64,000 nt of DNA from Halorubrum vacuolatum (GTDB lineage Archaea; Halobacteriota; Halobacteria; Halobacteriales; Haloferacaceae), in the NCBI RefSeq assembly GCF_900188065.1, contig NZ_FZNQ01000008.1, forward strand, positions 62,001 to 126,000, read 5' to 3'. The notes below the pieces were generated by a model. It was not told the origin of the DNA, searched no databases, and was given only the letters and a program-made list of their open reading frames with translations. Each line of letters begins with the position of its first letter. Within the stretch, counting starts at the first letter, position 1. Of the stretch, positions 1-64,000 are shown piece by piece. The position numbers were made by a program, and so were the translations under genes.

Positions 1-1
1 T

Positions 2-70
2 AACGATGAACCCGTAGACGAAATTGGTGGGACGATCAGAGTAACTACCGGCGAGAGTGAGTGGGCATAA
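2..70 (+). CDS. Possible 3' end of a gene that starts before the window
   Basis: A reading frame open from the window edge ends at TAA (68-70). It encodes 22 residues with a haloarchaeal acidic look (contains DEPVDEIGG). Nothing upstream is visible, so neither family nor function can be given. It may be chance, because 22 codons without a stop is weak evidence in GC-rich DNA. The 150 bases that follow, to the start at 220, show only the operator-like repeats described separately. Confidence 0.3.
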   Translation, partial: NDEPVDEIGGTIRVTTGESEWA

Positions 71-192
71 AGGATCTTTAATCTCGCATAATTGGCTTTC
101 TCACGTCATATTGATCCACCGATGAATCGGTCGTAAGGATCTGGCACTTCCACTGCTCACCAGCGTAAATCACTATCTGTTGGAAAACGCTT

Positions 193-216
193 GTATACAT
201 CCTATACATAGTATAC
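193..216 (+). promoter_or_regulatory. Three phased TATAC boxes before the UPF0175 antitoxin
   Basis: TATAC occurs at 194-198, 203-207 and 212-216, exactly 9 bp apart, ending 3 bp before the ATG at 220. The outer hexamers read GTATAC, which is itself a palindrome. The downstream gene encodes a predicted DNA-binding antitoxin, so this array is a good candidate for an autoregulatory operator that also contains the TATA element. Function is inferred from position and repetition. Confidence 0.55.
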
Positions 217-219
217 AGC

Positions 220-510
220 ATGGGAACCATCTCTACGCGTGTCCCCGAGGACCTCGAAGCCGAACTCGAGGCCTACCTCGATGCGGAGCGCCTCGATCGG
301 AGCACGGCCGTCAGGAAGCTCCTCGCCGAAGGCCTCGAAACGTGGCGGCGCGAGCAGGCGCTCGAGCGATTCGCCGATGGCGAGTGCTCCCTGACCGCGG
401 CCGCTGAACTCGCCGACTGCTCCGTCTGGGAGTTCGCCCGGTTGGTTGAGGAGGCCGACCGCGCGTGGGTTTCGGGATCACACCTCGAAGCCGACCTTGA
501 GGACCTGTGA
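220..510 (+). CDS. UPF0175-type antitoxin
   Basis: This 96-residue protein is the likely antitoxin of a two-gene toxin-antitoxin module. Residues 2-45 (starting GTISTRVPEDLEAELEAYL) look like a ribbon-helix-helix strand followed by helices. Residues 47-75 (ERFADGECSLTAAAELADCS) match the short helix-turn-helix core typical of the UPF0175 family. The ATG at 220 lies just after the triple TATAC array, which supports both the start and autoregulation. The stop overlaps the GTG start of the PIN-like gene by 4 nt (GTGA), so the pair is translationally coupled. Function comes from family knowledge: UPF0175 proteins commonly sit before DUF3368 PIN-like toxins. Confidence 0.8.
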   Translation: MGTISTRVPEDLEAELEAYLDAERLDRSTAVRKLLAEGLETWRREQALERFADGECSLTAAAELADCSVWEFARLVEEADRAWVSGSHLEADLEDL

Positions 511-1028
511 TCCGCGTCTTCGACGCCACCCCGCTCATATACCTCGCGAAGGTCGACCGACTCGGGCTGATTGCGGATCTCGATGGGCGGAACCTAATCC
601 CGGAGGCCGTGTACGACGAGGTCGTTACCGTGGGGATGCAGGGGGGGTACGAGGACGCACGCCGGATCGATCGTGCTGTTGAGGACGGCATCTTCGAGGT
701 CGTGTCGGTCGAGCGCGACGATTCACGTGTCGCCGCTGGACTGGCTCGGCATCCTGGGTTGAGCGAAGCCGATGTCGACGTGCTGGTGTGCGCCGACGCG
801 CGTGAGGCGGTGGCGATCCTGGACGAAGCGGCCGGATGCAGCGCCGCCGTGGTTGAGGGCATTGAAACCAGAGGAACGGCGTTCCCGATACTCATGGCCG
901 TCAAGAAGGGTATCATCGAGACTGGGGTCGGACGGGAGGTCATAGATGAGATGATCGAGACAGGATGGTATCTCACGCCTGAACTATATACGAAAGTGGT
1001 TCGGAAACTGGAGTCACTCGGCGAGTGA
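507..1028 (+). CDS. DUF3368-like PIN-domain toxin
   Basis: This 173-residue protein is the likely ribonuclease toxin partner of the UPF0175 antitoxin. The start is GTG at 507, overlapping the antitoxin stop. The N-terminal DATPLIYLAKV carries the first acidic residue of a PIN fold (D6). SEADVDVLVCA around residues 86-96 supplies further acids (E87, D89, D91), and D106 follows in AILDEA. PIN-fold toxins are Mg-dependent RNases that usually cut tRNA or rRNA; no target can be inferred here. The length suits DUF3368 proteins. The acidic residues appear intact, so it may be active. Confidence 0.78.
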   Translation: MIRVFDATPLIYLAKVDRLGLIADLDGRNLIPEAVYDEVVTVGMQGGYEDARRIDRAVEDGIFEVVSVERDDSRVAAGLARHPGLSEADVDVLVCADAREAVAILDEAAGCSAAVVEGIETRGTAFPILMAVKKGIIETGVGREVIDEMIETGWYLTPELYTKVVRKLESLGE

Positions 1029-1062
1029 CTGGCACTGAAACCTCGGCACTATGTTCAAATTC

Positions 1063-1107
1063 ATATAAAACCAGCCGAGAGCGGTAGAAACGTTTACTTA
1101 GTTAACG
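1063..1107 (+). promoter_or_regulatory. Promoter region of the vapBC pair
   Basis: A box A-like ATATAAAA lies at 1063-1070, predicting transcription from about 1092. The stretch GTTTACTTAGTTAAC at 1093-1107 has partly complementary ends (GTT..AAC) and could be an operator near the transcription start. The ATG of the antitoxin is at 1122, so the 5' leader would be about 30 nt. Confidence 0.5.
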
Positions 1108-1121
1108 ACGGAACTACATAT

Positions 1122-1394
1122 ATGGCGACGGCAGTCAAGGTCGATGAAGACGCGAAATCCCGCCTCGAGGAGCTACAGGCGGAGATCAGGCTCCGAACGG
1201 GTGAGAGCGTCACCCAACAGGAACTCCTGTCGCGACTCATTGACGAAGCATACGACTCCCGCAAGGAGGTGATCGATTCCTTCCGTAGTTCGACACTGCC
1301 GCTTTCGGAGGCCGAGAAGGAGGCAATGCGGCAGGGTCGGATCAGTTCCGGTGTCGAGACCGACGAGGACGACATCGACGACGTGCTGTACTGA
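1122..1394 (+). CDS. VapB-type antitoxin
   Basis: This is a 90-residue acidic protein directly before a PIN-domain gene, with stop and next start overlapping (TGATG around 1392-1396). Residues 3-50 (ATAVKVDEDAKSRLEEL onward) resemble the DNA-binding, helix-rich start of haloarchaeal VapB-like antitoxins. The C-terminal 25 residues are very acidic (TDEDDIDDVLY), as expected for a segment that wraps the toxin. It probably neutralises the adjacent VapC and represses the pair. The assignment rests on gene order and composition more than on a diagnostic motif. Confidence 0.72.
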   Translation: MATAVKVDEDAKSRLEELQAEIRLRTGESVTQQELLSRLIDEAYDSRKEVIDSFRSSTLPLSEAEKEAMRQGRISSGVETDEDDIDDVLY

Positions 1395-1834
1395 TGACCG
1401 TTCTCATCGATACTGGGGTGTTATACGCCGATTACGACACGGACGCAACACGGCACGAAGCGGCGAGCGAAGCGCTTGAGTCAGTTTATAAGGGAGAGCT
1501 CGGTGCGGCCTACATTACCGATTATATTTACGACGAGGTGGTGACTCTCACCCTCAAACGCACCGGATCGGTGGCCACGGCGACGCAGGCTGGGAAGCGG
1601 CTCCGCGGAGCGGATCCGTATCCAAGCACCTACGAACTACTGTACGTATCCGAGGGAGGATTCATCGAAACGGTTGAGACGTTCGAACGCTACGACGATC
1701 AGGGACTCAGTTTTACCGACGCGAGCACCGTCACGCTGTGTGAACGACACGACATCGACGGGGTGTTGAGCTTCGACGACGACTTCGACGGCGTTGTCGA
1801 GCGATTTGATCCGCACGTCGTGGCATCGGATTGA
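1394..1834 (+). CDS. vapC: VapC-type PIN-domain ribonuclease toxin
   Basis: This 146-residue PIN protein has the expected acidic positions: D6 in VLIDTGVL, D43/D47/E48 in ITDYIYDEVV, D109 in SFTDAST and D128-D130 in SFDDDF. PIN toxins are Mg-dependent endoribonucleases counteracted by the cognate VapB just upstream. Unusually, the TGA stop (1832-1834) lies within TTGAC at 1831-1835, which appears to be the right end of the adjacent IS200/IS605 element. The element may therefore supply the stop codon and could have trimmed the original C-terminus. The PIN core is complete. Confidence 0.82.
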   Translation: MTVLIDTGVLYADYDTDATRHEAASEALESVYKGELGAAYITDYIYDEVVTLTLKRTGSVATATQAGKRLRGADPYPSTYELLYVSEGGFIETVETFERYDDQGLSFTDASTVTLCERHDIDGVLSFDDDFDGVVERFDPHVVASD

Positions 1835-1840
1835 CCTCCT

Positions 1841-1860
1841 CCCGCGCCTGAAGACGCGGG
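1841..1860 (-). repeat. Right-end hairpin of the IS element
   Basis: A perfect 6-bp inverted repeat (CCCGCG 1841-1846, CGCGGG 1855-1860) with an 8-nt loop, 6 nt from the predicted cleavage site. In IS200/IS605 elements such a hairpin is recognised by TnpA and also forms the 3' end of the guide (omega) RNA used by TnpB. Confidence 0.75.
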
Positions 1861-1902
1861 AATCCCACCAAGGGATTTCAGGCCGAGTGTGGCCCTCTGG
1901 TT

Positions 1903-3141
1903 TCAAGACGCATACGTCCCAAGCGTCTCCTGCTGGGTTTCAGCATCCGATTGGGCGTCTTGTGGGGCGGTCAAACGCCCCCCATCCTCAGCCGAGTCAT
2001 TGCCATCCGTGTGTTCTCTTGGACGGCTCTCTCCGCTGAGGTAGCGATCTGCGATATTTATCGCGCCGTTCACGTCCGCTTGGTACTCGTCCATCCAGCA
2101 AGCGTCGTTCGTACACTTGAACGTCGCCTGTCGTGGGCGGTATCCTACCTCACCGCAAGCGTGGCACTCCTTCGACGTGTTGCGCGGGTTCACCGTCTCG
2201 ACGGGGATACCCTTCTCGACGGCCTTGTACCGTATCTGCGCGTGGAGTTTGGCGAACCCCCATCCGTGGAGACGCCGGTTCATGAACTCACCATAGTCCA
2301 TCGACTCCCGTATGTACGTCAGGTCTTCCAGAACAAGAACGGGGTTCTCGACGGATTCAGCGTACTGCACGACTTCGCGGGTGACGCGGTGGAACACGTC
2401 GTCTATCTGTCTCCATACGTCGTCCCCAAAGGACTCCGCGATACGCTCGCTTCCGCGCCTCTGAAGTCGGCGCTTGGCGGTGAAGTAGGTCTTGCGGAGC
2501 CGACGAACGGTTTTGCCTTCGTCAGCCCATAGTTCGGGCGCGGTCGGGGACCCGTGGTCGTCGCGGTGACACACCGTGACGAGTGACGCTTCCCCGATGT
2601 CCACTCCGATAGGCGTCCGCTCTTCAGCGGGCACCTCGGAGCATTCCTCCACGTCACGAGTGGCGGTGACGTGGAGATACCACGTCCCGTCCCGCTCAAA
2701 CAGCCGGCTCTCGCCCATCGTGGCGTCTCCTGCGTTCAACGCTTCCAGCCAACCCCGCTGTTCGGGATTCGGTTGTGCTGGCATCCAGAGGTCGTAGTCC
2801 TCATGGTGTGGGATTTTGACGTACCACTCGATGGCGTTCTCGGGTTTGTGGTCGAGCCGCAGCCCCTCGTTGGTGAATCGGACAGGGTGGTCGTCGTGAA
2901 GTTCGCCCGCGTTGTATGTCGTCGTGAGTTGCGGGACGTACTTCTTGAGCGCGTTCTTCGCGTAACCGCTCAGGTCGTAGTTGATCACCACGTCGTTCGC
3001 TTCGGTCTGTGTGGTGCATCCGGCATCGAACGCATCCTGAAGGGCGTGCTGGTAGGCTTCTCGCATCTCACGGAGTTTCCGCCGTTTGTGCGCGTTCGGG
3101 TCCACAAGTTTGAGTTCGAGCGTCTTCGTGAGTTCGGTCAC
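1903..3141 (-). CDS. tnpB: RNA-guided endonuclease TnpB
   Basis: This 412-residue TnpB (OrfB) has an apparently intact active site. The RuvC acids are D181 (GVDIGEASLVTV), E272 (VLVLEDL) and D356 (YQADVNGAINIA). The zinc-ribbon cysteines are C326/C329 (CHACGEVGYR) and C343/C348. TnpB proteins are RNA-guided DNA nucleases that help the element persist after excision; the guide RNA comes from the 3' end of the gene and the right end of the element, here 1831 to about 1960. A polar tail of about 40 residues after D356 is rich in D, E, Q and S. The start overlaps the tnpA stop (ATGA at 3138-3141). Confidence 0.93.
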   Translation of the reverse strand: MTELTKTLELKLVDPNAHKRRKLREMREAYQHALQDAFDAGCTTQTEANDVVINYDLSGYAKNALKKYVPQLTTTYNAGELHDDHPVRFTNEGLRLDHKPENAIEWYVKIPHHEDYDLWMPAQPNPEQRGWLEALNAGDATMGESRLFERDGTWYLHVTATRDVEECSEVPAEERTPIGVDIGEASLVTVCHRDDHGSPTAPELWADEGKTVRRLRKTYFTAKRRLQRRGSERIAESFGDDVWRQIDDVFHRVTREVVQYAESVENPVLVLEDLTYIRESMDYGEFMNRRLHGWGFAKLHAQIRYKAVEKGIPVETVNPRNTSKECHACGEVGYRPRQATFKCTNDACWMDEYQADVNGAINIADRYLSGESRPREHTDGNDSAEDGGRLTAPQDAQSDAETQQETLGTYAS

Positions 3142-3578
3142 GAATCCCCCTCCTTATGTTGCTGGATGTAGTTCTCGACAGTCTCACTCGAAACGTGTCC
3201 GGCGGTCCCTGCGTAGTATCCTCGTGCCCATCTGATTTTCTCGCCGTCGTGGTCGGCATATCGGTGGTTATACTTGCGCGAGGAGATGCCCTTGAACCAG
3301 TTGGCGAGTAGCGCCGGGTCGTTCTTCGGCGGACTACTGACGAACAGATGAACGTGGTCGGGCTGTACGGTGAGGTCGAGGATTTCGACTCCTTTGTTGT
3401 CGGCGATCTCGTGGAGGATGTCTCGCACACGGTCAGCGACCTCGTTGACGAGTACCGACTGGCGGTACTGAGCGGAACCCTGTTCCGCGATGTCCGCAGA
3501 ACCGTCGGTTCTGCTAGACTTCGGCAACCACACTATGTGGTAGTTGAGGTCGTAGATCGCGTGCCGTGTGGTCTTCAT
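3138..3578 (-). CDS. tnpA: IS200/IS605 Y1 transposase TnpA
   Basis: This 146-residue HUH-superfamily transposase excises and inserts single-stranded DNA at subterminal hairpins. H75 and H77 form the HUH motif (QPDHVHLFV), and Y137 in TVENYIQQ is the likely nucleophile. Residues 21-37 (SSRTDGSADIAEQGSAQ) look like an insertion between WLPK and YRQSVL; in the members I know, WLPK or WVPK runs almost directly into YRRPVL or YRKSVL. The underlying DNA holds two palindromes (see findings). The frame is kept and all catalytic residues remain, so activity is possible but uncertain. Confidence 0.9.
   Translation of the reverse strand: MKTTRHAIYDLNYHIVWLPKSSRTDGSADIAEQGSAQYRQSVLVNEVADRVRDILHEIADNKGVEILDLTVQPDHVHLFVSSPPKNDPALLANWFKGISSRKYNHRYADHDGEKIRWARGYYAGTAGHVSSETVENYIQQHKEGDS
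3472..3514. repeat. Two adjacent palindromes inside tnpA
   Basis: Palindrome 1 has arms GCGGAAC (3472-3478) and GTTCCGC (3482-3488) with a 3-nt loop. Palindrome 2 has arms GCAGAACC (3496-3503) and GGTTCTGC (3507-3514), also with a 3-nt loop. They lie 7 nt apart and encode the extra residues of TnpA. The shared GGAAC/GAAC core suggests they are related units. Confidence 0.7.
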
Positions 3579-3682
3579 CCGTATTGCACACTATAGTCTA
3601 TCGGCGTCTTAATACTACCGATAGAACGGTGGGAAATCCAGCCGTGGCGTCGTCGATGGGTGTGTAGGATATTGTCCGCTTG

Positions 3683-3704
3683 ACCCCCGACTAAAGACGG
3701 GGGT
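3683..3704 (-). repeat. Left-end hairpin of the IS element
   Basis: A 7-bp perfect inverted repeat (ACCCCCG 3683-3689, CGGGGGT 3698-3704) with loop ACTAAAGA, in the same orientation as the hairpin at the other end. This is the arrangement expected for TnpA recognition sites. Confidence 0.75.
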
Positions 3705-3720
3705 ATGCGCTCGTGTCTTT

Positions 3721-3898
3721 ATCATCCCGGTTACTCCCCGTCTTGCCTGCCGCCTCCGGCTCATCCACGGTCGGCACCGCCATCTGCTCCAGCACCGTCA
3801 CGATCACGACCGCGGCGTGGACGATCCTGAAAAGTGGCTGTCTGCCTTACGAAGTCGTTGGCGAGAGCAATCATACGAGACTGTGCGATCGATCTATT
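3721..3898. other. Intergenic DNA between the IS element and the nucleotidyltransferase module
   Basis: Apart from the moxR remnant (3749-3808), nothing is recognised in this stretch. It is somewhat less GC-rich than its surroundings toward 3830-3900 and has no convincing promoter. It separates the IS left end from the stop of the 90-residue partner gene at 3899. Confidence 0.5.
3749..3808 (-). pseudogene. Remnant of a moxR 3' end
   Basis: About 60 bp align without gaps to 4984-5043, the 3' coding end of moxR, in the same orientation and with roughly 53 of 60 positions identical by eye. Read on the minus strand it encodes VIVTVLEQMAVPTVDEPEA, against VIATALERVAVPTVDDAEA in intact MoxR. Most differences are conservative at the protein level, which suggests a diverged paralogue fragment rather than a fresh duplication. 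No moxR similarity is visible further upstream (3809-3898). Confidence 0.65.
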
Positions 3899-4171
3899 CT
3901 ACCGCTCCCCATTCGCGGCGTCCTCATGCTCCGTCCCCAACACGTCGTCCGCGAACGACCGAACCCGCTTCCGCTCGTCGGCTGGCAGGTTGATCGCCTG
4001 TGCGCTCTCGATCTGGCCGTTCACGACCGCGTTTTGTTGTGGGCCCCACACCTCCGGCGGGTGGTCCCTAATATACTCCGCCCAGCGGACCACCGCCTCG
4101 TAACGTGGCGGCCGCTCGAAGCGATCGTTCGGTCCCTTCGTCGCGTCTTCAGAGGTTCGTGAGTCGGTCAT
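3899..4171 (-). CDS. Small partner protein of a nucleotidyltransferase
   Basis: This is a 90-residue charged protein of unknown function. The ATG at 4171 (MTDSRTSEDAT) is preferred over longer upstream reading because its residues are haloarchaeal-acidic while the extension is arginine/serine-rich. It overlaps the 3' end of the upstream nucleotidyltransferase gene by 23 nt, so the two are probably coupled. The central part (RFERPPRYEAVVRWAEYIRD, then PPEVWGPQQNAVVNGQ) looks like a conserved helical domain that I associate with nucleotidyltransferase partners in haloarchaea. A role as antitoxin or regulator is possible but unproven. Confidence 0.65.
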   Translation of the reverse strand: MTDSRTSEDATKGPNDRFERPPRYEAVVRWAEYIRDHPPEVWGPQQNAVVNGQIESAQAINLPADERKRVRSFADDVLGTEHEDAANGER

Positions 4172-4751
4172 ATCGATCCTCCACGTCCAACGCTCGTACC
4201 CATGATTCGAGCTTCGCAGTCGAAAGGCTTCCGCCAAGCACGGTGTACAGGTGGGCCGCATCCTCGAGATCGGTCCGCCCACCGAGCGCGAGCTTGTACG
4301 CGACTTGGAGCTCGACGGGTCCGATCGGGATGGTGTCCTCACCGATGCGTGCCGGGATCCGATTTTCAAGTGACGCAGCATCGAACTCGTCGCCCGGGAA
4401 TTTCACCTCCACGTGTGGCGTCATCTCCCCCTCAGGAGCCACCCAGATGTTCGTTCCACTGGCGAGATTGTCGTACATCGCCGAAAGCGGCATCGCCGGT
4501 CCCCAGTAGCCCGCCGTTTCCAACTCGTCGACGAGATCGTCGATCCGCGCCGCCGAACACCGTTCGATGAACACGTCGATGTCCTCGGTCGAGCGGGACC
4601 GCCCGGTCAGGATCGCCACGTATCCAGCGACGAAGACATGGTCGATATCCAACCGTGACAGGATCGCTGAAAAATCGGCCGCGAGCTCGTCCAGTCGGTT
4701 CGGCTCCCGATCGATGATAAGTCCCGCCTCGGTCAGTTCGACACCAGCCAT
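4149..4751 (-). CDS. AbiEii/DUF6036-like nucleotidyltransferase
   Basis: This 200-residue protein belongs to the minimal nucleotidyltransferase type. The motif GRSRSTEDIDVFIE (around residues 49-62) gives the D-x-D metal-binding pair. The later GPVELQVAYKLALGGRTDLEDA resembles the C-terminal helical part of AbiEii/DUF1814-like proteins, which precedes a conserved lysine. Related proteins act as toxins or in abortive infection by adding nucleotides to RNA acceptors. The gene lies between an IS element and moxR and is co-transcribed with a small partner. Its substrate is unknown. Confidence 0.72.
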   Translation of the reverse strand: MAGVELTEAGLIIDREPNRLDELAADFSAILSRLDIDHVFVAGYVAILTGRSRSTEDIDVFIERCSAARIDDLVDELETAGYWGPAMPLSAMYDNLASGTNIWVAPEGEMTPHVEVKFPGDEFDAASLENRIPARIGEDTIPIGPVELQVAYKLALGGRTDLEDAAHLYTVLGGSLSTAKLESWVRALDVEDRYDRLTNL

Positions 4752-4964
4752 ACGCGTGGGTTGGTGTGGTTCATGATAAACACCCCTCCATGCTGGGTGG
4801 TCACCTCGCGTCGACCGGTGCCAGTACCGAGGGTTCGCCGTCTACCATCCCGACCGGCTCGTTGCTGGCCATCACGAACCACCGCGAATACCACTACTAT
4901 CGACGCAGCGTTGAGAATAGGCGATTCCGTCTCGTACGGCGGTAATCGATCACCTGTCGATCCA

Positions 4965-5945
4965 CTACGCTCCCGCCCCGCCCGTCGCCTCCGCGTCATC
5001 CACGGTCGGCACCGCCACCCGCTCCAGCGCCGTCGCGATCACGTCCCGCTTATCGACGTCGTTGACGGTCGCATCCGGCGTTAACACCAGGCGATGTGCG
5101 AGCGCGGGTTCAGCGACCCGCTTTACGTCGTCGGGCGTGACGAACTCCCGGTTCGCGATCACGGCGGCGGCGCGGGCGGCCTCGAAGAGCCGCTGGGTGC
5201 CGCGTGGGGAGACGCCGACGTCGACGCGGCGGTCCGTCCGGGTGCGGCGGACGATGGCCGCCATGTAGCGGAGCAGGTCGTCGTCGACGCGGACGGTTTC
5301 GGGGACGGCCCGAAGGTCATCGACGGCCGCCGGATCGAGCACGCGCTCCACGGTCGGCGCGCGGTCGACGCGGCCGGCGCGCCGCCGGAGGATCTCGACC
5401 TCGCCGTCCTCATCGGGGTAGCCGATCGAGGTCTTGATCGCAAACCGGTCGAGTTGGGCCTCCGGAAGCGGGAACGCGCCCTCGCTCTCGACGGGGTTCT
5501 GCGTCGCGATGACGTAGAAGGGCGACGGGAGGTCGTGCGTCTCGCCGTCGACGGTCACCTGGCCCTCCTCCATCGCCTCCAACAGCGCGGCCTGCGTCTT
5601 CGGCGGCGCACGGTTGATCTCGTCGGCGAGCACGACGTTCGCGAAGATGGGTCCGGGCGCGAAGCTAAACGAGCCGTCGGACTCATCAAAGACGTTCGTC
5701 CCAGTGACGTCGGCGGGCAACAGGTCAGGGGTGAACTGGATCCGCGAGAACGAGAGCCCGAGCGCGGTCGCGAAGGAGCGGGCGGAGAGGGTCTTTCCGG
5801 TGCCGGGGACGTCCTCCAACAGGACGTGTCCACGCGCGAGGATGCCGAGCGTGACCCGTTCGAGGAACTCGGGGTCGGTGACCACCGCCCCGCCGATCTC
5901 GTCCATCACCCGGCTGCAGGCGGCCGCCGCATCGGGGACGTTCAT
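4965..5945 (-). CDS. MoxR-family AAA ATPase
   Basis: This 326-residue chaperone-like AAA+ ATPase has a Walker A motif at residues 47-52 (PGTGKT), Walker B at 104-111 (VVLADEIN), a MoxR-typical RAPPKTQAALLEAMEE segment and an ATQNP sensor segment near 152. MoxR proteins usually help insert metals or assemble complexes together with DUF58 and VWA-domain proteins encoded directly downstream. Here the downstream side is the accessory island, so those partners are absent from this window; they may have been displaced or lie elsewhere. The gene's 3' end has a diverged partial copy at 3749-3808. Confidence 0.92.
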   Translation of the reverse strand: MNVPDAAAACSRVMDEIGGAVVTDPEFLERVTLGILARGHVLLEDVPGTGKTLSARSFATALGLSFSRIQFTPDLLPADVTGTNVFDESDGSFSFAPGPIFANVVLADEINRAPPKTQAALLEAMEEGQVTVDGETHDLPSPFYVIATQNPVESEGAFPLPEAQLDRFAIKTSIGYPDEDGEVEILRRRAGRVDRAPTVERVLDPAAVDDLRAVPETVRVDDDLLRYMAAIVRRTRTDRRVDVGVSPRGTQRLFEAARAAAVIANREFVTPDDVKRVAEPALAHRLVLTPDATVNDVDKRDVIATALERVAVPTVDDAEATGGAGA

Positions 5946-6036
5946 GGCTGTTTGGTAGCCGGGCGACCCTCATGAGTCCTCTGGGAGGGGCGAACGGTTC
6001 GAGGCGGGCCGTGAGCTGCGGGCCGCCGATCCGGTT

Positions 6037-6115
6037 GATCGACGCCGGGAGATGGCGATCGATGCCGGGCGGTGGCGATCGACGTCGGGCGACGACGATG
6101 AACGCCGGTCGGTAC
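6037..6115. repeat. Degenerate 20-bp tandem repeat upstream of moxR
   Basis: Four consecutive units start with GATC or GATG: 6037-6056, 6057-6076, 6077-6096 and 6097-6115 (the last is 19 bp). The shared pattern is GATCGACGCCGGGnGnnGnC. The array fills the spacer between moxR and the Ser tRNA and encodes nothing convincing. It may be polymorphic in length. Confidence 0.65.
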
Positions 6116-6167
6116 GATCGGCGCCGATCGAAACCCATAAACTCGAAACCGGCGAACGCTCAACCGA

Positions 6168-6252
6168 GCCGAGGTAGCCTAGCCCGGCCAAGGCGGCAGA
6201 TTCGAAATCTGCTGTCCATTCGGACACGTGAGTTCAAATCTCACCCTCGGCG
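6168..6252 (+). tRNA. tRNA-Ser (anticodon CGA)
   Basis: The acceptor arms GCCGAGG (6168-6174) and CCTCGGC (6245-6251) pair perfectly, with discriminator G at 6252. The anticodon stem GCAGA/TCTGC encloses the loop TTCGAAA, giving anticodon CGA (Ser, UCG codons). The long variable arm (TGTCC ATTC GGACA) is the class II feature expected for Ser. The T-arm contains GTTCAAATC. CCA is not encoded and no intron is seen. AT-rich sequence at about 6133-6150 may hold its promoter. Confidence 0.96.
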
Positions 6253-6331
6253 CTTCTCCCGTTTTCCCGACCGCGAGTCGGGCGTCGACCCCCGGCGAAA
6301 GAACCATCCGTCCGGCCGGAGAGCTTTGAGT

Positions 6332-6697
6332 ATGTCAGAGACGACGTTGTATGACCGACTGGGCGGCAAGGAGGCGATCGGTGCGGTCGTGACGGAGTTC
6401 TATGATCGCGTGCTGGCGGACGATACGCTCGCGCCCTATTTCGAGGATACCGATATGACGAAACAACGGGCCCACCAGACCCAGTTTATCAGTTCGGTGG
6501 CCGGTGGGCCGGTTCAGTACGATGGCGACGATATGCAAAGCGCCCATGCGGGGATGGGGATCACCCATGAAGACTACGACGCGATCGCGTCGCATCTCGA
6601 TGCCGCACTCGCCGAGTTCGACGTCGCGGACGCCGACCGGGAGGCGGTGTTGGAGGCGGTCGAGTCGTATCGTGAGGCGATCGTCGAGGTCGAGTGA
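6332..6697 (+). CDS. Group 1 truncated haemoglobin
   Basis: This 121-residue 2-on-2 globin probably binds haem and reacts with O2 or NO. H72 (QSAHAGMGI) is the likely proximal haem ligand, Y24 (EFYDRVL) fits the B10 tyrosine that stabilises bound ligand, and YFEDTDM at 36-42 is the typical CD region. Length is normal for TrHb-I. The ATG at 6332 starts the recognisable domain (MSETTLYDRLGG); no upstream in-frame start is needed. It is probably monocistronic. Roles in NO detoxification or O2 handling are known in bacteria and inferred here. Confidence 0.9.
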   Translation: MSETTLYDRLGGKEAIGAVVTEFYDRVLADDTLAPYFEDTDMTKQRAHQTQFISSVAGGPVQYDGDDMQSAHAGMGITHEDYDAIASHLDAALAEFDVADADREAVLEAVESYREAIVEVE

Positions 6698-6756
6698 GAG
6701 TCGGCGACGACTGAGTGGGTTGATGCCGAGTAAGCAGTCGGTGTCAAGTAAACAGA

Positions 6757-6810
6757 CGGTGCGGAGGGGGCGGTCGGTGCGGAGGAGGCGGTCGGTGCGG
6801 AGGGGGCGGA
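6757..6810 (+). repeat. Three 18-bp tandem repeats
   Basis: Units CGGTGCGGAGGGGGCGGT at 6757-6774, 6775-6792 (one change) and 6793-6810 (last base changed). They lie between the globin stop and hjc. The G-rich strand contains GGGGG runs separated by GG pairs and could form a quadruplex-like structure, but no function is evident. Confidence 0.75.
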
Positions 6811-6951
6811 TCGGGATTACACGCGTACCGGCGCGCCGGCGTCACAGCCGGGCCGCGTCCCTTTTGTGTCCCTCGGCGTTATCGGGAATGATGACCGTCA
6901 CGGGTACGAATCGAACCTGCGGGAGCCGATCGACGCGAACGGGTGTAACCG

Positions 6952-7488
6952 ATGGCCGCTAATCGCAAGGGCGACCGCCGGGAGCGTGAGCTGGTCAACG
7001 CGCTCGATGAGGCGGGCTTCGCGGTGATGCGCGCGCCCGCGAGCGGCGCGGCGACGACGCGGGAGCTGCCGGACGTGCTCGCGGGCAACGGCGAGCTGTT
7101 CTACGCCATCGAGGCCAAATCCAGCGCGGGCAACCCGATCTATCTCGACGGCGAGGAGGTCGAGGCGCTGTTGTTTTTCGCGCGGAACTTCGGCGCGAAG
7201 GCCCGGATCGGCGTCCGGTTCGACCGGGAGGACTGGTACTTCTTCCACCCCGGCGAGTTATATACCACGGACGCGGGCTCCTACCGGGTAAAAAAGGAAA
7301 CGGCGATCGCCGAGGGGGAGGACTTCGCGGAGTTCGTGGGCGAGACACGTCGGGTGACGCTCGATGAGATCGGCGCGGATGAACCGGGGGAGACGGCCAA
7401 CGACGCGGCGGCGGACCGGACCCGTGAGGTGTTGGAGGCCGTCCGTGACGGCCATATGTCGGTCGATGACGCCGTCGACGTGCTGTAG
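6952..7488 (+). CDS. hjc: Holliday junction resolvase Hjc
   Basis: This 178-residue archaeal junction-resolving nuclease cuts four-way DNA junctions in recombination. The N-terminal nuclease fold contains E11/E13 ([10 protein letters not shown]), D41 (ELPDVLAG) and E54-x-K56 (YAIEAKSS), which form the PD-(D/E)XK metal site. Residues 1-115 are the core. The acidic C-terminal 60 residues are a haloarchaeal extension ending in a helix ([21 protein letters not shown]). Preceding DNA has no strong box A close to the ATG. Confidence 0.93.
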
Positions 7489-7648
7489 CTCGGAATCGAC
7501 GGGTGTTCGTATGGGTCTTCGGTGGTGCGTTTTCCGATTGCGGTCGGACGTTCGATCGAAACTGCGCGTGAGTAAGCTCGACAGTGAGACGAGCGTGCAG
7601 TGGGTATATGAATCACAAACCGATCCGTGATTGTGCCCTCGACGTAGG

Positions 7649-7675
7649 TGTGTGTATAAATCATATATACACACA
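7649..7675. promoter_or_regulatory. Perfect inverted repeat upstream of leuA
   Basis: Arms TGTGTGTATA (7649-7658) and TATACACACA (7666-7675) pair over 10 bp around a 7-nt spacer AATCATA. It is the only marked structure in the 305-bp gap between hjc and leuA. A symmetric AT-rich site of this size about 120 bp before an amino acid biosynthesis gene is a candidate operator, for example for an Lrp-type regulator, and also contains a TATA-like element (GTATAAATC). Confidence 0.6.
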
Positions 7676-7762
7676 TCAGGACGTTGAGGTCCGCTGATTT
7701 TGGTCCCTCGAGCGTCGGTTCGGACTGACGTTCGGCGGGACCGATCGGAACACGACGATAGC

Positions 7763-7768
7763 TTTAAG
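7763..7768 (+). promoter_or_regulatory. Box A of leuA
   Basis: TTTAAG at 7763-7768 is centred about 28 bp before the ATG at 7794, predicting a nearly leaderless transcript. This supports 7794 as the original leuA start even though the frame from it is interrupted. Confidence 0.5.
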
Positions 7769-7793
7769 TCACCCAAGGGACTGGTGACAGGCG

Positions 7794-9018
7794 ATGACAG
7801 ACATCACGGAGGCTTCGTCGGACACCCCGGCGGATCGAGTTCTTCCAGGGCACGATAGCTTCTAACATCGACATTGGTCCCGTACGGATCTTCGATACGA
7901 CCCTGCGGGACGGGGAACAGTCACCACGGACGTCGTTCAGTTATGATGAAAAACGCCGCATAGCGGCCAAGCTGGACGACATGGGGACGCACGTCATCGA
8001 GGCGGGCTTCCCGGTCAACTCGAATGCGGAGTTCGAGGCCGTGAGCGATATCGCCGCCGCGACGGACACCACCGTCTGCGGGCTCGCCCGCGTGGTCGAG
8101 GGCGACATCGAGGCGGCGATCGATTCGGGCGTGGAGATGGTCCACGTGTTCGTCTCCACGAGCGACGTCCAACTCGAAGACTCCATGCACGCCACCCGCG
8201 AGGAGGCGAAGGAGCGGGCGGTCGCCGCCGTCGAGCAGGTGAAAGACGCCGGCGTCGAGTGCATGTTCTCGCCGATGGACGCCACGCGGACCGACCCGGA
8301 CTACTTGGTCGAGATCGTCGAGGCCGTAAGCGACGCCGGCACCGACTGGATCAACATCCCCGACACCTGCGGCGTCGGGATGCCGACCAGCTTCGGGAAG
8401 ACGGTGAAGGCGGTCGTGGAGGCGACGGACGCCCGCGTGGACGTCCACACGCACGACGACTTCGGTATGGCCGCGGCGAACGCGATCATGGGCTTCGAGA
8501 ACGGCGCGGAGCAGGCGCAGGTGTCGGTCAACGGGATCGGCGAGCGCGCCGGCAACGCCGCCTACGAGGAGGTCGTGATGGCCGTCGAGTCGGTCTACGG
8601 CGTCGACACCGGCATCGACACGACCCAGATCATCGAATTGGCGCGGATCGTCGAGGACGCTTCGGACATCCCGGTGCCGGCGAACAAACCCGTCACCGGG
8701 CGCAACGCGTTCGCCCACGAGTCGGGCATCCACGCCGCGGGCGTGATCGAAAACAGCGACACGTTCGAGCCGGGGGTCATGACCCCGGAGATGGTCGGCG
8801 CGGAGCGCGAGTTCGTGTTGGGCAAACACACCGGCACCCACAGCGTGCGGAAACACCTCGTCGAGGCCGGCTTCGATCCGACCGAAAGCGAGGTTCGGGC
8901 GCTCACCAGCCGTATCAAGGAGTACGGTGCGGGCAAGCGGCAGGTGACCGCCGGCGACGTCGAACGCTTCGCCCGCGAGGCGAACGTCGACCGCGAGGAG
9001 GAGGAGGTTCGGATCTGA
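7794..9018 (+). pseudogene. leuA: 2-isopropylmalate/citramalate synthase, frameshifted near its N-terminus
   Basis: This gene encodes an alpha-isopropylmalate synthase family enzyme for leucine (or citramalate) synthesis. The frame from ATG 7794 reads MTDITEASSDTPADRVLPG and stops at TAA (7863-7865). The rest of the enzyme is in another frame: RIEFFQGTIAS, then IFDTTLRDGEQSPRTSF with the metal-binding TLRDGEQ motif, on to 9018. That frame has no ATG, GTG or TTG before ATG 7981, which lies after the catalytic motif. The motif HTHDDFGMAAAN and the C-terminal part are intact. The break fits a 23-nt loss between direct repeats, or an assembly error (see findings). Confidence 0.85.
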
Positions 9019-9152
9019 TGACCTCCGTCGGGTCGGAACCGGGGTGCGAGCGGCCGCGTTCGGTCGCCGCCCCGAGGAACGCTGATGATCCATCGCCGGA
9101 ACCCCGATCGGCACCGACGGATCGCGTTGTCGGGAGCCGATCCCGACAGGAA

Positions 9153-9158
9153 TTTATA
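9153..9158 (+). promoter_or_regulatory. Box A of the ilv/leu operon
   Basis: TTTATA at 9153-9158 is a good haloarchaeal box A. Its centre predicts transcription from about 9182, two bases before the ATG of the short ORF at 9184, so that ORF would be translated from a leaderless mRNA. Confidence 0.6.
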
Positions 9159-9183
9159 GGTGGCATTCGTTCCCTCGGACGAG

Positions 9184-9255
9184 ATGCGACGGCTACGCGC
9201 GGACCGGACGACCGATGTCGTACGCGGAGCCGCTGCAATTATTGTAGGGGTATAA
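9184..9255 (+). CDS. Candidate leader peptide of ilvB
   Basis: A 23-residue ORF begins MRRLRADRTTDVVRG and ends AAAIIVGV before TAA at 9253-9255. It has six branched-chain residues (1 Leu, 2 Ile, 3-4 Val), clustered at the end where ATT ATT GTA GGG GTA precede the stop. The last codons and the stop lie within a perfect hairpin (9243-9264). A box A at the right distance predicts leaderless translation. Position, composition and hairpin overlap resemble the ilvB leader peptides that control bacterial operons by attenuation. No archaeal precedent is known to me, so function is inference. Confidence 0.5.
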   Translation: MRRLRADRTTDVVRGAAAIIVGV

Positions 9256-9264
9256 CCCCCTACA
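9243..9264 (+). promoter_or_regulatory. Hairpin overlapping the end of the leader ORF
   Basis: Arms TGTAGGGG (9243-9250) and CCCCTACA (9257-9264) are perfectly complementary with loop TATAAC. The stop codon of the short ORF sits in the loop. No T-run follows, so it is not a classical terminator. It could be a translational or transcriptional control hairpin. GGGGTATAACCCC also reads as a palindromic TATA element. Confidence 0.65.
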
Positions 9265-9409
9265 TACCCCTTTCCTCACCGACGCGACGTACCGACGAAC
9301 CCCAGCGGACGGGCCGACCGTTCCGTTCGCGGTTCGCATCAATCGACCAGCGATCGACCGGTGTTCATCCATCGATCGATCACACCACACACGATACGCC
9401 ACCACGAAC
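9265..9409. other. Untranslated leader between the hairpin and ilvB
   Basis: About 145 bases follow the hairpin before the ilvB ATG. Arms such as GATCGACC/GGTCGATT-like segments (9350-9380) may form weaker structures, and CATCCATCGATCGATC is locally repetitive. No strong ribosome-binding site lies directly before 9410. No other ORF is credible here. Confidence 0.45.
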
Positions 9410-11227
9410 ATGAGCGACACAGCAGCACGGCCACGAGAGGAAGAGTCCGAGGAGCCCGGGGAGAACGCCCCGGAGCCCGCCGCGAAGCAGGCGACCGACG
9501 ACGCGGATCGGGAAGCGATCGAGACACCGGTCTCGACCGGCGCGGAGTCCGTCGTCGCCGCCCTCGAGGCGGCCGGCGCGAAGACCGCCTTCGGCGTTCA
9601 GGGCGGGGCGATCATGCCCGTCTACGACGCCCTTTACGGCTCCTCGATCCGCCACGTGACGATGGCACACGAACAGGGTGCCGCCCATGCGGCCGACGCC
9701 TACGGCGTCGTCGCCGGCGAGCCCGGGATCTGTCTCGCGACATCGGGCCCGGGCGCGACGAACCTCGTCACCGGGATCGCCGACGCCGACATGGACTCGG
9801 ACGCCATGCTCGCGCTCACCGGCCAGGTGCCGACCGAGTTCGTCGGCAACGACGCGTTCCAAGAGACCGACACCGTCGGCGTTACCCGACCGATCACGAA
9901 ACACAACTATTTCGCGGGCGACGCGGACGCCGTGGGCGACGTCGTCGGCGAGGCGTTCGAGCTCGCACGGGTTGGGCGACCGGGCCCGACGCTCGTCGAT
10001 CTGCCGAAGGACGTGACGCAAACCGAGACGGGGGAGACACCCGGACCGGCGAACGCGCCGGCCGGCACGGAGCCAGACCCGAGCGCCGACCCCGAGGCGA
10101 TTGCGGAGGCTGCCCGGGCGATCGAGAACGCGGACCGACCGCTCTGTCTGTTCGGCGGCGGCGTGATCAAAGCCGAAGCGAGCGATGCTGCGCGGACGTT
10201 CGCGCGCACGTATGAGATCCCCGTGACGACCACGATGCCCGGGATCGGCAGTTTCCCGGAGGACGATGACCTCTCGCTCTCGTGGGCTGGCATGCACGGA
10301 ACGGGCTACGCCAACATGGCGATCACCCACACCGACTGTCTGATCGCGGTCGGCACCCGGTTCGACGACCGACTCACGGGCGGGATCGACACCTTTGCCC
10401 CCGAGGCGGAGGTCGTCCACGTCGATATCGACCCGGCGGAGATCTCGAAGAACGTCCACGCCGACTACCCGCTTATCGGCGATGCGGGGACGGTGCTCGA
10501 CCAACTGATCGCGGCGGTGAACGACGGGCCGGACGTCGCGGCGTGGCGCGAGCAGTGTGAGGAGTGGAAGGAGACGTACCCGATGACGTACGCGACGCCC
10601 GAGGACGAGCCGCTCAAGCCGCAGTTCGTCGTCGAGGCGTTCGACGAGGCGACCGACGACGACACCATCGTCACTACCGGTGTCGGGCAACACCAGATGT
10701 GGGCCTCCCAGTACTGGACTTATACCGTGCCCCGGACGTGGGTCTCCTCGCACGGCCTCGGGACGATGGGCTACGGCGTGCCCGCCGCGCTCGGCGCGCG
10801 GGTCGCCGCCGACGACATGGGCGATCCCGATCGCGACGTGGTCTGTTTCGACGGCGACGGCTCCTTCCTGATGACGATGCAGGAGTTGTCGGTCGCGGTC
10901 CGAGAGGAGATGAACGTTACCTTCGCCGTCCTCAACAACGAGTACATCGGCATGGTCCGCCAGTGGCAGGACGCGTTCTATGAGGGGCGACACATGGCGT
11001 CCGACTACGCGTGGATGCCGGAGTTCGACAAGCTCGCCGAGGCGTTCGGCGCGCTGGGTATCCGAGTCGACGACTACGACGAGGTCGCACCCGCCATCGA
11101 GGAGGCGCTCTCGTACGACGGCCCCGCGGTGATCGACTTCCACGTCGACCCCGCGGAGAACGTCCTGCCGATGGTGCCGAGCGGCGGCGCAAACGGGCGG
11201 TTCGCCATGACGGAGGACCAGCTATGA
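9410..11227 (+). CDS. ilvB: Acetolactate synthase large subunit
   Basis: This 605-residue thiamine diphosphate enzyme makes acetolactate and acetohydroxybutyrate, the first common step to Val, Leu and Ile. E88 in MAHEQGAAHAADAYG is the ThDP-activating glutamate. The ThDP-binding motif starts at FDGDGSFLMTMQ (near 482) and ends at LNNEYIGM (near 513). About 40 acidic residues precede the catalytic N-terminal domain, a haloarchaeal-type extension. The stop overlaps the ilvN start (ATGA, 11224-11227). The candidate leader peptide and hairpin upstream suggest regulation by branched-chain amino acids. Confidence 0.96.
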   Translation: MSDTAARPREEESEEPGENAPEPAAKQATDDADREAIETPVSTGAESVVAALEAAGAKTAFGVQGGAIMPVYDALYGSSIRHVTMAHEQGAAHAADAYGVVAGEPGICLATSGPGATNLVTGIADADMDSDAMLALTGQVPTEFVGNDAFQETDTVGVTRPITKHNYFAGDADAVGDVVGEAFELARVGRPGPTLVDLPKDVTQTETGETPGPANAPAGTEPDPSADPEAIAEAARAIENADRPLCLFGGGVIKAEASDAARTFARTYEIPVTTTMPGIGSFPEDDDLSLSWAGMHGTGYANMAITHTDCLIAVGTRFDDRLTGGIDTFAPEAEVVHVDIDPAEISKNVHADYPLIGDAGTVLDQLIAAVNDGPDVAAWREQCEEWKETYPMTYATPEDEPLKPQFVVEAFDEATDDDTIVTTGVGQHQMWASQYWTYTVPRTWVSSHGLGTMGYGVPAALGARVAADDMGDPDRDVVCFDGDGSFLMTMQELSVAVREEMNVTFAVLNNEYIGMVRQWQDAFYEGRHMASDYAWMPEFDKLAEAFGALGIRVDDYDEVAPAIEEALSYDGPAVIDFHVDPAENVLPMVPSGGANGRFAMTEDQL

Positions 11228-11910
11228 GCGGGAACGCCGACGACGCGACCGACGCGACCCCGGGACGCGGGGGGGCCGACGCGGTCCCGCCGGCCCCCGA
11301 GGAGCGTCCCCATCCCGAGGGCCGACGAAACCTCGAGGGGATCCGGATCGACCCCGTCGTCGAGGCCGAATACGAGCCGCGGCGTGCGGTCATCTCGGCG
11401 CTCGTCGAGGACGAGCCGGGCGTGTTGGCCCGCGTGTCCGGGCTCGTCTCCCGACGCCAGTTCAACATCGAGAGCCTCACCGTCGGGCCGACGACCGTCG
11501 ACGGCCATTCGCGGATCACGATGGTCGTCGAGGAGACGGATCCCGGGATCGACCAGATCGAAAAGCAGATGGCCAAGCTGAAACCGGTCATCTCGGTCGG
11601 GGAGGTCTCCGGGAACGCGGTGTGTACCGAGCTCGTGCTGTTAAAAGTCCGTGGTGAGGACCCCGACAAGGTACACGCCGTGACGGAGATGTACGACGGA
11701 CGAACCCTCGATGCCGGTCCGCGGACGATCACCGTCCAGTTGACCGGCGACGAGTCGACGATCGACGACGCGCTCGACGCGTTCAGACAGTTCGGGATCA
11801 TCGAGATCGCCAGAACCGGTCAAACGGCGCTCGCTCGTGGGGACGTCCCCACCGCGCCAGGAGAGAAACCCGGAACGGCCGGCGAACCGACGACACCAGA
11901 CGACAGATAA
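11224..11910 (+). CDS. ilvN: Acetolactate synthase regulatory subunit
   Basis: This 228-residue small subunit activates IlvB and confers feedback inhibition. The ACT domain is at about 54-125 (ALVEDEPGVLARVSGL, then RRQFNIESLTVG), where valine would bind between subunits. The C-terminal ALS_ss domain is at about 130-205. The first 45 residues are a low-complexity acidic and proline-rich extension, and the C-terminal 25 residues are also disordered-looking. The start overlaps the ilvB stop, so expression is coupled. Confidence 0.95.
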   Translation: MSGNADDATDATPGRGGADAVPPAPEERPHPEGRRNLEGIRIDPVVEAEYEPRRAVISALVEDEPGVLARVSGLVSRRQFNIESLTVGPTTVDGHSRITMVVEETDPGIDQIEKQMAKLKPVISVGEVSGNAVCTELVLLKVRGEDPDKVHAVTEMYDGRTLDAGPRTITVQLTGDESTIDDALDAFRQFGIIEIARTGQTALARGDVPTAPGEKPGTAGEPTTPDDR

Positions 11911-11919
11911 CTCATCGAC

Positions 11920-12980
<1,061 letters not shown>

Positions 12981-12981
<1 letters not shown>

Positions 12982-13286
12982 TGGGCGTCGACGGCGACGA
13001 GGAGCGCGAAGCCCGACCGACGATGGCGGAGGTTTCCCACGCGAACCCGCGGACGGGTTCGACGCTCGGCGAGATATTTCGTCGTGGACCCGTCGTTGCT
13101 GACGGGGGGACCGAGGATCGACCGACATCGGACGATGATGCGCCCACGGACGATCGACCGACATCGGACGATGACGCGTCCACGGACGATCGATCGATGG
13201 TGAACGTGGACCACACGGCACGTCGAGGTGACGGACGCGCGATCGACCGCGTTTGGAGCCGCGGGAACACGGAGGGTAACCGATGA
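12981..13286 (+). CDS. Small hypothetical protein between ilvC and leuC
   Basis: This is a 101-residue acidic, probably disordered protein of unknown function. The ATG at 12981 overlaps the ilvC stop and the ORF ends 4 nt into leuC (ATGA at 13283-13286), so it is tightly embedded in the operon. Residues 46-69 are made of two 12-residue repeats ([12 protein letters not shown] and [12 protein letters not shown]), with a third partial copy. Small ORFs in this operon position occur in other haloarchaea as far as I recall, which favours a real gene. Confidence 0.6.
13116..13187 (+). repeat. Two 36-bp in-frame tandem repeats
   Basis: Units at 13116-13151 and 13152-13187 differ at two positions, and a third copy starts at 13188 (GATCGATCGATGG). 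The unit length is a multiple of three, so copy number changes would keep the reading frame of the small operon ORF. Confidence 0.8.
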
Positions 13287-14704
13287 GCCGAGGAACGCTA
13301 TATGACAAGGTGTGGGAGAACCACAAGGTGGCGTCGTTGCCGACGGGTCAGGACCAGCTGTTCGTCGGATTGCACCTCGTCCACGAGGTGACGAGCCCAC
13401 AGGCGTTCGGCATGCTGAAAGAGCGCGGCCGAACGGTTGCGTTCCCGGAACGGACGCATGCGACCGTCGATCACATCGTGCCGACCGGCGACCGCGCTCG
13501 CCCCTTCGGCGACGAGGCTGCAGAGAACATGATGGCGGAACTCGAGGAGAACGTCCGCGGTTCCGGGATTACGTTCTCCGATCCCGACTCCGGCGATCAG
13601 GGGATCGTTCACGTCATCGGCCCCGAACAGGGGCTCACCCAGCCCGGGATGACCATCGTCTGTGGCGACTCACACACCTCGACACACGGCGCGTTCGGCG
13701 CGCTCGCGTTCGGGATCGGCACCTCACAGATCCGCGACGTGCTGGCGACGGGCTGTGTGGCGATGGAGAAACAGAAAGTACGGCGGATCGAAGTCACCGG
13801 CGAACTCGGCGACGGCGTCACGGCGAAGGACGTCATCTTGACTATCATCCGAAAGCTCGGTACCGAGGGTGGCGTCGGCTACGTCTATGAGTACGCCGGC
13901 GAGGCGATCGAAACCCTCGGCATGGAGGGGCGGATGTCGATCTGTAACATGTCGATCGAGGGTGGAGCCCGCGCGGGCTACGTCAACCCCGATGAGACCA
14001 CCTACGAATGGCTTCGTGAGACGGACGCGTTCGCGGACGACCCGGAGGAATTCGAGCGACTCAAACCCTATTGGGAGTCGGTCACCTCCGATTCGGACGC
14101 CGAGTACGACGACGTCGTCACCATCGACGGCTCCGCGATCGAGCCGACCGTCACGTGGGGGACGACGCCCGGACAGGGGATCGGCATCACGGAGCCGATC
14201 CCGCATCCGGAGGATCTCCCGGCAGAGAAGGTCGAAACCGCCCGGCGCGCACAGAAACACATGCGCGTCGAACCCGGCGAGACGATGGAGGGCTACAAAA
14301 TTGACGTCGCCTTCCTCGGCTCGTGTACGAACGCCCGCTTGAAGGACCTCCGGGAGGCGGCGGCGTTCGTGAAGGGCCGTGAGGTCCATCCGGACGTTCG
14401 CGCGATGGTCGTTCCGGGAAGCCAGCGCGTCCAGAAGGCTGCCGAGGCCGAGGGGCTCGATGCGGTATTTAAAGCGGCCGGCTTCGACTGGCGCGAACCG
14501 GGCTGTTCGATGTGTCTCGGCATGAACGACGACCAACTGCAGGGCGACGAGGCGAGCGCGTCCTCCTCGAACCGGAACTTTGTCGGCCGACAGGGCTCGA
14601 AGGACGGTCGGACGGTGCTTATGAGTCCGATCATGGTCGCAGCCGCGGCGGTGACCGGCGAGGTTACCGACGTTCGCGAGATGAAGGAGGTGACGGTCGC
14701 ATGA
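13283..14704 (+). CDS. leuC: 3-isopropylmalate dehydratase large subunit
   Basis: This 473-residue aconitase-family subunit isomerises 2- to 3-isopropylmalate with LeuD. The three cysteines that bind the catalytic [4Fe-4S] cluster are in [10 protein letters not shown] (near residue 349) and [11 protein letters not shown] (near 409 and 412). The substrate-binding [19 protein letters not shown] segment lies near 130-148. This is the bacterial-type LeuC length (about 470 residues) rather than the shorter archaeal homoaconitase type. Start and stop overlap the neighbours by 4 nt each. Confidence 0.96.
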
Positions 14705-15396
14705 GCGATGCGATCGACCACGACGGCTTCGCCGACGGCGACGCACCCGCAGAGCGGGTGACCGAGGTCTCAGGCACCGGCATTCCGGTCCGCGGCAACG
14801 ACATCGACACCGACCAGATCATTCCGGCGCGATTTATGAAAGTGGTCACCTTCGACGGCCTCGGCCAGTTCGCCTTCTTCGATCAGCGCTTCGGCGACGA
14901 GGACGAGGAGAAGGACCACCCGTTCAACGAGGAGAAGTACCAGGGTGCGAACGTGCTGGTCGTCAACGCCAACTTCGGCTGTGGCTCCTCGCGTGAACAC
15001 GCCCCGCAGGCGCTCATGCGTTGGGGGATCGATGCCGTGATCGGCGAGTCGTTCGCGGAGATCTTTGCGGGCAACTGTCTCGCGTTGGGGATCCCGACGG
15101 TCACCGCGGACGCCGACACGGTTGAGACGCTTCAAGAGCACGTCGCAACCAACCCGGACGCCGAGATCGAAATCGACGTCGAAAACGAGACGGTGGCCTA
15201 CGGCGGCGAAACGATCGAGGTCACGGTCAGCGAGGCCCAGCGACGGGCGCTCGTCGAGGGCGTTTGGGACACGACGGCGCTCATGGGCGCGAACACGGAG
15301 GCCGTAAAGGAGACGGCTCGATCGCTCCCGTACATCCCCGCAGCACACGTTCCGGACGAGGGGTCCGATGTGACCGGTGCGGCGGGGGACGACTGA
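14701..15396 (+). CDS. leuD: 3-isopropylmalate dehydratase small subunit
   Basis: This 231-residue partner of LeuC carries the swivelling domain of the aconitase fold. The motif [16 protein letters not shown] (33-48) and [15 protein letters not shown] (around 92-106) are diagnostic, the latter contributing substrate-binding Ser and Arg residues. The ATG at 14701 overlaps the leuC stop. The acidic N-terminal 25 residues and the C-terminal tail are haloarchaeal additions. The next gene starts directly after its stop. Confidence 0.95.
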
Positions 15397-16404
15397 ATGC
15401 CGGTCGAGATCGCCGTCATCGAGGGTGACGGGATCGGCAAGGAGGTCGTTCCGGCGGCCGTCGAGGTGTTGGATGCGGTCGCGGCGACCGGCTCGATCGG
15501 CGAGTTCGAATACACCTACGTGGACGCCGGCGACGCGGTATTGGCCGAGACCGGCGAGGCGCTCCCCGAAGATACCTACGAGGCGGCCGCGAACGCGGAC
15601 GCGACGCTGTTCGGTGCGGCCGGCGAGACGGCCGCGGACGTGATCCTCCCGTTGCGGGATGCGGTCGGCTCGTTCGTCAATATCCGTCCGGCGCGTGCGT
15701 TCCCCGGCGTCGATGCGGTCCGATCGGAGACGGACGTCGTCTTCCTCCGTGAGAACACCGAGGGAGTCTACGCCGGTCACGAGGATCGCCTGAGCGAGGA
15801 CCTCTCGACGCTGACACGGGTCGTCACCTCCTCGGCCTCGCGTGAGCTCGCCGAGTTCGCCTGTGATTTCGTCGAGGACGGCCGTGGTCCCGACGGCAGT
15901 GAGGGGTTCACCGTCGCGCACAAAGCGAACGTGATGCGTGAGACCGACGGGCGCTTCCGCGATGAGGTGCTCGCGGTGGCCGCCGAGCGGGGTGTCGAGG
16001 CCGATGAGGAGCTGATGGATGCGTTCGCGACGAAGCTGCCGCTCGACCCCACCCAGTACGGCGTCGTCGTCTGTGGGAACCTCGCGGGCGACGTCCTTTC
16101 GGATCTTGCGGCCGGACTCGTCGGCGGGCTCGGCTTGTTGCCCTCGGCGAACATCGGCCACGACAACGGCTTATTCGAGCCGGTCCACGGGACCGCCCCG
16201 GACATCGCGGGCGAGGGGGTCGCCAACCCGACGGCGGCGATCCTTTCGGCGGCGATGCTCGTCGAGTACTTCGGCTACGTCGAGGACGGCAACCGGATCC
16301 GTGATGCCGTCGAAGCCGTCCTCACCGATGGCCCACGAACCGGTGACCTCGGCGGCTCCGCGACGACTACGGAGGTCACGGAAGCCGTCGTCGAGCGGCT
16401 GTAG
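15397..16404 (+). CDS. leuB: 3-isopropylmalate dehydrogenase
   Basis: This 335-residue isocitrate/isopropylmalate dehydrogenase family enzyme oxidatively decarboxylates 3-isopropylmalate with [18 protein letters not shown] at the N-terminus, [12 protein letters not shown] and [13 protein letters not shown] (catalytic Lys) are family motifs. The Mg-binding acids lie in [14 protein letters not shown], and the NAD-binding loop is [19 protein letters not shown]. The operon context favours LeuB over isocitrate dehydrogenase. It is the last gene of the branched-chain operon. Confidence 0.95.
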
Positions 16405-16510
16405 CGGCCTCGCGCGCGCGTCGACCGCGCATGCGAGCCGTTCAATTCGATTCTTATTCGAGTGGCCGGAAACCACAAGACACGAAACCCTGCGGTCCGT
16501 CCGGAGGCGC

Positions 16511-16873
16511 ATGAGTAACTACTTGGTCGCAATGGAGGCCGCCTGGTTGGTTCGTGATGTCGAAGAGACCGACGACGCCATCGGCGTCGCGGTCAGTGAG
16601 GCTGGCAAGCGACTGAACGAGACGAACAAACAGTACGTCGACGTCGAACCGGGCGTCACCGGCTGTCCGGCCTGCGGTGAACCGTTCGATGCGGCGTTTC
16701 TCGCCGCGAACACCGCGCTCGTCGGGTTGTTGCTCGAGATCGAGGTCTTCAACGCCGACGGCGAGAACCACGCCGAGCGGATCGCCAAAAGCGAGGTTGG
16801 CGGGGCGCTCCGTGACGTCCCCCTCGAGGTCATCGAGATCATCGAGACCGAAAGCGACGACGAGGACGAGTGA
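16511..16873 (+). CDS. UPF0212 (DUF555) protein
   Basis: This 120-residue archaeal protein of unknown function is assigned to UPF0212 from overall appearance (MSNYLVAMEAAWLVRDV start, length near 120, and the motif GCPACGEPFDAAFLAANTALV). C52 and C55 form a possible metal or redox pair. The C-terminus is acidic. It has its own short upstream region after leuB (107 bp), so it may be monocistronic. Confidence 0.82.
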   Translation: MSNYLVAMEAAWLVRDVEETDDAIGVAVSEAGKRLNETNKQYVDVEPGVTGCPACGEPFDAAFLAANTALVGLLLEIEVFNADGENHAERIAKSEVGGALRDVPLEVIEIIETESDDEDE

Positions 16874-16978
16874 GCGTGTCCCACCGTTCCCGACAGCCGT
16901 TCGCTCGCTGACCGCCCGGGGATGGTCGTCGCCTCGTGGCGAGGTCGGCCGCCGCCGAAACCTTTTCTAATAACCTTT

Positions 16979-16989
16979 GGTAATATACC
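16979..16989 (+). promoter_or_regulatory. Palindrome next to the start of the XRE-CBS gene
   Basis: GGTAATATACC (GGTA-ATA-TACC) ends 3 bp before the ATG at 16993 of a helix-turn-helix protein. This is a likely autoregulatory operator, or a TATA element for a leaderless transcript of a slightly later start. Short, so could be coincidental. Confidence 0.4.
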
Positions 16990-16992
16990 GGT

Positions 16993-17532
16993 ATGGAACT
17001 TCCCACGCCGCAGGACCTACGCGAGCGGCGGACGAGCCTCGAACTGACACAGAGCGAACTCGCGGACGCAGCCGGCGTGTCACAGCCGCTCATCGCGCGG
17101 ATCGAAGGCGGCGACGTCGATCCGCGGCTCTCGACGCTCCGACGGATCGTCAACGCGTTGGAGGAGGCCGCGGGTGAGGTGATCCGGGCGACCGATCTGA
17201 TGAATCGAACGGTGATCAGCGTCGCCCCGGATGACTCCGTCCGCGCGGCGGTCGATCGCATGGAGGCGGAGGCGTACTCACAGCTCCCCGTCCTCCAGAA
17301 CGGCATTCCGGTCGGGTCGATCAGCCAAGGTGACGTGATCCATGCGGGCGAGAATGTCGGGAACCTCCCCGTAAGCGAAATCATGAGCGAGTCGTTCCCC
17401 ACCGTTGCGACCGACGCCACCGTCGATGAGATCCGCAACCTGCTGGATCATTATAAAGCCGTGATGGTCACCGACGGGGGCGAAACCGTCGGGATCATCA
17501 CCGAGGCCGACATCGCGGCTCACCTCTCTTAA
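16993..17532 (+). CDS. XRE-type regulator with two CBS domains
   Basis: This 179-residue protein has an N-terminal Cro/CI helix-turn-helix (about 5-60; LELTQSELADAAGVSQPLI) followed by a CBS pair (about 64-120 and 124-179; DLMNRTVISVAPDDSVRAA and IMSESFPTVATDATVDEI). CBS pairs bind adenosine-containing ligands, so it may sense energy state and control transcription. The architecture is common in archaea. A palindrome just before its start suggests autoregulation. Targets are unknown. Confidence 0.88.
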   Translation: MELPTPQDLRERRTSLELTQSELADAAGVSQPLIARIEGGDVDPRLSTLRRIVNALEEAAGEVIRATDLMNRTVISVAPDDSVRAAVDRMEAEAYSQLPVLQNGIPVGSISQGDVIHAGENVGNLPVSEIMSESFPTVATDATVDEIRNLLDHYKAVMVTDGGETVGIITEADIAAHLS

Positions 17533-17802
17533 ATACTACTGGAGCGGGTGATGATCCGGATTTGATGATGTATTGACGGTCTCGATCATCTCTGTTGGGG
17601 CCGATCCGCTCATATCCAGACTGAACGTTTATATCGGATACCGCGACCAGATCCTGCTGTGACCTGACGTAGGTCCGCGACGGCCGAGACGGGTGTGTGG
17701 CGCACCGTCGCGGGGACGACGAGCGCCGCCTGTTCGCTACACCCTCGCTGACCGGTTCCGGGTCCGTATCGATATCAACCGCTCACAGCCCCGGATAACC
17801 GC
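17533..17802. other. 270-bp convergent intergenic region
   Basis: The region separates the XRE-CBS gene and purM, which converge. It holds a box A-like GTTTATATC near 17627 on the plus strand with no credible ORF after it, so a small RNA cannot be excluded. TGATGAT occurs twice (around 17551 and 17564) but without a convincing C/D-box arrangement. Confidence 0.4.
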
Positions 17803-18783
17803 TCACAGCTCCAACCCGCGGATCGACACCCCGTCCCCTTTCTCGACGTGGCCGATCACGCGGCCGTCGGTCGCCGTCGCGAGCGCTGCCGCTTGTTCAG
17901 GATCCAACGCCGCGACGAAACCGGTTCCCATGTTGAACGTCCGGTGCATCTCCTCGGCCGGAACGTTCCCGACCTCCGCGATAAATTCGAATACCGGCTG
18001 TACCTCCCACGGCTCGTCGATCACGTATCGGTTTGCACCCAGCCGTTCGAGGTTGCTCCACCCGCCGCCGGTGACGTGGGCGGCCCCGCGAACGCCGTGT
18101 TCGCGCATCGGGTCGAGGAGGTCGGTGTAGATCCGGGTCGGCTCCAGCAGGGCCTCCCCAAGCGTCTCATAGCCCTCGAACGGCGCGGGGTCGGTGTAGC
18201 CGCCGGCACGGGTGACCGCCTCCCGGGCGAGCGTCAACCCGTTCGAGTGGATCCCCGAGGAGCGCCAGCCGACGAGCGCGTCACCGGGTCGGGACGTGCC
18301 GTCGAAGATCGCGTCCTTGGCCGCGAGCCCCGCGCAGGTTCCGGCGAGATCGAGCCCGCGGACGACCTCCGGCATCACCGCGGTCTCCCCGCCGACGAGT
18401 TCGACGTCCGCCAGCTCGGCACCCCGTGCGAGCCCCTCGCCGACCTGCTCGGCGAAGCGTTCGTCCGGTTCATCGACCGCCAAATAGTCGACGAACGCGA
18501 CCGGGCGGACGCCCGCGGCGACGAGATCGTTGACGTTCATCGCCATACAGTCGATCCCGACGGTCGAGTAATCCTCGAGCGCCTCGGCGACGAGGAGCTT
18601 CGTGCCGACGCCGTCGGTCGCGAGCGCGAGATATCGGTCGCCGATATCGAGTAAGCCGGCGTAGTCGCCCTCGGCCTCGCCGACCGCTCCGATCAGCGCC
18701 GCCGTCGCCGCCTCGCTCGCGTCGATATCGACGCCTGCGGCCGCGTAGGTGAGCTCCTCGTCATCGTCGTCGCCCTGTGTCAT
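17803..18783 (-). CDS. purM: Phosphoribosylformylglycinamidine cyclo-ligase
   Basis: This 326-residue AIR synthetase performs the ATP-dependent ring closure at step five of purine synthesis. It shows the PurM signature: LTYAAAGVDIDA at the N-terminus, LATDGVGTKLLVAEAL, GIDCMAMNVNDLVAAGVRP and VGGETAVMPEVV. The C-terminal part has AHVTGGGWSNLERLGAN and TFNMGTGFVAAL. No N-terminal extension. It appears monocistronic. Confidence 0.95.
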   Translation of the reverse strand: MTQGDDDDEELTYAAAGVDIDASEAATAALIGAVGEAEGDYAGLLDIGDRYLALATDGVGTKLLVAEALEDYSTVGIDCMAMNVNDLVAAGVRPVAFVDYLAVDEPDERFAEQVGEGLARGAELADVELVGGETAVMPEVVRGLDLAGTCAGLAAKDAIFDGTSRPGDALVGWRSSGIHSNGLTLAREAVTRAGGYTDPAPFEGYETLGEALLEPTRIYTDLLDPMREHGVRGAAHVTGGGWSNLERLGANRYVIDEPWEVQPVFEFIAEVGNVPAEEMHRTFNMGTGFVAALDPEQAAALATATDGRVIGHVEKGDGVSIRGLEL

Positions 18784-18842
18784 GTCTCACAGAGGGACGC
18801 CCGTAAGGCAAAAACGCACCGTTCCGGGCGAGCGTCGACACC

Positions 18843-19511
18843 TCAGAAGGGGCCGCCGAAGCCGAACCCGAAGAGGAAGACGAGCGTGAACGCGATCACC
18901 GCGGAGGGGACGAAGGTCAGAGCCCAGACAGTTTTGCTCCAGCCGATCACGGTCTTCCCGTCGAGCGGGCCGTACGGGATCAGGTTGAACGCGGCGAGAA
19001 AGAGGTTGATCGCGATCCCGCGCTCGCCGATGAGCACCACGATGGGGCTCCCGATCAGGAGGCCGATGACGAACACCGGCACGAAGACGACGGTCAAAAG
19101 CAGGTTGACGACGGGGCCTGCAAGGGCGATGTGGCCGTGCTCCCGGTCGGTGAGCCGACCACGGTGGTGGACCGCACCGGGTGCGGCGAAGATGAACCCC
19201 AACAGGGCGGTCATTACGGCGAGAAACAACATCCCGTTGTCCGCTCGAAACTCCGCGATCTGGTCGTAGTGAACCGCGACGACCTTGTGAGCGACTTCGT
19301 GTAGCAGGAAGGCGATCCCCGCCGTGACCAGGCTCACCACGAGCGGTACGACGAGGCCGGCCGCCAGCAGCCGATCGAAGCCGGCCGTCCCGCCGACGAA
19401 AAACAGCATGAATGCGACGCCGAGCGCGACCCAGGCGATGAGGAGGTCTCGCAGTTCCGTTCCACTGAAATAGAGGCCAGCGATCCGTCGACCGCGAATC
19501 GTTTCACTCAT
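18843..19511 (-). CDS. Site-2 protease-like M50 metallopeptidase
   Basis: This 222-residue membrane protein has the zinc motif HEVAH at 71-75 in a transmembrane helix and the second metal-binding region NLIPYGPLDGKTVIGW near 180. Five or six hydrophobic segments are visible (about 24-42, 48-76, 94-115, 126-155, 195-222). M50 family proteins cut transmembrane substrates in regulated proteolysis. It lies 6 bp downstream of the TraB-family gene, so the two probably form a membrane-proteolysis or stress operon. No substrate can be inferred. Confidence 0.87.
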   Translation of the reverse strand: MSETIRGRRIAGLYFSGTELRDLLIAWVALGVAFMLFFVGGTAGFDRLLAAGLVVPLVVSLVTAGIAFLLHEVAHKVVAVHYDQIAEFRADNGMLFLAVMTALLGFIFAAPGAVHHRGRLTDREHGHIALAGPVVNLLLTVVFVPVFVIGLLIGSPIVVLIGERGIAINLFLAAFNLIPYGPLDGKTVIGWSKTVWALTFVPSAVIAFTLVFLFGFGFGGPF

Positions 19512-19517
19512 GATTTT

Positions 19518-21257
19518 TCAAAGCATCGTCAGCAGTCCACGGATCAGGTCCGCGCTGTTCCGTGCGCCCTGTATCATCAGTCGGGAGACCTCGTCGACGC
19601 CGCCGATCTCCGCGCCGAACATCGCCGGGATGACGTAGACGGCGAAGAGGAAGCTGGCGACCATGCTCCCGAGGTTCGTCATCGCGACCACGACGATCAG
19701 TTTGAACAAGGGGACATCGAGCATCGCCGAGACGAGTTCGCCCGGCGGTTTCGTCTCATCGGAAAGCAGCTCGTTGAGCGTGCCGATATCGCCGACGTTC
19801 ACCGTGAGGTTCCGGAGTTCGACGTAGCCGGCGAACCACCCGGGCGCCAACATGGGGTTGATCGAGGTCATCCATGCCACGGCACCCCCGACGCTCGCGG
19901 ACGACCATCGGGCGCCCGCGACCTTCGCGAACGAGAACGCGAAGAAGGCGTTGATCAGGAACCACGCGCCGAAGAGGCGAAGCAGGAAGCCGTCGCGAAC
20001 GCCCGCCATCGCGAGGAGGACGAAGAACGTCACGAACGCGACCAGGATGAGGTAGCCGATCGCCTTCAGCCAGGGGAATCGACGGCCGCTCTCGCGGCCG
20101 GTGAGGTCCGCGACCGGTGGAAGCGTCTCGGGGTTCGCGAGGTATCGTTCGATCCCGGCACGATGGCCCGCACCGACGACGGCGACCACGTCGTAGCCGG
20201 CGTTTGTAAGCGCGACGAGGCGGTGTGCGATGAACGCGTCCCGTTCGTCGATGAGGGCCTCGGCGCCGCCCGGGGAGAACTGCCGAAACTCCTCCATCAT
20301 CATGGTGACGACGTCGGCGTCGGTGAGCTGGTCTATGTCGAGGTCCTCGATCCCGCCGTACTCGCTCGGTTCCCGGCCGCCGAAGAGACCGATCGCCCCC
20401 GCGGCCGCCAAGCCGGCGATGAGGCCGAGGCCGATCCCGAGCCCGAGGCTGCCGATCGCCCGGACGGTGAACCCGCCGAGATAGGTCGTCACGACGCCGT
20501 CGCCGACGCCCGTCGCGGCGACGGCGACGCCGCTTCCCAAGCCGAGCCCGACCGCCGCATAGAGGCGACCGTCGGGCGAGAGTCCGGCCTTCCCGATTGT
20601 GTCAACGACGAACGCGACGATCACGGCGGTCAGGACGCCGGCGGTCACGCTCGTCAAAAGCGGCTCGGAGACCCCGAGCGAACCACCGAAGAGGCCGATC
20701 GCGGGCCCGAGAACGATCCCGACGAACAGTCCGGCAACGATCCCGACGACCCGTGAGTCCGTGACGCCGAACGCCAACCCGCCGACCATCCGGAGCTTCT
20801 CGGTGATCGTCATTCGGGCCCAGAAGCGCTGGATGGTCGTCTGAATGTCGCGGTCGACGAGCGCGACGTCGATCCCGAGTTCTTCCGCGACGTCGATGGC
20901 GGCCTGCATGTCCGCCCCCGGCTCGATGTCGAACCGCTCGCCGAGCTGTGTCTGGACGTAGGACAACATCCAGTAGGCGAGGAACTGAAAGACCGTGTTT
21001 CCCTTCAGCAGATCGCTCGCATCGAGGTCCTCGGGGGCTTCCCCCTGCATCTGTCGATATCTCCCCTCGTCGAGTTCGACGGCGACGACGTCCGGTCGCT
21101 CGCTGGTGATCGTCGACTCAACCTCCTCGACGGAGCGCTCGGAGACGTGTGCCGTCCCGACGACGGTCACCGTTCCGGGCTCGCGGGCCGTGGCGGCTCC
21201 ATCGACGGAGGTGCCCCTCGTCGATGCACCGCCCGCGTTCCCGGACGTCTCGGTCAT
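19518..21257 (-). CDS. TraB/PrgY family membrane protein
   Basis: This 579-residue protein has an N-terminal TraB domain (about 27-390), starting with VVGTAHVSERSVEEVE and VAVELDEGRYRQM and including VVAVVGAGHRAGIERYL. This is interrupted and followed by many hydrophobic segments (about 165-290 and 405-579). TraB/GumN/Tiki-like domains are thought to be metallopeptidases; PrgY reduces pheromone activity in Enterococcus. The role in archaea is unknown. Co-transcription with the M50 protease supports a proteolytic or quality-control role. Confidence 0.87.
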   Translation of the reverse strand: MTETSGNAGGASTRGTSVDGAATAREPGTVTVVGTAHVSERSVEEVESTITSERPDVVAVELDEGRYRQMQGEAPEDLDASDLLKGNTVFQFLAYWMLSYVQTQLGERFDIEPGADMQAAIDVAEELGIDVALVDRDIQTTIQRFWARMTITEKLRMVGGLAFGVTDSRVVGIVAGLFVGIVLGPAIGLFGGSLGVSEPLLTSVTAGVLTAVIVAFVVDTIGKAGLSPDGRLYAAVGLGLGSGVAVAATGVGDGVVTTYLGGFTVRAIGSLGLGIGLGLIAGLAAAGAIGLFGGREPSEYGGIEDLDIDQLTDADVVTMMMEEFRQFSPGGAEALIDERDAFIAHRLVALTNAGYDVVAVVGAGHRAGIERYLANPETLPPVADLTGRESGRRFPWLKAIGYLILVAFVTFFVLLAMAGVRDGFLLRLFGAWFLINAFFAFSFAKVAGARWSSASVGGAVAWMTSINPMLAPGWFAGYVELRNLTVNVGDIGTLNELLSDETKPPGELVSAMLDVPLFKLIVVVAMTNLGSMVASFLFAVYVIPAMFGAEIGGVDEVSRLMIQGARNSADLIRGLLTML

Positions 21258-21346
21258 TATCCATCCATACTGCTCGCCCGCGTTTAGGGCTTGTGAGTCC
21301 AGGCGATCGGGGACAGCTATTCATGCCGTCGTAACGATGTTTGTCT

Positions 21347-21784
21347 ATGGAACACGAAGCGGAGGTCATCGGCGTTGGGGCCGGATCCGCACCGGGTGGT
21401 GATATTCCGGCCGTCGTACTCTCCGTTCGCGACGAATACGTCCCGATCTTCGTGAGCGGCGACCAGGCTCGCTCAATCGGTACGGTCTTGGAAGGCGAGC
21501 CCTTCGATCGGCCCCTCACCCACGACCTGCTCGTCGAGATACTCACCGAGTTCGGGGGCGCGATCGACCGCGTTCGGATCGATGACCTCTCGGATGGCAC
21601 GTTCTATGCGAAGATCGACGCCGAGCGCTACGAGGACGGGCGTCCAGAACGGTTCGTCTTCGATGCACGTCCGTCCGACGCTCTCGCGCTCGCCGTCAGG
21701 GTCGACTGTCCGATCGTCGTCAGCGACGACGTCATCGAGGAGGCGGGCCGCCCGCCCGATTCGATCCGGTTCGGCGATGGGTGA
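21347..21784 (+). CDS. Bifunctional nuclease (DUF151) domain protein
   Basis: This 145-residue BFN-domain protein is recognised from DEYVPIFVSGDQARSIGTVLEGEPFDRPLTHDLL and FDARPSDALALAVRVDCPI. Family members in plants and Thermotoga have nuclease-like folds, with activity shown for few of them. ATG 21347 is chosen over TTG 21341 because it fits usual haloarchaeal starts. It is divergent from the TraB gene, with a 90-bp shared promoter region. Confidence 0.87.
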   Translation: MEHEAEVIGVGAGSAPGGDIPAVVLSVRDEYVPIFVSGDQARSIGTVLEGEPFDRPLTHDLLVEILTEFGGAIDRVRIDDLSDGTFYAKIDAERYEDGRPERFVFDARPSDALALAVRVDCPIVVSDDVIEEAGRPPDSIRFGDG

Positions 21785-21879
21785 GAAGTAGACGGGAAAC
21801 GGCAACCTCGGGACCGATCCCGTCGATTCCATAGGGTGGCTTCCCGCGGTTTCAAGTCGATCGGTGCGTGGAGACGGTT

Positions 21880-22377
21880 ATGAGCGAGAGCGCAACGCTC
21901 GCGGATTCATACACGGAGATGACGGAGCTGTTGTTCCCGAACGAGACGAACAACCTCGGACGGGCGTTGGGTGGCACCGTGCTCCATTGGATGGACATCT
22001 GTGGCGCCATCGCCGGGATGCGCTTTTCGAACCGTCAGGTGGTCACCGCGTCGATGGACCACGTCGATTTCATCGGCCCGATCGAGATGGGCGAGGTCGT
22101 CGTGATACAGGGATACGTCTTCGACACCGGTCGGACGAGCCTCGAGATCAAAGTCGACGTCCACGCGGAGGATCCTAAAGCCGACGAACGACGACGGACG
22201 ACGACCTCGTATTTCACCTTCGTCGCCCTCGATTCGGCGGGCTCTCCGACCCCCGTTCCCGAGATGGACTGTCCTACGGCCGATGAGGAGCTGCTCAGGC
22301 GGGAGGCGATCGACGGTCGTCGCGCGCAGCTCCGTGACGTGATCGAGCGATACGACGTCACCGTCCCGCGTGAGTGA
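21880..22377 (+). CDS. Acyl-CoA thioesterase (hotdog fold)
   Basis: This 165-residue single-hotdog thioesterase of the YciA/BACH type hydrolyses acyl-CoA. LGRALGGTVLHWMDICGAIAG around 28-48 contains the characteristic catalytic region (N/D position on the hotdog helix), and VTASMDHVDFIGPIEMGEVV follows. ATG 21880 is preferred to GTG 21868 because the domain starts soon after. It ends before a 380-bp structured intergenic stretch. Substrate is unknown. Confidence 0.88.
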   Translation: MSESATLADSYTEMTELLFPNETNNLGRALGGTVLHWMDICGAIAGMRFSNRQVVTASMDHVDFIGPIEMGEVVVIQGYVFDTGRTSLEIKVDVHAEDPKADERRRTTTSYFTFVALDSAGSPTPVPEMDCPTADEELLRREAIDGRRAQLRDVIERYDVTVPRE

Positions 22378-22458
22378 TCGCCGAGTATCCTCGTCCCGCG
22401 CGAGCGACCTCCGCTCGCCCGGTGCTGTGGCCGTTCGGGACCGTTTCGGTCGAATGAC

Positions 22459-22769
22459 TTATAATCAAATGACACGTACTCGCACGGTGCCGGGGTGCCC
22501 GTACACCGGCGATCGTTCGGGCCGTTCGGTCCGAACCGACGGTGCTGCCCGGCCCGTCGTTCGTGACCCTTCGGGGTCACGCTCCCGCCTACTTGGACGG
22601 GATCGCTCTCCCACGGCCTGCCCGGACGCTGGAGGGCACGCGGAAACCAGAGGCGACCGTTTTGCCCGGACGGTCGCCTCGAGCCGGCGTCACCCGGCCT
22701 GCCCGACGGGTGGCGCCCGCCTCTGTTTCACACGTATTTGCGTCGGAAGCCCACGACTTCAGTCGTGGG
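22459..22769 (+). ncRNA. Candidate structured RNA ending in an IS200/IS605-type hairpin
   Basis: After a box A-like TTATAA at 22459-22464, about 280 bases of GC-rich DNA contain three strong hairpins and no credible ORF. Hairpin 1: GTGACCC 22563-22569, GGGTCAC 22574-22580 with a TTCG loop. Hairpin 2: AGGCGACCGT 22651-22660, ACGGTCGCCT 22670-22679. Hairpin 3: CCCACGAC 22750-22757, GTCGTGGG 22762-22769. The last resembles haloarchaeal IS200/IS605 right ends. GAAACCAGAGG (22643-22653) also occurs at the same side of the tnpB right end at 1894-1904. It may be a solo right end, a decayed element or an omega-RNA-like transcript. Confidence 0.4.
22750..22769 (+). repeat. IS200/IS605-like terminal palindrome
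   Basis: A perfect 8-bp stem (CCCACGAC/GTCGTGGG) with loop TTCA, preceded by GAAG and followed by TCGATGACC. Palindromes of this form mark right ends of IS200/IS605 (IS1341-type) elements and their non-autonomous derivatives in haloarchaea. It overlaps the last codons of the convergent DUF123 gene. Confidence 0.6.
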
Positions 22770-23217
22770 TCGATGACCGACCCGCGGCCAGTCTATGTGT
22801 TCGCCGGACCTGCTCGGTCACCGCCGTGAGGGTCGCACCACTCGCCAGATGTGACCGACAGCCGCAGTCGGAAGCGCCAAACCCCTCCACCGGTCCGGCC
22901 GGGAGCCGCCCGGCGACCGCGCACTCGATATCGACGCCACGGCTCTTCGTCACGTCGACGATCCGCGTGTCCGGATGTCCGAGCAGGTAATCGATGTGCC
23001 AGTGTCGAACCGCGTGTTCGCCGGCGTCGATGCGCCGATGACGGTCGACGCGTGAGAATCCGCCCGAGCCGAGTGCGCTGCCCGTGTACGCATATGCGCC
23101 GACCGGAAGGTCGACCGGTCCGAGCGCCCCGACGTCCAGAGTGATCGGCTTCGGGAGATCGATCACGAGGGTGTATGTCCCCCCGACGGGTTCCTCACGT
23201 CGGTCCCCCCGCGTCAT
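22759..23217 (-). CDS. DUF123 (GIY-YIG-like) domain protein
   Basis: This 152-residue protein matches DUF123, a GIY-YIG-like nuclease domain found alone or fused to endonuclease III in archaea. Features include GTYTLVIDLPKPI, LPVGAYAYTGSALG (the GxYxYTGSA core), HRRIDAGEHAVRHWHIDYLL and GFGASDCGCRSHL. The last residues (SSTHD) and stop are encoded inside the transposon-like palindrome at 22750-22769, so the natural C-terminus may have been altered by insertion. The start overlaps the upstream DCC gene by 4 nt. Confidence 0.84.
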   Translation of the reverse strand: MTRGDRREEPVGGTYTLVIDLPKPITLDVGALGPVDLPVGAYAYTGSALGSGGFSRVDRHRRIDAGEHAVRHWHIDYLLGHPDTRIVDVTKSRGVDIECAVAGRLPAGPVEGFGASDCGCRSHLASGATLTAVTEQVRRTHRLAAGRSSTHD

Positions 23218-23648
23218 GCCATCGGTTCTGGCGGGTCGCTGGCGGCCGCACGGAGATCACCGATCAGGTCGCGGGCATCCGGGGTAAGCGCATAGGTCTC
23301 GTGGTACGCATCCGGATCACGGCCTCGTCCCGAGAGGGTCCCGACCACGTCGGCGATCCGATCGTAGTTGTCCCGAACCAGGCCACCGACGATGCCCGGG
23401 GTGCCGGCACGCGTCGCGAGCTCCTCGGCGGCCGCCCCTCCGGCGTACACCCGTCCCTCGCGCGGATCGATGAGGACCATCGCGAACGGGCGAGCCCCGA
23501 ACTGGGCGTCGAGGAAGGGACCGACCGGATCGGCCTCCCACGGGACCGCGACGACGCCCTCCAGCCGACGAAGCGCGACCGCCGCGATCGAACAGTACGG
23601 GCAGTCGCCGTCGAAGATCAACACCGGTGAATTAGCGTCCTCCACCAT
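23214..23648 (-). CDS. DCC-family (DUF393) thiol-disulfide oxidoreductase-like protein
   Basis: This 144-residue protein starts with LIFDGDCPYCSIAAVAL, where FDGDCPYC carries the DxxC redox-like motif that defines the family (C17 and C20). The remainder fits a small thioredoxin-like fold. Family function is poorly known. It overlaps the DUF123 gene (ATGA), indicating an operon. Confidence 0.87.
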   Translation of the reverse strand: MVEDANSPVLIFDGDCPYCSIAAVALRRLEGVVAVPWEADPVGPFLDAQFGARPFAMVLIDPREGRVYAGGAAAEELATRAGTPGIVGGLVRDNYDRIADVVGTLSGRGRDPDAYHETYALTPDARDLIGDLRAAASDPPEPMA

Positions 23649-23733
23649 GAACGAGCTACGTTCCGCGTCGGTTTAAGCGGTCGCTCGCTGGCTCGTGTGA
23701 GACGGGTGCAGTTCACTGACCGTTCCGTCCCGA

Positions 23734-24018
23734 TCAGTGCGAGTGACCGAGCGCTTCTTGCAGCGACTGGCCGAACCGCTCCTCGAAGAGTTCCTCCGCG
23801 GTCTCGTTCATCTCGACGAGATCCTCGGGCACGTCACCGTGGCCGTGGTGGACGATCACGTGCGCCTGCTGTGCCATCGCCTGGAGGATCACGTCGGTGA
23901 TCACGCGGGTCGACGACTCACCCTGCTCGGTGAGCACATCGGCGAGTCCGGCGGGCAGTTCGACGGTATCCTCGTCGCCATCGGGTCCAGTCACGGTGTA
24001 GGTCTCGGTTTCTCCCAT
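23734..24018 (-). CDS. Conserved small haloarchaeal protein
   Basis: This 94-residue acidic protein contains TVTGPDGDEDTVELPAGLADVL, a helical middle and HVIVHHGHGD, and ends in GHSH. The histidines could bind metal. I recognise it as a type of small protein widespread in haloarchaea but cannot name a function. It is monocistronic and lies between the DCC and zinc-transporter genes. Confidence 0.7.
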   Translation of the reverse strand: MGETETYTVTGPDGDEDTVELPAGLADVLTEQGESSTRVITDVILQAMAQQAHVIVHHGHGDVPEDLVEMNETAEELFEERFGQSLQEALGHSH

Positions 24019-24132
24019 GCTCCTGCCTCGAGACGCGAACGTAAGAGTCCGTGGGAATCGCGTGCGTTTGCCGGCCGGTCCGTGAGTCGCGTCGTCCCGT
24101 TCCGCTCTTTTTTCCTCAGCGGACCACCGTGC

Positions 24133-25269
24133 TCAGTGCATCGACAGCGACGTGGATCGATCGGAGGCCGCGACCGCGACGAGGTAAATCGCGATGGCGA
24201 TGACGATGATCGACCCACCCGGCGGGAGGCTCGCGCCGATGGAGACGGCAAGCCCGCCGAGGACGGCGACCTGTCCGACGAGCACCGAGAGGTACAACGT
24301 TTCCCGAAAGCTCCGGGCGACCTGTGAGGCGGCGGCGACCGGGATAACGAGCAGCCCGGCGACGAGGATGACCCCGAGGATCTGCATCGCGCCGACGACG
24401 ACCGTCGCGGTCATCACGATGAGCAGGGCGTTGTATCGGTCCACGTTCAGTCGGGCGACGTGTGCGGCGCGTTCATCGAAGGTGATGAACAGGAACTGTT
24501 TGTAGTTGTAGATCACGAGCGCGACGACGACGACCGACAACACGGCTACGAGCCGCGCGCCGGTCGCCGTGACGATCGCGAGGCTCCCGAAGAGGAAGTC
24601 CTCGATGTCGATGGCGATGGCGACGAAATCGCGGCTCCAGCTGATCACGAGCGTTCCGACGGCGAAGCTGCCGGTGAGGACGATGGCGATCGGCACGTCG
24701 CCGTAGCTGTCGGTTCGGTCGGTGAGCCACTGCAGCCCGAGGGCGCTCGCGGCGCTCACGACCAACGCGACGAGAAGCAACGTTCCGCTCGATCCGAACA
24801 GCGCGACCGCCCCCCCAGCGAGGCCGGCACCGAGCGCGACGAACAACATCCCGAACGCGACCCCGGCGAACGCCGTATGCGCCAGCGTTTCGCCGATGAG
24901 CGCCATCTGCCGATGGACGAGGAACGCGCCGACGACGGGGCCAACGATCCCGATCAACACCCCGGTCGCCGCCGCACGCCAGACGAACGGGTGCCGAAAG
25001 ACGTTCGTTCCGAGATAGAAGTCGGCCCACGCCCCGAGCGTGAGCACGCCGGCGAACCACGACCCGGCGAGCGATCCGATCGCGCCGGGTGCCGCACGGA
25101 GCCAGTCGAGCGCGATGAACGCGAGCATTCCGACGGCGAGGGTGCCGACGAGGCCGATGCCGACCAGTTCGGCTCCCTCCCGTATCCATGGCGCCCGTCC
25201 CGATCTCGTGTCCTCGGTAGGTTCCCCGTCGAGCTGCGGGTCGGCCTCCGTGTGTCGATCCGTGCTCAT
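24133..25269 (-). CDS. znuB: Zinc-type ABC transporter permease
   Basis: This 378-residue ABC-3 family permease for Zn or Mn has about nine hydrophobic segments. The segment VHRQMALIGETLAHTAFAGVAFG is a family signature that contacts the ATPase. The start is ATG 25269 (MSTDRHTEADPQ), giving a 4-nt overlap with the ATPase gene; the long acidic N-terminus before the first membrane segment (about residue 33) is a haloarchaeal feature. It forms an importer with the two upstream genes. Confidence 0.9.
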   Translation of the reverse strand: MSTDRHTEADPQLDGEPTEDTRSGRAPWIREGAELVGIGLVGTLAVGMLAFIALDWLRAAPGAIGSLAGSWFAGVLTLGAWADFYLGTNVFRHPFVWRAAATGVLIGIVGPVVGAFLVHRQMALIGETLAHTAFAGVAFGMLFVALGAGLAGGAVALFGSSGTLLLVALVVSAASALGLQWLTDRTDSYGDVPIAIVLTGSFAVGTLVISWSRDFVAIAIDIEDFLFGSLAIVTATGARLVAVLSVVVVALVIYNYKQFLFITFDERAAHVARLNVDRYNALLIVMTATVVVGAMQILGVILVAGLLVIPVAAASQVARSFRETLYLSVLVGQVAVLGGLAVSIGASLPPGGSIIVIAIAIYLVAVAASDRSTSLSMH

Positions 25270-26033
25270 GGGTGATTGTGCGCTAAGATCCCGCTCGCGC
25301 GGCCGTACGCGTCGGTCAGCGCGTCGCTTTCGAGGAACGAGACCGTATCGCCGTGGTGGTAGAGTTCGACGTTGATGCACGCGACCGTGTCGACGTGTTT
25401 CGTGAGGACGCCGATGTCGTGTTCGATCAACACGATCGTCATTCCGGCGGCGTTGAGCTCGTCGAGGAGGTTATAAAAGCGATCGCGCGAGTCGGCGTCG
25501 ATCCCGACGGTCGGCTCATCGAGCGCGAGGATATCCGCCTCGGAGGCGAGCGCCCGTGCGATGAACACGCGCTGTCGCTGTCCCCCCGAGAGCGCGCTCA
25601 CGCGCCGTTCGGCGAGGTCCTCGACGCCGACGGTCTCCATCGCCTCGGCCGTGACCTCCCGATCGTGGTCAGTGAGACGGGCGTGGCCCGCGCGGGCGAA
25701 CCGGCCCATGAGGACGGTCTCCCGGACCGTTACCGGCATCGCGTCGCCGCGGTCGGCCGCGCGCTGGCCGACGTAGCCGATCCGTTCGCCGGCCTCGAAC
25801 TCGTGGGCGGGTTCGCCGAAGAGGGTGATCGACCCGGAATCGGGCTCACGAAGCCCCAACATGAGGTGTAAAAGCGTCGTCTTTCCGGAGCCGTTCGGGC
25901 CGATAAGCCCGAGGAACTCGCCCTCCTCGATGCGCAGCGAGACGTCTTCGAGGGCGTTCGCGTCGCCGTAGCCGAACGTGACGTCCTCGATATCGACGAT
26001 GGGAGTCACGGTTCCCTCCACCCCGTCACGCAT
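25266..26033 (-). CDS. znuC: Zinc-type ABC transporter ATP-binding protein
   Basis: This 255-residue ABC ATPase drives metal import. Walker A is GPNGSGKT (about 45-52), the signature is LSGGQRQRVFIARAL, Walker B is ILALDEPTVGID, and the switch His is in IEHDIGVL. ATG 26033 is chosen (an 8-nt overlap with the binding-protein stop); an ATG at 26048 is also possible. The C-terminal HNHP resembles the histidine-containing ends of zinc transporters. Downstream it overlaps the permease by 4 nt. Confidence 0.9.
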   Translation of the reverse strand: MRDGVEGTVTPIVDIEDVTFGYGDANALEDVSLRIEEGEFLGLIGPNGSGKTTLLHLMLGLREPDSGSITLFGEPAHEFEAGERIGYVGQRAADRGDAMPVTVRETVLMGRFARAGHARLTDHDREVTAEAMETVGVEDLAERRVSALSGGQRQRVFIARALASEADILALDEPTVGIDADSRDRFYNLLDELNAAGMTIVLIEHDIGVLTKHVDTVACINVELYHHGDTVSFLESDALTDAYGRASGILAHNHP

Positions 26034-27408
26034 CGAGTGCGGCCTCAAGCGACGGGACGTTTATTTCGAGCATCTGTTCGACCCAGCCGTAGCCCGCCTC
26101 GCTCCATTCTGCCGTCGTCCCTTCTCCCGGGGTGAGCGGCTCCGCGCGATCGACGTCGGTGTTCTCGAAGATGAGCTCGACCATCTGCGGGACGTCCTCG
26201 TCCGGGTCCGGTGCCTCGAAGGGATCATACAGGACGGTGTGGATATCGTGTTCCTCGATGACGTCGACGAGGCCCGCGATGTCCTCGAACGACTCCGCGG
26301 CATCCGGGGAGGTCCCAACGGGGGTCCGGAGATCGAACCCGTATCGGCGTTCGAGGTACTGAAACGAATCGTGGCCGGCGAAGACGGCCACGTCGCGTTC
26401 GGCGCTCTCGGCAAGCGCCTCGAACGCCGCGTCGACCTCGTCCATGCGTTCGAGGTATGCGTCGGTGTTCTCCTCGTACGCCTCGGTATTGTCCGGGTCA
26501 AGTTCGACGAGCCCATCACGAATGTTCCGCACCATCTTCTGACCGAGCACCGGATCGGCCCAGACGTGCGGGTCGTGGAACTCGTCCGCGCCCCCCTCGT
26601 CGCCCTCGATGACGGATAACGTGGAGCGTTCGTCTTCGGTATCGTAGATGAGCTCGTCGTCCTCGTAGAACTCGAAGACGACGGCGGTCTCCCCCGTCTC
26701 CGTGCCGGTAAAGTCGACCTGCCGTCCGTGTGCGTCGATCTCGAGGATCCCCGCTTCGCCATCGGCTATCCGGGCATCGACCCGGTAGCGCTCGCCGTCG
26801 CCGAGGGGAACCACCCGACCCTCGTTATCGAAGAGGACGATGCCGATCGGAACGGTCGAATCGAGCGACACGTCCGGTACGCCGCCGTGCCAGTGGCCGT
26901 CGTGCCAGTAGCCGAGCTGTTCGTCCGACCGGAGGTCGTAGATGTCGAACTCGTTGAGCCGGAGGCTGTCACGGGGGTACTCGTGGCCGCGGTCGAACTC
27001 GGGGAGTTCGCCGGAGTCGAAGCCGATGAGGTAGGGACCGAGGCCATCGAGGAGGTCGTAGACGGCGACGTCCTCGTAGTCGCGCTCGAGCTCGGCGGCG
27101 ACGTCCTGTGCCCACGAAAATTCGGGCGTGTCGAGGTAAAAGAACGCCTGTGTGGAGGCGATGTCGCGGGCGACGTCGCCATCGGGGCTCCAGCCGTGGC
27201 CCATCTGTCCGACCGAGACGGGGTTGGTGAACTCGAAGTGGTCCCCGGCGACGTGTTCCGCCCAGTCCTGCACGGTAAAAAAGGCCGTGTAGCCGGCCGC
27301 TTCCCCGTCGCTTCCGGCGGGGTTTCCGTTTCCGAGGCAGCCGGCGAGCCCGCCGACGGCCGCCGCGCCGATCCCGGACCGAAGAAGGGTTCGCCTCGTG
27401 TACGTCAT
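26026..27408 (-). CDS. znuA: Zinc-type ABC transporter substrate-binding lipoprotein with an inserted domain
   Basis: This 460-residue binding protein has a twin-arginine signal (TRRTLLRSGIG) and lipobox LAGC with C24, so it is likely exported folded and lipid-anchored. Cluster A-I motifs include the metal-binding His in QMGHGWSPD, the DPHVWADP and FAGHDSFQYL regions and the C-terminal acidic YDPFEAPDPDED. A segment of about 110 residues, roughly 160-270, starting near WHDGHWHGG, interrupts the fold between the two metal-binding lobes. It may be an accessory metal-loading domain. It starts the operon. Confidence 0.88.
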   Translation of the reverse strand: MTYTRRTLLRSGIGAAAVGGLAGCLGNGNPAGSDGEAAGYTAFFTVQDWAEHVAGDHFEFTNPVSVGQMGHGWSPDGDVARDIASTQAFFYLDTPEFSWAQDVAAELERDYEDVAVYDLLDGLGPYLIGFDSGELPEFDRGHEYPRDSLRLNEFDIYDLRSDEQLGYWHDGHWHGGVPDVSLDSTVPIGIVLFDNEGRVVPLGDGERYRVDARIADGEAGILEIDAHGRQVDFTGTETGETAVVFEFYEDDELIYDTEDERSTLSVIEGDEGGADEFHDPHVWADPVLGQKMVRNIRDGLVELDPDNTEAYEENTDAYLERMDEVDAAFEALAESAERDVAVFAGHDSFQYLERRYGFDLRTPVGTSPDAAESFEDIAGLVDVIEEHDIHTVLYDPFEAPDPDEDVPQMVELIFENTDVDRAEPLTPGEGTTAEWSEAGYGWVEQMLEINVPSLEAALDA

Positions 27409-27432
27409 ACCCGGGCATTGACCGTCATTCGG

Positions 27433-27470
27433 TAAAAGTATTATTATGCAAAACTATTTTATTAATAACT
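27433..27470 (-). promoter_or_regulatory. AT-rich promoter of the zinc transporter operon
   Basis: A markedly AT-rich patch (27433-27470, containing TATTATTATG and TTTTATTAATAA) lies 25-62 bp before the znuA start. It likely contains the box A and a binding site for a metalloregulator; partial symmetry (TATTATTAT / ATTAATAA) is visible but no known motif can be assigned. Confidence 0.45.
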
Positions 27471-27680
27471 CCACCCTTCCAAACGCGGGCGGAATAATAA
27501 CGTCACCGGGCGGCGCGAACGACCCCCGCGGATACACGCGGTTTGAGGCGATGGATTAGTATACCCCGACGGACACTGGCCATTAACGACCGACCGGAGA
27601 AATCCGGTCCCGGCCAGCATCGACCCCATGTTAGTCACTGACGTCGCGAGCGCGCCGATCCGGACGCCATCTCGATCATC

Positions 27681-29324
27681 ATGAGCGGTGGGACTTTCAT
27701 CGGACGGGCGGCACGGACGGGGTTCCGCCGACTCCGCCGGTTCCTCGCCGGCAGCATCGCCGTCGACCCGCGGTCGCTGGCGGCGTTTCGGATCGCGTTG
27801 GGGGTGCTCGTGATCGCGGATCTTCTCGCCCGGTCGCGGAACTTCGCGTTTTATTATACCGACGATGGGATCGTCACACAGTCACTCGCCGAGCGCGGGA
27901 CCTCCAACGTCGCGTTCTCCGTCTTTTATTATACCTCCAGTACGGAGGCGATAGCCGCCCTGTTTGTGCTTCAGGGGCTCATCGCGCTGGCACTGGTTCT
28001 CGGGTACCGGACCCGCCTTTCGACGGCGCTCTCGTTCCTGTTCGTCATCTCGCTCGATCACCACAACCCCTTCGTGTTGAGCTACGCCGACACGCTGTTC
28101 CGGCTGTTGTTCTTTTGGGCCGTCTTCATGCCGCTCGGGGATCGCTACTCGATCGACGCCCTCCAAGCCCGAATGGTCGGTGGCGAACGGGCGGCCAGGG
28201 CCGAGCGCCGTGGCAGCCGTGCCGTCGTGGTTCACATCGCCGTCGCGCTCGGGATGGCGCAGATGGTGGTGATGTACTTCGTCAACGGGCTTCACAAATC
28301 GACCTCCGAGGCCTGGCGGAGCGGGGAGGCTTCCCCCCTCGTCTTCGGCATCGACGAGATGACGTTTCTGCTCGGGAACACCATGCGAAACGCGCTCCCG
28401 CTCATCGAGTTCGGTGGCCTCCTCTGGTTTTATATCCTGCTCGCTTCGCCGATGCTCTTCCTGCTCCGTGGACGCGCCCGATACCTGTTCTTGACCCTTT
28501 TTGCCGGCGGACACGCCTCCTTCGCGGTCACCGTCCGTATCGGGGCGTTCGCCTACGTCGCGCTCGCCGGGTTGCTGTTGTTCCTCCAGCCGGCGTTCTG
28601 GCGTGATGCCGGTCGAGTCGTCCGCGCGCTCGGGATCGACCCCGAACGGATCACCCGCGGCGTCGACGCCCGGATCGGTCGACCGATCGCGACCGTGCTG
28701 CCCGCCTTCGGGCGACTCTCACAGGGGAGCCCCCGTCGCTTCTTCCGGTACACGTACCTGTTCGCGCTCGGGGCCGTGGTCATCGCGCTCGTGCTCATCG
28801 CCGCCATCTTCCTGCTGAACGCCGGGGCGGTGATGGGTGGCGAGGACGAGATCTACGATCAGCACGCGCTGACGAGCGAGGTGCGAGCCCATTCCGCCGG
28901 CGAACACGTCCACACGGTCTCGCGTGCGCTCAACGTCCGCCAGCCGGAATGGAGCGTCTTCGCCCCCACGCCGCGGAGTACCGACCGATACTACGTCTTC
29001 GGAGCCAATACGACCGACGGCGAGCACCTCGATGTCTTCCACAACCGCTCGTTCACCTGGGAGCGTCCCACCGACGAGTTACAACGCCAACACGACACCT
29101 ATCGCCAGCGGTTCTTCATGAACGACATCCGTCGAAACACCCTCGATGGCGACCTCGCGGCCAGCTACGGGGATCACCTCTGTCGGACCTACGAGGAGGA
29201 GTACGGGATCGAGCTCGTCACTATCGAGATGTATCAGGTGACGGAGCAGATCACCCGCGACACCATCGACGACCCGGAGGGGCGTGAGCGAACGCGAAAC
29301 AAGTTCTACGAACACGAGTGTTGA
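27681..29324 (+). CDS. HTTM domain membrane protein (vitamin K carboxylase-like)
   Basis: This 547-residue protein has the HTTM region (horizontally transferred transmembrane) across about 25-400. It contains IDPRSLAAFRIALG, DHHNPFVLSYAD, and FFWAVFMPLGDRYSIDA, plus FVNGLHKSTSEAWRSGEA, which are typical. The C-terminal 160 residues are predicted outside the membrane and contain RQPEWSVFAPTPRSTDR. Homologues include gamma-carboxylase-like proteins whose archaeal function is unknown. It is divergent from znuA with a 270-bp spacer. Confidence 0.87.
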   Translation: MSGGTFIGRAARTGFRRLRRFLAGSIAVDPRSLAAFRIALGVLVIADLLARSRNFAFYYTDDGIVTQSLAERGTSNVAFSVFYYTSSTEAIAALFVLQGLIALALVLGYRTRLSTALSFLFVISLDHHNPFVLSYADTLFRLLFFWAVFMPLGDRYSIDALQARMVGGERAARAERRGSRAVVVHIAVALGMAQMVVMYFVNGLHKSTSEAWRSGEASPLVFGIDEMTFLLGNTMRNALPLIEFGGLLWFYILLASPMLFLLRGRARYLFLTLFAGGHASFAVTVRIGAFAYVALAGLLLFLQPAFWRDAGRVVRALGIDPERITRGVDARIGRPIATVLPAFGRLSQGSPRRFFRYTYLFALGAVVIALVLIAAIFLLNAGAVMGGEDEIYDQHALTSEVRAHSAGEHVHTVSRALNVRQPEWSVFAPTPRSTDRYYVFGANTTDGEHLDVFHNRSFTWERPTDELQRQHDTYRQRFFMNDIRRNTLDGDLAASYGDHLCRTYEEEYGIELVTIEMYQVTEQITRDTIDDPEGRERTRNKFYEHEC

Positions 29325-29403
29325 GCCGAATTGCACGCGGACCTCGCCCGCGAACGCCGTCGAACTCCAGAACGCTCATTGAGCACCCTCCCATAGGTCG
29401 GCC

Positions 29404-29949
29404 ATGGCCACGTTGCGTCGGCGCCGGGTGTGGCTCACGGTGCTGCTCGCCGTCGTCGTCTCCGGCCTCGGGCACGCGTATCTGCGCCGCTGGGGGCGGG
29501 CGTTCGGCTGGTACCTGTTGATCACCGCCACCCTCGTATTCATCGTTCCCGAGGCCGCCCTCGATCGGCTCATCAGCGGACAGCGGCCGCCCATCGCCGA
29601 CATCCTCCCCGCGTTCATCGTCGCCGTCGCGAGCGTCGTCGACGCGTACGTGCTCGCCGTCAGGAACAATCGGGCGTACGACCGTGCCCAGCGTGCGCAG
29701 ACCGAGGAGTATCTCGGCGGTGACTCCGACCCCACCGCTGGCGAGGGCGTCGGCGACGATCCGGCCGGTTCAAACGGGATCCCCACCGGCGTCGCCCGGC
29801 AAGGCATGCCTGGGAAACGGGATGCCGTCGTCGAGGACGACGGTGACGCCCCGCCGACGATCTCCTGTCCCCACTGTGGACGCGAGGCGGACGTCGAGAT
29901 CGACTTCTGTCACTGGTGTACGGAGCCACTTCCGGGTTCGGAAGGGTGA
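29404..29949 (+). CDS. Membrane protein with C-terminal zinc ribbon
   Basis: This 181-residue haloarchaeal protein has two or three hydrophobic segments in the first 85 residues (VWLTVLLAVVVSGLGHAYL; GWYLLITATLVFIVPEAAL; ILPAFIVAVASVVDAYVLAV). A disordered acidic linker follows, then a C-terminal zinc ribbon (CPHCGREADVEIDFCHWC). The function is unknown; zinc ribbons on such proteins often mediate protein contacts. It starts 79 bp after the HTTM gene and may be co-transcribed. Confidence 0.78.
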   Translation: MATLRRRRVWLTVLLAVVVSGLGHAYLRRWGRAFGWYLLITATLVFIVPEAALDRLISGQRPPIADILPAFIVAVASVVDAYVLAVRNNRAYDRAQRAQTEEYLGGDSDPTAGEGVGDDPAGSNGIPTGVARQGMPGKRDAVVEDDGDAPPTISCPHCGREADVEIDFCHWCTEPLPGSEG

Positions 29950-29966
29950 GGCAGTCGACTGCCCGC

Positions 29967-30389
29967 TCATCCACGCCATCCATCTCGCTCGCGCTCGATC
30001 CGAAGCGTCTCCCGAATGAACGCGCCCTGATGCTCGACGAGATCCGTCATCGTGACGATCCCGCGAAGCTCCATGCCATCGACCACGAGCAACTTCTTCA
30101 CGCCCAGTTCAACCATTCGATCGGCCGCGGCGCGTACGGTCGCCGTCGGGCGGATCGTCTCGGGCGGAGTCGTCGCCGCGCGACTGACGGGAATCGCGGA
30201 GAACGGCTCGTCGGTTTCGACCGCGGCGATGAGCGCGTCGGTCTCGGTGAGGATCCCGGCCGGCGATCCCTCGCGGGTCACGACGACGCTCCCGATCCCC
30301 GCACGCAACATCGTCTCGACGGCCGCCGCAAGCGATTCACCGAGTTCAACGTGCTTGACGTCCGTCGACATCACGTCCGCGACACGCAT
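29967..30389 (-). CDS. CBS-pair protein
   Basis: This 140-residue protein consists of two CBS domains (MRVADVMSTDVKHVELGESL and SRAATTPPETIRPTATVRAA starts) and a short tail. ATG 30389 is chosen because the domain begins there; upstream codons are poor. CBS pairs bind AMP, ATP or similar ligands and often regulate an enzyme or transporter. No enzymatic partner is fused, and the neighbours give no hint. Confidence 0.85.
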   Translation of the reverse strand: MRVADVMSTDVKHVELGESLAAAVETMLRAGIGSVVVTREGSPAGILTETDALIAAVETDEPFSAIPVSRAATTPPETIRPTATVRAAADRMVELGVKKLLVVDGMELRGIVTMTDLVEHQGAFIRETLRIERERDGWRG

Positions 30390-30502
30390 GGCTCGATATG
30401 TCTCCGCGAGGGACTTGAGATCATCCCCTGATCGGGGCTGTCGTTGATCCCCGTTCGCCCATCTCCCAGCCACTCCAGCGGTTTCCATACGCCCCCTGTC
30501 GA

Positions 30503-31231
30503 TCACCGCATCGATTCCCCACCGTTCACGTTCAGCGTCTCGCCGGTGACGAAGGTCGCATCCCGCAGATAGGCGACCGCGTCCGCGATCTCCGCTGGCC
30601 GACCGAACCGGCCGATCGGGATCTCGGCGCGGGCCGCCTCCGCCTCCTCGGGGGTGCGATCGGCGGTCATATCGGTCTCGATGTGGCCCGGGGCGACCGC
30701 GTTCACCCGGATGTCGGGCGCGAAATCCGCCGCATGGCTGCGCGTCAACGAGAGCAACGCCCCCTTCGAGGCCGCATAGTGACACTCGATCGGCGCGCCG
30801 GTGTGTGCGAGGATCGAGGAGACGTTCGTGACCGAGGGGTCGTCCTCGGACGCTTCGAGCGCCGACAGCGCCGCCTTCGTCACGTTGAACGCGCCGTTGA
30901 CGTTGACGTCCATGACGTGATCGAAATCGGCGGGCGATAACGACTCGGTGTGGACGTGCTGGTCGATCCCGGCGTTGTTCACCACGTGATCGAGCCCGCC
31001 GAACGTCTCGACGCCGCGTTCGACGAGCCGAGCCGCAGCGTCCGGGTCGCTGACGTCAGCCTCGACTGCGATGGCCCCCGACCCGGTCGATTCGACCAGC
31101 TTGACTGCGTCCTCGGCGGCCGCCTCGTTCGTCTGATAGTTGATAATGACGTCGTAGCCGTCGTGGGCGAATCGGTGCGCGATCGCCCGTCCGATCCCCC
31201 GCGAGGAGCCGGTAATAAGCACAGCGGTCAT
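30503..31231 (-). CDS. SDR-family oxidoreductase (FabG-like)
   Basis: This 242-residue short-chain dehydrogenase/reductase binds NAD(P)H through TGSSRGIGRAIA (residues 7-18). The NNAG motif is at VVNNAGID. The catalytic Ser is in NVSSILAHTG and the Tyr-Lys pair in CHYAASKGAL. Glycine-rich GETLNVNGGESM is the C-terminal signature. It resembles 3-oxoacyl-ACP reductases; haloarchaeal relatives act on 3-ketoacyl-CoA or other substrates. The exact substrate is unknown. Confidence 0.9.
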   Translation of the reverse strand: MTAVLITGSSRGIGRAIAHRFAHDGYDVIINYQTNEAAAEDAVKLVESTGSGAIAVEADVSDPDAAARLVERGVETFGGLDHVVNNAGIDQHVHTESLSPADFDHVMDVNVNGAFNVTKAALSALEASEDDPSVTNVSSILAHTGAPIECHYAASKGALLSLTRSHAADFAPDIRVNAVAPGHIETDMTADRTPEEAEAARAEIPIGRFGRPAEIADAVAYLRDATFVTGETLNVNGGESMR

Positions 31232-31323
31232 GACGCGAGCGACGCGAGCGACCCACTTCGTGTTTGTCGTTCCGGAACCACGGCCGGTCGATCAAAAAAC
31301 TGAGTCGGTCTCGACCGGTCGGA

Positions 31324-34300
31324 TCAGTCGTCGCTTGAGACGCTTTCGGTTGCGTCCGTGGCCACGTCCGGGGCCGCTTCGGCGGCGGTCGGCAGGTCAT
31401 CGCGGACGTCCGCGCCCCGACCCTCGGCGATCACCTCCGCGTAGGCATCGGGGAAGACGCGGACGAAGTCCCCGACGGCTTCCTCCCAGTCGGCGAGCAG
31501 CTCGGCTGCCCGCTCGCTACCGGTGTAGGCGCGGTGGTTCTCGACGAGTCGGCGAAGCATCGTCCGGTCCGCGTCCTCCAACTCCTCGGAGAGGGTAACC
31601 ATCCCACGGTTCAGACGGGCATCCAGCCGGTCGTCCGGATCGTAGACGTAGGCGACGCCGCCGGACATCCCCGCGGCGAAGTTTCGGCCCGTATCGCCGA
31701 GGACGGCGACGACCCCGCCGGTCATGTACTCACAGCCGTGATCGCCGACCCCCTCGACGACCGCTTTCACGCCCGAGTTGCGGACGCCGAACCGCTCGCC
31801 GACGACGCCGTTGACGTACATCTCGCCGGCGGTCGCGCCGTAGAGACAGACGTTTCCGGCGACGACGTTCTCTGTCGGATCGTAGCCGGCGTCGGCGGGC
31901 GTGTCGATCACGATCCGGCCGCCCGAGAGGCCCTTGCCCACGTAGTCGTTCGCCGCCCCCGAGAGCTCGAAGGTGATCCCCGAGGCGAGGAACGCGCCGA
32001 AGCTCTGGCCGGCGTAGCCGTCGAACCGGCAGGTGATCGTGTCCTCCGGCAGCTCGTTGCCGCCGCGTTCGGAGACCACCCGGTTCGAGAGCGCGGCGCC
32101 GACGGCACGGTCGACGTTCGCGATGTCGTGAGTCAACGCGACGGGTGCGCCGTCGACGATGCCGTCGGCCGCCTCGGCGATGAGGTCCCAATCCAGCAGC
32201 TCGTCGATGCCGGGGTGATCCTGCTCGCGGGTCTTCGTGCGCATCTCGCCCGCGGGGTCCGCGATAACCGCCGAGAGGTCGAGATGTCTCGCCTTCTCGT
32301 GGTCGGTCGCGCGCTGGGTGAGCAGGTCGGGCCGCCCGATGAGCTCCTCGAGTTCGGTGTATCCGAGCTCCGCCATGATCTCGCGAAGCTCCTGGGCGAT
32401 GAAGGTCATGTAGTTGATGACGTGATCCGGCTCGCCCGGGAAGCGCTTTCGGAGGTCCTCACGCTGGGTCGCGACCCCGACCGGACAGGTGTTGTTGTGA
32501 CACTGTCGCGCCATCACGCACCCGGAGGTGACGAGCGAGGCCGTCCCGAAGACGTACTCCTCGGCACCGAGAGCGGCCGCCACCGCGACGTCCCGGCCCG
32601 TCTTCATGCCGCCGTCGGAGGCGACGCGGATCCGATCCCGTAAGCCCGTGGCTCGGAGCATCTGGTTCGTCTCTGCCAGCCCGAGTTCCCACGGCAGTCC
32701 GGCGTTCTTGATCGAGGTTTTCGGCGATGCGCCCGTCCCACCGGAGTGGCCGGAGACGTGGACGACGTCGGCGTTCGCCTTCGCGACGCCGGCGGCGATC
32801 GTCCCGATCCCCGCCTCGGAGACGAGCTTCACGTTGATGTCGGCGTCGACGTTGGCGGCTTTCAGATCGAAGATCAGCTGTTTGAGGTCCTCGATCGAGT
32901 AGATGTCGTGTTGTGGCGGCGGCGAGATGAGCCCGACGCCGGGGGTCGAACACCGGACGTGGGCGATCATCTCGTTGACCTTGCCGCCGGGGAGATGGCC
33001 GCCCTCGCCCGGCTTCGAGCCCTGCGCCATCTTGATCTGCAGCTCCTCGGCGCTCGCGAGATACTCGGCGGTGACGCCGAAGCGACCGGAGGCGACCTGC
33101 TTGACGTTACACTCCTTTTCGGTGTTGAACCGCTCGGGCGGCTCGCCGCCCTCGCCGGTGTTCGATTTCGCCCCGAGACGGTTCATCGCGATGGCGTTGT
33201 TCTCGTGTGCCTCCGGCGAGAGGCTTCCGAGGCTCATCGCGGCCGTCGAGAAGCGTTTCACGATCTCCTCGACCGGCTGCACCTCATCGATCGGAACCGG
33301 ATCGCGGTCGGAGTCGAACGTCAGGAGGCCACGCAGCGTCTGAAGGGTCTTCGACTGGTCGTTCACGAGCTCGGCGAACTCCCGATACCGCTCATAATCC
33401 CCGCTTCGGACCGCCTGCTGGAGCGTCCCGACGGTCTGCGGGTTCCAGCCGTGATGGACGCCCGAGGAGCGGTTCTCGTACTCGCCGATGGTCTCAAGCT
33501 GTGGATCGGCCCCGAAGGCCATCGCGTGTCGCGTGCGGAGGTCGTCCTCGATCTCCTCGATCCCGATCCCCTCGGTCCGGATCTCCGTCCCCTCGAAGTA
33601 CTCGGCGACGAGGTGTGAGTCGAGCCCGACCGCCTCGAAGATCTGTGCGCCCTGGTAGGACTCGACCGTCGAGATACCCATCTTCGCCATCGTCTTCAAG
33701 AGGCCGTCCTCCAACGCCTTCCGATAGGCCGCGATCGACGCCGCCTCGTCCGCGCCGTCCGGACCGGCGGTGATGTCGGCGATGGAGGCGTACGCGAGGT
33801 ACGGGTTCACCCCGTCGGCGCCGTAGCCGACGAGCGTCGCGAGGTGATGTACCTCGTGTGGCTCCGCGGACTCGACGATCAGCCCCGCACGGTTCCGGAG
33901 GCCGTGTCTGACGAGGTGGTGGTGGACGGCCCCGGTGACGAGTAGGCTGGGGATCGCGAGGCGGTCCGGTCCGACGGCCCGATCCGAGAGGACGATGACA
34001 TCAGCGCCGTCCTCGATGGCGTCAGCGGCCTCCGCACGGACCCGGCTCACCGCGTCCTCGAGGGAGCCGTCGTGGTGGTAGGTGATGTCGATCGTTTCGG
34101 CGTCGAACCCGACCTCGCTGCCCGTGAGGTCTTTCAACGCCGCCGTCTGCGCGTCGGTGAGCACGGGTGAGTCGGCGACGATCTGCCGGGCGTGCTCGGG
34201 GGTCTCACCGAGGAGGTTTCGCTGGTTGCCGATCCGCGATTCGAGGGAGGTGACGAGCTCCTCGCGGATGTAGTCGATCGGCGGGTTCGACACCTGAGCG

Positions 34301-36024
34301 AAGAGCTGTTTGAAATACGAAAACAGGGGGCGGTCCACGTCGGCGAGCACCGACAGCGGCGTGTCGTCGCCCATCGAACCGACGGGGTCCTTGCCCGACT
34401 CCGACATCGGCTCGACGAGGTGATTCAACGAGTCGGTGGTGTAGCCGAACGCGACCTGATGGGCACGGACGGTCGGCGCGTCCGATGCCGCCGCTTCATC
34501 CGCCTCGCTTGCGGCCGCCGCGTCGCCGTCGGCGTCTTCGATCGCCGTCAGGTCGTCATCGAGGTCGCCGAAGCCGGCCGCGACCCCGTCGTCCTCGGGG
34601 ACGAGTTCGTCGAGGGCGGCCTGGTGCTCCTCGACCCACTCGCCGTATCGCTCGTCGGTGAGTTCGTCGAAGACGTCCTCGTCGGGGACGATACGCCCCT
34701 CCTCCGGATCGGCGACGAAGATCTCGCCCGGGCGCAGGCGGCCGCGAAGGGTCACCTCGGCGGAATCGGTGGGGAGCGCGCCGACCTCGCTGCCGACGAT
34801 CAGCCGGTTGTCGGCGGTTACCTCGTATCGACACGGCCGGAGCCCGTTGCGGTCGAGCACGCCGGCGACGCGGTCGCCGTCGAAGCCGATCACCAGCGCG
34901 GGGCCGTCCCACGGCTCGACGAGCGAGGCGTGGTAGTCGTAGAAGTCACGGCGGTCTTCATCCATCAGGTCGTCGCCACGGAACGCCTCGGGGACGAGCA
35001 TCCGGAGCGCGTGCGGGAGGTCGCGGCCGGTCTGTAAGAGGAGTTCGAGCGCGTTGTCGACGCTCGCGGTGTCCGATTGGTTCGGGTCGTTGATGATCGG
35101 CTCAAGCGTCTCGATCTCGGGGCCGAAGGCGGGATGTTCGAGGTCGTTCTCGCGGGCGCGCATCCAGTTGACGTTCCCACGGATCGTGTTGAACTCGCCG
35201 TTGTGGACGATGTTGCGGTACGGGTGTGCGAGGTGCCACGCGCCGAGCGTGTTCGTCGAGAATCGGGCGTGTACCAACGCGACGTGGCTTTTAAACCGCT
35301 CGTCGGTGAGGTCGGTGAAGTAGTCGGCGAGCTGTGACCCCTTCAGCAGACCTTTATAAACGACGCGCTGGCGGTCGAGCGAGCAGACGTAAAATCGCCC
35401 GGCACCGGAGATGTCCGCGACCGTGTTCTCGATCTCGCGACGGGCGGCGTACAGGGCCCGGTCGAAGCCGAGGATCGCCGGGTCGACGTCCTCGGGAGCG
35501 CCGTCGCCGAATCGCTGGGCTAAGCCCGCCCCTTCGACCGGCGCGACGAACAGCTGTTTGATCTCGGGTTCGGAGTCGCGGGCGGTCGCGCCGAGGTCGG
35601 CGTCCCCGGTAGGAACGTCCCGCCATTCCAACACCTCCAGGCCGTAGACCGCGAAGACCTCCGCGATCACGTCGTGGATCTCCGCCTGTACCATCGGTTC
35701 GGTCGGCATAAAGACGGCACCGACGGCGTACTCCGCGGGCAGGTCGGCCTCGACGACCGCATCGAAGAACTCGTCGGGGCGGGCGACCATGATCCCGGCG
35801 CCGTCGCCGGTGTTCGGTTCCGCGCCGGTCGTGCCGCGGTGTTCGAGGTTTTCGAGCAGCTGTACCGCATCCGTCACCGTCCGATGGGTGGGCTCCCCAT
35901 CGAGGTCGACGATCCCGCCGATCCCACAGTTCGAGCGGTCGTCGTCCGGGGCTGCAAGCCCCCTTTCATGTCCCGACGATCCGGCACGCGCAGGATCGCG
36001 GGTGGTACTCCGTGGCGTGGTCAT
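31324..36024 (-). CDS. gltB: Glutamate synthase large subunit
   Basis: This 1566-residue enzyme transfers the glutamine amide to 2-oxoglutarate. C33 in SNCGIGGIVD is the class II amidotransferase nucleophile and would need removal of a 32-residue propeptide. The FMN-binding TIM barrel includes PGEGGHLPGGKVN and VSGHSGGTGASPKTS. The [3Fe-4S] cysteines are in CVMARQCHNNTCPVG (near 1165). The C-terminal beta-helix contains GNVCLYGATAGEMY. An ATG at 36024 is chosen: box A on the minus strand sits about 24-26 bp upstream, giving leaderless mRNA. No small subunit gene is nearby, so it may be ferredoxin-dependent. Confidence 0.94.
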   Translation of the reverse strand: MTTPRSTTRDPARAGSSGHERGLAAPDDDRSNCGIGGIVDLDGEPTHRTVTDAVQLLENLEHRGTTGAEPNTGDGAGIMVARPDEFFDAVVEADLPAEYAVGAVFMPTEPMVQAEIHDVIAEVFAVYGLEVLEWRDVPTGDADLGATARDSEPEIKQLFVAPVEGAGLAQRFGDGAPEDVDPAILGFDRALYAARREIENTVADISGAGRFYVCSLDRQRVVYKGLLKGSQLADYFTDLTDERFKSHVALVHARFSTNTLGAWHLAHPYRNIVHNGEFNTIRGNVNWMRARENDLEHPAFGPEIETLEPIINDPNQSDTASVDNALELLLQTGRDLPHALRMLVPEAFRGDDLMDEDRRDFYDYHASLVEPWDGPALVIGFDGDRVAGVLDRNGLRPCRYEVTADNRLIVGSEVGALPTDSAEVTLRGRLRPGEIFVADPEEGRIVPDEDVFDELTDERYGEWVEEHQAALDELVPEDDGVAAGFGDLDDDLTAIEDADGDAAAASEADEAAASDAPTVRAHQVAFGYTTDSLNHLVEPMSESGKDPVGSMGDDTPLSVLADVDRPLFSYFKQLFAQVSNPPIDYIREELVTSLESRIGNQRNLLGETPEHARQIVADSPVLTDAQTAALKDLTGSEVGFDAETIDITYHHDGSLEDAVSRVRAEAADAIEDGADVIVLSDRAVGPDRLAIPSLLVTGAVHHHLVRHGLRNRAGLIVESAEPHEVHHLATLVGYGADGVNPYLAYASIADITAGPDGADEAASIAAYRKALEDGLLKTMAKMGISTVESYQGAQIFEAVGLDSHLVAEYFEGTEIRTEGIGIEEIEDDLRTRHAMAFGADPQLETIGEYENRSSGVHHGWNPQTVGTLQQAVRSGDYERYREFAELVNDQSKTLQTLRGLLTFDSDRDPVPIDEVQPVEEIVKRFSTAAMSLGSLSPEAHENNAIAMNRLGAKSNTGEGGEPPERFNTEKECNVKQVASGRFGVTAEYLASAEELQIKMAQGSKPGEGGHLPGGKVNEMIAHVRCSTPGVGLISPPPQHDIYSIEDLKQLIFDLKAANVDADINVKLVSEAGIGTIAAGVAKANADVVHVSGHSGGTGASPKTSIKNAGLPWELGLAETNQMLRATGLRDRIRVASDGGMKTGRDVAVAAALGAEEYVFGTASLVTSGCVMARQCHNNTCPVGVATQREDLRKRFPGEPDHVINYMTFIAQELREIMAELGYTELEELIGRPDLLTQRATDHEKARHLDLSAVIADPAGEMRTKTREQDHPGIDELLDWDLIAEAADGIVDGAPVALTHDIANVDRAVGAALSNRVVSERGGNELPEDTITCRFDGYAGQSFGAFLASGITFELSGAANDYVGKGLSGGRIVIDTPADAGYDPTENVVAGNVCLYGATAGEMYVNGVVGERFGVRNSGVKAVVEGVGDHGCEYMTGGVVAVLGDTGRNFAAGMSGGVAYVYDPDDRLDARLNRGMVTLSEELEDADRTMLRRLVENHRAYTGSERAAELLADWEEAVGDFVRVFPDAYAEVIAEGRGADVRDDLPTAAEAAPDVATDATESVSSDD

Positions 36025-36372
36025 AGGTGGTAATGAGAATAGGGTATATAAATTCCTGTTCCTGATAGGGGTAGGATCCATTGACCACACATTAGGGAAT
36101 ATAAGGTCATTATTCATAAGGGGTTGTGGTTCTTTAACACAGTAAACAAACGATCTATAATAAACCGAAAAGAAGCCCAAAAAGGTTTAAAAGCATCCTC
36201 TCGACGATCGAAATTTCCTCAAAAAGAAATATAAGTAAACACCTGACGAAATCCATCATCGGCTCGGGATCGACCTACTCCGTGCATCCGTCCGGAGGCT
36301 CCCGAACGTCCCAGCAAACGGACCTCAGCGTGTCACCGAAGACGGACCTCAGTACGGCCCGGGGGACCGTCC
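36025..36372. promoter_or_regulatory. AT-rich 348-bp promoter region of gltB
   Basis: The segment is unusually AT-rich between about 36030 and 36250. A box A (TTTATATA on the minus strand, 36045-36052) lies about 26 bp before gltB. Copies of GTTTAC occur on the minus strand near 36148 and 36240, possible regulator sites for nitrogen control. Near proS, 36318-36380 contains related pieces (ACGGACCTCAG twice, and CGTCCTCAGTACG) without clear meaning. Confidence 0.55.
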
Positions 36373-37848
36373 TCAGTACGTCTTCGCGAAGTACGCCGTC
36401 CGGGTTGCGGGTTCCTCACAGATGGCGCAGGTTTCGTCGTGTCCTTCGTCCACGAGCGGGTCGTCGTCCTCGAAGGGGACCATGACGATCTCCGCGGCCA
36501 TCGCCTCCTTGATCGGCTCCTCACAAGCCTCCTCGCCACACCACGGCGCGGTCACGTAGCCGCCGTGCTGGCCGAGCGTCCCGAGGATCGAGGCGCGATC
36601 GTCGGCCTCGCGTACCGCGCCGTCCAGCGTCTCCTCGGCGGCGGCGTAGAGTTTGGCGTAGATCGTTTCGAGGTGCTCCTCGACCGTCCCGACGATCCCC
36701 TCGCGATCCGCGACGACGCTCTCGCCGTCGGGGCGATGCACGAGCGTCAACTCGCCGTCCGCCACCTCGTGGGGACCGATCTCGATCCGCAGCGGGACGC
36801 CGTGGAGCTCGTGATCGTTGAACTTGAACCCCGGATTGCGCTCGTCGCGGTCGTCGAGCTCGACACGGACGCCGGCGTCGGACAGCTCCTCGGCGATGTC
36901 CTCGGCGTACGAGAGCACCTCATCCTTCGTCTCCTCCTGCCAGATGGGAACGATGACGACCTGCTCCGGGGCGACCGTCGGCGGCAACACGAGGCCCTGT
37001 TCGTCCGAGTGCGTCATGATCAACGCGCCGAGCGCGCGCCACGAGAGCCCCCACGAGGTGGTGTGTGCGAGCCGCTCCTCCTCGTCCTCGTCGGCGTAGG
37101 TGATGTCGAACGCCTCCGCGAACGACTGGCCGAGGTGGTGTGAGGTGGCGCCCTGTACGGACTTCCCGTCCGGCATCAGCGCCTCGACGGTCGTCGTCGT
37201 GTGTGCGCCGGGGAACTTGTCGTGATCGGGCTTCTGCCCGCGGAGGACGGGGAGCGCGAGGAGGTCCTCATACACCGACTCGTACTGATCGAGGCGGGTG
37301 AGCGTCTCCTCCCACGCGTCCTCGTGGGTCGCGTGCGCGGTGTGACCCTCCTGCCAGAGGAACTCCTTCGTTCGGAAGAACGGCTTCGTCTCCGTCGCCT
37401 CCCATCGCACGACCGAACACCACTGGTTCACCCGCAGCGGGAGGTCGCGGTGGCTGCGAACCCAGCCGCTGATGTAGGGGGTGATGATCGACTCGGAGGT
37501 CGGCCGCACCGCCAGCCGCTCCTCCAACTCCTTCGTGCCCGCCTCGCTCACCCACGCGACCTCGGGGTCGAACCCCTCGACGATCTCCTTTTCGCGTTCG
37601 AGATACGACTCGGGGATGAAAAGCGGGAAGTAGGCGTTCTGGACGCCCGTCGATTTGAACTTCGCGTCGAGGAACGACTGGAGTCGCTCCCAGACCGCAT
37701 ACGCACGCGGGCGGGTAACGATGAAGCCGCTCATTCCCTCCGGGCCGTAGTCTGCCAGCCCCGCCTTCCGTACGACCTCGGCGTACCACTCGCCGGTGTT
37801 GTGTGATTTGGATTCGGTGATCCCGAGTTCCTGATCGTCGTCGGTCAT
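36373..37848 (-). CDS. proS: Prolyl-tRNA synthetase
   Basis: This 491-residue class II synthetase of the archaeal/eukaryotic type charges tRNA-Pro. Motif 2 is VVRWEATETKPFFRTKEFLWQEGHTAH, motif 3 includes TSWGLSWRALGALIMTHSD, and PTSESIITPYISGWVRSHRDLP is typical. The anticodon-binding domain is about 300-400. The C-terminal zinc-binding domain has cysteines in APWCGEEACEEP and CAICEEPA, ending in a conserved tyrosine (AKTY). Length is normal. Confidence 0.96.
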   Translation of the reverse strand: MTDDDQELGITESKSHNTGEWYAEVVRKAGLADYGPEGMSGFIVTRPRAYAVWERLQSFLDAKFKSTGVQNAYFPLFIPESYLEREKEIVEGFDPEVAWVSEAGTKELEERLAVRPTSESIITPYISGWVRSHRDLPLRVNQWCSVVRWEATETKPFFRTKEFLWQEGHTAHATHEDAWEETLTRLDQYESVYEDLLALPVLRGQKPDHDKFPGAHTTTTVEALMPDGKSVQGATSHHLGQSFAEAFDITYADEDEEERLAHTTSWGLSWRALGALIMTHSDEQGLVLPPTVAPEQVVIVPIWQEETKDEVLSYAEDIAEELSDAGVRVELDDRDERNPGFKFNDHELHGVPLRIEIGPHEVADGELTLVHRPDGESVVADREGIVGTVEEHLETIYAKLYAAAEETLDGAVREADDRASILGTLGQHGGYVTAPWCGEEACEEPIKEAMAAEIVMVPFEDDDPLVDEGHDETCAICEEPATRTAYFAKTY

Positions 37849-37932
37849 TGTTTCACACAGCGCCCGTCGCGGGCTTAAAAGGTCCGAAGGGATGGGACGG
37901 TGTCGGTCACCACAAACCCCGTTCGGTCCTGC

Positions 37933-38937
37933 TCACCGCCGCGCCGCCAGCGCCTCCCGAAGGGTGCGACCTTCGTCGACGACGTCGCGACGGTACTGCA
38001 TATAAAAGGCGCCGAGCGGCGGCTGGATCACGTACGCTAACGCGATGGGCAGCACGGCCGTTTCGGGGATGGCGTCGGCGGCGACGACGATCGCGAGCGC
38101 GATGGAGAGGTTCCGCATACTGGTCGCATACACCAGGGCGACGCCCTGCGCGTCGGACAGCAGCAGCCTCCCGAGCGCCGCGCCCGCGATCAGGATGACG
38201 GCATAAAAGGCGACCAGCGGGACGACGACGAGCGCCGAGGCGAGCGGGTCCGCGAGGATGCTTTCCGAGCGCATCGTCATCGCGATGAAGACGATAAGCA
38301 TCACCCCCAAAGAGCTCAGTCCACCGAAGGTCGGCTTGAGCCGTTTGAACCCGTCGGCGCCGTACCGTCGGAGCAGGAACCGCCGTGTGACCGCGCCGGC
38401 GACCATGGGCGCGATGACGACGATGGCGAGCTGCCGGTAGAGCGTGGTCGGGTCGAACCCGACGCTCGCGGGAACGAGCAGCGAGAGGTACATCGGAAGG
38501 ACGGCGACCGCGACGAGGAGGTTGACGGCCATCGCGACGAGCGCCGACTCCAGGTCGCCGTTCGCGAGCCCGGTCCAGGCGGCGGTCATCCCCGAGGTCG
38601 GGATCAGCGCGATGAAGTAGAGCCCGATCGCGAAGGAGACGTCCCCGCCGAAAAAGAGCCGCGCGAGCCCGACCGCGAGAAGCGGGGCCACCCCGAAGTT
38701 GACGAGCAGGCTCAGCCCGACCGGCCGCGCGTGGTGTCGAACCTTCAGCACCTCCCGCACGTCGATCGTGATCATCATTGGGTAGACCATCAAAAACACG
38801 ACCGGGACGACGACGGCCGACAGGAGGGTCCGCGTGTCTTCGGTGATGAACTGTCCAACGACGAGGCCGGCGAAAAGTGACCCGAGAACGATCACGATCA
38901 GGTTCGATTTGAGGGCGATGAGACCGCGACGTATCAT
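37933..38937 (-). CDS. ACR3/bile acid:Na+ symporter-like membrane transporter
   Basis: This is a 334-residue protein with about ten transmembrane segments. IALIPTSGMTAAWTGLANGDLESALVAMAVN corresponds to the conserved helix region of ACR3 arsenite exporters, but the cysteine of the usual APCTAM-type motif is absent (IPTSGM). It could transport another anion or organic acid. ATG 38937 is preferred over 38964, because the upstream residues overlap an AT-rich promoter-like stretch. It is divergent from the respiratory operon regulator, suggesting a functional link such as export of a toxic product. Confidence 0.75.
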   Translation of the reverse strand: MIRRGLIALKSNLIVIVLGSLFAGLVVGQFITEDTRTLLSAVVVPVVFLMVYPMMITIDVREVLKVRHHARPVGLSLLVNFGVAPLLAVGLARLFFGGDVSFAIGLYFIALIPTSGMTAAWTGLANGDLESALVAMAVNLLVAVAVLPMYLSLLVPASVGFDPTTLYRQLAIVVIAPMVAGAVTRRFLLRRYGADGFKRLKPTFGGLSSLGVMLIVFIAMTMRSESILADPLASALVVVPLVAFYAVILIAGAALGRLLLSDAQGVALVYATSMRNLSIALAIVVAADAIPETAVLPIALAYVIQPPLGAFYMQYRRDVVDEGRTLREALAARR

Positions 38938-39056
38938 GCCCTTAATATTGCTTGTTATGTACAATAGTATTCCGGTCCGGTCGCCGCGATGATTCCCGGC
39001 GAGCGGGAATCGATCGGCGAATTATGTGGGTTGGGCGAGAACAACGAGGTAAGCGC

Positions 39057-39791
39057 ATGTCAAGCAACGATACGGGCCCGGCGACGGGCGGGCCCACGGC
39101 GGGCGGGATGGTGGATCGGTGCCGGGAGGCCGCCCGTTCGACCGCCGATCCGGGGGCCGATGAATGTACCGAGCCGGGGGAGTCGTTCGATGAGCGGGGC
39201 GTACAGGCGGTCCTCGAGGTCGAGCGCGGCGGTGCCTGTCCGCTGGACGACTTCGAGGGCGACGTGATCGACGTCGACGTGCGCTACCAGATGGGTCGCT
39301 GTCTCGGGGAGGTCGAAGTCCGTGAGTGCCGCGACGCCTGTTCGTCGACGCGACAGTTCTCCGAACCGATCTGTGAGCACTGTCCCGGGATCGTGTTCTC
39401 CCGCTACGGCTGTATCCCCCGGTTTCTTCGGACCGGCGACGGCTCCTTCGTCGTCGAAACCCGTCTCGACACGGTCGAGACACTCTCCGCGCTGGTCAAC
39501 GAGATCCGGGGGCGCTGTGCGAGCGTGACCGTCCGATCGATCATCTCGACGGAGGGGCCGGACGGTACCGAATCGTGCTCGGTCGACCTCTCTGCGTTGA
39601 CGCCGAAACAGCGCGAGGCCGTCTCGCTCGCACAGGACCACGGCTACTACGATCCATCGTCCGAGGTGGCGCTCTCGGAGCTGGCCGCGGAACTCGACAT
39701 CTCGACCTCCGCGCTCTCACAGCGGCTCCAGCGGGCCGAGAGCAACGTCCTCGGCCAACTGGATTGCGGCTGTCGGTGTCTGGACGGCTAG
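39057..39791 (+). CDS. Cysteine-rich HTH-10 (Bat-type) regulator
   Basis: This 244-residue transcription regulator has a C-terminal HTH-10 domain (about 180-240; LTPKQREAVSLAQDHGYYD, then LAAELDISTSALSQRLQRAE). The N-terminal half contains many cysteines: CREAARSTADPGADEC, and near 85-115 ECRDACSSTRQFSEPICEHCPGIVFSRYGC. These may bind an Fe-S cluster or metal and sense oxygen or redox state. Location upstream of a molybdoenzyme operon matches DmsR-type regulators of anaerobic respiration in haloarchaea. It likely controls the following operon and perhaps the divergent transporter. Confidence 0.8.
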   Translation: MSSNDTGPATGGPTAGGMVDRCREAARSTADPGADECTEPGESFDERGVQAVLEVERGGACPLDDFEGDVIDVDVRYQMGRCLGEVEVRECRDACSSTRQFSEPICEHCPGIVFSRYGCIPRFLRTGDGSFVVETRLDTVETLSALVNEIRGRCASVTVRSIISTEGPDGTESCSVDLSALTPKQREAVSLAQDHGYYDPSSEVALSELAAELDISTSALSQRLQRAESNVLGQLDCGCRCLDG

Positions 39792-39950
39792 TCGTCCCGG
39801 GCCGAACCGGATCGTTCATATTTAAACACTTACGACCTTCGGCAGCGGCTGGTCGCGCCTAATCACTCGTTCCACGGTCGGAAACGCCTTGCAGCCGGTT
39901 CATCATGGGCGTAATCCTGCCCCCGTTAGCCCCATCTCAACCGGTCACAG

Positions 39951-40011
39951 GTATATAAAGGCTTAATCAGTCCAGCGTGGACCCCATGCCGGTGTGGGTG
40001 GTACGTTTATA
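39951..40011 (+). promoter_or_regulatory. Promoter region of the molybdoenzyme operon
   Basis: ATATAAA at 39951-39957 is a good box A and predicts transcription from about 39980, giving a leader of about 40 nt before the ATG at 40022. A second TTTATA at 40006-40011 is too near the start to serve it. Sequence between 39792 and 39950 has no ORF. Confidence 0.5.
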
Positions 40012-40021
40012 TGTGAGCGAC

Positions 40022-40246
40022 ATGTCCCAAAACAACCCGGATCCCTTGGAAACGCTTGCATCGCTCGGCACCGCGCCGGAACCCAGCCAGTACGATCAGG
40101 AGCTCGGTCGTGAGGTCGGCGCGGCGGCGCGACGGGTCGCCGACGGCGACCTCACCGAGGAGGAGTTCCACGAGCTGTTCGCCGACCGGCTCGCCGCCGA
40201 GTTCGGGGACGCATACGTCCCACCGGAGGGGAAGGACGATGGGTGA
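40022..40246 (+). CDS. Small acidic first gene of the molybdoenzyme operon
   Basis: This 74-residue protein of unknown function contains DPLETLASLGTAPEPSQYD and a helical, acidic C-terminal half (RVADGDLTEEEFHELFADRLAAEFG). It ends 8 nt inside the catalytic subunit gene, so the two are coupled. ATG 40022 is preferred; the in-frame extension to 39977 would overlap the predicted promoter. A small gene in this place is also reported in the haloarchaeal dms operon, but I cannot confirm homology. Confidence 0.65.
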   Translation: MSQNNPDPLETLASLGTAPEPSQYDQELGREVGAAARRVADGDLTEEEFHELFADRLAAEFGDAYVPPEGKDDG

Positions 40247-42560
40247 ACGCCGGGGCGGCGGCCCGGACCTCTCGCGACGGTCGCTGCTTAAAACCACCGG
40301 CGCGGCCGTTGGTCTCGCCGGACTCAGCGGCTGTGTCGACCTCATCGAGGGCGACGCGGACCGTGACCTGGGCCGGCTCGCGGAGGCGGAGACCGCCTTC
40401 GGGAACTGCTGGATGTGTCATCACGCCTGCGGACAGCAACTGCAGGTCAACGACGGGACGATCGTCGACATCTCGGGCGTCGATGGCCACCCGCGCGGGA
40501 GCGCCGGCCCCGGTACGGAGGGCACCCTCTGTCCGAAGGGGCTCGGCGAGATGGAGAAGGCCCACGACCCCGACCGCATCACGCGGCCGTACGTCCGCAA
40601 GGACGGCGAGCTTCAGGAGGTCGACTGGGACGAGGCATTCGCGTACACGGCCGACAAACTCCGCGACCTCGCCGAGACGCACGGTCCGGAGACGTTCCTC
40701 GACGCCGCGAGCTGGACGACGACGGACCTCCACGAGGTCGTCTGGCGTGACCTCTACGGCACGCCCGAGCGGATCGGCCGCGGCCGACACGTCTGTTTCG
40801 GCGGGGCCCACCTCAGCGGGAACCTGATGGGCGTCGGCGCGGACATGCGGTTCGTCGACTACCAGAACTCCGAGTACATCATCGCGTGGGGACGCAACAT
40901 CTTCGAGTCGTTCGCGGGACAGTGGGAGCCGAAGGGCGTCCTCGAGGCGCTCGATAACGGTGCGACGCTCGTCGTCATCGACCCCCGACACACGCCGACC
41001 GCCCAGAAGGCGGACCACTGGCTGCCGATCGAACCGCGGACGGACGGGGCGCTCGCGCTCGCGATGGCACACGTCATCATCGAGGAGGGGCTCCACGACG
41101 AGGAGTTCATCCAGGAGTGGACCCACGGGTTCGATACCTACGAGGAGGCGGTCGCCGACAAGACGCCGGAGTGGGCCGCGGAGATCACCGGCATCGACGC
41201 CGAGTTGATCCGCGAGATCGCCATCGGGTTCGCGGAGGCAGCACCCGCCGCCGGCATCGCCCTGTGGACCGGCGTCGGCCAATACGCGGAGTCCCAGAAG
41301 GCCTCACAGAACGTCTTCGCGCTCAACGGGCTCGTCGGCAACATCGACCGACCGGGTGGGCTTCGTCTCTGGCAGGGGCCGCCCTTCTCGGACCCGTTCG
41401 AGGTTCGGGATATCGACCTCCCGAACAACGCGGCAGACGAGACCCCCGCGCTGCGGAAGTACGATGAGTACGCCGACCAGCCGTACAGACACACCACGGG
41501 GATCGGCCACAACATCGTCCCGGAGATGGTCGAGAACGGTCATATTCGGGGGATCTACACCCACTACGACAACCCGATCAACGACGGGAACAGCGAGGCG
41601 TGGATGAACGCCTTGGACGAGATGGACCTCGTCATCACCGTCGACGCGTACTGGAGCGAACTCACCCGCCGCGCGGACGTGGTGTTCCCCGAGGCGATCC
41701 AGCTCGAAAAGGACACCTTGATCGACTACGCACCCGCCTGGAGCGCCTACCACGACCGGCGCTGGATGACCGCCTCGGAGGCGGCGGTCGAACCGCTCGG
41801 CGACTCGAAGCCCGGCTTCCAGATCCTGCGGGGGATCGCCGAGGAGATGGGCTGGGGCGAGTACATCCCGTGGGAGAGCGAGGCCGAATACAACGAGGAC
41901 ATGCTCGCGAACGTCGAGTACTCCTTCGAGGAGATCGCCGAACAGAACTACGTCATCTTGGAGGAGTTCGGTTACGAAGCGTGGCGCGAGAACGGCTTCG
42001 GCACGCCGACGAACGCGTTCCAGTTCGACCTCGACGAGATGGACGCCTACGTCAGATCGCTCGAGGAGGTCGAGGAGATGGAAGGCGTGGAGCTGGAGAC
42101 CGGGCCGCAGTGGCTCCCGCCGGGGACGCTCGGCGAGCTGCCCGACGAGGAGTACCCGCTGCACTTCTATGACACCCGCTCGGTGTTCTTCGCGTTCGGC
42201 GCGGACCAGCCGCTCTCACAGCAGCGATCACAGTACGCGGCGAGACACGGCCTGCAGTCGGCCGACTACGAGGGGAACTACCTCACGATCAACCCGGCGG
42301 ACGCGGACCCCCGCGGGATCGAGACCGGCGACATGGTCACGGTCGAGTCGGCCGACGGGGCCGGGGAGTTGATGGCGTACGTGAGCGAGCGGACGCCTCC
42401 CGGCTTCCTCACCGCCGAGTTCGGCTTCGGCGAGGGGGTCCCACACGAGGAGGGATTCAACACGATGATGCTACACACCGAGGGCGTCGACCCGCTCTCA
42501 TCACAGCCGGACCGGCACATTCCGATCGAGGTTCACGCCAACGGGGGTGACGGGGCATGA
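40239..42560 (+). CDS. Molybdopterin oxidoreductase catalytic subunit (Psr/Dms type)
   Basis: This 773-residue enzyme has a twin-arginine signal (SRRSLLKTTGAAVGLAGLSG), so it acts outside the membrane; LSGC at C32 could be a lipobox. A [4Fe-4S] site is formed by C57, C60, C64 and C98 (CWMCHHAC...CPKG). C186 in GRHVCFGGAHLSG is the probable molybdenum ligand. DMSO reductases use Ser there, so a polysulfide, thiosulfate, tetrathionate or arsenate reductase type is more likely. The C-terminal molybdopterin-binding domain begins near LTINPADADPRGIETGD. Operon order A-B-C-chaperone is typical. Confidence 0.88.
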   Translation: MGERRGGGPDLSRRSLLKTTGAAVGLAGLSGCVDLIEGDADRDLGRLAEAETAFGNCWMCHHACGQQLQVNDGTIVDISGVDGHPRGSAGPGTEGTLCPKGLGEMEKAHDPDRITRPYVRKDGELQEVDWDEAFAYTADKLRDLAETHGPETFLDAASWTTTDLHEVVWRDLYGTPERIGRGRHVCFGGAHLSGNLMGVGADMRFVDYQNSEYIIAWGRNIFESFAGQWEPKGVLEALDNGATLVVIDPRHTPTAQKADHWLPIEPRTDGALALAMAHVIIEEGLHDEEFIQEWTHGFDTYEEAVADKTPEWAAEITGIDAELIREIAIGFAEAAPAAGIALWTGVGQYAESQKASQNVFALNGLVGNIDRPGGLRLWQGPPFSDPFEVRDIDLPNNAADETPALRKYDEYADQPYRHTTGIGHNIVPEMVENGHIRGIYTHYDNPINDGNSEAWMNALDEMDLVITVDAYWSELTRRADVVFPEAIQLEKDTLIDYAPAWSAYHDRRWMTASEAAVEPLGDSKPGFQILRGIAEEMGWGEYIPWESEAEYNEDMLANVEYSFEEIAEQNYVILEEFGYEAWRENGFGTPTNAFQFDLDEMDAYVRSLEEVEEMEGVELETGPQWLPPGTLGELPDEEYPLHFYDTRSVFFAFGADQPLSQQRSQYAARHGLQSADYEGNYLTINPADADPRGIETGDMVTVESADGAGELMAYVSERTPPGFLTAEFGFGEGVPHEEGFNTMMLHTEGVDPLSSQPDRHIPIEVHANGGDGA

Positions 42561-43261
42561 GCGAACAATGGATGTTCTACTTCGACCCGAACCGCTGTAT
42601 CGGGTGTCACGCCTGCTCGATCGCGTGTAACCAGCGTCACGACCGCGACGCCGACGAGGACGACTGGCGGACCGTGACCCACCTCGAACGCGGGGAGTAC
42701 CCGGATTTCCAGGAGCTGCCGGTGTCGATGTCGTGTATGCACTGTCACGACGCCCCCTGTGAGCAGGTGTGCCCGCCGGACGCCATCGTGAAACGTGAGG
42801 AGGACGGGCTCGTGACGGTCAACCGGGACCGCTGTATCGGCTGTCACTACTGTGCGTGGGCCTGTCCGTACGGCGCGCCGACCTACGACGACGAGGGGCT
42901 CATGTCGAAGTGTAACATGTGTCTCGGCGAGGGGCCGGGAAGCGGCCACGGGAAACCGCCCAAACAGAAGCCGGAGGACGGCGGGCTCAAGCCGTCCTGT
43001 GTCGACAACTGCGTCGGCGAGGCGATCAAGGCTGGCCCCGTGAGCGAGGTCATGGCGGAGGCGTCCGAGACGGCCGCCCGACGCTTCGAGAACGGCGCGT
43101 ACAACTCCCGGGTGATCGTGGAGCCGATGGACGAGGACTCGGCGGCCGGGATGGATGACGTCGCTGATGCATCGATCGACGCGAACGACGAGGGCGCGGC
43201 CGCCGTTCCGGCCGGCGGGAGCGACGCCGACGGCGGCGCCTCCGACTGGCTCAACGGGTGA
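42557..43261 (+). CDS. Four-cluster Fe-S electron transfer subunit
   Basis: This 234-residue ferredoxin-like subunit passes electrons from the membrane subunit to the molybdenum subunit. Cysteine groups are CIGCHACSIACNQ (C14, C17, C20, C24), CMHCHDAPCEQVCPPDA, CIGCHYCAWACPYGAP and CNMC with a later SCVDNC, enough for four [4Fe-4S] clusters as in PsrB/DmsB. The acidic C-terminal 60 residues are a haloarchaeal extension. It overlaps both neighbours by 4 nt or less. No signal peptide; it would be exported with the A subunit. Confidence 0.93.
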   Translation: MSEQWMFYFDPNRCIGCHACSIACNQRHDRDADEDDWRTVTHLERGEYPDFQELPVSMSCMHCHDAPCEQVCPPDAIVKREEDGLVTVNRDRCIGCHYCAWACPYGAPTYDDEGLMSKCNMCLGEGPGSGHGKPPKQKPEDGGLKPSCVDNCVGEAIKAGPVSEVMAEASETAARRFENGAYNSRVIVEPMDEDSAAGMDDVADASIDANDEGAAAVPAGGSDADGGASDWLNG

Positions 43262-43266
43262 TCACG

Positions 43267-44340
43267 ATGACGAGCTCACTCATCGCGCTGGAGACGTTCG
43301 TCGGCTTCCGGTGGCTCCCGGCCGACTACTGGGACCTGTCGATCCCGGTGTACCTCTATCTCGCGGTCGTCGCCGGTGGCGCCTACCTCGCCGGCGCGTC
43401 CGCGTGGTTCCGCCGCACCCTGGGTGGCGGGGGTGGCCGGCTGGAACCGGAGCTGATCCGCTGGGGGTTCCTGATCGCGGTCGTCAGCGCCGCGGGCGCC
43501 GGGCTCGCGGTCATGTCGCACCTCGCGGTCGTCTATCGGGCGCTGTTGTTCCCGATCTACCTCACAAACTTCTCCTCGTGGATCACGATCGGCACCTGGA
43601 TCCTCGTGATCCTCTCGGTGATCGCCACGCTCTGTCTCGTCCTCGCGCTGTTTGGAGAGGATGCGGCCGACGCGGGCGACGGCGACGGACGAAGCCTGTG
43701 GCCCCGGGCGGTCGTCGCGAAGGTGGGGGTCCTTCCGACGGTCGACCGGCTCGTCGATCGCGTCCGTCCGCCGACGGGTGCGCTCGTCGCGCTCCATGCG
43801 GTCGGGGTCCTTTTCGCCGTCGCGACGATCTACACCGGCTTCGAGCTGGCCATCGTCGAGACGGTGCCGCTGTGGAACGAGCCGGTCATCGTGCCGGCGC
43901 TGTTCCTGACCAGCGGCGTCGCCGCGGGCGTCGGGCTCACCCTCGCGGTTACCCTGCTCTTCGAGCGCGAGATCGGCCGGCTCGCGGGCGGCTACGCGGT
44001 CGCCGTCGGCGTCCTCTCCGGGGTGAGCCTGCTGATCGCGGGCATTGGATGGGGCGAGGTCGCCGCCGGCGGCATGGCGGCGACCGCCTCCTACAGCGCC
44101 CTCACGGAGGGCACGCTCGCGATCGGCGTTCTCGTCGTCGCGCTCGGGCTCGCCGTGGCGTTGGTCGTTGGGGTCGTACTCGGTGCGGCCGCGGCCCTCG
44201 GGCGACTTCCCGAGCCGGTCGAACGTGTCGGCGGCCCGCTCCTCATCGGGTCGTTCGGACTGCTCACCGTGAGCGGGCTCGTGATGCGGATCCTGTTCCT
44301 GCTCGCGGCCGAACAACACCCGGTGGTGGTCGTCGCATGA
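43267..44340 (+). CDS. NrfD/PsrC-type membrane subunit
   Basis: This 357-residue quinone-interacting anchor has eight or nine transmembrane segments. YWDLSIPVYLYLAVVAGGAYLAGASAWF is the characteristic first NrfD helix, and VYRALLFPIYLTNFSSWITIGTWIL follows. NrfD-family subunits oxidise menaquinol and pass electrons to the Fe-S subunit. ATG 43267 is taken; a GTG at 43258 overlapping the upstream stop is an alternative. The stop overlaps the chaperone gene (ATGA). Confidence 0.9.
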   Translation: MTSSLIALETFVGFRWLPADYWDLSIPVYLYLAVVAGGAYLAGASAWFRRTLGGGGGRLEPELIRWGFLIAVVSAAGAGLAVMSHLAVVYRALLFPIYLTNFSSWITIGTWILVILSVIATLCLVLALFGEDAADAGDGDGRSLWPRAVVAKVGVLPTVDRLVDRVRPPTGALVALHAVGVLFAVATIYTGFELAIVETVPLWNEPVIVPALFLTSGVAAGVGLTLAVTLLFEREIGRLAGGYAVAVGVLSGVSLLIAGIGWGEVAAGGMAATASYSALTEGTLAIGVLVVALGLAVALVVGVVLGAAAALGRLPEPVERVGGPLLIGSFGLLTVSGLVMRILFLLAAEQHPVVVVA

Positions 44341-44984
44341 CGGGGGTCAAACCCGAGCGTCAACCGGTCTCCGACGGCGGCCCGGACGGGTCCATGCCGA
44401 GCGAGCCGATCGTGGAGCTCCATACCCTGCTCGCACGCTGTGTCGCCCATCCGGACGATGCGACGGTCGAGGCGATCCGCTCCGGCGAGTTGATCGATCG
44501 GATCCTCGATAGGGCGGCGGCGGTGGGACTCGACCTCGATCGACCGTCCCTTCCGGACCGACCGCGGGAGGCGTATCTCCGGACCTTCGAGGGGTTCGAC
44601 GGTGACGCCTACGCGCCGCCGGCGGAGTCCGTCTACGAGCCCTGGTGGGACGGAACGGAGCGTGGACTGCTTTCCGGTCCGCCCGCACACGACATGCGCC
44701 GTCGATACGACGCCGCGGGGATCGACACACCCGACGCCTACCCCGCCGACCACCTCGCGCTGGAGTTGGAGTATGCGGGTCTGCTGCTCGAAAACGGCGA
44801 CCCGGCTGAATACCATGCCTTCCGCGAGGTCCACTTCGGTTGGCTTCCGGCGCTTCGTGACCGCGTCAACCGGACGAGCGAGGTCGCCTTTCATCGGTGG
44901 GCGGTCGACACCATCGTCCGCTTGGTCGACCGGGTCACTGCCGAGGTTGCGGCCGAAAGCGAGGGTAACGACCATGATGAGTGA
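44337..44984 (+). CDS. TorD/DmsD-type molybdoenzyme chaperone
   Basis: This 215-residue all-helical protein fits the TorD family: REAYLRTFEGFDGDAYAPPAESVYEPWW, and DHLALELEYAGLLLENGDPAEYHAFREVHFGWL contains the conserved E-Y and H-W positions. Such chaperones bind the twin-arginine signal and help insert the cofactor before export. The position after the C subunit supports a dedicated role for the A subunit encoded at 40239. It overlaps the following regulator gene by about 11 nt. Confidence 0.88.
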   Translation: MTGVKPERQPVSDGGPDGSMPSEPIVELHTLLARCVAHPDDATVEAIRSGELIDRILDRAAAVGLDLDRPSLPDRPREAYLRTFEGFDGDAYAPPAESVYEPWWDGTERGLLSGPPAHDMRRRYDAAGIDTPDAYPADHLALELEYAGLLLENGDPAEYHAFREVHFGWLPALRDRVNRTSEVAFHRWAVDTIVRLVDRVTAEVAAESEGNDHDE

Positions 44985-45363
44985 GGGTCATCCGACGCAC
45001 GATCCCGGCAATCCCGCCTCCTCACACGGGGAACACATCCGGATGAGCCTCTCGGTGTCGGACCCGGAGGCGGCCCGTGAGCTGCTCGTCTGTCTCGGGA
45101 ATGCCGTCGGTGCGTCCGTGTCCGTCGACTGCGTCACACAGGACGACTCGATCCCCTGTTCGATCCCCGTCAACGGTCTCACCGAACGACAGGTCGAGAC
45201 GGCCGTGACCGCCGTCGAACGGGGCTACTACGATGTTCCCCAGGCCACGTCGCTCTCGGAACTCAGCGAGGAGTTCGGCGTCACGAACTCGGCGATCTCA
45301 CAGCGGCTTCGCAGCGTCGAGCGCACGTTGGTCCGCTCGCTCGTCGAGACGGCCCGTCGCTGA
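44974..45363 (+). CDS. Second HTH-10 regulator of the respiratory locus
   Basis: This 129-residue protein has a C-terminal HTH-10 domain (NGLTERQVETAVTAVERGYYD, then LSEEFGVTNSAISQRLRSVE) like the C-terminus of the regulator at 39057. The N-terminal 60 residues include two cysteines (C70 and nearby CVTQDDSIPCSIP) and a strand-rich segment. It may bind the same promoter or control expression of the operon from its end. Start could be ATG 44974 or 44977. Confidence 0.78.
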   Translation: MMSEGHPTHDPGNPASSHGEHIRMSLSVSDPEAARELLVCLGNAVGASVSVDCVTQDDSIPCSIPVNGLTERQVETAVTAVERGYYDVPQATSLSELSEEFGVTNSAISQRLRSVERTLVRSLVETARR

Positions 45364-45389
45364 ACGGTCATGCTCGAGAAATCGGCGCT

Positions 45390-45440
45390 GATCGGTTGCG
45401 CCTGAGGAACCGACGCCGATCGGTTGCGCCTGAGGAACCG
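45390..45440. repeat. Two 28-bp-spaced direct repeats
   Basis: GATCGGTTGCGCCTGAGGAACCG occurs at 45390-45412 and 45418-45440 (23 identical bases, 28-bp period). It lies between the HTH gene and the convergent mscS gene. GCGCCTGAGG reads as a possible Bat-type or termination element but no function is clear. Confidence 0.7.
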
Positions 45441-45522
45441 GCGCTTATCGGTCATGCCCGACGGCGAGTCGCCCCCAAACCCGCGGATCGGGTTGGAGAT
45501 CGGTCACGGGCTCGTTTTTGCG

Positions 45523-46371
45523 TCACTCGCGTATCCGAACGATCCCGTCACGGAAGACGGCGTGATTCGGGAGAATGTGTTCCTCGCCGTCGGTCTCGAT
45601 CCGGGTGACGAACAGGTCGACCTCCTGGACGATCCCGCGCTGGCCGGCGACCCGCACCTCGTCGCCGATCCCGTACGGCTGTCTGAGAAGGAGAAACAGT
45701 CCGGCGGCGGCGGCCGCGAGCAGGTCCTTCGTCGCGAGCGCGAGGAGAACGACGACCGCGAGCGCGTACGCGGCGAGCAGGATGATGAGCGCGAGCGTCT
45801 CCACGCCGACCTGTCCGAGTGCGAGCAACGCCGCCACGTAGACGATGCTGTATTTCACGATGGTCGGCAACAACCCGACCTCGGGGAGTTTCACCCCACG
45901 AAGCCGCTCGGCGACGAGCAGTTCGGCCTTGTCGCCGACGACGATTCCGACGATGATCACGAGCAACGCGATGAACAGTCGGGGAACGAACGTGGCGACG
46001 TTCTCCCAAAATCGGTCGACGAAATCGACCTCGGCGACCGTGAGCGCGACGACGACCGCCACGGCGACGATGAAGTACGCGGAGAGTTTTGCGATAATGG
46101 CGACCGTCGAGGTGTCGAACTCGCGGGCGGTCCGCTCGAACGCCGTCCCCTCTATCGCTTCCGGCACGCCAGCTCGCGTGAGGAGCCGACGGCTGAGTAT
46201 CCCGACGATGACCGCCGATACGAGCCCCAACACCAGTACGAGAAGCGCCACCCAGAGCCGTTCGGGAACCGCACCGAGAACGTCGCTGGCGGCCGAAGAG
46301 GGAACCGAGGCGGCACCGAGGTCATTGCTTACCGCGGGGAGGATGGCGACCCATGACGCACACCCCGTCAT
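45523..46371 (-). CDS. mscS: MscS-family mechanosensitive channel
   Basis: This 282-residue channel protein has transmembrane segments near 38-60, 92-115, 127-150, 170-195 and 199-220, and the MscS beta domain at about 225-275 (YGIGDEVRVAGQRGIVQEVD, HILPNHAVFRDGIV). MscS channels release solutes upon osmotic downshift. It begins 1 bp after the dacZ stop, and c-di-AMP is an osmotic signal, so the two genes probably act together. It is shorter than E. coli MscS at the C-terminus. Confidence 0.87.
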   Translation of the reverse strand: MTGCASWVAILPAVSNDLGAASVPSSAASDVLGAVPERLWVALLVLVLGLVSAVIVGILSRRLLTRAGVPEAIEGTAFERTAREFDTSTVAIIAKLSAYFIVAVAVVVALTVAEVDFVDRFWENVATFVPRLFIALLVIIVGIVVGDKAELLVAERLRGVKLPEVGLLPTIVKYSIVYVAALLALGQVGVETLALIILLAAYALAVVVLLALATKDLLAAAAAGLFLLLRQPYGIGDEVRVAGQRGIVQEVDLFVTRIETDGEEHILPNHAVFRDGIVRIRE

Positions 46372-46372
46372 C

Positions 46373-47182
46373 TCAGTACTCCTCCGGGTCGACCTCGAGA
46401 ATAAGCCTTCCGCCTTTAAAAGCCCGGACGAGCCCGTCGGACTCCGAGAGCACGATCGCGATGGCGTTGGTGTCGCGGGTGATCGCCCCGCCGGCCATGT
46501 GACGGGCCCCGAGCCCCTTCGGGATGTCCACCCCCTCCGCGGCCGGTTCGAGATAGCGGTACGCCGAGACGATCTTTCCCGAGTCCGAGACGATGAACGC
46601 GCCGTCGAGCCGCGAGAACTCCTTTAACATCACGTTGACGATGGGATCGCCGACGTAGACGTGTGATTTCTCGAACGGGTTGTACGAAAGCGAGCGGGAC
46701 TTGTTCATCACCTTGCCCGCGTCGCCGACGACGAACAACGCGCCGACCGGCTTCCCCTTCTGTCCCTTCTGTCCCAACTCGATGGCGACCTCAAAGACGT
46801 CCCGGATGACGCCGGGGTCCGCCCGGGAGTTAACGAAGAGGTCGTAGATCCCGGTATGGATCGTCGAGTCGACGCCCACACGCACCACGGCGTCGGTGGC
46901 GTCACCGAAGATGGAGACGACACAGACGACCTCGTCGCCCTCGTCGACCAAGTCGGCGTCCATCGCGCCCTCGATGCCGAAGCGGATCCGGTCGCGAACG
47001 TTCTCGAACGGGAGCGGCAGCTCCACGAACTCCTCGGCGTCGACGGCGTTCTCGGCAGCGACCACGACAGCCGCCGACCCCATCTCCTCGAACCGGGTAT
47101 AAAAGGAGGTCGACGGCGAGAACAACAGCACCACGTCGGCGTCCTCGACGAGGCTCGCGAGTTGGTCTGTGAGTGATCCCAT
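46373..47182 (-). CDS. dacZ: Diadenylate cyclase DacZ
   Basis: This 269-residue archaeal diadenylate cyclase makes c-di-AMP from two ATP. The DisA_N domain occupies about 125-265 and contains DGA at 193-195 (RLDGAFIVSDSG) and GARHMAGG (RH at 227-228), both needed for catalysis. The N-terminal 120 residues form a pyruvate-kinase-like sensing domain typical of DacZ. The enzyme is essential and dosage-sensitive in Haloferax. It is co-transcribed with mscS. Confidence 0.93.
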   Translation of the reverse strand: MGSLTDQLASLVEDADVVLLFSPSTSFYTRFEEMGSAAVVVAAENAVDAEEFVELPLPFENVRDRIRFGIEGAMDADLVDEGDEVVCVVSIFGDATDAVVRVGVDSTIHTGIYDLFVNSRADPGVIRDVFEVAIELGQKGQKGKPVGALFVVGDAGKVMNKSRSLSYNPFEKSHVYVGDPIVNVMLKEFSRLDGAFIVSDSGKIVSAYRYLEPAAEGVDIPKGLGARHMAGGAITRDTNAIAIVLSESDGLVRAFKGGRLILEVDPEEY

Positions 47183-47278
47183 TAGTTACCGTGAGCACTC
47201 ACGGGAGGGGTAAAACCGTTGTGTCGCCGTCGTACGCGCGTCTGACGGTCGTTTGTTTGTCCGCTGATGGTTGTGACG

Positions 47279-47878
47279 CTACCGGAAGATGCGCCGGAGA
47301 TCGTTGCGGTACACGGCGATCACGACCGCGAGGCTCGCGACCGTCGACACCGGAAGCACGCTGAATATCCCCATCACGTTGCCGGCGCCGAACCGCGAGG
47401 CGACGCCTACGGTTACCCAGAGCGTCGCGAGCGCGCCGAGGACGATCAACCCACCCGTCACCCGCCGGTCCTCCCTCCCGAACAGCCGACCCGTCCCAGC
47501 GCTCGCGACCGCGAGGAGGTGGAAAGCGAGCGCCAGCGGCCACGCCTGAATCGACGCGGGAAGCGTCGCAAACGGTCGCGGCTGATCGCCGAAGTAGTCC
47601 CACACCGGGTAGATGGAGAACCCAACGGTCGGGTCCACCGATCCGGTGTTGATAAATCCCCACAGGCTGACGAGGGTGAGATCCCCGGTTCCCGACGGCA
47701 CCACCGTCATCGGGACCGCCAGCAACGCGAGCACCGCCACGAAGGCCGGGAGCGAACTCACACTCGGGGTCTTGGAGTCATCCTCGCCGCCACCTTCGGT
47801 ACCTTCCGCTCGGACTGCTCCGCCCGGATCCGTCCGGCTGTCGGCGTTCAGATCCGCTCGACGGTCGACGTCCGACAT
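47279..47878 (-). CDS. Membrane protein (TIGR04206-like)
   Basis: This 199-residue protein has an acidic N-terminus of about 40 residues and four or five hydrophobic segments (LPAFVAVLALLAVPMTVV; AWPLALAFHLLAVASAG; VTGGLIVLGALATLWVTVG; VSTVASLAVVIAVY). The segment LTLVSLWGFINTG then YPVWDYFG is what I associate with the rare TIGR04206 family. ATG 47878 is taken, but a GTG at 47941 overlapping the upstream stop (GTGA) would make it translationally coupled to the helix-hairpin-helix gene. Function is unknown. Confidence 0.6.
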   Translation of the reverse strand: MSDVDRRADLNADSRTDPGGAVRAEGTEGGGEDDSKTPSVSSLPAFVAVLALLAVPMTVVPSGTGDLTLVSLWGFINTGSVDPTVGFSIYPVWDYFGDQPRPFATLPASIQAWPLALAFHLLAVASAGTGRLFGREDRRVTGGLIVLGALATLWVTVGVASRFGAGNVMGIFSVLPVSTVASLAVVIAVYRNDLRRIFR

Positions 47879-47937
47879 AAACCCCTCTCGGGTCTCGGCC
47901 GGTTTAGCTCGTTCGACGACGGAACGCCTCCGGACGT

Positions 47938-48708
47938 TCACTCGGTGCTTTGGTTCTGGTCTTCGAAGCGTTCCGTTTGGAGGGATTCACGGACTGCACC
48001 GTGTTCCAACACGCGCTCGGGAACGTCACCGCTGAGCACGCTCGTCCGTTCTGCGCGGTGCATCACGGCATCGAGCATCGAGTCGTCGATCCGATACTGC
48101 TGCGGCAACGACAGTTCACCTTTCTGTTCGGCCTCACGCACCGTCCGCTTAAGCTCCTCACCGGGCGTCGCCGCGAGCGTTCGACGATCGATATTTAATC
48201 TGACAAGGGCCTCCGCGAGCTGGCTGTCGGCGCCGAGTTTGACGTGCCGGGCCATGTCGATGAACCGCTTTGTGCGCGCCTCCGACAGGCCGGTTTCGAC
48301 GGCGACCGCCCGCGGGTCCCGGCGTGCGAGATCCCGGACGTCCTCGACCCCGGCCCGCCGGAGCCGTTCCGCGGTCGCCTCCCCGATCCCTTGGAGATAA
48401 CTGAGCGGCAGCCGGGGTGAGGGATCGAGTTCCCCCACCTTCGAGGGAACGAACGAGAACCGCAACCGGCCGTCCCCCTCGCCCGGGGTCACGCCGAGTT
48501 CGTCGAGATCGCCCGCGTCCGATTCCGACTGTCGGATCGCCTCCGTCCCGGCCTGTGTCTCCGGGCGAACCGGGATCTCCACGTCGACGCTCTCGACCGA
48601 GAGATACACGCGCGTCTCGCCCTCCCGATCGAGCCTCGATCGCTCGACGGTTTCGACGCCACGCTGCAGGCTCGCTTGGACCCGCGACATGAGTTCGGCG
48701 TACTCCAC
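47938..48708 (-). CDS. Uncharacterised helix-hairpin-helix protein
   Basis: This 256-residue protein has an N-terminal part with amphipathic strands (RVYLSVESVDVEIPVRPET). A central helix-hairpin-helix stretch follows (YLQGIGEATAERLRRAGVED, then a second at ALVRLNIDRRTLAATPGEEL) as in DNA-binding or DUF4332-like domains. The C-terminal 50 residues are polar helices. It is the third gene of a tight operon whose first two genes are paralogues of each other. HhH modules bind nucleic acid backbones, so a DNA or RNA role is plausible, but no function is known. Confidence 0.7.
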   Translation of the reverse strand: MEYAELMSRVQASLQRGVETVERSRLDREGETRVYLSVESVDVEIPVRPETQAGTEAIRQSESDAGDLDELGVTPGEGDGRLRFSFVPSKVGELDPSPRLPLSYLQGIGEATAERLRRAGVEDVRDLARRDPRAVAVETGLSEARTKRFIDMARHVKLGADSQLAEALVRLNIDRRTLAATPGEELKRTVREAEQKGELSLPQQYRIDDSMLDAVMHRAERTSVLSGDVPERVLEHGAVRESLQTERFEDQNQSTE

Positions 48709-48711
48709 GGT

Positions 48712-49533
48712 TCATTCCCTCCGATCGAACCGTAGCCGCATGTCAATGCTCCCGATCGCCTCCGGGACGGTCCCGACATCCGCTTCGCGATAGTCCGGCA
48801 CGGCCGTATGGAGCCGCTCGTCGAAGGCGACCTTCATCGAGAGGTCCATCGTCTCCGTGACCGCCCGGGGCAGGCCGTTTTTTACCATCCCCGCGATCGT
48901 CTCCCGTCGTTGCTTCCCGAGCTCGTGTGCGGCCGCCCGTCTGATCCGGTTGACTGCCCGCTCGGTGAGGACTGGGACCCGCATCTCCCGGTCCGCAGCG
49001 AATTCGAGCACGTCCGACGAGGCCCCGGGGAGCTCCGCGACCGGCCCGTCCGCATGATCATCATCGCCCGTATGTATCCGCCGGTCGTCGATGACCGTGT
49101 CCGTGACCGGGAAATCCAACGATCGCTTCGTGGCCCCGTGGAGCAGGGATTCGAGCCCGGCGTCGGCACCTCGAGTGACAGCCGTTCCGGCATACTCCCT
49201 GACCGACGTGCCGATCTGCCCAGCCGTCTCCGAGGATCCATCCCCCACGTCGAGCACATCGCCCGGGTCGATCCCCGCGTCACGAAGCGCTGTCGCCATC
49301 TTCGGGAGGTATACGGCCCCGACCCGGACGCGTGTCCGTGTTGGATCGGCGGGATCCGGATAGGCCGATCGAAGGAACTCATCGACCTCGCGATCGGTGA
49401 CCAGCTCCTCGGGAGGCCGGTCAAGCGTGGTGGTTAGCTCCTTGGCCGACGCCTCCATCTCCGTTTCGGCTGCACGCACGCCGTCGACCGCGTCGTCGAT
49501 CAGCCGCGCGATCAGTGTGGCTGTTTCGGGCAC
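48712..49533 (-). CDS. Uncharacterised protein B of a three-gene operon
   Basis: This 273-residue protein is a paralogue of the gene at 49537. Both have VTDxxVxEFL (here VTDREVDEFL, residues 45-54) and a later block with MVxxG, a TVxET or AVTET core and alternating hydrophobics (MVKNGLPRAVTETMDLSMKVAF). N-terminal helices precede the first block, and the C-terminus looks like beta strands (IGSIDMRLRFDRRE). No catalytic motif is visible. It lies 3 nt after gene A and 3 nt before the HhH gene. Confidence 0.68.
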   Translation of the reverse strand: MPETATLIARLIDDAVDGVRAAETEMEASAKELTTTLDRPPEELVTDREVDEFLRSAYPDPADPTRTRVRVGAVYLPKMATALRDAGIDPGDVLDVGDGSSETAGQIGTSVREYAGTAVTRGADAGLESLLHGATKRSLDFPVTDTVIDDRRIHTGDDDHADGPVAELPGASSDVLEFAADREMRVPVLTERAVNRIRRAAAHELGKQRRETIAGMVKNGLPRAVTETMDLSMKVAFDERLHTAVPDYREADVGTVPEAIGSIDMRLRFDRRE

Positions 49534-49536
49534 CGA

Positions 49537-50310
49537 TCACTCCTCCGGTGTTCTGAGCGGGACGTAGTCCCCTCGGAGGTTGAGTTCGACCTTCCCGCCG
49601 ATCTCGACCTGTGCGGACGTGTAAGCGGTATTGCTCCGGTTCACCGAGGAGGCCGTCATCCGGCTGGCATTCGCCCGTCCCGAGATGCCGAAGACACGAC
49701 CGATCCCGCCGCCGGCCCTCACGCTGGCCCCTGCGGAGGTCCGCCGCTGTCTGCTGCTGGATCTTCGGCTGGTGTCCCGACCGTACGTGGTGAACTCGAG
49801 ACGGGTCTCTATGCGACCGGTCTCGACGACGGTCCGGATGACTCCCGTCTCCACCATCTCCTGAAGGGCGTTGAGTCGGCGTCTCGCCAGTCGTCGACTG
49901 GCCAACCGCTCCACATTCTCAACGCCGTCCTCATCGAGCGTTTCCCCCTCTTCGGGGATCGACAGATCGAGATCCGGATCCGCTGCCGCCGACTCGAACA
50001 GTCGGCCGGCGCGGTCCGCCTCCTCCGCTGTCACTTCGTGTCCCTCGACGAACGAGGTCGTTCCCGGATCCTCGCCCGGGAACCGTTCGGCGAGGAACTC
50101 CCGGACGTCCGCGTCGGTCACCGACTCGGTCTCGAACTCCTGTACCGAGAGGCTCACCCGTTCGAGGAGTTCCGCATACGCCTCTTGTTGTCTAATGTTC
50201 GATGAGACGATCGCGTCGAACACTTCACTGATGAGCTTTGCTGTGAATTCGGCGAACCCGAGGTCCTCGAGCTGTGACGCGTTGTCTACCGCTTGTTCTG
50301 CTGCTGACAT
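49537..50310 (-). CDS. Uncharacterised protein A of a three-gene operon
   Basis: This 257-residue protein starts the operon. Residues 14-60 are amphipathic helices (EDLGFAEFTAKLISEVFDAI, QQEAYAELLERVS). The VTDADVREFL block is at 64-73, and EMVETGVIRTVVETGRIETRLEF lies at 151-173. A basic serine- and arginine-rich region (about 180-230: SRRSSSRQRR) and a C-terminal strand pair (AQVEIGGKVELNLRGDYVPL) follow. The likely role is structural or nucleic-acid-associated; no enzyme motif is seen. Its promoter region at 50311-50370 is AT-rich. Confidence 0.68.
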   Translation of the reverse strand: MSAAEQAVDNASQLEDLGFAEFTAKLISEVFDAIVSSNIRQQEAYAELLERVSLSVQEFETESVTDADVREFLAERFPGEDPGTTSFVEGHEVTAEEADRAGRLFESAAADPDLDLSIPEEGETLDEDGVENVERLASRRLARRRLNALQEMVETGVIRTVVETGRIETRLEFTTYGRDTSRRSSSRQRRTSAGASVRAGGGIGRVFGISGRANASRMTASSVNRSNTAYTSAQVEIGGKVELNLRGDYVPLRTPEE

Positions 50311-50370
50311 TTTATTCCCCGCACGGGATTCTCAGAGCGATAATATAACTGTAACAGAAATAAATATCTC
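50311..50370 (-). promoter_or_regulatory. Promoter of the uncharacterised three-gene operon
   Basis: Read on the minus strand, the stretch before the ATG at 50310 contains TTATATTATC (about 50339-50348) and TATTTATTTC (about 50358-50367). Either could be box A; the first predicts a transcript starting within about 10 nt of the ATG. The AT content is high compared with neighbouring genes. Confidence 0.45.
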
Positions 50371-50472
50371 ACCGGTTCACTGTTAAAATTCCTTCCATAT
50401 TCACACAATCATCGGGACATGGTACGAAAAATAGCTCGTCCCGGTCTCTCGGTACCAGCCATGTGCTGCGGA

Positions 50473-51582
50473 TCACTTTCGCGCGACGATCCGCAGGACG
50501 TCCTCGTCCGCGAGTTCGTGACCCTTGCCGACCTGCTGTTCGTCGTGTTTCGCGCTCGGGCCGGTCACCCGCGCGAACTTGAACCGTTCGTCCAACTCGC
50601 CGCCGAGTTTCTCACAGGCGTCGCCGACGGTGTCGCCCTCGAAGAGGATGAGCGGTTCCTCATAATCCACGCCACGGCCCGGTTTGTCCATGTAGATGCG
50701 AACGAGCCCCAACTCGCTCCAAAGACGTTCCTTTAACCCGTCGAGGCCACGGTTCTCCTCGGCGGAAATGAAGACGACCTCGTCGGGATCGAGATCCCGT
50801 TTTTCGAGCTCCTCCTCCACCGTCGGAAGATAGTCGCGATCGATGAGGTCCGCCTTGTTGATCGTCACCATCGACGGGAGGTAGACCCGGTTGTCCATGA
50901 CCGCGTCGACGAGTTCGTCGATCGTCAGGTCATGTGGGATCGTCACCTGCGCGTTGACGTAGCCGTACTCCCGCAGGACCTGCTTGACCGTCTCCTCATC
51001 GAGATCGACGCCGTCGCCCATCGTCACCTGAATACCGTCCTTGTGGGTTTTCCTGACGTTGACGTTCGGCGGCTCCGTGTCGATCCGGATGTTGGTGTTA
51101 TACAGCTCCTCGCTCAACCGGTCGTACTGTTCGATCTCGAAGACGGAGAGCACGAAGACGACCAGGTCGGCCGTGCGGACGACCGAGAGGACTTCCTTCC
51201 CGCCGCCACGACCACCCGCCGCCCCCTCGATCAACCCGGGCACGTCGAGCATCTGGATGTTCGCCCCCCGGTACTGGAGCATGCCGGGATTGACATCGAG
51301 CGTGGTGAACTCATAGGCACCCGTCTCGCTGTCGGCGTTCGTGAGGGCGTTGATGAGCGTCGACTTGCCGACGCTCGGGAAGCCGACGAGCGCGACTGTC
51401 GCATCGCCGTGTTTCTCGACCGCATAGCCGTGTCCGCCGCCGGCCGAGGACTGGTTCTCCAGTTTCTCCTTTTTCTCCGCGAGCTTCGCCTTCAGCCGCC
51501 CGATGTGTGCCTCCGTGGACTTGTTGTAGGGCGTCTCGGCGATCTCCTCGCGGATCTCCTCGATCTCTTCCTCCAGTCCCAT
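50473..51582 (-). CDS. DRG/Obg-type GTPase with TGS domain
   Basis: This 369-residue developmentally regulated GTP-binding protein homologue associates with ribosomes or translating complexes. The N-terminal helix-turn-helix is MGLEEEIEEIREEIAETPYNKSTEAHIGRLKAKLAEKK in type; G1 is GFPSVGKSTLIN, G3 is DVPGLIEGA, G4 is NKAD. The TGS domain is at the C-terminus (PLILFEGDTVGDACEKLGGEL). ATG 51582 is chosen because it starts the conserved MGLEEEIEEI; the upstream extension is poor. GTP-dependent activity with a partner is known for eukaryotic DRG proteins. Confidence 0.92.
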   Translation of the reverse strand: MGLEEEIEEIREEIAETPYNKSTEAHIGRLKAKLAEKKEKLENQSSAGGGHGYAVEKHGDATVALVGFPSVGKSTLINALTNADSETGAYEFTTLDVNPGMLQYRGANIQMLDVPGLIEGAAGGRGGGKEVLSVVRTADLVVFVLSVFEIEQYDRLSEELYNTNIRIDTEPPNVNVRKTHKDGIQVTMGDGVDLDEETVKQVLREYGYVNAQVTIPHDLTIDELVDAVMDNRVYLPSMVTINKADLIDRDYLPTVEEELEKRDLDPDEVVFISAEENRGLDGLKERLWSELGLVRIYMDKPGRGVDYEEPLILFEGDTVGDACEKLGGELDERFKFARVTGPSAKHDEQQVGKGHELADEDVLRIVARK

Positions 51583-51787
51583 TGGTGTAGGGTCGGCCGT
51601 TCGGCTCGTTAAAGCTGTTCCTTCTCGCCCACGACCGTCCGTGTCGACGCCCACACGCAGCCATGACGAACCGCATCCGTCCCTGACACGAACGATCGTC
51701 AGGTCCGGATTCGTCCACGAGAAAGTAGTTGGTCCATCGATATTTCGACACGGTTATAGCCCGGAGACCGGATCGATCGATCATCGA

Positions 51788-51988
51788 ATGCCGGATCCGA
51801 GACGACTCAGGGACAGCACACAGATCGTCCTCCCGTCCGCGGCCCTCTCCGGGCTCCGGGACGATATTCAAGACCGGTTCGTCGTCACGATCTTCGAGGA
51901 TGAGGGCCGTTGTCGGATCATCGGTAGTCCGGTCGAGATCAAACACGTGGGGCGATTCCTCGCACGCCACGGCGTTGCTGTCGCGTGA
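51788..51988 (+). CDS. Small conserved haloarchaeal protein (VNG_1110C-like)
   Basis: This 66-residue protein begins MPDPRRLRDSTQIVLPSAAL and continues with LRDDIQDRFVVTIFEDEG, then IIGSPVEIKHVGRFLARHGV, alternating strands and helices. I associate this pattern with a small haloarchaeal family named after VNG_1110C. Function is unknown. ATG 51788 starts the conserved part; the longer upstream frame is not supported. It is divergent from the DRG GTPase. Confidence 0.72.
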   Translation: MPDPRRLRDSTQIVLPSAALSGLRDDIQDRFVVTIFEDEGRCRIIGSPVEIKHVGRFLARHGVAVA

Positions 51989-52162
51989 GTCGTCCTCGAT
52001 GTCGCGTGTTTCGTGACCGATCGAATCGAACCCTGTCGGACCGGGATCGCTCCCGGTCGGCCGATCTCGCCGGAACGGATCGGATCGCTCGCCGATCGTC
52101 GACACGATACCTCGGGATTTGGCTCCGATGGTATCCCCCTCGACTCGGCCGTCGTCTCCTCC

Positions 52163-52606
52163 TCAGGTCAGAAGTTGCACCGTGATCACGACGAGAAAGA
52201 CGAGCCCGGCCGCGAACGATCCGGCGGCGACGCCGTGGGCGTTGCCGAGCCCGCGTCCACGTGCTCCAAAGTACGCACCGAGAAAGACGAACCCGGTGAT
52301 CAACAGCCCAACCAACCCGTAGACGACGTTGAGAAGCAGCGGCGCCGTTCCCTCGGGGAGCCCGAAGTCGCCGACCGCGAGGACGGCGAGCGCACCTACG
52401 CCGACGGCGACAACGACGAACGTCACGGACCAAACGGCGGGGGTCCGAACGAACGCCCGCAGCCGACGAACGGTTGTATCGTATCCGTCCCCCGACCCTT
52501 CCCCACGGGGTGGATTTCGCTGACCGCCGATCCGCGCGACCGCGATGAACGTGGCGATCACGAGCAACCCCATAAACGCCGTACTCAGGATGCCTATCGA
52601 AACCAT
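52163..52606 (-). CDS. Four-helix membrane protein next to the oxidase genes
   Basis: This 147-residue protein has four hydrophobic segments (ILSTAFMGLLVIATFIAVA; WSVTFVVVAVGVGALAVLAV; LLLNVVYGLVGLLITGFVFLGAYF; GVAAGSFAAGLVFLVVITVQLL). A glycine-rich loop (NPPRGEGSGDGYDTT) separates the first two. It is divergent from coxB and may be linked to oxidase assembly or unrelated. No family name can be given with confidence. Confidence 0.65.
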   Translation of the reverse strand: MVSIGILSTAFMGLLVIATFIAVARIGGQRNPPRGEGSGDGYDTTVRRLRAFVRTPAVWSVTFVVVAVGVGALAVLAVGDFGLPEGTAPLLLNVVYGLVGLLITGFVFLGAYFGARGRGLGNAHGVAAGSFAAGLVFLVVITVQLLT

Positions 52607-52833
52607 GATCTCGTTGTTACTTGTGGGTCCGGGCGTGCGTATATATAGCCTTCGTATGTCTTCATCGACGAGGCGGTTGCGAGCTCACCGGAACGCATCG
52701 GTTGTCGTTATCGTCCCGTCACTCGTCGGGGCTTTATTAGTTGATTACAGGTGAATCCACCTCCGCAACCGCTACGCTACAAAAGAGCTAAGTGCGCCTT
52801 CGCCAAGGGGATGATAAGAGCAGAGCGACAAAC

Positions 52834-53628
52834 ATGATAACATCACTTACCCTACAACAGGGTGCCGACTGGGACGCGCAGGCGGACGTGTTCAACGAGA
52901 TCTTCTTCGTCTTTCTCGCGCTGGGAACGGCGATCGGGATCATCGTCGTCGCCTACACGCTGTGGAACGCGTACAAGTATCGCGATGCCGACGGAAACGG
53001 GACCCCCGATGAGGACTTCGATCCGCCAGTCGTCGGTGAGCTTCCCACCGGCCAGGGCGGGCCGAAGGCGAAGAAGCTCTTTTTATCCTTCGGGCTGAGC
53101 GCTATCGTCGTCATCAGTCTGGTCGTCTACGCGTACGGCCTCCTCCTCTACGTCGAGGAGGGGCCGGACGCCGGGAGCCAGATCGAGATGGAAGGCGACG
53201 AGGACAACCTCGAGGTGCTCGTGGACGGGTTCCAGTTCGGCTGGGATTACACGTACGCGAACGGTCACACCGAGACGAACGAGATGATCGTCCCCGCGGA
53301 CACACGGATAGATATCGCGGTGACTTCAAGCGACGTCTGGCATAACTTCGGCGCCTCGGAGCTTCGCTTCAAGGCCGACTCCATCCCCGGTGAGACGGCG
53401 TACACGTGGTTCTCCGTTAGCTCCGATGAGCTCGAACAGACCGAAGACGGCGAACGTGCGGAGTTCATGGTCGAGTGCTTCGAGCTGTGCGGCTCGGGCC
53501 ACTCCCAGATGGACGGGACCATAACCGTGATGCCTCAGGACGAGTTCGAGGAATGGTATGACGACACCGAAAGCGACGACGAAGGGGTCGAGGAGTGGGA
53601 AGATGCCTTCGGCGAGGGGGGTGAGTAA
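52834..53628 (+). CDS. coxB: Cytochrome c oxidase subunit II
   Basis: This 264-residue subunit has two transmembrane segments (about 21-46 and 82-106) and an extracellular cupredoxin domain. The full CuA set is present: H170 (DVWHNFG), C215, E217, C219 (CFELCGSGH), H223 and M226. It accepts electrons, probably from a halocyanin-like donor because haloarchaea often lack cytochrome c. ATG 52834 follows a plausible leader of about 75 nt after a box A near 52733. The acidic C-terminus is unusual in length. Confidence 0.94.
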
Positions 53629-53630
53629 CG

Positions 53631-56132
53631 ATGGCTGAGCTCCCACCGACGACCTCCGTCCGCCGCTGGCTCGTCACCACGAACCACAAGGACATCGGGA
53701 TCCTCTACACGATCACGGCGCTGTTCTTCCTGCTCTTTGGCGGCGTGCTTGCCCTGCTCATTCGCGTGCAGCTGTGGGACCCCGCGAACCAGGTGCTGTC
53801 CGGCCTGGCGTACAACGAGGCGGTCACCGCCCACGGGCTGATAATGGTGTTCTGGTTCCTCTCGCCGTTCGCGTTCGGCTTCGCGAACTACTTCGTGCCG
53901 CTGCAGATCGGCGCTGACGACCTCGCGTTCCCGCGGCTGAACGCGCTCTCGTACTGGATGTACCTCTTTTCGGGCGTTCTGCTCGGGATCAGCTTCTTCC
54001 AGGGCGGCACGCTCGATGCGGGCTGGACGATGTACGCCCCGCTTAACGTGCCGATGTACACACCGAGTATCGGGTCGACGGGGGCGGTACTCGCGCTGTT
54101 CATGTTCGTCGTCGGGGTGACCGCCTCGACGGTGAACTTCCTCACCTCCATACATCACTCACGTGCGGAGGGGATGGGCCTCATGGACATGCCGATGTTT
54201 ACGTGGTCCATCCTCGCGACCGTCTGGATGATGCTGTTCGCGTTCGCGGCGCTGCTCGCGGTCGGGCTTATCCTCGCGTCCGACCGCGTCCTTGGGAGCG
54301 TCTACTTCTCGGCGACCGAGGGTGGATCGCTGCTCTGGGGACACCTCTTCTGGTTCTTCGGCCATCCGGAGGTGTACATCGTCTTCTTCCCCGCGCTCGG
54401 GGTCATGCTGGAGCTGTTCCAGACGTTCTCCGGACGGCGGCTCGTCGGCCGGAAGTGGGTGATCATCTCGATCTGTCTGATCTCCGTGCAGTCGTTCCTC
54501 GTGTGGATGCACCACATGTTCCTCACGACGATCAACTTGGAGATCAAGACGCTGATGATGGCGACCACCATCGGGATCTCGCTCCCGTTCGACCTACTGG
54601 TGTTCGCGCTGATCTACACGCTGATCAAGGGCCGCATCCAGTTCACGACGCCGTTCCTGTTCGCCTTCGGTGCGCTGCTCCTGTTCATCCTCGGGGGCAT
54701 CACGGGCGTCTTCCTCGGCGCGATCGTGTTGGACTACGAGTTCCGCGGCACCTACTGGGTCGTCGCCCACTTCCACTACGTGATGTTCGGCGGCGCGACG
54801 GCGCTGTTCGGCGGGGCCTACTACTGGTTCCCGAAGATGACCGGGAAGATGTACGACGAGTTCCTCGGCAAGGTGCACTTCGTCGTCTTCTTCATCAGCT
54901 TCAACATGGTGTACTTCTCGATGTTCCTCGCGTGGGAGACCCCGCGACGTGTCTTCGAGTACAACCCCGCGTTCACGAGCATCCATCAGGTCGGCACCGT
55001 CGGTGCGTTCATCCTTGGTCTGAGCTTCTTCATCATGTTCTACAACTTCGCGAAATCCTACGTCTCCGGTCCCGATGCCGGCGAAAACCCGTGGGACTAC
55101 TCGCGGACGGCCGAGTGGGCGGTCTCCTCGCCACCGCCGCTTGAGAACTGGCCGAATCGCCCGTCGTACGCCTCGGGGAAACTCGAGTTCGTGAAGGACT
55201 ACGTCCCCGACGGGGGCCCGGCGGTGAAAGCCGACGAGGACGGAAACGCGGTCACCGACGGCGGTGACCACCATCCGGATCACATCCGCAAGTATCCATA
55301 CTGGGACAAACACGCGAGCCACGCCAGCATCTGGCCATTCCTGCTGTCGGCGGCGCTCGGCGTGTTGCTGTTGGGGCTTTCGGGGTTCAACCCTGCGACC
55401 GAGTTCCATTTCGGTAGCTCGCTTGCCGACTTCTCGATCGACATCATGAACCCGATCTATCCGGTGCTCACGGTCGTCGGGCTCCTTGCGCTGATATGGA
55501 CCGGCTGGAAGTGGGGCATGGAGGACTTCTATGCGCCGCCGAGCGAGTTCGCCGAGCGGTGGCCGTTCGAAGGCGTCGAGAAAGTGAAGCTGGGGATGTG
55601 GTTCTTCCTCGCTTCCGACGTGATGGTCTTCGGTGCGTTCATCAGCGCGGCCGTGTTCATCCGCTGGAACGCCGGGTGGGGCACGTGGACACCGATCCCC
55701 GACCAGCTACCTGGGCTGATCAACACGGTCGTGCTGCTCACCTCGTCGTTCACGGTGATCCTTGCGCTGGTCGCGTCTCACCGGAAGAGCCGAAAGGGGC
55801 TGCTTGCCGCCCTCGGCGCGACGACCGTCCTCGGTACGACCTTCCTCGCCGTGAAGGCCTGGGAATGGTGGACGAAGATCTACGTCGACGGGGTCTTCCT
55901 CAGCACGGCTGCTGAGCCGTATTCGGCCGTTCAGGCGTCGGTTTACTTCGTGACGACCGGCCTGCACGCCGTTCACGTCATCGGCGGACTGCTCATCGCC
56001 GTCTTCCTGCTCTATCGTACCTACCACGGCGCGTACATGGAGGACGAGCGACCCGTGGAGTTCTTCGGGCTCTACTGGCACTTCGTCGATATCGTCTGGG
56101 TCTTCCTCTTCCCGCTGTTCTATCTCTTCTAA
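53631..56132 (+). CDS. coxA: Fused cytochrome c oxidase subunits I and III
   Basis: This 833-residue fusion contains subunit I (about 1-530) and subunit III-like helices (about 550-833). Haem and CuB ligands are visible: [19 protein letters not shown] (with the Tyr cross-link region), WMHHMFL and [12 protein letters not shown]. The subunit III part includes [19 protein letters not shown] and [13 protein letters not shown] with [13 protein letters not shown]. Such CoxAC fusions are known in haloarchaea. Linker residues of about 70 acidic amino acids join the halves. The gene starts 2 bp after coxB. Confidence 0.94.
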
Positions 56133-56318
56133 GCGAGCGGGGGAGGACGGATTCCTCCCGTTTTGCGTCCGTTCGACCATTTCTCGCCGACCTTGACCGT
56201 CGTGTCCGTCAGTGGACGTGAACACGGTCGGCCTCCCTCGGCGCTCGTGAACAGCCCACCCCGACGAGCGCGAGCCTGATCTCCGTTGGCGTGTCCGGCG
56301 TTCGTCGCGGCTCGCGGA

Positions 56319-57074
56319 TCAGTACGCCGCGTCCCACCGGGTCGGTTTGATCCGGTTTGAACACTCCAGACACTCGACGCGGTCCATGGTATCGATGCTG
56401 ACGTTCGTGCCCTCACAGGCGCCACAGAGGTAGCCGTAGCGCTCGGTGTGGCCCTCGTCGGTGTAGACGGCATAAAACGGGGCGATCGAACCGCGGTTGC
56501 TCTCCTCGTAGGCGACGTGAACGGTCTCGCCGTCGTCCGTCTCGTGAACCTCGGCCGATTGCGCGTCCGTCTCCGTCTCGCCGATCCATTTCCGGTAGAT
56601 TCGCTCCTCGAACGTTTCGGACCCGATGTCGACCTCCTGTATCCCCGTGTGTTCGTACCCCTTCTGTTCATAAAACGCCGCGCCGGCCTCGTTTTCGGCG
56701 AGCACACGCCCCTCGATGGCGTCGACGTCCGCGTCCCGGAGCTCCCGTTCGATCCGGTCGAGCAGCTCCGAGCCGATCCCTCGTCCGCGTTCTTCCGGAT
56801 CCACGTGGATCCAGTCGATCTCGCCGACGCGTTCACGACGGTCGACGACGTAGCTCTCGGCGAACGCGACGACAGCACCGCCATCGATCGCGACGATGAA
56901 TCTCGTTGCGGGGTCATCTATCGCCTCTTCGAGGTCGGCACGGCCGTACCATCGCTCCGCGGCCTCCTCGAGGTACGTCTCCTCGACGACGTGTCCGTAT
57001 GAGGCAGTTAGTGAGTCCTTCGCTACCGTCCGTATCGGTTCGATATCCGCTGTGTCGGCGTCTCGGAGATCCAT
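56319..57074 (-). CDS. GNAT acetyltransferase with C-terminal zinc-finger-like domain (DUF5816-like)
   Basis: This 251-residue protein has a GNAT domain (about 1-165) with the acetyl-CoA-binding VDPEERGRGIGSELLDRIE segment and AGAAFYEQKGYEHTG. A C-terminal domain (about 175-250) carries cysteines in YLCGACEGTNV and VECLECSNR (two CxxC pairs) as in a zinc ribbon. The combination looks like a haloarchaeal fusion to DUF5816. The substrate is unknown. It lies among the oxidase genes but on the opposite strand. Confidence 0.84.
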   Translation of the reverse strand: MDLRDADTADIEPIRTVAKDSLTASYGHVVEETYLEEAAERWYGRADLEEAIDDPATRFIVAIDGGAVVAFAESYVVDRRERVGEIDWIHVDPEERGRGIGSELLDRIERELRDADVDAIEGRVLAENEAGAAFYEQKGYEHTGIQEVDIGSETFEERIYRKWIGETETDAQSAEVHETDDGETVHVAYEESNRGSIAPFYAVYTDEGHTERYGYLCGACEGTNVSIDTMDRVECLECSNRIKPTRWDAAY

Positions 57075-57228
57075 ACTGGCTGGTTCTCGGTCGAGGTATT
57101 AATAATCAGGCGGCGACACCGCTTTGGGATCGCGACGTCGCTGCCCTGTCACATTGAAAAGCGCGTGGTGGGATCGCCGTCCCGATCGGGTTGCAGTCAG
57201 TTCCCGGTTGTTGGTACACGTCGCCGGA

Positions 57229-57501
57229 TCAGGTGATCGAGTAGGTCGCAGCAGCCATCAACAGTAGCACGAGTGCGAGCGACAGCAGCATCAGGTAGGT
57301 GAGCGATTTGTTCTCCCAGCGGAGGTGCTGGAAGTAGGCGACGATGAGGAACGACTTGATCACCGCGGCGCCCATCGTCCCGGCGAACGCCTGCTGGTAG
57401 GTGAAGAACTGGTCGAACTCGAAGAAGATGAACTTCGCGAACGCGAGGACGATGAGAGCGACGTAGATCGCCGTGTACAGTTTCACCGAGTCGGACGCCA
57501 T
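57229..57501 (-). CDS. coxD: Cytochrome c oxidase subunit IV-like protein
   Basis: This 90-residue protein has three transmembrane segments (IYVALIVLAFAKFIFFEF; FAGTMGAAVIKSFLIVAYFQHL; TYLMLLSLALVLLLMAAATY). It fits the bacterial-type subunit IV family in length, and AAVIKSFLIVAYFQHLR resembles the conserved segment. It is a likely accessory subunit of the oxidase encoded at 52834-56132. It is the last gene of the minus-strand set that begins at 59927. Confidence 0.83.
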   Translation of the reverse strand: MASDSVKLYTAIYVALIVLAFAKFIFFEFDQFFTYQQAFAGTMGAAVIKSFLIVAYFQHLRWENKSLTYLMLLSLALVLLLMAAATYSIT

Positions 57502-57663
57502 TGTTAATGCGACAGTTGGCTTGCGTGCTTAAAGGGTTAACCATCCACCCTGCGATCGCCACATCGGTTCGGGATGCCGCCTGGGGATCGGGATCGTGTG
57601 GACACCCATCCCCATCGCTACCGTGAGAGCGCCGCGCCAGTCCGACGGTGACGAACCGACCGG

Positions 57664-57816
57664 CTACGACGACTCCCTCCTCGATTTCGGTCCCTTATGT
57701 CCTCCCCATCGTCTATATAAGTAGTACGCGACGAGGAACGGGACCGACCAGACCGCCACGCCGATGAAACCGTACCAGAGCCCCCAGAGCAGCTGTTCGG
57801 TTGGAAACGCGCTCAT
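57664..57816 (-). CDS. 50-residue single-helix membrane protein in the oxidase cluster
   Basis: This short gene (start MSAFPTEQLLWGLWYGFIGV) has one transmembrane segment (about 11-34, ending VPFLVAYYLYRR) and a basic tail. It is too short for most gene finders. It lies between the coxD-like gene and the DUF7313-like gene in the same orientation. Small hydrophobic subunits are frequent in haem-copper oxidases, so it may be one, but this is inference. Confidence 0.6.
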   Translation of the reverse strand: MSAFPTEQLLWGLWYGFIGVAVWSVPFLVAYYLYRRWGGHKGPKSRRESS

Positions 57817-57898
57817 CGTGTGTTATCGGTGGGTCCGGAGTATAAACGCTCCGTCCGGGATTATCACCGCTCTCCGGTGGAGTCACCCGCCGCGTTGA

Positions 57899-58348
57899 TC
57901 AGGCGACGATCACGTTCCAGACGGGTGCGACGAGGAAAAAGAGCGCGTAGTAGGCGGCATAAAACGTCACGAGCGCCGAGGCGGCGATCGCGCTTTTGGG
58001 TGCCTCGACGGTCATGTCGTTTCGCGCCTCGACGTTGCGGGCCTCGAATTCGAAGAGATCCGCGATGAGCATCGTCACGACGAGAATGGCCAGGACGGTG
58101 CCGCCCGTCGGCGCGTCGAGCGAGAAGAGGAAACTCAGGATGATGAGGCCGATGTTCGTGAACGCGTGTGGCGCATACCGTTCGACGTTGTCCCCCTCGG
58201 TGGCCTGCTCGATGTGCCGGCGGTGTGCAAGGTGCCGTGTCGCGAGGTTCGCAACCGCCATCACGAGGATCGCGAACGGCAGCATCGGCCCGACGACCGC
58301 GATCCAGTCGAGCGGAACGAGGAACTGCAGTGGGTCCATGTCGGTCAC
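57899..58348 (-). CDS. Haloarchaeal four-helix membrane protein (DUF7313-like)
   Basis: This 149-residue protein has about four hydrophobic segments (DWIAVVGPMLPFAILVMAVANL; IGLIILSFLFSLD; GTVLAILVVTMLIADLFEF; SALVTFYAAYYALFFLVAPVW). A polar loop with ATRHLAHRRHIEQATEGDNV has several His. I recall this as a haloarchaeal family near oxidase genes. Its start overlaps the NAD-kinase-like gene stop (ATGA). Function is unknown; assembly or structural roles are possible. Confidence 0.7.
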   Translation of the reverse strand: MTDMDPLQFLVPLDWIAVVGPMLPFAILVMAVANLATRHLAHRRHIEQATEGDNVERYAPHAFTNIGLIILSFLFSLDAPTGGTVLAILVVTMLIADLFEFEARNVEARNDMTVEAPKSAIAASALVTFYAAYYALFFLVAPVWNVIVA

Positions 58349-59247
58349 TCCGTGGACGAGTCATTAGAGTTTTTCCAATCGGGCGCGTCGTCGGCCCCGT
58401 CCTGTGACACCGAAACGAGATCGAACGTCCCGCCGGCGCGGATCCGAACCGGCTCCTGGGGACGTACCTCGCCCCGCACGATCCCGTCGACGGCAACCGC
58501 GACCGGTTCCCCCTCACGCTCCACGCTGAGCGTCGCGTCCCCGGGCACGACCCATCCGCGTCTCTGGATCCGAAACGGCGCAACCGGCGTGACGGTGAGC
58601 CCCGTACCCGGTTCCAGCGCGGGCGCGCCGGCGGTCCTCGCGTAGCCATCGCTCCCGAGCGGCGTCGCCACGACGACGCCGTCACCCCGAAAGGTTTCGC
58701 GCCGGCCGCTCCGGAAGGCGACGGCGTACTCCGATATCCGGGCGGTTTCGACGGTCATGAGCGAGACGCTGAGCGCGGAGCGGGCTCGGAGCCGTCCCTG
58801 ACTGCCGGCAGAGACCGTGAGCAAAGCGTGTTCCGTCCGCTGCCAGTCGCCGGTGACGAGCGCGCTGATCGCCTCCGAAGCGTCCGACCGGGCCGCTCCG
58901 AGCCTCCCGACGCCGATCGGCAGCATGGGGGTATCGGTCTCGGAAGCGCGGATCGCGGCGGCGGCAACGCCGCGCTCGCCCACGGCGAGGATCGCCTCCG
59001 CACGGTCGGGCGAAACGAGACGGGCGCCCGCGTCCTCGACGGCCGTGCCGAGTTCGTCGGTCGGCGTCTCGCCGGTGTCGTGTTCGTCGGTCGGCGTCTC
59101 GCCGGTGTCGTGTTCGTCGGCTGCGGCGTCGACAGCCTCATCGGGTTTCGTGGTGGTGACCGGTCTCGGGGCCTCTTCCCGGCCCCCCTCGCACTGGAGC
59201 CCGTCGCCGTCCTCGACGATCGCGACGCGGTCCACCGACTGAGTCAT
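58345..59247 (-). CDS. Degenerate NAD kinase-like protein
   Basis: This 300-residue protein has the beta-sandwich core of NAD kinases, with VVVATPLGSDGYARTAGAPAL matching the TPTGSTAYxxSAGGPI motif and VAVDGIVRGEVRP matching the C-terminal VDG region. But the catalytic GGDG is replaced (AILAVGERGVAA) and the NExxx motif is not seen. It therefore probably lacks kinase activity and may bind NAD-like ligands. The N-terminal linker has two 10-residue repeats (DEHDTGETPT). It overlaps the following membrane protein gene. Confidence 0.75.
   Translation of the reverse strand: MTQSVDRVAIVEDGDGLQCEGGREEAPRPVTTTKPDEAVDAAADEHDTGETPTDEHDTGETPTDELGTAVEDAGARLVSPDRAEAILAVGERGVAAAAIRASETDTPMLPIGVGRLGAARSDASEAISALVTGDWQRTEHALLTVSAGSQGRLRARSALSVSLMTVETARISEYAVAFRSGRRETFRGDGVVVATPLGSDGYARTAGAPALEPGTGLTVTPVAPFRIQRRGWVVPGDATLSVEREGEPVAVAVDGIVRGEVRPQEPVRIRAGGTFDLVSVSQDGADDAPDWKNSNDSSTE
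59052..59111 (-). repeat. Two perfect 30-bp in-frame tandem repeats
   Basis: Identical units at 59052-59081 and 59082-59111 encode DEHDTGETPT twice in the linker of the NAD kinase-like protein. A third, partial copy starts at 59112. Recent slippage or recombination is likely. Confidence 0.85.
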
Positions 59248-59297
59248 ACGCCGACCTGCGCGCGGGGGCGGTGAATAATCATCGGTTCACGCCACGG

Positions 59298-59927
59298 CTA
59301 CCCGAACGGAAGTATGGGAAGCAGCGTCGCGGCCGCCGCCTCGAACGTCGAGTCATAGACGTGGTTTAAAAGCAGGTAGGCGACCACCCCGAGCACGAGC
59401 GAGAGGAGCCACGAGGCCGCGGCGATCCGGCCGACCGTCGCATGCCGCGTCTCGTGCCGGAGTTCGTATTCGCTGTGGGTCAGCCCGAGGATGACCGCGT
59501 ACAGGACGACGGGAACCGCAAGCACCGAGAGGATGATGTGGATCGCGAGCATGATCAGATAGGCGATGTTTGCGAGGTCGGGACCCACGAAGTACTTCGT
59601 GCCGCCGCCGGCGACGCGGGGAAGGTACATCCCCAAAAAGACGATGATGAGCGCGAACGACGTCGTCATCGCCGCCGCGTGTTTTTTCACCTCCCCGCGA
59701 CGGATCCAGTAGATCCCGAGCGAGAGCGTCACGATGGTCACGGTGTTAACGGCCGCGATGGCGTGGGTGAGGATATCCACGGTGGCCCGGCTCAACTCGG
59801 GGAACAACGCCTGAAACTCGGGGACCAAAAAGACGCCGAGGACCGCGCCGTAACCGACGACGGTGAGCAGGAGGGTGAGCGATCCGGCGCGTTCCTTGGC
59901 GCCCGCTCGCACGCTGGCAACTGACAT
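59298..59927 (-). CDS. DUF420 membrane protein
   Basis: This 209-residue protein has five or six transmembrane segments and the DUF420-type segments ATVDILTHAIAAVNTVTIVTLSLGIYWIRRGEVKKHAAAM and VVLYAVILGLTHSEYELRHETRHATVGRIAAASWL. Conserved histidines (H62, H81, H157-like) are typical. Bacterial DUF420 (CtaM-like) proteins aid haem-copper oxidase assembly. It fits its place beside the oxidase genes. ATG 59927 (MSVASVRAGAKE) is preferred. Confidence 0.88.
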   Translation of the reverse strand: MSVASVRAGAKERAGSLTLLLTVVGYGAVLGVFLVPEFQALFPELSRATVDILTHAIAAVNTVTIVTLSLGIYWIRRGEVKKHAAAMTTSFALIIVFLGMYLPRVAGGGTKYFVGPDLANIAYLIMLAIHIILSVLAVPVVLYAVILGLTHSEYELRHETRHATVGRIAAASWLLSLVLGVVAYLLLNHVYDSTFEAAAATLLPILPFG

Positions 59928-60006
59928 AGGAATGCGTTGGGCGGGCACGGTAATTCCTCTTCGGATCTTCGCTCCTCGTGGGAACGCCCCCGCAGGATCG
60001 GTCGCC

Positions 60007-61053
60007 TCAGATCACGCCCGTCTTCGATGCGACCTCCACGGCCGCCTCCTCGCTGATCCCACCCTGCAGAATGGTGTATCGGTCGCGGATCTCGTGGGCG
60101 CCGGTGAACGCCTCGATCAGCTCCGCTTCGGTGATGCCGAGGCCCTCCGCGGTCGTCGGTGCGTCGAGCGACTCCAACGCGTTGCGGATCGCCCGCCACT
60201 GGCCGTCTTCGCCGTCGTGGAGGTACTCGGTCATTATCGAGGCGACGCCGACCTGGTGGCCGTGAAGCGCCTTGCCGGGCGCGATGCGGTCGAGTTGATG
60301 GGAGATCAGATGCTCGGCGCCGGAGGCGGGCCGGGAGGAACCGGCGATGGACATCGCGACGCCCGAGGAGACGAGCGCCTTGACGACGACCCACGAGGAC
60401 TCCTCCAAGCCGGGTTTGATCATGTCCGCGCTCTGGACGAGCAGCTCCGCGGTCATCTCCGCAAGCGCCCCCGCGTACTCGCTGTATTCGACGTTGCGCA
60501 GCCGCTGGGCCAACCGCCAGTCCTTCACCGCCGTGTAGTTGGAGATGATGTCCGCACAGCCCGCCGTCGTCAGTCGCCACGGCGCGTTCGCGAGGAGTTC
60601 GGTGTCCGCAACGACCGCGAGCGGCGGATCCGCGGCCACGGAGTGGCGTGTGTCGCCCTCGGGGATGGAGGACCGCCCGGAGACGATCCCGTCGTGGGAG
60701 GCGACGGTTGGGACGGAGACGAAGCCGACGCCGAGATGGTCGGCGGCCATCTTCGCGGTATCGATCGGTTTCCCACCGCCGAGCGCGACGAGGTAGCCCG
60801 GCTCGACGGCCTCCGCGGTCTCGATCAATGCTTCGACCGCATCGAAGGAGGCCGACTCCACGACCGCGGTCGCCGGGTCATCGAACTGGGCACGAACCCG
60901 GTCGCCGGCGATCTCGTTCGGTGTCGGGCTCGAAACGATGAGCGGTCGTCCCGAGAGATACAGCTCCGAGACCGCCTCGCCGAGTTCGTCAACGACCCCG
61001 TGACCCACGAGGACGCTTCGCGGGAGCTTTATCCATTTGGCTTTCTCGAACAT
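60007..61053 (-). CDS. egsA: sn-glycerol-1-phosphate dehydrogenase
   Basis: This 348-residue enzyme makes the archaeal lipid backbone sn-glycerol 1-phosphate from dihydroxyacetone phosphate with NAD(P)H. LVALGGGKPIDTAKMAADHLGV is the nucleotide-binding region. Metal ligands are probably D in GCADIISNYTAVKDW, H in SGAEHLISHQLD and H in LHGHQVGVASI. ATG 61053 (MFEKAKWIKLPRSVLVG) starts the conserved region; the upstream extension overlaps the next gene. It is a marker of archaeal origin. Confidence 0.95.
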   Translation of the reverse strand: MFEKAKWIKLPRSVLVGHGVVDELGEAVSELYLSGRPLIVSSPTPNEIAGDRVRAQFDDPATAVVESASFDAVEALIETAEAVEPGYLVALGGGKPIDTAKMAADHLGVGFVSVPTVASHDGIVSGRSSIPEGDTRHSVAADPPLAVVADTELLANAPWRLTTAGCADIISNYTAVKDWRLAQRLRNVEYSEYAGALAEMTAELLVQSADMIKPGLEESSWVVVKALVSSGVAMSIAGSSRPASGAEHLISHQLDRIAPGKALHGHQVGVASIMTEYLHDGEDGQWRAIRNALESLDAPTTAEGLGITEAELIEAFTGAHEIRDRYTILQGGISEEAAVEVASKTGVI

Positions 61054-61136
61054 ATCAGGCCGCTCTCGGCCGAGCGTCAAAGCCGTTGTCCATCGACGAT
61101 CGATCCGCAGGGTGGGAATCGACCCGCAGTGGCGGG

Positions 61137-61853
61137 TCACGTCCACGCGAGCACGGTCGTGAGCGCATCGGCGAGAAAGACGATCCCGAACCCACCGAGG
61201 ACGACGGCGGAGCCGACGGCGACCACCGGGCCGAACGTCTCGACCCGGCGCTCGGCGACGGCGAGGAGGGCGGGAAACGCGAGCACCCAGCCGAATATCC
61301 CGGCGAAAAAGCCGCCGAGGATCGCGGGTGACCCGGTCGTCACGACCAGAGTCCCCGTCAGTGTGTCCCCGAGTACGGGTATTGGCGCGAGCACGTCGAG
61401 CCGGCCCGGGCGCAACAGTCCGACGCCGACAGTCAGCCAGAAAAGCACCTGAAATGGGTTGCTCAGCGCCAACACCAGCGCCTTATAATACCCGTTTCCG
61501 GCCTCGATCGTCGGCTCATCCCCACTGGTCGGGCGGAACATCGCCCGTGCGTTCCGCGCCGCCCCGATCGCGAAGTAACACATGAGCAGGCCGCCGCCGC
61601 CGACCATCGCCGTCTGGAGCCGCGGGGCGGACTCGATGAGTGCGGCGACGCCGACGAACGCGAGGATAAAAAAGAGCACGTCCGCGGTCGCCGCGCCGAG
61701 CCCGGCTCGTGCGCCGGCATGCCACCCACGAAGGACGGCCTCCTCGGCGATGATGGCGTTCATCGGCCCCGGTGGAGCCGCGAGCGCCAGCCCGAAGGCC
61801 GTCCCCATCACGAAGGTGACGGCGAGATCAGCGAACGTCACGCCAGTACCCAC
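61137..61853 (-). CDS. LysE-family transporter
   Basis: This 238-residue exporter has six hydrophobic segments and the family start FVMGTAFGLALAAPPGPMNAIIAEEAVLRGWHAGARAGLGAATAD. ALVLALSNPFQVLFWLTVGVGL is the second conserved segment. LysE proteins export amino acids such as lysine, arginine or threonine derivatives. The substrate cannot be inferred. It lies 84 bp before the G1P dehydrogenase start in the same orientation, separated by a small gap. Confidence 0.88.
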   Translation of the reverse strand: MGTGVTFADLAVTFVMGTAFGLALAAPPGPMNAIIAEEAVLRGWHAGARAGLGAATADVLFFILAFVGVAALIESAPRLQTAMVGGGGLLMCYFAIGAARNARAMFRPTSGDEPTIEAGNGYYKALVLALSNPFQVLFWLTVGVGLLRPGRLDVLAPIPVLGDTLTGTLVVTTGSPAILGGFFAGIFGWVLAFPALLAVAERRVETFGPVVAVGSAVVLGGFGIVFLADALTTVLAWT

Positions 61854-61918
61854 GCGCGATGCCGTGAAAAATCCGCTTGCTCGGCCGTGGGCCGCCTCGT
61901 TTTCCGAGCCTGTCTCGG

Positions 61919-62623
61919 CTAGATGGCGTCCACGTCTCGTGGGCGATCGTCGTTTTCACCGCTCTCTGGAGCCTCCTCGACGCGGATCGACCGGGCGATC
62001 TCCGCCGGGAGCCCCTGCTCGCCCCCGGGCGTCCGAACCGTCACCAGTCCGAACGGGGCGACGTCGATGATCTCTATCGTCGTCCCGGGCGTGATCCCGG
62101 CGTCGGCGAGGTATTCGAGTTCCTCATCGTCGCGATCGGAGACGCGGGTCACGACCAGTCGATCGCCCACGGCGTGATCCGCGAGGCGGGCTCCACCCGT
62201 CTCCTCGATCGGTTCGAGGTCCGCGCTCGGGATCGGATCGCCGTGTGGGTCGACGTCCGGGTTCCCGAGGACCGCCGCCATTCGCCGTTCGAGCTCCTCC
62301 GAGATGTGATGTTCGAGGGCGTCGGCCTCGTCGTGGACCTCGCTCCAGTCGTAATCGAGCTGCTCGGCGAGAAACGCCTCGAGGAGTCGGTGGTGTCTGA
62401 CGACCTCCAACGCGACCGCCTCCCCCTCGGGGGTGAGCTCCACGCCCTTGTACGGCTCGCGGTCGACGAGTCCGCGGTCGGCAAGCTTGCCGAGCATGTC
62501 GGTCACGGAGGGTGGCGTCTTATCGAGGTACCCGGCGATAGCGGAGGTCGAGACTGGAGGACCCTCCTCCGACTGGAGGACGTAGATCGCTTTCACGTAG
62601 TCCTCCATGACGTCGCTGAGCAT
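61919..62623 (-). CDS. DtxR/SirR-family metal-dependent regulator
   Basis: This 234-residue repressor has an N-terminal winged helix (about 1-70; VSTSAIAGYLDKTPPSVTDMLGKLADRGLV), a dimerisation/metal domain (VVRHHRLLEAFLAEQLDYDW, EADALEHHISEELERRM) with His and Glu ligands, and a C-terminal SH3/FeoA-like domain (about 145-215; HAVGDRLVVTRVSD, ITPGTTIEIIDVAPFG). It controls Fe or Mn uptake genes in relatives. It may also control the zinc-type importer here, but no site can be shown. Confidence 0.92.
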   Translation of the reverse strand: MLSDVMEDYVKAIYVLQSEEGPPVSTSAIAGYLDKTPPSVTDMLGKLADRGLVDREPYKGVELTPEGEAVALEVVRHHRLLEAFLAEQLDYDWSEVHDEADALEHHISEELERRMAAVLGNPDVDPHGDPIPSADLEPIEETGGARLADHAVGDRLVVTRVSDRDDEELEYLADAGITPGTTIEIIDVAPFGLVTVRTPGGEQGLPAEIARSIRVEEAPESGENDDRPRDVDAI

Positions 62624-62687
62624 AGGTTTCGGTCACGGGCGTGGACCCAAATACCTACCGGGGGCGCCCGATCGGACGGGAGGCCGC

Positions 62688-63431
62688 TCACTCATCCTGC
62701 AGCTCCGCGTCCCGGAGCGCCTCGTTGAGGTCCGCCCGGACGCGCTCGCCGCTCTCGCGGTCCATCGCGGTCGTGACGATCCGGTTTTCCTGCACGCTGG
62801 AGCCGTCCCGCAGCAGCAGCCGGACGTTCCCGTTGGTCCCCGCGCGGGTCGCTTTCGCGCGGAGCCCGGTTCGCGAGCCGGTTCCGCCCGCGTCGATCGG
62901 GCCGGGAACGATCTTCTTGACGTGGGGATGTTCCGCGACGGTCCCGATCGCCCGTCTGCCCTTCCGGCCGCCGATGAGCGTGGAGTGTGACCCGCCGATC
63001 TTCTCCCTTGGCGGCGTCTCGACGACCTCCAGCGCGCGGTCGCCGCGGCGGTCGAGCACCCAGCCGACCACGTCGCCGTCGCCGTCGGTCCCCTCGTCGG
63101 GGACGCGGTAGAACTCGTGGTGGATCTGTGCACGCGTCTCTCGCAACGGGCCACGCTCGCCGGCGGCGTAGACCGTCTCGGGTCGCTTGCGACGGACCTC
63201 GTCGGCGACGCGCCCGGCGAAGTTCCGCAGTTGAACCGCGGATAGCCGTTCGTCGCCCTCAGGGCGCGTCGTCACCGTCGTCCGGCCGACGATCGCCTCC
63301 TCATCGAGGATCGTCAGCTCCGCGCGGTCGGATTCGAACTCGATGACGACGGCGTCCGCGTTGGCGGTGTTGCAGGTCAGACAGTAGTCCCCGGGCTTTT
63401 CGAGCGGGGTCCCACACCGCCGACAGGTCAT
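62688..63431 (-). CDS. DUF2103 protein with N-terminal zinc ribbon
   Basis: This 247-residue archaeal protein of unknown function begins with a zinc ribbon (CRRCGTPLEKPGDYCLTC). The rest fits DUF2103, including KIGGSHSTLIGGRKGRRAIG, HPHVKKIVPGPI and NGNVRLLLRDGSSVQENRI. The basic residues suggest nucleic acid binding. It lies 63 bp after the ArsA-like gene and could be co-transcribed. Confidence 0.87.
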   Translation of the reverse strand: MTCRRCGTPLEKPGDYCLTCNTANADAVVIEFESDRAELTILDEEAIVGRTTVTTRPEGDERLSAVQLRNFAGRVADEVRRKRPETVYAAGERGPLRETRAQIHHEFYRVPDEGTDGDGDVVGWVLDRRGDRALEVVETPPREKIGGSHSTLIGGRKGRRAIGTVAEHPHVKKIVPGPIDAGGTGSRTGLRAKATRAGTNGNVRLLLRDGSSVQENRIVTTAMDRESGERVRADLNEALRDAELQDE

Positions 63432-63494
63432 ATACGTGGTTAACCCGGTCGGCGTATAAGGGCGTCCGTTCGGGTCGGCATCGCGCAGACGGCG

Positions 63495-64000
63495 TTACTC
63501 CAGACAGGCCGCGACGACGTGCAGCGCCGCCTCCCCCCGCACCTCGTCGGCCAAGAGCGGGACGCGTTTGACCTCCCGCCCCCGGAAGAGGTCGGTGGCC
63601 CGTCTGAGCGCGTGCTGTTGGACGTCCCATCGGCGCGCACAGAACTCACAGTTCTCGGGGTCGGGCTCGACGATCCACGCCGGGTCGACGTCGGCGACGT
63701 CGCTCACCCGCTCCATCACACGATTGACGATCAGCGTGTTCACCGGGATCTCGAACTCCTCGAGTCGGGCGACGAGCCGCTCGGATTCGACGACGCTCAT
63801 CTCCTCGGGGATCAGCACCACCCGGAAATCCGTTCGCTCCGGATCCTGCAGGACGGCCCGCAGACGCTCGATCCGCTCACGGAGTTCGTCGAGGCTTGCA
63901 GAGGGGTCGGGGCCATCGGTGCCGCCGCCGAACATCCCCTTGACGCCCTCCATCATCCCGGCGAACTGCTGGCGGAGCTTGATCACGCGCCCGAGCATCG
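63495..64000 (-). CDS. ArsA/Get3-family ATPase, 3' part (gene runs off the window)
   Basis: Only the C-terminal 168 or so residues are visible; the N-terminal P-loop lies beyond position 64000. ERTDFRVVLIPEEMSVVESERLV and FEIPVNTLIVNRVMERV are typical of the ArsA/Get3 fold. The CxxC pair in PENCEFCARRWDVQQ corresponds to the zinc-binding dimer interface of Get3. Archaeal members deliver tail-anchored proteins or handle anions. The frame is open to the window edge. Confidence 0.88.
   Translation of the reverse strand, partial: MLGRVIKLRQQFAGMMEGVKGMFGGGTDGPDPSASLDELRERIERLRAVLQDPERTDFRVVLIPEEMSVVESERLVARLEEFEIPVNTLIVNRVMERVSDVADVDPAWIVEPDPENCEFCARRWDVQQHALRRATDLFRGREVKRVPLLADEVRGEAALHVVAACLE

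Follow-up and report, generated by a model that had tools for sequence, protein, structure and literature searches.

The window analysed here, a stretch of 64,000 nucleotides (nt) of Halorubrum vacuolatum, carries on its minus strand three consecutive open reading frames (ORFs), referred to as A, B, and C, that are separated by 3 nt between the stop of A and the start of B and again by 3 nt between the stop of B and the start of C. The features of the locus are listed below in the direction of reading.

50311..50370, minus strand: AT-rich stretch (37% GC), putative promoter of A-B-C
49537..50310, minus strand: gene A, 257 amino acids (aa), first paralogous subunit (ORF and family relatives)
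49846..50310, minus strand: helical domain of A, residues 1-155 (AlphaFold2, block means of pLDDT 80-98 over residues 21-150)
49561..49842, minus strand: residues 157-250 of A, two beta strands (157-175 and 233-250) around a long insert (AlphaFold2 model and alignment of 45 relatives)
48712..49533, minus strand: gene B, 273 aa, second paralogous subunit (ORF and paralogy to A)
47938..48708, minus strand: gene C, 256 aa, third subunit (ORF and position shared by 26 of 26 related loci)
48427..48708, minus strand: N-terminal domain of C, a helix (residues 3-26) and probable beta strands (model of low confidence after about residue 30; relatives)
48235..48411, minus strand: helix-hairpin-helix (HhH) domain of C, residues 100-158 (HHH_5 profile and superposition on RadA)

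The sequence-only reading had described these genes as an operon in which A has its own AT-rich promoter. The operon is borne out by the strand and spacing of the three ORFs. The AT-rich stretch is likewise real, as the 60 bp upstream of A have 37% GC in a window of 65% GC and rank among the lowest 0.4% of its 60-mers, and its role as a promoter is presumed. The GC3 of A, B, and C is 0.75-0.78, below the 0.83-0.88 of drg, dacZ, and mscS in the same window, which is weakly consistent with a later arrival of the module. All three proteins appear soluble, with no evident signal peptide or transmembrane segment.

A and B had been proposed to be paralogous on the basis of two shared blocks, and both blocks are present, the first as SVTDADVREFL in A and LVTDREVDEFL in B and the second as MVETGVIRTVVETGRIE and MVKNGLPRAVTETMDLS, respectively. 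Pairwise BLASTP gives a weak match between the two proteins (E 8e-4), and comparison of their family profiles aligns 226 columns, nearly the whole length, with a probability of 99.8% and an E-value of 1.2e-28. When the A-family profile is run against its own genome, B is the sole other match (E 4e-4). By these sequence comparisons, A and B are true paralogues; no similarity of either to C was detected. One further match to B, in another genome, was discarded, as neither A nor C was seen beside it.

Using the curated cut-offs as threshold for membership, or an E-value below 0.001 for PHROGs, no acceptable match for A or B was found in Pfam, NCBIfam, or PHROGs. The best Pfam match of A, DUF6323, reached 15.8 bits and thus stays below its cut-off of 30.6, B matched nothing in Pfam, and family searches with 45 relatives of A and 20 of B gave no credible family. 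PADLOC gave no credible match for A, B, or C and hence no known anti-phage defence protein; an oligonucleotide cyclase suggested for A (E 0.02) covers 64 residues only and is not credible. Sequence searches of the PDB returned weak matches, e.g., archaeal Rpo4 (E 0.01), that were rejected as relatives of A or B. The earlier impression that the two proteins belong to no characterised family therefore stands across Pfam, NCBIfam, PHROGs, PADLOC, and PDB, and no paper on the A-B-C operon, the function of DUF2589, or TIGR04206 was found in the open-access literature searched. Neither the protein family nor the operon could be placed in a known kind; their mechanism may yet prove to be of one.

The AlphaFold2 model of A, built from an alignment of 45 sequences, has an overall pLDDT of 72, which falls to about 30 in the insert (residues 176-232), for which there is no confident model; in the alignment of relatives, most inserts carry an aromatic tip. 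Comparison of the model using Foldseek and VIA-align brought no solved or viral fold to prominence, and A may nevertheless adopt a known fold. A COMMD-like fold appeared as a weak match (E 1.6) and was dropped.

The third gene had been read as encoding an HhH protein, and C indeed matches HHH_5 with 27.5 bits (cut-off 27). The model of C, confident for the HhH domain only, superimposes on the N-terminal domain of RadA (2z43_B) with a Z-score of 11.4 and an rmsd of 0.9 Å over 59 residues. Residues 100-158 thus share the fold of the RadA/Rad51 N-terminal domain, while C lacks the recombinase core and the hairpin motif varies across the C family. The N-terminal helix and a strand of the VRV/VEV type are also present in relatives of C.

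Downstream, C overlaps the gene of a membrane protein (47279-47941) by GTGA, and this protein had been considered possibly coupled to the operon. The overlap is there, but membership of the module falls away, as the protein is TIGR04206 (near_ArtA; 100.5 bits, cut-off 90) and is not co-conserved with A-B-C: it occurs in 21 of 24 genomes of the genus, compared with 3 of 52 for A, and was seen next to A-B-C at none of the other loci read. In the window, TIGR04206 adjoins dacZ, whereas within 1.5 kb to each side of 19 other copies in the genus neither dacZ nor drg is found. In the other 23 genomes of the genus that were checked, drg, A-B-C, and TIGR04206 do not lie upstream of dacZ. Accordingly, TIGR04206, dacZ, and drg were rejected as functional partners of A-B-C, given that they are not adjacent elsewhere in the genus, and A-B-C is an accessory unit there, since the dacZ-mscS pair stays constant while the genes upstream of it do not. 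This pair itself, a mechanosensitive channel gene and a diadenylate cyclase gene (window 45523-47182), is adjacent in all 24 genomes of the genus searched, which suggests a functional link between c-di-AMP and the channel.

More widely, searching 84,980 species genomes with the A profile, under restriction to one short peptide pattern that makes the count a lower bound, brought up at least 66 loci, 26 of them in a minimal group and 40 in an expanded form. Every one of the 26 minimal loci, one of them haloarchaeal, has A, B, and C in this order and in the same orientation, and together they span at least seven phyla (Thermodesulfobacteriota, Gammaproteobacteria, Actinomycetota, Nitrospirota, Bacteroidota, Bathyarchaeota, and haloarchaea). 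Among the hosts are Desulfospira, Desulfobulbaceae, Kangiella, Pleionea, Alteromonas, Knoellia, a Nitrospirae MAG, Bacteroidetes, Bathycorpusculum, and Halorubrum. A further haloarchaeal copy, located via B, comes from a different family of the order, and members of the A family also reside on plasmids of Burkholderia and cyanobacteria. Within the genus of the window the distribution is sporadic (A in the 3 of 52 genomes mentioned above). The genes flanking A-B-C are not conserved past close relatives; those around the haloarchaeal operons differ from one operon to the next and are ordinary genes.

Pairwise distances measured for A, for B, and for C correlate with one another (Mantel r 0.70-0.86, p 2e-4), an in-step divergence that would be expected of any co-inherited genes and is alone no proof of contact. 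In the tree, very long branches lead to the haloarchaeal pair, whose placement is unsure. Taken with the constant gene order, the evidence supports A-B-C as a co-inherited multi-subunit module. The multi-subunit assembly proposed by the sequence-only reading, against which membership in a characterised family or a lack of co-occurrence of the three genes in other genomes would have counted, is plausible in view of the paralogous subunits, the HhH gene, and this co-occurrence. An origin from a virus or provirus was dismissed, as no relative of A was found among 50,697 phage records or 2.9 million viral contigs. Two observations on single loci may be added: in one genome, gene A (L012 7240-8081) changes frame next to masked sequence, being either a pseudogene or a sequencing error, and in Desulfospira (L016 10684-13526) genes resembling a nucleotidyltransferase and a metallophosphatase, as judged by eye, lie downstream of A-B-C.

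The expanded form comprises about 11 genes, among them four A-like paralogues, a C-like protein, an S8 peptidase, and a peptidoglycan hydrolase of 1200-1800 residues, and the loci typically also carry a small helix-plus-strand protein and three further proteins that have no assignment. The 40 loci come from Lysobacter, Luteimonas, Burkholderia, Chitiniphilus, Aliikangiella, Sphingomonas, Erythrobacter, Cellulomonas, and others. The C-like protein contains an HhH-like segment and matches C moderately (P 3.5e-4). The S8 peptidase of one locus (L041) belongs to PF00082 (E 2e-34), and a gene of a single S8-family cluster was found in 34 of the 40 loci, a count limited by the 8-kb flank. Reading upstream on a Burkholderia plasmid revealed the fourth A-like gene and a protein of 1254 aa (L163 5772-9536) annotated as N-acetylmuramoyl-L-alanine amidase, with a weak match to AmpD (E 0.003) and NlpC/P60-like and papain-like parts recognised by eye. 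In 17 of 18 genomes, homologues of this hydrolase (about 1200-1800 aa) are encoded no more than about 12 kb away from A-like genes, in the same orientation and on the same contig; the homologue of the 18th genome lies on a short contig next to another A-like gene. On a Burkholderia plasmid (L010 9435-14032), a cyclase-AAA-TPR protein and a patatin are encoded directly downstream of the expanded operon.

Lytic enzymes also accompany some of the minimal operons. In three Bacteroidota loci that are close relatives, C is directly followed by a phage-type (T5-type) L-Ala-D-Glu endopeptidase, which in L033 matches PDB 8q2g (E 1e-16) and ChiX (E 2e-7); these phage-type endolysins are neighbours of A, B, and C, not homologues. 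A Thiotrichales locus (L022) has an Amidase_3 near A-B-C, in a Desulfobulbaceae MAG (L019 4086-12218) the operon is surrounded by caspase, PG_binding/GH19/papain, and papain genes lying to either side, and a patatin is found near A-B-C in one Gammaproteobacterial locus. Lytic enzymes are missing next to many minimal operons, as in Kangiella, Knoellia, and Desulfospira, and next to the haloarchaeal ones read, so that the coupling is not universal. Association with lytic enzymes is strong for the expanded operons and occasional for the minimal ones. This hydrolase neighbourhood in bacteria had not been anticipated from the window.

Paralogy, conservation of the operon, correlated divergence, and the bacterial hydrolase neighbourhood are observations, whereas a physical complex, carriage or control of enzymes, and any role in conflict or lysis are inferred. 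In the reading preferred here, to which we give a probability of about 35%, A-B-C would assemble into a hetero-oligomer in the cytosol, carrying or regulating lytic enzymes, and would be reduced to its core in haloarchaea. A and B, each with a helical N-terminal domain and C-terminal beta strands holding a long insert, would probably pack together, and C would be the smaller partner, its HhH domain serving as a scaffold. The bacterial module or its expanded relative would be coupled to peptidoglycan hydrolases and an S8 subtilase, and in places to papain-like, caspase, or patatin enzymes, a coupling which suggests that it may carry, hold, or license them, perhaps when a cell responds to conflict or lyses itself. 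In haloarchaea, the copy would then be the core with no adjacent enzyme. Haloarchaea have no peptidoglycan, which counts against the lytic-enzyme reading, as do the close relatedness of the three Bacteroidota loci and the only moderate match of the C-like protein to C. On a bolder and slightly less probable reading, A-B-C would be a new cross-domain machine of A/B paralogues and an HhH partner, with a bacterial form loaded with or controlling peptidoglycan hydrolases and a subtilase and a haloarchaeal form that is a peptidoglycan-independent core. A three-gene unit found in at least seven phyla of bacteria and archaea has a larger relative that repeatedly includes an S8 peptidase together with a giant peptidoglycan hydrolase, and the protein-family, defence, and structure libraries used recognise neither A nor B. 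Should the module indeed carry or control lytic enzymes, bacteria would have in it a novel kind of machinery for lysis or conflict, and its archaeal version, working without peptidoglycan, would be a puzzle.

Alternatively, A and B may polymerise into a shell, ring, or filament that C caps or tethers, with the hydrolases as cargo or as enzymes of particle release. Such a structural assembly would fit the multiple paralogous subunits, four of them A-like in the expanded form, a long beta insert of A that could be an arm, and lytic enzymes similar to those used in particle release. However, comparison of the A model with solved structures brought out no shell, tail, filament, or injection-system fold (best Z 3.9, Foldseek E above 0.1), although A may still have one, and no relative of A was found in the phage and viral collections. 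We consider this explanation unlikely.

Equally improbable is that A-B-C serves as an adaptor in, or regulates, a conflict system armed with a peptidase, comparable to the Trypco-type adaptors of ternary conflict systems (PMC7159879). Trypco2 has been placed in peptidase-armed conflict systems (PMC7159879, PMC10907252). The sporadic distribution of A and the S8, caspase, papain, and patatin genes near bacterial modules would agree with this. The N-terminal domain of C, as well as the small protein of the expanded operon, seemingly shares the helix-then-strands layout of Trypco2 (PF19631), an adaptor of trypsin-linked conflict systems; for C, this presumed likeness draws on the general layout of the family and on one sub-threshold match, that of the N-terminal domain of the L041 C-like protein (E 0.063). 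This match scores 14.0 bits against a cut-off of 24.2, however, and C itself is not matched by the Trypco2 profile. Trypco2 systems also differ in that no trypsin or MoxR/vWA partner was seen near the module. In addition, PADLOC found nothing credible for the three proteins, no NTPase sensor gene was recognised beside the minimal operons, and the haloarchaeal neighbours are ordinary genes.

The nucleic-acid-binding-like role once suggested for C, in which C would recruit a nucleic-acid-associated complex, is quite unlikely. While the RadA-like fold and the GIG hairpin of the window C speak for it, of the C proteins read, only about half retain a Gly-x-Gly hairpin, the Bathyarchaeal C proteins (L039 6200-6649 and L042 2485-2943; about 150 aa) have no HhH domain, and C proteins are mostly acidic, for which reasons the domain may instead be a protein-binding scaffold. 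Least likely is a pore or membrane attack by an amphipathic, Gly/Ser/Ala-rich insert of A, activated in the expanded form by the S8 peptidase, for although 45 relatives show by eye an alternating pattern and a conserved aromatic tip, the insert has no confident model and minimal operons have no protease.

Finally, A and B resemble DUF2589 (PF11655) in being small, with a helix near the N-terminus, C-terminal strands, and an insert tipped by Trp. In archaea, including two other genomes of the genus, DUF2589 occurs as adjacent paralogous pairs similar to the layout of A and B. No member of A or B matches PF11655, nor does anything in their own genome, and whole-profile comparisons were not significant. 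A global comparison with the DUF2589 beta region scored 18.5, above all 60 of 60 shuffles (mean 3.3), though a reversed control came near the real local score and weakens this positive result. Membership of DUF2589 was therefore rejected by profile, and a relationship to A and B is suggestive only. In one genome (L110 3773-5920), two DUF2589 genes and a third gene form an operon resembling A-B-C, and the third protein is very acidic and of low complexity.
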